A stretch of DNA of 21,239 nucleotides from a virus, in IMG/VR virus record IMGVR_UViG_3300020470_003602, positions 1 to 21,239 of that record. One strand, written 5' to 3'. Numbering within the stretch: position 1 is the stretch's first letter; the number at the start of each line of letters is the position of its first letter. Below, piece after piece: positions 1 to 21,239 of this stretch. Both the position numbers and the translations under genes were made by a program. The notes under the pieces are model-generated. The model was not told where the DNA came from and did no database searches. It saw only the letters and a program-made list of their open reading frames with translations.

Positions 1-697
1 CTCGGATTCCTCGTTGGCGCATTTTTATAAGCACCGGGAGAAGATTAGATTCCAATTCCCATATGGTTGTTAAACTCTGTGTTTGTATCTCTTGTTTAAA
101 TCTTTGCCATAACTTTAATGTAAGCACTGCGTCTTGCTCTGCATAATAACCAACATGTTCAGCGGGTAATTTCCACATCTCTGCTTTTGGATCTATACCA
201 TGAGCTGCTGCAGCTTCTCTTAATTCTGTTTCTGCTTTTATTTCTCCAAGATAATCTACTGATAAACTATTCAAACTGTATTGATATCTGTTTTCATCTA
301 TAAGTGCTGCGGCTATCATTGTATCTATAATTGGTCCGTTGACCGTGATTCCTGATGCTTCAAGCCATCCTACATCGTACTGTGCATTATGAAATATTTT
401 AGGACAAGGTAAACTACAAACTTTTTTCATGTAAGCTTTTACTTGTTCAGGTATCATGTTACCACCACCTAAATGGCCAAATGGAAAGTATCCTTGCCAT
501 CCATCTACAGCAACTGCAAAACCTACAATCTCTCCTTTGCCTAAAGCCCAACCAGCTCCAAGTCTATCATTAATACCATCGTCTCTAGTTTCTAAGTCTA
601 TTGCTATTTCTTTTGCATTAGATAAATCTTTATATTCTAATGGTGTATTCCAAATAGATTTTTTAAATGTCAGTGTTAATTGTAAGCCTTTGCTCAT
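1..697 (-). CDS. polA: DNA polymerase I (family A), N-terminal 3'-5' exonuclease part; 3' end beyond window
   Basis: The 232 visible residues are a DnaQ-like 3'-5' proofreading domain of a family A DNA polymerase, the likely phage replicase. The three exonuclease motifs are in order: Exo I DLETR (D34, E36), Exo II HNAQYD (103-108) and Exo III YAEQD (Y185, D189). The last residues, WELESNLLPVLIKMRQRGI, match the helix that begins the polymerase domain, so the palm and fingers should lie beyond base 1. The ATG at 697 follows an AGAGG sequence and puts the first beta strand about 30 residues in, normal for phage polymerases without a 5'-3' exonuclease domain. The start overlaps the 61-residue upstream gene by 35 nt, suggesting coupled translation at the end of the replication operon. 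The open frame reaches the window edge, so this is a partial gene and not a truncated one. Confidence 0.93.
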   Translation of the reverse strand, partial: MSKGLQLTLTFKKSIWNTPLEYKDLSNAKEIAIDLETRDDGINDRLGAGWALGKGEIVGFAVAVDGWQGYFPFGHLGGGNMIPEQVKAYMKKVCSLPCPKIFHNAQYDVGWLEASGITVNGPIIDTMIAAALIDENRYQYSLNSLSVDYLGEIKAETELREAAAAHGIDPKAEMWKLPAEHVGYYAEQDAVLTLKLWQRFKQEIQTQSLTTIWELESNLLPVLIKMRQRGIR

Positions 698-848
698 AAT
701 CCTCTAATGGTATGTTTTTAAATTTTGCATAATGTTTTGGACAATAAAGTTTTTTCATTTCCACGAAGACAGCTTTTTCACTACACTCACAGCATCCTTT
801 TTCTTGAATTTTTTGTACCAAGATAGATCTCCTATTGTTTTTATCCAT
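663..848 (-). CDS. Small Cys-rich putative zinc-binding protein (61 aa)
   Basis: A 61-residue protein with a CCxC cluster (C19, C20, C22) and a CPKH element (C36, H39), about the spacing of a small treble-clef or zinc-ribbon finger. A metal-binding role is therefore plausible but is inferred from spacing alone. It is rich in Lys and Glu and has no membrane segment. It lies between the DUF3310 gene and the polymerase, overlaps the polymerase start by 35 nt, and shares 755-848 with another ORF in a different frame. There is no good ribosome binding site before ATG 848, so the start could differ or translation could depend on the upstream frame. The exact function is unknown. Confidence 0.6.
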   Translation of the reverse strand: MDKNNRRSILVQKIQEKGCCECSEKAVFVEMKKLYCPKHYAKFKNIPLEDYEQRLTINTDI

Positions 849-928
849 GATGTGTCTCTACCGTTTTGTTTGCACCACTGTAAATGATTCTTTAAAATGG
901 TAGTATAAATAAGTTTATCCTCCTTCAT
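755..928 (-). CDS. Possible small protein in a frame overlapping the Cys-rich ORF (57 aa)
   Basis: Reading from ATG 928 gives a 57-residue protein ending at a TGA (757-755). It has a Trp-rich core with QWCKQNGRDTSWIKTIGDL and SWYKKFKKKD, which looks like real protein and not like an antisense shadow. It starts inside the last codons of the DUF3310 gene and covers the first half of the Cys-rich ORF in another frame. A strong AAGGAGG lies just downstream of the ATG. It would fit better with a rare ATT start eight bases later in the same frame, or it may merely be the two Gly codons ending DUF3310. Either both proteins are made, or one of the two frames is not used. No family is recognised. Confidence 0.4.
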   Translation of the reverse strand: MKEDKLIYTTILKNHLQWCKQNGRDTSWIKTIGDLSWYKKFKKKDAVSVVKKLSSWK

Positions 929-1178
929 TGTCTTTTAAATGTTGTATTTCTAAATCACAATAATGTTTTATCTTATTTAAATCTTCAATTGATTTACCTT
1001 TAGTTAAATACCTACAAACATATTTTATAACATTTGCTTGAAAAGGATTAAGGCCATTTTTTCTTATAAAAGTCCAAGGCTGAATAAAAAAAGATTTATA
1101 GTGAGATCCTCCGACTTGTTTGTCATCAGGAAAAGTTTCGTCAAATATATCTTTATTTGTCATTTTTTTCTTGGACAT
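915..1178 (-). CDS. DUF3310-family phage protein (87 aa)
   Basis: The sequence has the hallmarks of the DUF3310 family of phage replication-region proteins: VGGSHYK (22-28), an IQPW segment, NVIKYVCRYLTKG (49-61) and EDLNKIKHY (65-73). Members are often labelled nucleotide kinase in databases, but no kinase P-loop is visible here and the biochemical role is not settled. At 87 residues it is close to full family length. The start overlaps the end of the UvrD-like helicase gene by 26 nt. A second in-frame ATG at 1163 would reduce this to 11 nt, and neither start has a clear Shine-Dalgarno, which suggests translational coupling. Its place between helicase and polymerase fits a DNA metabolism role. 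Confidence 0.85.
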   Translation of the reverse strand: MSKKKMTNKDIFDETFPDDKQVGGSHYKSFFIQPWTFIRKNGLNPFQANVIKYVCRYLTKGKSIEDLNKIKHYCDLEIQHLKDNEGG

Positions 1179-2793
1179 AAATTAAATAATCTGCACCAAT
1201 TGGGTAGTTAAACTTATAGTCAGTTCTCAACAAATGTAAAGTTTTTCTTGCACGAGTTGCACCAGTGTACCAAACTCTTCTTTCATCACTTTTTTCTTGT
1301 TTTGATTTGTGTGAGTAGTCAGATGGAAAGTTACCTTTACTATATAAAACAACATGATTAGCTTCTCCACCTTTAACTGAATGAATAGTATCTATAGTTA
1401 TGAGAGGTTCCTTATCTAATTCTTTTTGACCATATCTTCTTAATAATCTAATGAAGTGTCTTACTTGTCTTGGTTTAAAATTTCTTCTTAATATCCAATA
1501 CCAAGGTTTCTTAGCATCTTCATCTTTTAATTCTAAGCCACACCATTCTTTCAAATCGTTAAAATTATATTCTGTAAAGTCAGGTTGTGCCCTCCAAAAT
1601 TTATCAGTTCTATAATCAGGATCAGCAAGTTCTCTAATATACTTATATAAATTCCTTGCTTGTTTCTTATCTAATTTTTTATCTTTTGTAATTGCAGTCC
1701 AAGCTTTAATTGCTTCCCATTGTTTTTCATCAAAGCATTTATTATCTCTGTTATCTTTGTAATATAGCCCAGCATCTTTAGCTAACATTCTTAATTCATT
1801 AACTGTCTCAGTAATACGACCAAGTATGTACCAATCCTCTTTGAGTTTTTCAAAAGGAATTTCTTTAAATGATAAATAACTTTTTACATAGCCTTTACTT
1901 TTTCCTGGAAGATATTCTTTTTCTTCACTATCTCTTATACCTCTTCTAATAACTTGTGAGAATTGATAGATAGCTTCTCCAAACCTTTGAGTCTTTCTTA
2001 GTTTTACTTTTCGACCTGGAAAAAACTTTGTAAAATATTTTGGATCTGCTCCATTCCATTTGTATATACCTTGATCATCATCCCCAGCTAAATAAATTCT
2101 ATCTGACTTCATGGCCATCTTATAAATTACTGACCATTGCAGCGGTGTGCAGTCTTGAGCTTCATCTAAAATTAAAACCTTGAGCCGTGGAAAGTCTACC
2201 TCTTTTATAGTTCTTTCAATCATGTCATCAAAATCTATGAAGGATCTTTCTCCTCCACCTTGTTTGTAATGCTCATAAGTAGAGATCTTACGATTAAATA
2301 CTGTTAAAGAATCTTTTTTGTATGACTCTTTTTTGTATACCTCTTCTGGATCCATAAGTAAGTTTCTTGCTTTACTATAAATACCAAGCGACCAATCCTT
2401 AAATGTAAACGTATCGTCTGCTAATCTTTTATCAGAGGTTTTAATTATCTTTGTCTGTAATGCAAAATCAATTGCACAATGTTTAGGGTCAAATACCTCT
2501 TCTTGAAAGTATCTTCTACAATATGTGTGTAGTGTTTTAAATCTAAGAAAATCCTCTGAAGAATAATTTGGAAAAGCATCCATTGCTCTTTTTACTGCGG
2601 TGTTAACAGCCTTATTTGTAAATGATAAGTATGCAATATCAGATGGCTGCACTCCTCTTCTTAAATAATTTTTTAAAACTCTTTCAATTAGAGTATACGT
2701 CTTACCAGTTCCTGGAGGACCAAAGATCTTAATAGTTTTTCTATATAGACTCTCTAATATTTTAAGTTCTGAATTTTCCTGTGTGGAATTCAT
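1153..2793 (-). CDS. UvrD/Rep-like superfamily 1 DNA helicase
   Basis: An ATP-dependent DNA helicase of superfamily 1A. Counted from the ATG at 2793 (546 residues), it has Walker A GPPGTGKT (25-32), Walker B DEAQD (210-214), motif III GDDDQGIYKWNGAD (237-250), a QRF motif IV just after it, motif V TIHSVKGGEA (469-478) and motif VI VWYTGATRARKTL (507-519). All motifs are intact, so the enzyme is probably active in replication or recombination. The frame is open up to 2859, but GGAG sits seven bases before ATG 2793 (four before the adjacent ATG 2796), and the protein upstream of those Met codons has no helicase character. The start overlaps the primase gene by 32 nt. The protein is shorter than cellular UvrD (about 720 residues), mostly through reduced 1B/2B insertions, as is common for phage versions. 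Confidence 0.92.
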   Translation of the reverse strand: MNSTQENSELKILESLYRKTIKIFGPPGTGKTYTLIERVLKNYLRRGVQPSDIAYLSFTNKAVNTAVKRAMDAFPNYSSEDFLRFKTLHTYCRRYFQEEVFDPKHCAIDFALQTKIIKTSDKRLADDTFTFKDWSLGIYSKARNLLMDPEEVYKKESYKKDSLTVFNRKISTYEHYKQGGGERSFIDFDDMIERTIKEVDFPRLKVLILDEAQDCTPLQWSVIYKMAMKSDRIYLAGDDDQGIYKWNGADPKYFTKFFPGRKVKLRKTQRFGEAIYQFSQVIRRGIRDSEEKEYLPGKSKGYVKSYLSFKEIPFEKLKEDWYILGRITETVNELRMLAKDAGLYYKDNRDNKCFDEKQWEAIKAWTAITKDKKLDKKQARNLYKYIRELADPDYRTDKFWRAQPDFTEYNFNDLKEWCGLELKDEDAKKPWYWILRRNFKPRQVRHFIRLLRRYGQKELDKEPLITIDTIHSVKGGEANHVVLYSKGNFPSDYSHKSKQEKSDERRVWYTGATRARKTLHLLRTDYKFNYPIGADYLIYVQEKNDK

Positions 2794-4327
2794 CATCCAT
2801 CTCCGAAGGTTCGTTTTTCTTTTTAGTAGGTTCAGATGGTGTAGATTTGTAATCAACAAACTTAGGCATTGTTACATACCATACATTTTTTTCTCCACTA
2901 CCGGGATGATACTCTAATCTTTCACATCCTAAAAGATTAAATGCTTCATTAGCTGATCTAAACACTTTATTCTTACCTAAAAAATTTTCAAATGTAATTC
3001 TTTTAAAGTAACAAACATTTGTCTCAGAATCTAACACAACATAGTTATCTTTTAATTTGTTAAAATCATCTTCTTCAATGTGATTTTCAAAAAACTTTTT
3101 AAGGAAACTATATTTTTGTTCTCCTATATTATCTTCAAATTTCATCTGTTCATTCTCAACAGCCTTCTTAACGATTGTAGACATTAGCATTTCAAATGGT
3201 GAAGGACCCGATCTTGGCCTAGGAAGTGTCATCCAAAATATTCCATACTTTAATAATTTAACTCTCCATGATTTTTCATCTTTCATGTCTTCAGGATTGA
3301 CAACAATTTTCTCTCCTTGAAAGTTAAAAGTAAATTCAATTGTCGTTGGTGTTCTAATAAATGTAATATCATCAAAGTCATCTATTAAATCTGGCACTTG
3401 GCTACCTATACCAAGCTTCCTAAATTTACATAAATCTTTATTACATATTGGTGTAATTGCACCAAACTTAGGTGGACATTTATAATTATAATCTTTTTTA
3501 GTTACAGATTTTGCTACGGAGTTTTTAACTTCATTAACATCTAGAGGTGTCACAAATATTTGTTGGTTTCTTTGTGCAAGAATATTTGTCATCTCTTCAA
3601 TATTAATTTTACCATCTCTCTTTTTCATTTCTAAAACACCAACATTGTAGAGTAGATCATTTCTATGGTTGCCTGACCATTTATCCATAATCATCTTCTG
3701 AATACATGGTGGGTAATGTTTCCAATCTTCTTCAGGCTCATATTCCTTAACTTTAATGTTTGATAATTGTTCAATTGTTACAGTTTTATTTTTAACTAAA
3801 TCTAAAAATCCACCAATCATTATAGGTGTATTGTTTTCATTATATGCAAATTCAGTGGTAGCATTCATGTTGAAGTATGGCATGTTCATACATTTATTCA
3901 TCGGAAATACTTCTAATGCTTGAAAGAAATTCTTATTCCATTCATGTAATTTTTTTAAAACATCTTTGACTGGGCTCCAATCATTTAGAAATAAAAATAA
4001 ATGTAAGCCACCAGATTTAGATCTAACTGGTATCAATGGCAGCTGATTATCTCTAAGAATATCTATTACTTTTTTTTGTGAATAATCTTTATAACTTTGT
4101 GGGTCTATATCTATACAGCCCCATTTACATAAATCATCTTTTTCAGGTTTGATTCCAATCCTTTGTTTACCATCCAAATGATCCTTCCATAATTTAAGAG
4201 TAATTGGTTCGTGAACCGTGAGACATTCAACTTCAACCTTACCCCTCTCATCTACTCCTCCTGTAGGAGAAGTAGTGAGATAGAGTTCAGAATTACCCTC
4301 AAATATTTTTAAGAGTTGCTCCTCCAT
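2762..4327 (-). CDS. Archaeo-eukaryotic primase-like (primase-polymerase) protein
   Basis: A 521-residue primase of the AEP fold, expected to make primers at the phage fork. Motif I is DID (D73, D75) in GCIDIDPQSY, motif II is SKSGGLHLFLF (S105, H109), and the third acidic position is probably E139 in ALEVFPMN, the pattern seen in phage AEP enzymes. A PriCT-like helical part follows (about 205-275). Then come three cysteines (C284, C295, C300) in PICNKDLCKFRKLGIG, resembling the Cys knuckle of phage primases. The last 200 residues match nothing I recognise and carry no helicase Walker motif, so unwinding must come from the neighbouring helicases. The ATG at 4327 lies six bases after the SSB-like gene stop and has no Shine-Dalgarno, so it is probably read by coupling. 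Confidence 0.82.
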   Translation of the reverse strand: MEEQLLKIFEGNSELYLTTSPTGGVDERGKVEVECLTVHEPITLKLWKDHLDGKQRIGIKPEKDDLCKWGCIDIDPQSYKDYSQKKVIDILRDNQLPLIPVRSKSGGLHLFLFLNDWSPVKDVLKKLHEWNKNFFQALEVFPMNKCMNMPYFNMNATTEFAYNENNTPIMIGGFLDLVKNKTVTIEQLSNIKVKEYEPEEDWKHYPPCIQKMIMDKWSGNHRNDLLYNVGVLEMKKRDGKINIEEMTNILAQRNQQIFVTPLDVNEVKNSVAKSVTKKDYNYKCPPKFGAITPICNKDLCKFRKLGIGSQVPDLIDDFDDITFIRTPTTIEFTFNFQGEKIVVNPEDMKDEKSWRVKLLKYGIFWMTLPRPRSGPSPFEMLMSTIVKKAVENEQMKFEDNIGEQKYSFLKKFFENHIEEDDFNKLKDNYVVLDSETNVCYFKRITFENFLGKNKVFRSANEAFNLLGCERLEYHPGSGEKNVWYVTMPKFVDYKSTPSEPTKKKNEPSEMDDEFHTGKFRT

Positions 4328-4332
4328 AAAAT

Positions 4333-5142
4333 TTAAAATGGAACAGATTCTTTATTTGCGCTATTTCCTGCTGATTGATTATCATCATCAAAATTTACTT
4401 TTCCGAAAATATCACTCTTCATAGCACTCTCATAAAAGGCTCTTGTAGTCTCTAAAGTTTTTAAATGCTCTGCTGCAGTTAAAAATTTATTAAAGTCTAC
4501 AACCCATCCATACCAAGAGTTTTGTGAATTAGACTCTTTAGTAGTAGATAGTTTATATGCAGTCGACCAAGATGGTGGATTGTACATACCCTTACTACCT
4601 TGTGCTCTTCTAGACATGATCATAGAATTCCATGTCTTTGATTTTTTCTTCTGAGTAGATTTCATGGTAATCAATGCTTGTTCTAATGGATTATAATTTT
4701 CATCCAAAATATAAACAAAGTGATTTCCTGTATCTTCAACATAGTTTCCGTTTTCAAGTCTATCCTTGTTATCGGCACCTCTTGTTGTTTGACTCATAAT
4801 TGATGGATCAGTATGAATAGCTACAGGTCTTCCTGGACTATCTCCTTTATCCTTCCACTCATTAAAAGTGTTTATGTAAAGACAAGGCACTACAATTAAT
4901 CCTTCTCTACCTTTCCAAACTTTACCTGATGTTTCACTCCATATGTCTCCTTGCTTTGCAGTCTCAACATATTTACCGTCAGTCTCATCTAAGACTGGAG
5001 AGTTAGCATAAAGTATTTTTAGTATTGGTAGTTTTTGGTCACGAGCTGTTACAAACTCTTGACCTTGTCCTGCCATTTCTTCTAAGTTAATAGCAGCTGG
5101 CAGATTTGTTTCTTTTTTCGTCATTGCTTTTTTTTCTATCAT
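4333..5142 (-). CDS. Probable phage single-stranded DNA-binding protein
   Basis: A 269-residue soluble protein that I assign as an SSB-like protein from its position and tail. It ends in an acidic, low-complexity stretch, NFDDDNQSAGNSANKESVPF, whose final hydrophobic Pro-Phe copies the C-terminal tip by which bacterial and T7-type SSBs recruit partners. The body is rich in aromatic and basic residues (KVWKGREGLIVVPCLYIN, NSWYGWVVDF), as expected of an OB-fold, but I cannot show the fold from sequence alone. A good GAAGGAG lies five bases before ATG 5142, embedded in the last codons of the upstream gene, two bases away. It sits directly before the primase, as expected for co-expression of fork proteins. 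An alternative is another replication accessory protein of unknown fold. Confidence 0.6.
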   Translation of the reverse strand: MIEKKAMTKKETNLPAAINLEEMAGQGQEFVTARDQKLPILKILYANSPVLDETDGKYVETAKQGDIWSETSGKVWKGREGLIVVPCLYINTFNEWKDKGDSPGRPVAIHTDPSIMSQTTRGADNKDRLENGNYVEDTGNHFVYILDENYNPLEQALITMKSTQKKKSKTWNSMIMSRRAQGSKGMYNPPSWSTAYKLSTTKESNSQNSWYGWVVDFNKFLTAAEHLKTLETTRAFYESAMKSDIFGKVNFDDDNQSAGNSANKESVPF

Positions 5143-5144
5143 GT

Positions 5145-5690
5145 TTACTCCTTCGTGGTTATTTTCGTTTTATTAGCAACGTAGGTCCCAAACAGATCAG
5201 CTGGAACATCCTTACCTAAGTCTTGAATTTGTTCTCTAACAAATCCTCTTAAACTACTTGGGTGCACAGTTGTTTTTTGCTTAACTGGTAGACCTTTTGA
5301 TTTCAGCTCTTCTACAATTGATTTAGCTTCATTATCTTGTTTCATGCCAAATTCCAAAGACACTTGATTTTTTATCAAGTCTCCATGGCCGTTGTCACGT
5401 AACCATTGAAAAGCCTCTTCACTTTTAGACGCTGGTATTCTTGCAGAGTAGAATGGCTTAACCTCAACGGATACTCCACCTTCGAGTTTAATTAACTCTA
5501 CGCCTGCTTTTTGCATTAAGTTTGGAATTGTTTGCTCAGAAAGAGTAGTCTCAACATCTTTTAACTTTTTCAGTTCTTCTTCAGTCGCTTCTATTTTTTT
5601 CTGAGTTTCCAATAACTTATTGCAAGAATTGGTAATGTCTGAAGACATCGCCACGTCTATCCTTACGATAGACTCTGCTTCTAAGTCCAT
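5145..5690 (-). CDS. Conserved-type phage protein of unknown function with N-terminal coiled coil (181 aa)
   Basis: I do not recognise a named family. Residues 20-60 form a charged heptad-like helix (KIEATEEELKKLKDVETTL), followed by a compact alpha/beta part with VELIKLEGGVSVEVKPFYSA and WLRDNGHGDLIKNQVSLEFG. A helix containing HPSSLRGFVREQIQDLG and the end segment DLFGTYVANKTKIT follow. The Trp-Leu-Arg-x-Asn-Gly-His-Gly segment looks like a conserved surface. It is the first gene of the leftward replication unit. A near-perfect AAGGAGG lies six bases before ATG 5690, the strongest ribosome binding site seen in this half, so it should be well expressed. Being paired with the SSB-like gene two bases downstream suggests a DNA-replication accessory or assembly role, but this is context only. 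Confidence 0.75.
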   Translation of the reverse strand: MDLEAESIVRIDVAMSSDITNSCNKLLETQKKIEATEEELKKLKDVETTLSEQTIPNLMQKAGVELIKLEGGVSVEVKPFYSARIPASKSEEAFQWLRDNGHGDLIKNQVSLEFGMKQDNEAKSIVEELKSKGLPVKQKTTVHPSSLRGFVREQIQDLGKDVPADLFGTYVANKTKITTKE

Positions 5691-5762
5691 AAGAACCTCC
5701 TTGTGCGAATCAATATATTATTTAATTGAAGTTTGCAAATAAATAAAATAAAAAAATTCGCA
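5691..5762. promoter_or_regulatory. Divergent intergenic control region bracketed by an inverted repeat
   Basis: This 72-base spacer separates the leftward replication unit from the rightward SNF2 gene and is the only divergent junction in the window. It is almost pure A/T and is bracketed by a perfect 7-bp inverted repeat, TGCGAAT (5704-5710) and ATTCGCA (5756-5762). The second arm abuts the SNF2 ATG. On the minus strand, TTTGCA and TATATT with a 16-base spacer make a fair sigma70-like promoter for the 181-residue gene. A rightward promoter is less clear (TTGAAG, 17 bases, TAAAAA). The repeat could be an operator controlling both directions. Confidence 0.4.
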
Positions 5763-7169
5763 ATGTATAATTATAAAACAGAACCGTTCAAACATCAAAG
5801 GCAAGCATTACGTGAAGGTGCAAAAGATTATAACTTTGCATATTTTATGGAGATGGGAACTGGTAAGACCAAAGTAGCCATTGATAATGCAGCTTATTTG
5901 TTTCAAGATAAAAGAGTTGATTTTGCTTTTGTTATTGCACCTAATTCTGTTTATCGTAATTGGTTCAAAGAAATACAAACACATTGTCCTGAAGATTGTA
6001 ATATTTTTATTTGGAAAGTTACTAAAGAAAAAAAATTTAAACTTGATCCTAATAAACTTACATTTGTTTTAATGAATGTTGAGGCACTATCACATGACTC
6101 AGGTAAAAAATGGCTTGAAGATAAGCTTTCAAAGTATGGTATGAGATCTATGATTATTGTAGATGAAAGCACTACTATTAAAAACTTAAAAGCATCTAGA
6201 ACAAAAACAATTGTTAAACTTGGACAATTGGCAAGATATAAAAGAATTCTTACAGGATCTCCTGTTACCAAATCTCCATTAGATTTATTTTCTCAATGCG
6301 CTTTCCTAGATAAAAAACTATTAGGCTATGATAACTTTACCGTGTTTAAATCTAGATATGCTGTGATGTACAATATTGAAAAAGGTGGATACAAGATACA
6401 AATTCCTAAATATTATGTAAACTTAGATGAACTTGAATACAAACTAAAACACTTTTCATATAGAGTTAGAAAAAAAGAATGTCTAGATATACCTGATAAA
6501 ATGTACATACAAAGGCATGTTGATTTATCTGCAGAACAAAACAAAGCTTACCAAGAATTAAAGGTATTGGCCATGGCTAAGATACAAGATGAGAAAGTTT
6601 CTTTTAATAACAAACTTACTGAATTACTTAAATTACAACAAGTAACAAATGGTTTTGTGAAAACTAATGATGATAAAATAGTAGAATTTAAAACTAATCC
6701 TAAACTTAATGAACTCATGAATATATTGGAGGAGACTGAGGACAAGTGTATAATATGGGCCAATTACGTACACAATATAGAAATGATTAAAACTAAACTT
6801 AGGGAGACATATGGCGCAGACTCAGTGGTTTCGATATACGGAAAAGATTCTGTTGAAGTTCGTAACGATGCTGTTGAAACTTTTCAACATAATGATCGAT
6901 GTCGCTTCCTCGTTGGTAATCCTACCGTTGGTGGTTATGGTCTTACCCTTACTGCTGCTAGGCATGTTATATATTTTAGCAATTCTTATAATTTGGAGGT
7001 CCGTTGGCAAAGCGAAGATCGTGCTCATAGGCATGGTCAAACTGGTCAGGTCACAATTGTAGATATCATTGCAAGAGATACTATTGATGAAATGGTTTTA
7101 AATTCTTTAGAAAACAAAATAGAGTTGTCTGCTAAAACCCTGGGAGAGCAAGTTCAGAAGTGGCTTTAA
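5763..7169 (+). CDS. SNF2-type superfamily 2 DNA helicase/translocase
   Basis: A 468-residue SF2 ATPase of the SNF2/RapA type, and the only gene on the plus strand. From ATG 5763 it has the Q-like FKHQRQAL, Walker A MGTGKT (31-36), a DEAH-box variant DEST (134-137), motif III LTGSP (163-167), motif V GYGLTLT (391-397) and motif VI QSEDRAHRHGQ (416-426), the last two being diagnostic of SNF2. No nuclease or HNH domain is fused. In phages such single-domain SNF2 proteins are replication or recombination translocases. The frame is open upstream to a TTG at 5733, but the added ten residues are Lys/Ile rich and the first family-like segment begins after the ATG. Neither start has a clear ribosome binding site. 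Its 3' end runs 38 nt into the convergent methyltransferase gene. Confidence 0.9.
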   Translation: MYNYKTEPFKHQRQALREGAKDYNFAYFMEMGTGKTKVAIDNAAYLFQDKRVDFAFVIAPNSVYRNWFKEIQTHCPEDCNIFIWKVTKEKKFKLDPNKLTFVLMNVEALSHDSGKKWLEDKLSKYGMRSMIIVDESTTIKNLKASRTKTIVKLGQLARYKRILTGSPVTKSPLDLFSQCAFLDKKLLGYDNFTVFKSRYAVMYNIEKGGYKIQIPKYYVNLDELEYKLKHFSYRVRKKECLDIPDKMYIQRHVDLSAEQNKAYQELKVLAMAKIQDEKVSFNNKLTELLKLQQVTNGFVKTNDDKIVEFKTNPKLNELMNILEETEDKCIIWANYVHNIEMIKTKLRETYGADSVVSIYGKDSVEVRNDAVETFQHNDRCRFLVGNPTVGGYGLTLTAARHVIYFSNSYNLEVRWQSEDRAHRHGQTGQVTIVDIIARDTIDEMVLNSLENKIELSAKTLGEQVQKWL

Positions 7170-7605
7170 CTTCTAACGTACATATCGTGTCATTGTGTTG
7201 AGATCCATGATTTACTAATAAAATTTTTTCTATTTCAAAACCATTCTTTTTACCGATACCACCTGAGTTCCAACCAAATGAAATTACCTTACCATTTGGT
7301 TTTATTATTCTAGCTATTTCTTTTTTACAGTTAGACCAATAACTATTATTCATTGGATGATCTAATGATAGACCATTACTATGATACATTTCTTTTAGTT
7401 GACGTTGAGAATATGGTGGATCAAACACAAGACTTAATTTTGAATTAGTTTCAATTTTTTTTAAATATGTAATTGCATCTTCCTTAAATGGATAAGGAAA
7501 AGGATCTATATAATCTGACCCTATATTTTCTTTTATAAATTCTTTAATAGGCTTAATGTCAAACGTTCGATGGTTTGGCATCGCCCAAACTCTTTTTATC
7601 ATCAT
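7132..7605 (-). CDS. Compact adenine-specific DNA methyltransferase-like protein
   Basis: A 157-residue protein with the amino-methyltransferase catalytic motif FDPPYS (DPPY 62-65), followed by SYWSNCKKEIARIIKPNGKV and the segment SFGWNSGGIGKKNGFEIEKI. These are typical of a phage family annotated as adenine (N6) methyltransferases. The N-terminus KRVWAMPNHRTFDIKPI also fits. The SAM-binding motif I is reduced: YIDPF (33-36) is followed directly by PYPFKEDA, without the usual Gly-rich loop, so activity and SAM binding are uncertain. The start overlaps the nuclease gene by 47 nt; a second ATG follows directly. The last residues are antisense to the SNF2 gene. A role in protecting phage DNA from host restriction is plausible; the target site cannot be read. 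Confidence 0.75.
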   Translation of the reverse strand: MMIKRVWAMPNHRTFDIKPIKEFIKENIGSDYIDPFPYPFKEDAITYLKKIETNSKLSLVFDPPYSQRQLKEMYHSNGLSLDHPMNNSYWSNCKKEIARIIKPNGKVISFGWNSGGIGKKNGFEIEKILLVNHGSQHNDTICTLEVKATSELALPGF

Positions 7606-8302
7606 GATATTTTTTCACTCTTGTTAGCCACTTCTCTTCATACTCTTTTAATTTTGCCTCGTCCATCTTAAACTCTTGATAGATCACATCTTTAGTACAA
7701 ATACATATAAGGCCTTGTGTTATGGGTCCATATTGTTTTTTGTGTGCTAGTGAATATGCTGCTATTTGATAATAGTAATCTTCAACAAATTCCTCTCTTT
7801 TAGGTTTATTACTTTGTTTGAAGTCTAATATTGTAGGCTTATCATCATATACACCTACTACATCAGTGGCTCCTGCCCATAGATCTTCATATGCAAGACA
7901 TACCTCATTGCCATACACTGTTTTTAGCTTATCTAGATTGTTTACTATTTCATGTGCCATTAGACGTGCCTGAGCCCCCTCTGGAGAGAGATTTAGGTAT
8001 CCACGCCCATCTATGTAGTTTTCTAGTACATAGTGCATCTCCGTCCCTCTGAGAGCTGCCTGAGAGGTAATTCTAGCTGCTTCTTGGTATCCAACCCTTT
8101 CTCTCCAAGCATCTAGTCCTGCTTTCTTTTCTTCGGATTGTGTGGCAGATAATATGGTAGTAACACTAGGTATTTTCTTGTCCCCTACATTATAGTGCCG
8201 TGAGCCGAGGTCGTTGTCTCGTGTATATTTTTGATAGTCGTATTTAGATTCTCTTTTTAGATCAGTAATTATAAAACTGTTATTTTCTCTGATAAGACGC
8301 AC
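7559..8302 (-). CDS. PD-(D/E)XK exonuclease (RecB/Cas4/MGME1-like)
   Basis: A 247-residue nuclease of the RecB-family fold. The opening IPSVTTIL (44-51) and RGTEMHYVLENY (His90) are usual for phage MGME1-like exonucleases. The core carries GATDVVG (D147), ILDFKQSNK (D160, K162) and YYYQIAAYSLA with the QxxxY motif (Q179, Y183). These are all the catalytic elements of a two-metal PD-(D/E)XK exonuclease. No four-Cys iron-sulphur cluster is evident, which argues against a true Cas4. It probably resects DNA ends for recombination or degrades host DNA. Translation begins at a GTG (8302) eight bases after the membrane protein gene, with no clear Shine-Dalgarno. The central part (about 7940-8250) looks somewhat richer in G+C than the flanks. 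Confidence 0.85.
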   Translation of the reverse strand: MRLIRENNSFIITDLKRESKYDYQKYTRDNDLGSRHYNVGDKKIPSVTTILSATQSEEKKAGLDAWRERVGYQEAARITSQAALRGTEMHYVLENYIDGRGYLNLSPEGAQARLMAHEIVNNLDKLKTVYGNEVCLAYEDLWAGATDVVGVYDDKPTILDFKQSNKPKREEFVEDYYYQIAAYSLAHKKQYGPITQGLICICTKDVIYQEFKMDEAKLKEYEEKWLTRVKKYHDDKKSLGDAKPSNV

Positions 8303-8310
8303 AAGGTCTT

Positions 8311-8526
8311 TTAATTTAATTTCAATATAAGAGCAACAATTATTCCTATCATGGATGTCATCAAAAAGCCTGTAGATGCTATCATAATCTTTTCAAGCCT
8401 ATGAATATCTTGATGTACGTCATTAATTTTTTTGTTAGTTTCTTCTTGCATAATTCTACATAACTTCTCATGGTCATCAATTCTTTGATGAGCAAGGGTA
8501 TCTTTATTAGATTGTTTTCTTGGCAC
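8311..8526 (-). CDS. Small C-terminal single-helix membrane protein, holin- or XhlA-like candidate (71 aa)
   Basis: A 71-residue protein with a polar N-terminal half able to form a coiled coil (DDHEKLCRIMQEETNKKIND, then VHQDIHRLEKIM) and one hydrophobic helix near the C-terminus (STGFLMTSMIGIIVALIL, 51-68), ending KLN. This architecture recalls XhlA-type phage membrane proteins and some small holins. It could serve lysis, but no endolysin is found beside it and the call rests on topology alone. It starts at a GTG (8526) within the end of the 798-residue virion gene. An AAAGGTGG eight bases upstream, part of the repeated FNKGG-coding element, probably acts as its ribosome binding site. Its place between virion and nuclease genes suits a late-gene end. 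Confidence 0.6.
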   Translation of the reverse strand: MPRKQSNKDTLAHQRIDDHEKLCRIMQEETNKKINDVHQDIHRLEKIMIASTGFLMTSMIGIIVALILKLN

Positions 8527-10903
8527 TTACTATTCCACCTTTATTAAATAAATTTAAGGCTTGTGCTAATTGTGGATTTGATGCACCAATTGGAGTAGCA
8601 CCACCTCCTTGATTAATTACAGGAAAGTTGCCTTGTGAAACATTTGGTAATGGAACTCTTTCTGATTCACTTAATGCACTTGGTTGACCACCCTCTTTTA
8701 TTGCTTCTTCATATAAGTCTAACTGTGCTAGTGCTCTATCTTTTTCATCTTCAGGTATATATCCTTCACTAAACATTCTTCCAATTAATTGTCTCATCAC
8801 TGCTGCAGATTTAGGTGCACTCGGTGCTTTGTAAGAATCAAATATTAATTTTTGAAATTTAGGACTCAATAGACCCTTAGCTAAAAAAGCTGGAGCAGCT
8901 AATACTGTTACGGCAGGTAAAATATTTCCAGTTGCTAAACCAAAACCAGCTCCACCTAATTGTAATAATTGTCCAGCTGCACCTGCTTGTTTTAACTGAA
9001 TAAATACACCACCGGGTAGACCTTTCATTCTTGTTAGATCTCCTTGTGCAAATGCTAATGTTTCAATCATGTTATTTACTTTTTTAAGTTCATCAGCATT
9101 AAATATTTTTTTCATGCTTAAAGCTTGTTTTTCTAATCTAGCTGCGAACGCTTTAGCATCAATGATATTACCAAATTGTGGATCAATTTTTTTGGATGCT
9201 TCTAAAGCTTGATTTAAAAACTGTCCTTTAAAAGCTGTAAGTAAGTCTTCTGATTGTTGTGTAGTTATTTGTCTTACTTTTCCAAATTCATCTGTATACT
9301 TTGTAAATTTAGGTAGTTCTCTAATTTGATTAACTACTTTACCAACTAAATCTGACTTATCTCCTGTTTTAAATACTGCAGCAAAAATGTCTCCAATGTC
9401 ACCAGTATTTTTAATACCTTTTGCTAATACTGCATTTAAACTTCCTCTTTGAAAGATATCCATACCACCTTCATAAAATTCATTAGCTTCTTTTAAAAAT
9501 CTACCCGCTTCTTCACTTAAACCCTTTAATGATTCAGGACTTAACAACTCATCAAATTTATTAAGTAATTGTGTGGCTCCTCCAATACCATCAGAGACTC
9601 CATCTCTTATAAATTTTTGTTTTAATGCAGCTACTTGTGATCTTAATCTACCAGCTTGCGCATAACTTAATTTACCACCTGCTGCTTGTACACCTTCTTC
9701 CATAAATTTATTTTGAAGCTGTCTTAAAATTGGTGTTAGTGGATCAAGTTCTTCAATTCCTTCTTTTGCTTGTCTTTGTAACTTTAACACGGTTTCTTGT
9801 AATCCACCTTTTCCTTCAATAGGTAGAGTAGGTAGGCTTTTAGCATTTTTACCTGATGCTTGAATCAATGCATCATCAACTCTTTTATACATAGCATCTT
9901 TAGCCGCTTTAAACATGTTTTCTGCATCAGTGATTGTTTTAAAAAAATAATTACCTAATGCTTCTTTATCTGTAATTCTTACTCCGTTGTCAGTAATTTG
10001 TTGGAAAGAATTAACTATATCATCTGAAACAAGTTTACCCATCGCTTGTGCAGATCCTCTTCTTCTTTCTAATGCACCACCACCAAATAAAGCTTTTGAT
10101 ACAACATTCTCAATAATATTAATTGTTCTATTTTCAGTCTTAACTCCTGGAGTCAAACCTTTTTGCATTTCCATTGCTTTGTCTTTTAAACTTTGAAATT
10201 GACTTTCAGGAATATTATTTTTCTCCATGAATTCTTTAATAGCTGAATCATCAATTGTTTTTTTAGCTTGCATCTCTACTTGTTCTTTAATTGGTCTAAT
10301 TGCACCATCCGCAGTTTTTGCAATTAAGTTAGCTCCAGCTTTACCATATAAAATTTCATTAGCTTTCATTCGTAAAGTAGTTTCGGCTTCTTCAGCACCT
10401 TCTAATAATTTTGCATACCCTTGAGGTTTACCTAAAATTTTTGAAACGTATTGACCTCCTTTAATTACTATTGGCCCACCAATAAGTTCTGCTGCTGCAC
10501 CTTCAGTTGCAGCTCTAACAACTTCATTTACAACATTTTCTTTTGGGTCAAATGTTTGTGCCACAATAGCACCTGCTCCTCCACCAGCTGCAGCTCCAGC
10601 TGAAGTTTTGAGTAATGCTTTTATAAAAGGTTTAGACAACATACCAATTTTACCCGCAATTCCTGGAAGTCTACTTGCTCCAGTTCCTAAAGCACCAACA
10701 ACAGATAAACCAGCTTCTGTAAGAATTCTTGCAAATGATGGATCGTTTGTATACTTTTCTGTAGCTTCATCAGAAACTGCATCACCTACTAAGTTACTAT
10801 TAATTTCAGATAAAGCCTCTCCAATTTTTTTACTTTCTTCAGCAGTAGGAGTTTCGCCTTCTATGTTTACAACACCAAGACCTTTTACATTAATTTGTCC
10901 CAT
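8507..10903 (-). CDS. Large internal virion / DNA-ejection type protein (798 aa)
   Basis: The largest protein here, probably an inner-core or ejection protein of a short-tailed phage. It has hydrophobic Gly/Ala segments that could insert in membranes (about 60-117, with TSAGAAAGGGAGAIVAQTF, and about 643-680, with GGAGFGLATGNILPAVTVLA), long Lys/Glu-rich helices between them, and no recognised lysozyme or transglycosylase motif. This helical plus amphipathic make-up is typical of podovirus proteins pushed into the host envelope at infection. The C-terminus carries FNKGGI (786-791), shared with two other virion genes. ATG 10903 is preceded by AAGGATT, and the previous gene ends two bases away, so the pair is co-translated. 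The specific role (channel, core, peptidoglycan) is not determinable. Confidence 0.65.
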   Translation of the reverse strand: MGQINVKGLGVVNIEGETPTAEESKKIGEALSEINSNLVGDAVSDEATEKYTNDPSFARILTEAGLSVVGALGTGASRLPGIAGKIGMLSKPFIKALLKTSAGAAAGGGAGAIVAQTFDPKENVVNEVVRAATEGAAAELIGGPIVIKGGQYVSKILGKPQGYAKLLEGAEEAETTLRMKANEILYGKAGANLIAKTADGAIRPIKEQVEMQAKKTIDDSAIKEFMEKNNIPESQFQSLKDKAMEMQKGLTPGVKTENRTINIIENVVSKALFGGGALERRRGSAQAMGKLVSDDIVNSFQQITDNGVRITDKEALGNYFFKTITDAENMFKAAKDAMYKRVDDALIQASGKNAKSLPTLPIEGKGGLQETVLKLQRQAKEGIEELDPLTPILRQLQNKFMEEGVQAAGGKLSYAQAGRLRSQVAALKQKFIRDGVSDGIGGATQLLNKFDELLSPESLKGLSEEAGRFLKEANEFYEGGMDIFQRGSLNAVLAKGIKNTGDIGDIFAAVFKTGDKSDLVGKVVNQIRELPKFTKYTDEFGKVRQITTQQSEDLLTAFKGQFLNQALEASKKIDPQFGNIIDAKAFAARLEKQALSMKKIFNADELKKVNNMIETLAFAQGDLTRMKGLPGGVFIQLKQAGAAGQLLQLGGAGFGLATGNILPAVTVLAAPAFLAKGLLSPKFQKLIFDSYKAPSAPKSAAVMRQLIGRMFSEGYIPEDEKDRALAQLDLYEEAIKEGGQPSALSESERVPLPNVSQGNFPVINQGGGATPIGASNPQLAQALNLFNKGGIVSAKKTI
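8535..8549 (-). repeat. FNKGG-coding 15-bp element, copy 1
   Basis: On the minus strand this reads ATTTAATAAAGGTGG, encoding Phe-Asn-Lys-Gly-Gly near the end of the 798-residue protein. Identical 15-mers occur at 11728-11742 and 13418-13432. This copy also supplies an AAAGGTGG that may be the ribosome binding site of the 71-residue gene. Confidence 0.7.
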
Positions 10904-10904
10904 G

Positions 10905-11807
10905 CTAATCCTTTACTAAGTTACCTGACTCATCAAAAGAATAAAAGTCTAAGCTTTGATCATATGTTATATCTTGTGCGTTAATACCAAATTTAGTGAA
11001 TGCTGAACTATAATAGTCTACAGTATTAGGATCTACTACAACACCGCCAGCACCTAGTCTGTCATCTAATTGTTGAATTTTATTTTTTGCAACTTTAATT
11101 TTTTCAACAATTACATTTTCAGGATCGTTTATTGATGGCAAGATAGCGTTGAAACTAGCTTCCTCTAAAGGACCGACTTGTGCACCCCTTAGTGCAGCAA
11201 TAGCTTCTTTTCTAAATGTTTCTAGTTTTGTGTTGAAGTTTGCAGCTTTAGGATTCATACCAAGTGCAGCAGTTGCTTTTGCAATACGACCAGCTACAGG
11301 ACCAGAACTCGCACCTTCTTGAATATCTCTTAAAATATCATCAGCTGCACTTAATGTAGTATATCTTTTACCAGCTTTTTCTCTTTCACCAAAAGTAGGT
11401 TTATCTTTAATATCAACAACCTCTCCATCTTTTACTTTTACAATTAATCTATCTTTTACATTATATCCAAGAGATGCTTTTTCAGCATCAGTTGCAGCTC
11501 TAATACTTTCTGTGCTTTTTTTATTTTTTTGTTTTTCTTCTTGTATTGCGATTAAAGTAGATGGTAATTTTTCTGCACCTTGACCAACTGCTCTAAGAAC
11601 ACCACTCAATGCGCTTTCACCTTGTCTTTGTGTTGACTGTAACAAAGGCGCAGCAAAGGTTGCTGCGATAATAGCTTTTTCTCTAGATGACATCCCACCT
11701 TCTTGAAAATGTTGAATGTTAGCAATACCACCTTTATTAAATGCTTTAGGCTTATGCATTTTAAAATATCTATCTCTAAACATTTTTCTTGTTAATACTT
11801 TTTCCAT
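10905..11807 (-). CDS. Putative virion protein with N-terminal double GG motif (300 aa)
   Basis: A 300-residue protein without a recognised enzyme motif. It opens with a basic segment, LTRKMFRDRYFKMHKPKAF, followed by FNKGGI (23-28) and FQEGGM (34-39), then an Ala-rich hydrophobic stretch (about 45-58). A long charged helical region and an alpha/beta C-terminus ending in SFDESGNLVKD follow. The beginning looks like that of several marine phage structural proteins, from memory and not from a search. It lies between the Gln/Ala-rich protein (one base away) and the 798-residue protein (overlapping signals, two bases away), so it belongs to the ejection or tail block. AGG five bases before ATG 11807 serves as a weak ribosome binding site. 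The function is unknown; a partner or chaperone of the large core protein is one possibility. Confidence 0.6.
   Translation of the reverse strand: MEKVLTRKMFRDRYFKMHKPKAFNKGGIANIQHFQEGGMSSREKAIIAATFAAPLLQSTQRQGESALSGVLRAVGQGAEKLPSTLIAIQEEKQKNKKSTESIRAATDAEKASLGYNVKDRLIVKVKDGEVVDIKDKPTFGEREKAGKRYTTLSAADDILRDIQEGASSGPVAGRIAKATAALGMNPKAANFNTKLETFRKEAIAALRGAQVGPLEEASFNAILPSINDPENVIVEKIKVAKNKIQQLDDRLGAGGVVVDPNTVDYYSSAFTKFGINAQDITYDQSLDFYSFDESGNLVKD
11728..11742 (-). repeat. FNKGG-coding 15-bp element, copy 2
   Basis: Minus-strand ATTTAATAAAGGTGG would read with the same codons as at 8535-8549 and 13418-13432, except that the base before the Phe codon belongs to an Ala codon here. It encodes FNKGG at residues 23-27 of the 300-residue protein. 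Confidence 0.7.
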
Positions 11808-11808
11808 A

Positions 11809-12672
11809 TTACCTCGGCTGCATTAAGTTATATGTAGAGTAAGCACCTAAGCCAGCACCAAGAGCTTGTCCTAAAGGATTTGCACCGGGAGCCGTGGAGG
11901 CTGTAATTGTGCTCTGTGTAGTAGGTAAGTTAGTCATTATACCTTTTAAGAATTCTATTCTTTGGAATGGTTCATATGCTCTTTGTAAAGCAGTCTGTCT
12001 TTGTGCTTCTAATTGCTGTTGACCAATTCCTCTTTGAACTGCACCAGCTTGAAGTTGCGCTTGAATATCTGCAAGAGACATAGCTTGTTGTTGTTGCCCC
12101 ATTCTACCTAAAGCTTGTCCTGCTGCAAGTTGAGTTCCACTAACTAAATTTTGTTGTTGTTGCGCAGCTCCTAATGCAGTTTGAAATCCTTGTGCTTGAG
12201 CTTGGCCAATCTGAGAAAGTCTAGCTCGTTCTAATTCTGCTTGAGCTATACCTTGTCTGCCACCACCAAAAGCTCCTGAAGCAACTGCTTGTGCACCTAA
12301 TTGATTTTGTGCCATTTGTGATTGTCTATTTATTTCATCAGTTACATAAGATTGATATGGATTAAAAAATTGTGAAATGTTTGGTCCAGCTGCAGCAGTT
12401 TGTTGTGCACCTAATAAGGATCCGATACCAGCTCCAACAGTTGGAGCACCCACTCCTGTTTGACCAGCTTGTGTAATTGCAGCTTGTTCAATTCCAGATA
12501 ATGGTGCTACTTGTATAGTAGGTAAATTTACAGGGCTAGATGCTAGTCTTGCCGCTTCATCATATAACGAAAGTTTTCTTGACTCTACTCCAGGTGCTTC
12601 TCTTTGCGTAACTGTTGATTGTCCAGTTGATGTTGGAGCACTAGATCCTCCTCCTCCAAAAATAAAACTCAT
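11809..12672 (-). CDS. Gln/Ala-rich internal virion protein (287 aa)
   Basis: A 287-residue low-complexity protein rich in Gln, Ala and Gly, with an extended N-terminus (GGGGSSAPTSTGQS) and long helices containing QQQQ runs (171-174, 193-196). Two segments, FFNPYQSYV (102-110) and GAFGGGRQ (133-140), have the look of conserved elements of phage internal virion or DNA-transfer proteins. The C-terminus GAGLGAYSTYNLM may be membrane-active. No enzyme motif is present. An AAGGAG eight bases upstream of ATG 12672 is a good ribosome binding site, and the start overlaps the preceding stop in a TAATG. Its composition, unlike that of neighbouring enzymes, fits a flexible ejection protein packed in the capsid. 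The assignment to virion is strong by context; the exact part is not known. Confidence 0.65.
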   Translation of the reverse strand: MSFIFGGGGSSAPTSTGQSTVTQREAPGVESRKLSLYDEAARLASSPVNLPTIQVAPLSGIEQAAITQAGQTGVGAPTVGAGIGSLLGAQQTAAAGPNISQFFNPYQSYVTDEINRQSQMAQNQLGAQAVASGAFGGGRQGIAQAELERARLSQIGQAQAQGFQTALGAAQQQQNLVSGTQLAAGQALGRMGQQQQAMSLADIQAQLQAGAVQRGIGQQQLEAQRQTALQRAYEPFQRIEFLKGIMTNLPTTQSTITASTAPGANPLGQALGAGLGAYSTYNLMQPR

Positions 12673-13133
12673 TATTTAATCTCCTTAGTATATAAATATC
12701 TTTTTACATCCCAACCTTTTGTTTTTAAAAAAGGTTGCCATCCCGGTCTTGCATGAACAGCTATTCTTTTGCAACCAGTTTCTTTAGCAAGTTTTTCAAT
12801 TGTGTTTGCTAATTCATCTTGCCATAATTCTCTTTTCTCTCCCTTTAATAGAATGACTTCACATTGTTTAAAATTAGGAAGCACCATAATTCTTGTTACA
12901 CAAACACCAAATACTTTATAACCTTTAGCATCATCTGAACCAAACATCATATATAATTGCATTGATCCTTCTTTAATACATTTTTTTAAATCCTCTATAG
13001 ACATAGGATCTCCATCATATTTTAAACCCTCTCTAAGCATAAAATCACATAGATCCCAATAAGTGTCTAATGTTTGTGAGTAGATCTCTAAAACCTCTAC
13101 ACCTTTTTTTATTTTAATTTTGTTTGCTTGCAT
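12672..13133 (-). CDS. GNAT-like acetyltransferase-fold protein in the virion block (153 aa)
   Basis: A 153-residue alpha/beta protein whose second half resembles the GNAT fold: strands GYKVFGVCVTRIMVLPN and QCEVILLKG, a helix with DELANTIEKLAKETGCKRI, and the ending HARPGWQPFLKTKGWDVKRY, which looks like the last GNAT strand and C-terminal helix. The acetyl-CoA loop (R/Q-x-x-G-x-G/A) is not clear, so it may be a structural relative and not an enzyme. Similar GNAT-like proteins sit beside core-protein genes in T7-like phages, which fits this location between two virion genes. The start overlaps the upstream gene by 20 nt without a Shine-Dalgarno, and the stop overlaps the next start in TAATG. 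Confidence 0.55.
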   Translation of the reverse strand: MQANKIKIKKGVEVLEIYSQTLDTYWDLCDFMLREGLKYDGDPMSIEDLKKCIKEGSMQLYMMFGSDDAKGYKVFGVCVTRIMVLPNFKQCEVILLKGEKRELWQDELANTIEKLAKETGCKRIAVHARPGWQPFLKTKGWDVKRYLYTKEIK

Positions 13134-14022
13134 TTGTTATATCGTAAATTCTTTTAAATTGTTTTTGTTGATTGTAAAAAAAATCTGCACCAGCTTTTCT
13201 CATACCCTTAAAATTTTTCGGATCTGCACCTGATAAAATACCAGCTCCTAAAACAGCATCAGCTCGTGATACAAATTCTCCATCAGCTAATTGAGCTAAC
13301 ATAGTATCTTCATCTTTATCTCCAGCACCAGCTCCATCTTCAACATAACCAGTAGCCCTCACATAATTGTTTACATCATTTTCATCATGATCAACTTTAG
13401 ATGGTAAATAGTTTACACCACCTTTATTAAATTTATTTATTGCAGTTGCTAATCCACCTTGATTAGCATAAAACATATTTGATCCAGTCACCTCAGCCAT
13501 AGTTGGTTTAGCTACAGCTGTATCTACTGGTTCAAATTTACCTTTTAATTTTGCTGATTGTTCTTTGTAAGCTTGTTTATAATCTTCTTCTGTAAACATA
13601 GGTTTTACTGGTTCCTCATCGCCCATTAAAAAAGGCGCAATAGTTGAAGCTGCAACTAATTTTGTTCCTGTATCTGCACCTAAAATTCCTGATCCTTTTG
13701 CTGCAGCTTTAGCAGCTTCACCTTCTAAGCCAGCTGCTTTTATTTGTTCAGCTGTCATCTTTTTTTCACCTATTATTTTTTTTAAAAAATTTGAATCACC
13801 GCCCATTCCAGGAATACTACTGAAAGGAGAACCTCTACCTATGTTTCCAAAAAAACCTTGTCCTGCTTGCGCAGCTGAACCAAAAGCTCCAGCTTTTGAA
13901 AGTGCCCCTATACCGAATGCAGACCCTCCGATAAGTGCAGCATCTTTTAACGCTGTTCTAGTTGATTTTCCTCTTAGTTTCTGTACGCCAAATGTGGCTA
14001 ATGCAAGTGTAAATGGATCCAT
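13114..14022 (-). CDS. Virion protein with tape-measure-like GG and DGEFV motifs (302 aa)
   Basis: A 302-residue protein that begins with a Gly/Ala-rich hydrophobic part (about 25-60) and an Ala-rich linker. Residues 185-203 hold two GG motifs, ANQGGLA and KFNKGGV. Next comes GYVEDGAGAGD (225-235) and LADGEFVSRADAVLGAG (245-261), a variant of the KGG ... GxGxGD ... MLxxGEFV signature seen at the ends of tape-measure and related phage tail proteins. The C-terminal helix includes FKGMRKAGADFFYNQQ. At this size it is too short for a siphovirus tape measure, so an internal or tail-tube scaffold role in a podovirus is more likely. ATG 14022 has a distant AGGG; a promoter-like sequence lies upstream at 14048-14076. 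Confidence 0.65.
   Translation of the reverse strand: MDPFTLALATFGVQKLRGKSTRTALKDAALIGGSAFGIGALSKAGAFGSAAQAGQGFFGNIGRGSPFSSIPGMGGDSNFLKKIIGEKKMTAEQIKAAGLEGEAAKAAAKGSGILGADTGTKLVAASTIAPFLMGDEEPVKPMFTEEDYKQAYKEQSAKLKGKFEPVDTAVAKPTMAEVTGSNMFYANQGGLATAINKFNKGGVNYLPSKVDHDENDVNNYVRATGYVEDGAGAGDKDEDTMLAQLADGEFVSRADAVLGAGILSGADPKNFKGMRKAGADFFYNQQKQFKRIYDITNASKQN
13418..13432 (-). repeat. FNKGG-coding 15-bp element, copy 3
   Basis: Third identical ATTTAATAAAGGTGG on the minus strand, coding FNKGG at residues 198-202 of the 302-residue protein. The other copies are at 8535-8549 and 11728-11742. Confidence 0.7.
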
Positions 14023-14047
14023 ATACTATTTTCCCTAATAATAGCAT

Positions 14048-14076
14048 ATATTAACATTTTATTTAGTTGCTATCAA
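14048..14076 (-). promoter_or_regulatory. Candidate sigma70-like promoter upstream of the virion block
   Basis: On the minus strand, TTGATA (14076-14071) is followed after exactly 17 bases by TAATAT (14053-14048), preceded by TG-T, an extended -10. Transcription would begin near 14041, about 20 bases before ATG 14022. It overlaps the last codons of the GT-A gene. In such AT-rich DNA chance matches are common. Confidence 0.35.
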
Positions 14077-14934
14077 CTCATCGTAAAATTTACCTTGATA
14101 TTGGTGCTCTCCTACATGGACAATTGCATCGTTAACATAAGCATAACATTTACCTCCTATGTCTCTCCACAATTTACAGAAAGCAAAATCTTCTCCATTA
14201 TATGTCTTAGTTTCAGGCTCATGAAGAGTATCAAAAAAATTCCACATATTTGGTTTATTAACATATTTACCATTAATTACAGTCTTTTGAACTATTTCTT
14301 TATCAGGATATTTTTCAATCATTTTTTCTATTACTTCTCTCTTAATTAACATACATCCTGTTGGAGCATCTGTGACTTCCATCACACCGTTTTGAAGTTT
14401 TATATTGTTAGCATCAGGCACTTTCATAGGATATGTATGTAATGCTCTTCTAATATCATCAGAAGTTTTTATCTTACCTTCTTGTATTTTTCTAAATGCT
14501 TTTTCCCACATTAATGTTTTTAAAGGATATGGAACAGATATAATATGTTTGTCTGCCTTTAACATTGAAAATATAGATTTACCTTGAAAATAAATATCTG
14601 AATCAATAAACAACAAATGAGTAGCTTTTGATTCTAAAAATCCAGCTACAGACAAGTTTCTTCCTTGTGTTACTAAAGATGATTTAACTAAATGAAAAGA
14701 TACTTTTAATTTTTTACTAAAACATTCTTTTTGAAATTCTATTAATGCTTGAGTGTAATGTATCGAAACATCACTGTGTACAGGAGTAGCAACAAAAACT
14801 TCAAATTTTTTATATTGTTCATTATCTTCTACCCATAATGGTTCTTTAGCTCTTTCATAATCTGATTGAACTTCAATGTTTACTTCTTGTAATGTTTGAT
14901 ATGTATCTTCATTTATATATTTATCGCTTGACAC
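14059..14934 (-). CDS. GT-A fold glycosyltransferase (291 aa)
   Basis: A nucleotide-sugar glycosyltransferase. After VFVATPVHSDV (strand 1 with the nucleotide-binding loop), the metal-binding DxD is in LLFIDSDIYF (D111, D113). The acceptor part contains DAPTGCMLIKREV (189-201), the catalytic-type GEDFAFCKLW (247-256), and a metal or catalytic His in AIVHVGEHQ (H273). This is a complete enzyme of the type found in many marine phages. The sugar and acceptor cannot be read; a virion protein, host glycan or modified DNA are all possible. Translation starts at GTG 14934 with AAAGGAG seven bases upstream, and overlaps the GT-B gene by 14 nt, so the two are made together. It is the last gene of the accessory island before the virion block. 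Confidence 0.85.
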   Translation of the reverse strand: MSSDKYINEDTYQTLQEVNIEVQSDYERAKEPLWVEDNEQYKKFEVFVATPVHSDVSIHYTQALIEFQKECFSKKLKVSFHLVKSSLVTQGRNLSVAGFLESKATHLLFIDSDIYFQGKSIFSMLKADKHIISVPYPLKTLMWEKAFRKIQEGKIKTSDDIRRALHTYPMKVPDANNIKLQNGVMEVTDAPTGCMLIKREVIEKMIEKYPDKEIVQKTVINGKYVNKPNMWNFFDTLHEPETKTYNGEDFAFCKLWRDIGGKCYAYVNDAIVHVGEHQYQGKFYDELIATK

Positions 14935-15850
14935 TTAGGGCTCCTTTCAAAAAGTTTTCCCACTCCATAGATTTTTTTTCCCAACTATAAAACTTTTTAT
15001 AATATTTTTGTTGTTCGTCCAAATGGTTTTGCATTGTATCTGTATATAAATATTGTGAGGAAATATCTATAGCTGTAGCAAAACTCTCTCCTAATAATTC
15101 AAAATTTTTACTGTAATTTACATATACAGGCCATTCAGCACAAGTTTCAGGCAAAGCTCCGAAATTAGTTGTTATTACATGAAGCCCTGAAGCAAGTGCC
15201 TCTAAAGCAGACGCACAAAATGTTTCTTCAAAAATTGATGGATAAACAAATAAATCATAATCATTCATATGTTCTAAAATGTATTCATTTGGTTTGTATC
15301 CTATATAATTTACATTAGGTAATTTTTTAGCTTGATCAAATAAGCCTTCAAAATCTTGATCTACTCTATTTGAAAATTCACTACCGTAAACTTTGTTTGA
15401 ACTATACACATCTAAAGTTATATTTTTATTTTTAACTAATTGCATAGCTAACAATAAAACATTTAAACCTCTCCATGGAGTGCAGTGATGTATTATCCTA
15501 ATTGGATCTCCTTGTTTGTGTATTTTTCTTTTTGGAAAATGACTTGCACCATTTTTAATTACTATGCTTTTATCTTCTGGTATTTGAAAAAAATATCTAA
15601 ACTTTTCATAATTCCAATGAGAATTAAAAACATACCAATCGTATTCATCATGTCTTTCTTTATTTCTAAAAAAACTTTGTAAGTTAGGTTGATCCCATGA
15701 ATTCTTCTGCCAAAGAATATTTATTTTTTTTGGATCTAACGGTATCTTTCCAGGAATTGAAGTACAAATTTGAAACTTACTTAATAAATCTTTATTAACA
15801 TGTTTCTCCAACAATTCATGTTGGATTTCCGTGGCACCTCTAGGTTCCAT
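14921..15850 (-). CDS. GT-B fold glycosyltransferase, family 4-like (309 aa)
   Basis: A retaining glycosyltransferase of the GT4 type. The donor domain begins with PIRIIHHCTPWRGLNVLLLA (116-135), then LDVYS, LPNVNYIGYKPNEYI, and the signature EETFCASALEALASG, in which E209 and E217 form the E-x7-E motif, followed by VITTNFGALPET. The N-terminal acceptor domain is short (residues 1-110) and shows KINILWQKN and YVFNSHW. The whole protein is smaller than bacterial GT4 enzymes (about 370 residues) but has the core. The start overlaps the 65-residue gene stop by one base (TAATG) without a Shine-Dalgarno, indicating coupling. With the GT-A partner and the carbamoyltransferase upstream it probably builds or caps a glycan. 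Confidence 0.85.
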   Translation of the reverse strand: MEPRGATEIQHELLEKHVNKDLLSKFQICTSIPGKIPLDPKKINILWQKNSWDQPNLQSFFRNKERHDEYDWYVFNSHWNYEKFRYFFQIPEDKSIVIKNGASHFPKRKIHKQGDPIRIIHHCTPWRGLNVLLLAMQLVKNKNITLDVYSSNKVYGSEFSNRVDQDFEGLFDQAKKLPNVNYIGYKPNEYILEHMNDYDLFVYPSIFEETFCASALEALASGLHVITTNFGALPETCAEWPVYVNYSKNFELLGESFATAIDISSQYLYTDTMQNHLDEQQKYYKKFYSWEKKSMEWENFLKGALSVKR

Positions 15851-16047
15851 TATTTTTTAGTTTGGGCACCCATTGAAACTCTAGTGACTTTTATTTCTAA
15901 GTCTTGTCTAAAATCATCCACAGTAGTATCAGTATTGGGATCAGCAACATCAGCATCAAAATCAGCTTTGCTATCATATACCTTACCAGTCCTTTTGTGT
16001 TTGATTATTTCTTTTGCTTCAGCAGGAATTTTCTGTAATTCACTCAT
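15850..16047 (-). CDS. Small acidic phage protein of unknown function (65 aa)
   Basis: A 65-residue soluble protein with the segments IIKHKRTGKVYDSKADFDAD and VADPNTDTTVDDFRQDLEIK, ending in RVSMGAQTKK. I recall similar small proteins in other marine phages, but cannot name a family. It has no membrane helix or Cys motif. The KHKRTGKVY part reads like a beta hairpin, and the acidic middle could bind a partner. ATG 16047 lies 31 bases after the carbamoyltransferase stop, with no Shine-Dalgarno but a TATAAT eleven bases upstream. The stop is fused to the GT-B start. It is therefore produced together with the glycosyltransferases, although its role need not be linked. Confidence 0.65.
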   Translation of the reverse strand: MSELQKIPAEAKEIIKHKRTGKVYDSKADFDADVADPNTDTTVDDFRQDLEIKVTRVSMGAQTKK

Positions 16048-16108
16048 AATTATTTTTTATTATATACAAACTATTTAGTCAAGTTTGTTTCTTTATTATA
16101 GTTTGTAT
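16048..16108 (-). promoter_or_regulatory. Intergenic inverted repeats with a TATAAT box
   Basis: The short gap between the carbamoyltransferase and the 65-residue gene holds a perfect TATAAT on the minus strand (16064-16059), preceded by TTGACT but with only 12 bases between, so a standard promoter is doubtful. A 10-bp inverted repeat, ATACAAACTA (16064-16073) and TAGTTTGTAT (16099-16108), flanks it. A nested 7-bp hairpin, ACAAACT/AGTTTGT, lies at 16066-16088. The site may be an operator, a weak hairpin or chance in AT-rich DNA. Confidence 0.3.
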
Positions 16109-17446
16109 TTCAGGAAAGTAAATATACTGAAGATTACTATTTTCAAACATAATTTTTAAATCATATAATGTTTCTACTAAAACTTCTCCAGGTAAATTTA
16201 AACTCGTATTTACTATAATCGGTAAATTAGTTAATTTATAAAAAGATTTTATTAAGTTATAATAATGAAGATTATTTTTATCAGATACAGTCTGTATTCT
16301 AGAATGATTATCTACTGAAATACCAGCTTTAAGTATACCTAATTTTCTTAATTTGAAAACAAACATCATATATGGCGATTCATCAATTGACATATCAAAC
16401 CAATCTTTCGCTTTTTCTTTTAGTATTGAACATGCAAAAGGTCTAAACCATTCTCTTTTTTTTATTGAATTTAATAAACTATGTGCATCATCATGTGAAG
16501 GATTCATTAATAAAGATCTATTTCCTAAACCCCTTTGTCCTTGTTCACTACGAGATTGAAATATAGCTATTGGATTATTTATTAAAATTTTACTAACTTC
16601 CTCATAAGTACATTTATTTATTTTGTGTTTAAGAAATAAATCAGTATTTATTTTTTGTGGTATACCTAAATATATATTATTGTTTTTAATATTATTATTT
16701 GTAAAATAATTTGCTGCACCTAAGCTTATACCAAAATCCCCATTAAATGGGTCACAAAAAACATTATTAAATTTTTTAAGTAACTTTGAATTGTATAAAA
16801 TGTTTTGAGCACAACCTCCAGAGAATAATACTTCTTTTTCTATATTAAATTCTCTTACAATATTATCCATTCTATTTTCAAATTGAGTTTGAATTTTTTT
16901 TGGTCTTTCATCATATAAACTCCAAGCCATTGTTTTACCACAGTCATGAGAGGACTGAAAATATTTTTGTGTAAAAGACTCATAATCAGATCCTATGGTT
17001 GGAGCTTCATTTTTTGTATAAGTCTTTATATGATTTAATTTGCCATCATATTTAAATAAGGATTCTCTTTCAAAATCATCTTTAATTTTTTTACCTCTAC
17101 CATCAACTATTAAAATGTTTTTTATTTTTTTATTCCAAGTCAGTGAACAATAAGCATGAAATAAATGATGATGTTCTTGTCCGTAAATTAAAAATTTTTT
17201 ATCTTTTAAATTAGGTAAAGTTAGTAAAAATTCTCTCCAAACTAAAGCAGAATTATTTTCATTTAAAAAAGTAATTAAAACTAAATCTATTTCAATTGAT
17301 TTGATAATATCTAAAAAAGCTTTTGAAGGAACAGTTGTGTTTTTAAATCTATTATATCTATCTAATTGCGTATGAAAAATAATTTCATTGTCTTTAATAT
17401 AAGTCGCACAACCTTCATGCGATAAATGAAGCGATAAAATATACAC
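16079..17446 (-). CDS. O-carbamoyltransferase, NodU/CmcH/TobZ family (455 aa)
   Basis: The protein should transfer a carbamoyl group from carbamoyl phosphate, through a carbamoyl-adenylate, to a hydroxyl acceptor. The Kae1-like N-domain shows the metal-binding HxxxH in GQEHHHLFHAYCS (H93, H97), VDGRG (114-118) and the nucleotide loop LFSGGCAQNILYN (207-219), with GDFGISLGAA (236-245). The C-domain has QSRSEQGQRGLGNRSLL (297-313), a variant of GRxExGPRALGNRS, then WFRPFACSIL and NTSLNLPGE (413-421). It is shorter than NodU (about 570) but keeps all core motifs. The start is a GTG overlapping the 42-residue gene stop (TAGTG). The gene is strikingly AT-rich (36 G/C in 180 bases at 16561-16740) and Asn/Lys/Ile rich, suggesting separate acquisition. 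Acceptors could be a glycan, a metabolite or a modified base. Confidence 0.88.
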   Translation of the reverse strand: MYILSLHLSHEGCATYIKDNEIIFHTQLDRYNRFKNTTVPSKAFLDIIKSIEIDLVLITFLNENNSALVWREFLLTLPNLKDKKFLIYGQEHHHLFHAYCSLTWNKKIKNILIVDGRGKKIKDDFERESLFKYDGKLNHIKTYTKNEAPTIGSDYESFTQKYFQSSHDCGKTMAWSLYDERPKKIQTQFENRMDNIVREFNIEKEVLFSGGCAQNILYNSKLLKKFNNVFCDPFNGDFGISLGAANYFTNNNIKNNNIYLGIPQKINTDLFLKHKINKCTYEEVSKILINNPIAIFQSRSEQGQRGLGNRSLLMNPSHDDAHSLLNSIKKREWFRPFACSILKEKAKDWFDMSIDESPYMMFVFKLRKLGILKAGISVDNHSRIQTVSDKNNLHYYNLIKSFYKLTNLPIIVNTSLNLPGEVLVETLYDLKIMFENSNLQYIYFPEIQTIIKKQT

Positions 17447-17574
17447 TATCTACCTTGTTTATTGTAACGCTTATAACTCCTTTTTTCATTTTTGTTAAGA
17501 CGTTTTTTGTGACGGCCTGGTCTTTTTCTTGGTTTAGGTCTCGGTACAAAATTAACAAATTTTTGTTTAGCCAT
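17446..17574 (-). CDS. Tiny highly basic Pro/Arg-rich protein (42 aa)
   Basis: A 42-residue ORF between the virion-like and carbamoyltransferase genes. It reads MAKQKFVNFVPRPKPRKRPG, then RHKKRLNKNEKRSYKRYN, and ends KQGR. Around 18 Lys/Arg/His residues and four prolines make it strongly basic, so binding DNA, RNA or an acidic virion surface is plausible. Support for being a real gene is good: AGGAG one base before ATG 17574 (a close spacing), an 8-nt overlap with the upstream gene, and a TAGTG stop-start junction with the next. I recall near-identical small proteins in many marine cyano- and pelagiphages; this is memory and not a search result. No function is known to me. Confidence 0.75.
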   Translation of the reverse strand: MAKQKFVNFVPRPKPRKRPGRHKKRLNKNEKRSYKRYNKQGR

Positions 17575-17917
17575 TCTCCTGCGATCTATTTATTAATGCA
17601 TAACTAATTGCACCTTGTATTGTATTACTTCCTGTAGCTGCTTGAACTGTGATTGCATCTCCAGCTTCTAAATTTAAACCTTGTGGTGTAGCGTTCACTT
17701 GTGATTTTGCTTCTACATCATCTCTAAAAAATTCGTATTCTGCACTTGAATCAGATGAATCAACTAAATTCATATTAACTAAAATAGCTGATGAAGCATC
17801 GCTGTTAGAACAATAAACGCTTTTTACTATACATGTTGCATCAGTAGGGCAAGTAAACACTGTAGTCTTTCCTGTACCAGCTTGTTTGAAACCTTGATTT
17901 TTATATCTAATTGTCAT
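17567..17917 (-). CDS. Small beta-rich virion-type protein (116 aa)
   Basis: A 116-residue protein made of short beta strands: TIRYKNQGF, TTVFTCP, CIVKSVYCSN, AILVNMNLVDSSD, GLNLEAGDAITVQA and GAISYALI. The LEAGDxITVxA turn is often found in small phage decoration, stopper or tail-completion-type beta sandwiches. I assign it as structural by this pattern and by its place just after the gp10-like gene. It has three cysteines (23, 29, 36) that could pair or bind metal. It begins at ATG 17917 in an ATGA overlap with the 54-residue gene and ends in an 8-nt overlap with the 42-residue gene, so its level is tied to theirs. Confidence 0.65.
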   Translation of the reverse strand: MTIRYKNQGFKQAGTGKTTVFTCPTDATCIVKSVYCSNSDASSAILVNMNLVDSSDSSAEYEFFRDDVEAKSQVNATPQGLNLEAGDAITVQAATGSNTIQGAISYALINRSQENG

Positions 17918-18078
17918 GATAAAAAGTAATTAAATGCATCTTGTTCATTTTTTAGTTCTTGTTGATAAGAAGTGTTTAACTTATCTTTCATAGTTTGTAA
18001 AGATTGTGAAACTTGTCTTTGATTTTCTTCTGAATAAACAGGAGATGGTTCAGGTATTATGACATCTACTCTAGCCAT
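17914..18078 (-). CDS. Small helical protein (54 aa) coupled to the tail protein
   Basis: A 54-residue ORF on the minus strand opening MARVDVIIPEPSPVYSEENQ and continuing with helical RQVSQSLQTMKDKLNTSYQQ, ending NYFLS. It is probably real: the start forms TAATG with the stop of the 716-residue gene, and the stop forms ATGA with the start of the 116-residue gene. Such unbroken stop-start overlaps are unlikely to be chance. The long amphipathic helix suggests a protein-binding or oligomerisation element, perhaps a tail connector or assembly factor. I recall similar MARVDV-type small proteins in marine phages but no function for them. Confidence 0.75.
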   Translation of the reverse strand: MARVDVIIPEPSPVYSEENQRQVSQSLQTMKDKLNTSYQQELKNEQDAFNYFLS

Positions 18079-20228
18079 TATCTCATTCCATCTGGTTGAA
18101 CGTCTGCCCTAAATGTTCCAAATCTCCAATTTTCATCCGTTGTAGTATTTGCAATTTTAATTGAAGCAAATCTTGATCTAGCTCTTGTGTCTACTTTTTC
18201 AGTTGTGCTTGAAACAGTAAAAGGTCCGAGAGGCGAGGATGTTTCAGTGTTTGAAGGAAATCTTCTTAAATTAATTGTAACTTGTGCATTACCAGTTAAT
18301 AATTTAAAATCTGGTATAAACCTTCTTATACTCATAAATAGCTGAGCATTACCTTCTACATTTAAACTAAAGTCTCCTGATTCAATAAATGCTGGTATAG
18401 CTGTTTTTGCTCCTGTTGAATCAACTTGGTTGTTTCCGACTTCATGCGCATAGTAAGTCGAAGCTCCATTTACATTTGTTACACCTTGTATAGTTGGAAA
18501 ATTAGGAACACCTGTTGAATTAAATTCTGTAGCATACGGATTATCATAAAGAGTTGAATCTTGCCATGAAGTCCTTGATAAAGAGCCTGTCACCCATGTG
18601 TTTTCAATATAGTTAAATGTTACTACTCTATCGACATTTGATGAACCGTGTTTAGGATAGAACCAACTTACTTCTTCATATAAATGATTTAAGCCAGCGT
18701 AAATTTGTTCACCTGACGAATAATTAATACCAAGATTATCTCCTTTATTTGTAAATACAAAATCTTCAACTTCACATGGTACTGATTTGACTGTACCATC
18801 ATAAACAAAAAATCCACCTGCTTGTCCCATCCACCAAACTCTTCCGTTAACATACTTAATAGCGTGTTGGCCTATTAAACCACAATTACTTCCGACTTGC
18901 CTAATTGAGAACGTAAACGGTGGGCCAACAAATTGCATTACGTAAGCAGAGGTATCAGTAAGAATTAAAATGTAGTCTTTTGCTTTAGCTGCACCGACTA
19001 TTTTTACACCTGAATCTAATCTAAAAGTTCCCGCAGTATTTGTTGATGTTGGCGAATAATCTGAAATACTTTCTTGATCAGAAAACCTTATAAACATAGG
19101 ATCTTGAGTTGAGTTTGTGCCAATAGTTGTTTCAGTTCCTAATATAATTAAATGTCTATCTCTCTCAGAAACAATTGACATGATAGATTTTGTTGGAGCA
19201 TTGCTTACTGCCGTTGCTCTCGTAGTTAATGCATTTGGTTGTGAGTGAATAGGATCCCATTCAAAAGTTTTACCATTTTTAATTGTAGCAATTAGTTTTT
19301 CTCCAAAATGGTCTAATGACCACGAAGCTGGATCTAATATTACAGAAGAAGATAATGATTGAGAGCCCCAACCAGTAAAGACTTCTACAGATGCGCCACT
19401 TGAATGAGCAGATCTTGTTCCAGCTACTGCTCTAGTTATTCCTGTTAAATCGTTTCCTGATAATCCAGTGTATGAAATAAATTCTGCCCCAACTTTAATC
19501 GTTCCTGTATTTGGAAAACCAATAGTGGACGATAAAGTAATTGATGTGCCTGATCCTCCTGTACCCGCAGTATCATCTTGTAATAAACCATTTAAAGTTG
19601 AAACTATTCCTGATGCTCCACCCCAAGATGCGGTGCCCCATCCATAACCTGCTGACTGATTCAATGGCCCTACTTTTATGTAAGGTTCAATAGTTGCAGA
19701 TCCGCTTGCAGCTACTGTTGTTTGAGCATTTGCTGCCATTGTTATTGTAAATGTATCAGCATCAGGAACTGATACAACTTGAAAAGTATTTGTTTCAAAA
19801 TCAGAGGCTACATATCCAGCACCAGTTGGAGGAGTTACCGAAGTAAATATAAATAAATCTCCTTCTACTAAACCATGCGCAACTTTGTTTACCGTAACTG
19901 TTGGAAAAGTGTTTTGTGTTGTAAACGTGGCTCCAGTTATAGCTGTATCCAAAGGAGTTATATCATAGAAAGCTCCTTCATAATAAATTAATAAAACTCT
20001 ATTTGTACCTAAAGCTGCATATCTTCTACCGTCTAAATCAGCCCAAACTAGTTGCTCTCTTACAGCTCCAACTAAAGTGCTAGATGTAATTTGTTCCCAT
20101 CCACCGATTTTTTCAGGAAGTCCGTATCTAAATCTTACAAAGTCTCCATCTGTCCATTGACCCTCAGCACCCGTTTGAGTTACTTGCTTATTAAATCCTG
20201 GACGTATTTTTACATTTGTTAAAGGCAT
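18078..20228 (-). CDS. Tail / packaged-DNA stabilisation protein, P22 gp10-like (716 aa)
   Basis: A 716-residue late structural protein. The N-terminus RPGFNKQVTQTGAEGQWTDG with FVRFRYGLPEKIGGW (30-44) is the opening seen in gp10-like tail accessory or head-completion proteins, which form a beta-propeller ring beneath the portal. Inserted beta modules include VNKVAHGLVEGDLFIFT (about 113-130) and TIKVGAEFISYTGLSGNDL, both typical of phage tail proteins. Later segments VWWMGQAGGFFVYDG and WVTGSLSRTSW fit propeller blades. ATG 20228 has no Shine-Dalgarno, but a promoter-like sequence ends five bases upstream. If real, it lets the gene start a new, leaderless transcript. The stop overlaps the 54-residue gene. 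Tail tube or fibre base proteins are the alternatives. Confidence 0.65.
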   Translation of the reverse strand: MPLTNVKIRPGFNKQVTQTGAEGQWTDGDFVRFRYGLPEKIGGWEQITSSTLVGAVREQLVWADLDGRRYAALGTNRVLLIYYEGAFYDITPLDTAITGATFTTQNTFPTVTVNKVAHGLVEGDLFIFTSVTPPTGAGYVASDFETNTFQVVSVPDADTFTITMAANAQTTVAASGSATIEPYIKVGPLNQSAGYGWGTASWGGASGIVSTLNGLLQDDTAGTGGSGTSITLSSTIGFPNTGTIKVGAEFISYTGLSGNDLTGITRAVAGTRSAHSSGASVEVFTGWGSQSLSSSVILDPASWSLDHFGEKLIATIKNGKTFEWDPIHSQPNALTTRATAVSNAPTKSIMSIVSERDRHLIILGTETTIGTNSTQDPMFIRFSDQESISDYSPTSTNTAGTFRLDSGVKIVGAAKAKDYILILTDTSAYVMQFVGPPFTFSIRQVGSNCGLIGQHAIKYVNGRVWWMGQAGGFFVYDGTVKSVPCEVEDFVFTNKGDNLGINYSSGEQIYAGLNHLYEEVSWFYPKHGSSNVDRVVTFNYIENTWVTGSLSRTSWQDSTLYDNPYATEFNSTGVPNFPTIQGVTNVNGASTYYAHEVGNNQVDSTGAKTAIPAFIESGDFSLNVEGNAQLFMSIRRFIPDFKLLTGNAQVTINLRRFPSNTETSSPLGPFTVSSTTEKVDTRARSRFASIKIANTTTDENWRFGTFRADVQPDGMR

Positions 20229-20233
20229 GGTGC

Positions 20234-20262
20234 ATTATACCACGATCCTATTTGTTTTTAAA
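20234..20262 (-). promoter_or_regulatory. Candidate late promoter with extended -10, possibly leaderless
   Basis: The minus strand has a perfect TATAAT (20239-20234) with TGG before it (extended -10), and TTTAAA (20262-20257) exactly 17 bases upstream. The ATG of the 716-residue gene begins only six bases after the -10 box, so the predicted start site falls at or next to the A of ATG. There is no Shine-Dalgarno in between. Confidence 0.45.
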
Positions 20263-20691
20263 CAATATGTAAAACATACAATTATAGTCTTTATCTGATT
20301 GCCTTTTTTGAATTACAGAGGTTGGGTAATCTATGAATAGAGCTTTATTCTGCTCAGATTTTATTTCTTGAAATGAACTTACAAAGCTAAGTCCATTACA
20401 GCTTTCCATATTATAGATACAAGTTAAAGGTTTAATATTTTGAACAATTACATTTTTCTCTCCTATTTTAGGTATAAGAAGTATAACCGCTTCAATAATA
20501 TCTTTTTTAACTTTTTCTCTAAATGGTTTTAAAAGATCAACTTGTGTGCTAACTACGTTTTCCTCTTCAATCAATCTATGTTCAAATAAATTTTTTCTTT
20601 TACACCAATGAAAATTAGTATTGTATATAGCTTTGTGCATTTCCCAATAAGTTTCATTGTCAATATAATTTTTTTCACAATTAATTTTCAT
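20248..20691 (-). CDS. Uncharacterised protein (147 aa)
   Basis: I do not recognise this 147-residue protein. It is Lys/Glu/Asn/Ile rich with five cysteines (residues 5, 30, 91, 98, 138) and no evident membrane helix. The segments YWEMHKAIYNTNFHWCKRKN (the aromatic-rich N-terminus), VILLIPKIGEKNVIVQNIKP and LFIDYPTSVIQKRQSDKDYN suggest an alpha/beta fold. It starts 11 nt inside the 75-residue gene and shares its message with the oxygenase, so it may assist that enzyme or be an unrelated accessory. It stops 19 bases before the tail protein start, its end overlapping the promoter candidate. Confidence 0.6.
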   Translation of the reverse strand: MKINCEKNYIDNETYWEMHKAIYNTNFHWCKRKNLFEHRLIEEENVVSTQVDLLKPFREKVKKDIIEAVILLIPKIGEKNVIVQNIKPLTCIYNMESCNGLSFVSSFQEIKSEQNKALFIDYPTSVIQKRQSDKDYNCMFYILFKNK

Positions 20692-20908
20692 TTTTTGGAA
20701 CTATCTCATGGTCATCAATTGTCTTTATATTTTTAACAGATTCAGGTAGTTTTTGATGAATATTACTAACCATTTTCATAATGTTATTTTGAAAATGCCT
20801 TACATTTTCTACACCTAAAGTTAATTTTTTTGTTTTAGTAAAAATTTCTATTTCCTCTTCTGAAAATAAAATATCCATACTGCCATCTTCTTTTTGTAAA
20901 AATTTCAT
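20681..20908 (-). CDS. Small acidic-start helical protein (75 aa)
   Basis: A 75-residue protein without a named family. It opens MKFLQKEDGSMDILFSEEEI, then has helices containing KTKKLTLGVENVRHFQNNIM and MVSNIHQKL, and a charged tail DDHEIVPKNEN. The MKFLxKEDGSMDIxFSEEE style start resembles a small protein I have seen repeatedly in marine phages, but I attach no function to it. It overlaps the oxygenase stop by four bases (ATGA) and the 147-residue gene by 11, placing it firmly in one operon. Confidence 0.65.
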   Translation of the reverse strand: MKFLQKEDGSMDILFSEEEIEIFTKTKKLTLGVENVRHFQNNIMKMVSNIHQKLPESVKNIKTIDDHEIVPKNEN

Positions 20909-21239
20909 GATTGTCTTATACCTAACCCTGGTCTTTTATCAAATTTATGTTCTTTGCTAGGACCATCAGCATCCACATAATGTAGAAAAATTTGTGCTTG
21001 ATAATCTCCTTCTAATTTTTTTCTTTCATGTTTTAATTCACATCCAAGATATATAAGACCATCTCCAGGGTTTAAATGTATTGGTTTGTCATCAACATAT
21101 ATTGGCCAATCAGTATCTCCTTGAATATTCATAGTTACACTTATTTCACAAGCAGGTCTATCTGTATGTTTTTTTAAGTAACCGCCATACGTATACATTC
21201 TCCAAAAAGAATAAGTAGGAAATAATTTTTTCCCAACTA
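20905..21239 (-). CDS. 2-oxoglutarate/Fe(II)-dependent oxygenase, prolyl-4-hydroxylase-like, 5' end beyond window
   Basis: The visible 110 residues are the C-terminal catalytic half of a P4H-like dioxygenase. In the frame running in from the edge, TYSFWRMYTYGGYLKKHTDR holds the iron-binding HxD (visible residues 24 and 26), followed by RPACEISVTMNIQGDTDWPI. The distal iron His is in GCELKHERKKLEGDYQAQIF (visible residue 70), then FLHYVDADG. Phage members of this family have an unknown hydroxylation target, protein or nucleotide. An internal ATG at 21198 is not the start, because conserved family sequence (FPTYSFWR) continues in frame up to the edge. It precedes two small genes with 4- and 11-nt overlaps. 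Confidence 0.85.
   Translation of the reverse strand, partial: VGKKLFPTYSFWRMYTYGGYLKKHTDRPACEISVTMNIQGDTDWPIYVDDKPIHLNPGDGLIYLGCELKHERKKLEGDYQAQIFLHYVDADGPSKEHKFDKRPGLGIRQS

Follow-up and report, generated by a model that had tools for sequence, protein, structure and literature searches.

The window analysed here, the whole 21,239-nucleotide stretch of the IMG/VR virus record IMGVR_UViG_3300020470_003602, carries on its minus strand a series of genes that we infer from synteny to be the ejection-protein block of a P22-like pelagiphage, a marine bacterial virus. The anchor for this synteny is a 716-aa protein in the gp10 ('stabilization') slot (18078-20228; phrog_3287, E 7.6e-86), which also served as the query for a motif-blind sample of relatives. 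The block includes a 302-aa protein (13114-14022), a 287-aa protein in the gp7 slot (11809-12672) that matches the 'DNA ejection protein' family phrog_4287 at E 1.6e-8, a 300-aa putative ejection protein in the gp20 slot (10905-11807; synteny with gp82 of the pelagiphage HTVC023P), and a 798-aa putative ejection or DNA transfer protein in the gp16 slot (8507-10903; synteny with HTVC023P gp83), whose synteny partner in DSL-LC04 is annotated 'DNA transfer protein'. The order gp7, gp20, gp16 past the gp10 region is present in both the window and HTVC023P (gp72 to gp83); this P22-type order is seen by position only, with a family match for the gp7 slot alone, and the 798-aa protein gave no PHROG match at E 0.01 and only a sub-threshold Pfam match.

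Three of these genes, encoding the 798-, 300- and 302-aa proteins, contain the identical 15-bp sequence ATTTAATAAAGGTGG, on the minus strand at 8535-8549, 11728-11742 and 13418-13432. Exact matching confirmed the three copies and their shared codons, as the preliminary description had reported, and none among 100 dinucleotide shuffles gave as many as three matches to this sequence. No other 15-mer of the window occurs more than twice, and nine others occur twice. All three copies are in frame and encode FNKGG. The next residue is Ile in the 798-aa protein (FNKGGI, residues 786-791), again Ile in the 300-aa protein (23-28) and Val in the 302-aa protein (FNKGGV, 198-203). Translation thus bears out the earlier reading frames, and the proteins, which carry the peptide at the C-terminus, the N-terminus and the middle, respectively, are indeed otherwise unrelated by sequence. 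Synteny and the family matches of their neighbours suggest that they are virion proteins, and they are probably among the proteins pushed into the host ahead of the DNA; the 287-aa gp7-slot protein has no FNKGG. Two neighbouring elements noted previously also exist: a second tag, FQEGGM (11691-11708, minus strand), lies 11 residues past copy 2 in the 300-aa protein, and ANQGGLA (13447-13467, minus strand) lies near copy 3 in the 302-aa protein, where all 19 non-redundant rows keep its GG. Among the proteins from 16 ORFs of the window, three FNKGG were obtained in 0 of 5000 composition shuffles (mean 0.0076), and the five occurrences of [FY]xxGG[ILMV] were equalled in 1 of 5000. We also considered FYEGGM, at 9461-9478 in the 798-aa protein, as a further tag and dropped it; its GG is not kept among relatives, and it is therefore probably unrelated.

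The presence of three exact 15-bp copies had raised the possibility of a DNA-level role or recent copying. Comparison with relatives contradicts this reading, which we consider the least probable of all those weighed here. Synonymous codon changes occur among relatives at all three sites, so that codons drift while the peptide stays, and the third site reads Y-N-Q/E before GG in most close relatives. The exact 15-mer is found in 5 of 10, 13 of 20 and 3 of 21 rows at sites 1, 2 and 3, respectively; these counts, as well as our conservation estimates, lean toward the motif because some rows (L029, L037, L054, L057, L074, L088 and L094) came from the FNKGG scan. Three exact copies are present in not one of the 18 relative loci examined, of which several are partial; the maximum is two. 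HTVC023P, which shares about 24% identity with the window in the gp16 slot, 32% in the gp20 slot (residues 1-238) and about 61% in the 302-aa protein, reads FNRGGI, FKEGGL and FNQGGV at the corresponding positions, with other codons. Moreover, the use of one codon word at all three FNKGG sites is expected with P about 0.03 from the virus's own codon bias alone. One observation on the side of DNA exchange comes from L021, whose gp16-slot gene shares 98% identity with the window over its final 54 nt, whereas the protein is about 25% identical, which indicates that the end of this gene recombines; we therefore did not count the identical C-terminal peptide of L021, which lies in the recombined stretch, as independent conservation. 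On the synonymous drift and the codon-bias arithmetic, we reject a DNA-level role for the 15-mer: the conserved signal is the peptide, not DNA identity.

The five-residue motif windows rank within about the top 1.4% for conservation in both the gp16- and gp20-slot alignments. In the gp16-slot protein, the motif is part of a C-terminal peptide with a basic tail, NLFNKGGIVSAKKTI (8510-8554, minus strand). Of the 12 non-redundant rows, 9 extend as far as the C-terminus, and G, G and I are invariant in these. This tag is clade-specific, occurring in 1 of 12 loci of the motif-blind gp10 set, in which slots were assigned by regular expressions and some of the ORFs placed in the gp16 slot seem to be cut short or wrongly assigned; the gp10 set is made up of closer relatives, the best 80 of 598. 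In the gp20-slot protein, the tag is preceded by an N-terminal signature containing RKMFR (11775-11789, minus strand), which takes the form RPMFR-GG in distant relatives. The signature is common to 20 of 20 proteins with seven kinds of body; in the scan for RPMFR (at least 120 stretches, 117 loci analysed), only the GG that follows RPMFR is informative, because the search pattern fixes F. The second tag, FQEGGM, is lost in HTVC023P and L017 and altered in L057. AlphaFold2 models, built from shallow alignments, place the tags of both modelled proteins at pLDDT below 50; in the 300-aa model this applies to residues 14-39, while much of the body lies at about 70-86, suggesting that the tags probably lie in flexible stretches of the two proteins. 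A Foldseek search with the 300-aa model found nothing with E of 0.001 or below. FNKGG is best read as a variant of a wider motif, [F/Y/L/M]-x-x-G-G-[I/V/M/L/R].

The 302-aa protein differs in that its FNKGG window is only at the 65th percentile of conservation, with flanks equally conserved. About 50 residues separate FNKGGV from DEDTMLAQLADGEFV, and the stretch DEDTMLAQLADGEFVSRADAV (13252-13314, minus strand) resembles the GEFV element that elsewhere is paired with FxxGG. We scanned for this element (at least 120 stretches, 118 loci analysed) independently of the motif. Of 65 non-redundant sites, 4 had less than 45 residues of upstream sequence and were dropped; in the other 61 proteins, an FxxGG-type tag stands in the 45 residues before GEFV in 30, against 3 for the reversed pattern. 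In the gp10 set, a GEFV-type protein occupies the 302-aa slot in 24 of 80 loci, where tags number 79 and reversed patterns 21, duplicates included. FxxGG with a GEFV element behind it also recurs in proteins that match tape-measure families, and lambda gpH has FATGGF (from 733), GEFV (754-757) and YATGGY (from 778). As a criterion for the tape-measure module we used a spacing of at most 45 aa between FxxGG and (D/T)(V/I)PA.L...E(F)V; the spacing in the 302-aa protein is the wider one given above. The 302-aa protein itself has no PHROG, Pfam or NCBIfam match, whereas its slot homologues in HTVC027P, 023Pt_psg01 and DSL-LC04 match tape-measure PHROGs at the GEFV-like stretch. Its direct alignment with tape-measure proteins is short (25 columns, 48-52% identity, P about 0.002, hhalign probability 12-16%), profile comparison gave no match between lambda gpH and the 302-aa protein, and its best hit among solved structures is a non-significant one to a ribosomal protein (E 0.5). 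L079 weakly matches the tape-measure chain 8zdo (E 0.002, with an i-Evalue of 1.4 for the strongest stretch alone), and L072 has no solved-structure match. Tape-measure proteins are long and helical and set the length of the tail in long-tailed phages; we do not regard the 302-aa protein as one of them, given its length of only 302 aa and the P22-like short-tail synteny; it looks like a free-standing version of the FxxGG...GEFV arrangement.

These similarities could be explained by homology without docking, in which FxxGG would form a hinge or turn within an ancient C-terminal module of tape-measure proteins, the 302-aa protein would descend from that module, and the gp20- and gp16-slot tags would be relics or flexible Gly-Gly joints. 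The co-occurrence of FxxGG and GEFV in the motif-blind sample and in gpH, together with the match of the slot homologues to tape-measure PHROGs at the GEFV-like stretch, speaks for this explanation. However, the gp20- and gp16-slot tags have no recognised GEFV partner and are nevertheless among the best-conserved residues, and C-terminal tags are present in small unrelated proteins too. We view this as an unlikely account.

In IMG/VR, ORFs with FNKGG[I/M] belong to at least 40 families (at least 119 stretches scanned; 118 contigs used for families and other ORFs, 80 loci elsewhere), which we compared with a codon-permuted control (101 stretches, 80 analysed), ORF calling being slightly different between the two (start-to-stop versus stop-to-stop). 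Among the matches listed, 16 of 40 families have the motif no more than 40 aa from the C-terminus, against 2 of 27 in the control, and extra tags occur in 18 of 40 against 4 of 27. PHROG searches with 36 of the 40 FNKGG representatives among the matches listed gave 14 with a named function, all tail, head/virion or lysis-type, 4 with matches of unknown function only and 18 with none; all 27 control representatives gave 14, 1 and 12, respectively, with 8 of the 14 named functions of virion, terminase or lysis type and 6 otherwise (two terminases counted in the former class, and L168, holin-like with a weak tape-measure match, in the latter). Tape-measure matches, in 7 of 36 FNKGG families among the matches listed against 3 of 27 controls (one weak), do not by themselves separate the sets, and a GEFV excess (9 of 40 among the matches listed against 2 of 27) was not significant (Fisher P 0.18).

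Could the motif have arisen by chance convergence in AT-rich, glycine-rich proteins? A general set of viral proteins, retrieved by means of the permuted pattern, has no excess of FxxGG[ILMV] (7 forward, 8 reversed), and we dropped the idea of a virus-wide enrichment. Other ORFs on the FNKGG contigs, among the matches listed, show a weak excess of [FY]xxGG[ILMV] (16 against 6 reversed), and genes downstream in the motif-blind sample show a modest direction excess (30 forward against 17 reversed); the reversed patterns themselves number 17 downstream against 4 upstream, and [FY]xxGG without the following hydrophobic residue is counted 72 times downstream (reversed, 48) and 73 times upstream (reversed, 56). 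While the lack of general enrichment and the modest downstream bias favour chance, conservation over deep divergence already contradicts it, as do the shuffles of the window's proteins and the 30-to-3 direction bias before GEFV, leaving convergence very improbable.

Taken together, FNKGG has the properties of a short linear motif: it is short, conserved, recurrent in unrelated proteins, and located in segments whose low pLDDT (from shallow alignments) suggests disorder. The shared motif proposed in the preliminary description thus holds up in being kept in relatives, in lying in low-confidence stretches and in recurring, but it is broader than FNKGG and clade-limited. The data show an excess of the motif within the ejection block and ahead of GEFV. 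Docking in flexible segments is the likeliest reading, and a DNA role is unsupported; that the peptide docks ejection-block proteins we consider evenly balanced between right and wrong. Weighing against docking are the modest direction excess in downstream genes, the lack of enrichment among general viral proteins, the tape-measure matches found in the controls too, the clade-specific gp16-slot tag, the short similarity of the 302-aa protein to tape-measure proteins, and the absence or rarity of [FY]xxGG[ILMV] in the ejection proteins of P22, HTVC011P and P-SSP7. According to this proposal, flexible tags at the C-terminus of the gp16-slot protein, at the N-terminus of the gp20-slot protein and ahead of the GEFV-like element in the 302-aa protein would dock the three on a common partner during assembly. 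Candidate partners are the portal, a scaffold or core, or a dedicated chaperone, and docking would result in joint loading and exit ahead of the DNA.

It is tempting to extend the docking proposal to a portable 'ejection tag' for proteins that exit before the DNA, recognised by one conserved vertex or chaperone receptor in long- and short-tailed phages. The 302-aa protein would then be a tape-measure tip module without the long tail, and RPMFR-GG in the gp20-slot proteins an N-terminal form of the tag, carried by interchangeable bodies. We hold this extension to be doubtful. Beyond a few model phages, little is understood of how internal proteins are selected for packaging and let out before the DNA; if true, the idea would link long- and short-tailed phages mechanistically through a tape-measure/ejection peptide and supply a signature for recognising ejected proteins, which often carry the label 'hypothetical' in the marine phage records examined. 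FNKGG, six GEFV-type and five RPMFR-type strings were not found in the open-access papers searched, a corpus that mostly leaves out subscription journals, where they may be published.

Among known systems, P22 resembles the window in the gene order past the gp10 slot and in the phrog_4287 match of the gp7 slot. The gp7 and gp10 slots, the two compared, have no convincing similarity to P22 (gp7 slot against P22 gp7, BLASTP E 0.43). FxxGG is found at the three HTVC023P positions; P22 gp7, gp20 and gp16 and the HTVC011P ejection proteins have no [FY]xxGG[ILMV]; those of P-SSP7 have only one, FMNGGL in gp16. Lambda gpH has FxxGG shortly before GEFV, much as the 302-aa protein has it before a GEFV-like stretch, and gpH also has YxxGG after it. 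The FxxGG of this tape-measure protein hints at a common role, putatively in docking or assembly. Unlike lambda, the window phage is P22-like and short-tailed, has the pair in a 302-aa protein with a wider gap of 50 residues, and has two further proteins with the FxxGG half alone; TIGR01541, the NCBIfam model that spans gpH 472-813, does not match the 302-aa protein.

Double-glycine cutters, such as adenain, JAMM/deubiquitinase-type enzymes and bacteriocin leader peptidases, act where a hydrophobic residue stands shortly before Gly-Gly, and FxxGG likewise has a hydrophobic residue a few positions ahead of its Gly-Gly. A viral or host protease might cut after Gly-Gly during maturation or ejection, which we consider improbable and which no result here favours: a cut in the gp16-slot protein would take off only 8 residues, and the sole annotated peptidase of HTVC023P, most of whose genes are hypothetical, is an M15 peptidase. 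Additionally, the tape-measure protein of T5 is described as cleaved after an Arg (PMC10038345). For gpH, the literature found gives the timing of the cut, not its position.

A functional parallel for the docking proposal would be the CTS-type capsid-targeting peptides of T4, in which a short terminal peptide sends different proteins into the head. The putative FxxGG tag would work alike with a different sequence, and, whereas the T4 peptides are terminal, FxxGG tags are found at both ends and in the middle of the proteins that carry them.

The preliminary description had placed one 15-bp sequence at 8535-8549, 11728-11742 and 13418-13432 (minus strand), and our counts confirm three exact copies there: it is the only 15-mer in the window with three copies, and 0 of 100 shuffles give three. 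Translation agrees with the accompanying claim that every copy encodes FNKGG in frame followed by I or V (I, I and V). With the window's codon frequencies, this spelling of one FNKGG has P 0.26, and three alike in any spelling P 0.03. A DNA-level role, which had also been proposed, is not borne out, since codons vary synonymously and no relative locus holds more than two exact copies (18 loci, several partial). Among 25 relative loci from a regular-expression search, 7 of them from the FNKGG scan itself and hence favouring the exact form, the peptide frame is retained despite AAT/AAC, AAA/AAG and GGT/GGA/GGG codon changes, with Y for F and Q, E, S, T or R for K as substitutions. The exact 15-mer is retained in 5/10 gp16-slot, 13/20 gp20-slot and 3/21 302-aa-slot rows (slots named after P22 gene order). 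This count is limited to rows matching [FY]N.GG and so leaves out, for example, FKEGGL in Pelagibacter phage HTVC023P (MN698239), the nearest cultured phage found. On sequence comparison, the FNKGG element is maintained as protein, not DNA.

In non-redundant alignments (12/18, 12/23 and 19/24 rows for the gp16, gp20 and 302-aa slots), Gly-Gly is invariant at all three sites, nine rows reaching the gp16-slot C-terminus. A putative Gly-Gly cleavage site is a weaker rival explanation of this FxxGG-type motif, or tag; against it, the T5 tape-measure protein is cleaved after an arginine, R1127 (PMC10038345). The five tag residues rank within roughly the top 1.4% for conservation in gp16- and gp20-slot proteins, but in the 302-aa protein (13114-14022, minus strand) they reach just the 65th percentile; one gp16-slot row (L074) lacks the tag F. 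The HTVC023P gp16-slot protein is ~24% identical to the window's, yet its C-terminal end is LFNRGGIADVRRK. Another, from locus L021, is ~25% identical overall with an identical C-terminus, which we do not count as independent conservation because the DNA there has recombined. At that junction (L021 10867-13422 against window 8427-10903), the last 54 nt of the gene are 98% identical, and identity continues downstream past the gene end. A 71-aa ORF (8311-8526, minus strand) with a GTG start and a hydrophobic C-terminal segment overlaps the end of the window's gp16-slot gene, and a 157-aa ORF (7132-7605, minus strand) contains a DPPY motif, suggestive of an adenine methyltransferase.

We also assembled a motif-blind set, the best 80 of 598 loci found with the gp10-slot profile alone. 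After redundancy reduction, the downstream genes of these 80 loci (52,867 aa) contain 30 instances of [FY]xxGG[ILMV] and the upstream genes (79,023 aa) a single one, against 17 and 4 for the reversed pattern; with any next residue, [FY]xxGG gives 72 downstream (reversed 48) and 73 upstream (reversed 56). Position and direction are thus both biased, direction only modestly. In the 24 of these loci with a GEFV-type 302-aa slot, the broader tag class numbers 79 against 21 reversed, without de-duplication. The gp16-slot tag is present at 1/12 motif-blind loci from this set and is therefore clade-specific. P22 and HTVC011P ejection proteins contain no [FY]xxGG[ILMV]; P-SSP7 gp16 has one (FMNGGL), a 145-aa HTVC010P protein has LRIGGV at its end, and HMO-2011 carries FDEGGL in gp49 and MAKGGM in gp25.

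The gp20-slot proteins share a further N-terminal feature. R(P/K/S)(M/L)F(R/K) lies within the first 20 residues in 20/20 of them (15 motif-blind loci and 5 others). Beyond residue 50 the same proteins divide into 7 body groups that show no BLAST similarity to one another at E 1e-3; [FYLM]-x(1,2)-GG occurs inside the first 45 residues at 11/15 motif-blind loci. Among the 117 sites listed for one signature spelling there are 107 ORFs with a length of 80 aa or more. In 105 of these ORFs GG directly follows the signature, giving RPMFRxGG and hence F-x-x-G-G or a near variant; they form 8 body groups, two of which account for 94 of the 100 ORFs that reach 150 aa. The window's 300-aa protein has RKMFR at residues 7-11 and FNKGG at 23-27, 11 residues apart. 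Its signature region lies at 11775-11807 (minus strand), where relatives mostly have RPMFR-GG. The signature is possibly an N-terminal targeting peptide.

Scanning viral contigs for FNKGG[I/M] codons gave, among the matches listed, 94 ascertained ORFs in 40 BLAST families; the codon-permuted control, NFKGG[I/M], was scanned completely (101 stretches, 80 analysed; 27 families). The motif lies at most 40 aa from the C-terminus in 16/40 listed families versus 2/27 (Fisher P 0.004), often with a basic tail next, and two or more tags occur in 18/40, against any tag in 4/27 (P 0.016); GEFV-like elements do not differ significantly (9/40 listed versus 2/27, P 0.18). The PHROG comparison covered 36 of the 40 FNKGG representatives. 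Functions are named for 14, each of tail, head/virion or lysis type: 7 are tape measure, the rest internal virion protein, virion structural, baseplate hub, tail fibre-like, and endolysin or transglycosylase; 4 match unknown families only and 18 none. Among the 27 control representatives 14 have named functions, 8 of them virion, terminase or lysis-type and the other 6 helicase, thymidylate synthase, cytidyltransferase, epimerase, regulator and holin-like; a single one matches an unknown family only and 12 have no match. Tape-measure matches alone do not separate the sets (7/36 versus 3/27), and this control outcome slightly lowered our estimate for a portable 'ejection tag' common to tape-measure and ejection proteins, which we consider unlikely. 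One ~112-aa family (L140, L038, L041 and similar loci; 11 members in the sample) ends FNKGG(I/M)AR(G/A)CGAV...KRK.T, and phrog_27331, of unknown function, matches its N-terminal 45 residues.

Because several FNKGG contexts read FxxGG...DTVPAMLTPGEFV, the GEFV half was also searched by itself, with proteins counted by sequence pattern rather than individual annotation. Among the matches listed there were 129 in-frame sites, 65 non-redundant and 61 with 45 upstream residues; within those residues, [FYLMW]xxGG[ILMVFYA] occurs at 30/61 listed sites versus 3/61 reversed (binomial P 1e-6), and [FY]xxGG 36 times versus 13 (P 0.001). The main rival, a turn or hinge inherited from the tape-measure module, is consistent with lambda gpH, where FATGGF (733), GEFV (754) and YATGGY (778) all lie inside NCBIfam TIGR01541. 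The gpH C-terminus (818-842) is described as a coiled coil within the tail tip (PMC10721106). Tape-measure PHROGs match 302-aa-slot homologues at the GEFV stretch in HTVC027P (best E 3e-4), 023Pt_psg01 (best E 7e-6) and DSL-LC04 (best E 6e-9); there is no such match for HTVC023P, nor any PHROG match to the window's 302-aa protein at E 0.01. Profile comparison of the latter with tape-measure proteins gave a 25-column match (P about 0.002, low hhalign probability), and with lambda gpH none. We take the 302-aa protein to be a probable stand-alone relative of the C-terminal module of tape-measure proteins, and not a tape-measure protein in its own right. The DSL-LC04 counterpart (L025, 18138-20417; 759 aa) is annotated tape measure and has four SAQGTLGGPSYAGMDL copies at 17-residue spacing.

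The AlphaFold2 models, built on shallow alignments, are poor for the 302-aa protein (pLDDT 45; less than 50 across residues 177-254) and partial for the 300-aa protein (pLDDT 64; less than 50 at residues 14-39, 70-86 across much of the body). Strong conservation where model confidence is low is compatible with a linear motif but does not prove one. Docking is the likeliest role: through the tags, flexible parts of the ejection-block proteins would bind a putative shared partner, a reading limited by the clade restriction of the motif and the lack of general enrichment of FxxGG-type motifs in viral proteins.

The window is 21,239 bases of a virus record; HTVC023P-type phages are described as widespread and podoviral in PMC9599517, and model podophage ejection proteins are reviewed in PMC8954989. 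A Nol-like carbamoyltransferase gene (16079-17446, minus strand; Pfam Carbam_trans_C, E 1.2e-44) sits among the late genes, close to an ORF that corresponds in position to an annotated HTVC023P glycosyltransferase. Because direct similarity of the slot proteins to P22 gp7 or gp10 is unconvincing, ejection-block roles are assigned by synteny. Downstream of the 716-aa gp10-slot protein (18078-20228; phrog_3287; kin annotated 'stabilization protein') lie, among other genes, those for the 302-aa protein, a 153-aa protein (an acetyltransferase in the same slot of CRP-902 and DB virus 2), the 287-aa gp7-slot protein (phrog_4287, 'DNA ejection protein'), the 300-aa gp20-slot protein and the 798-aa gp16-slot protein, a gene order that is the ejection-protein order of P22.
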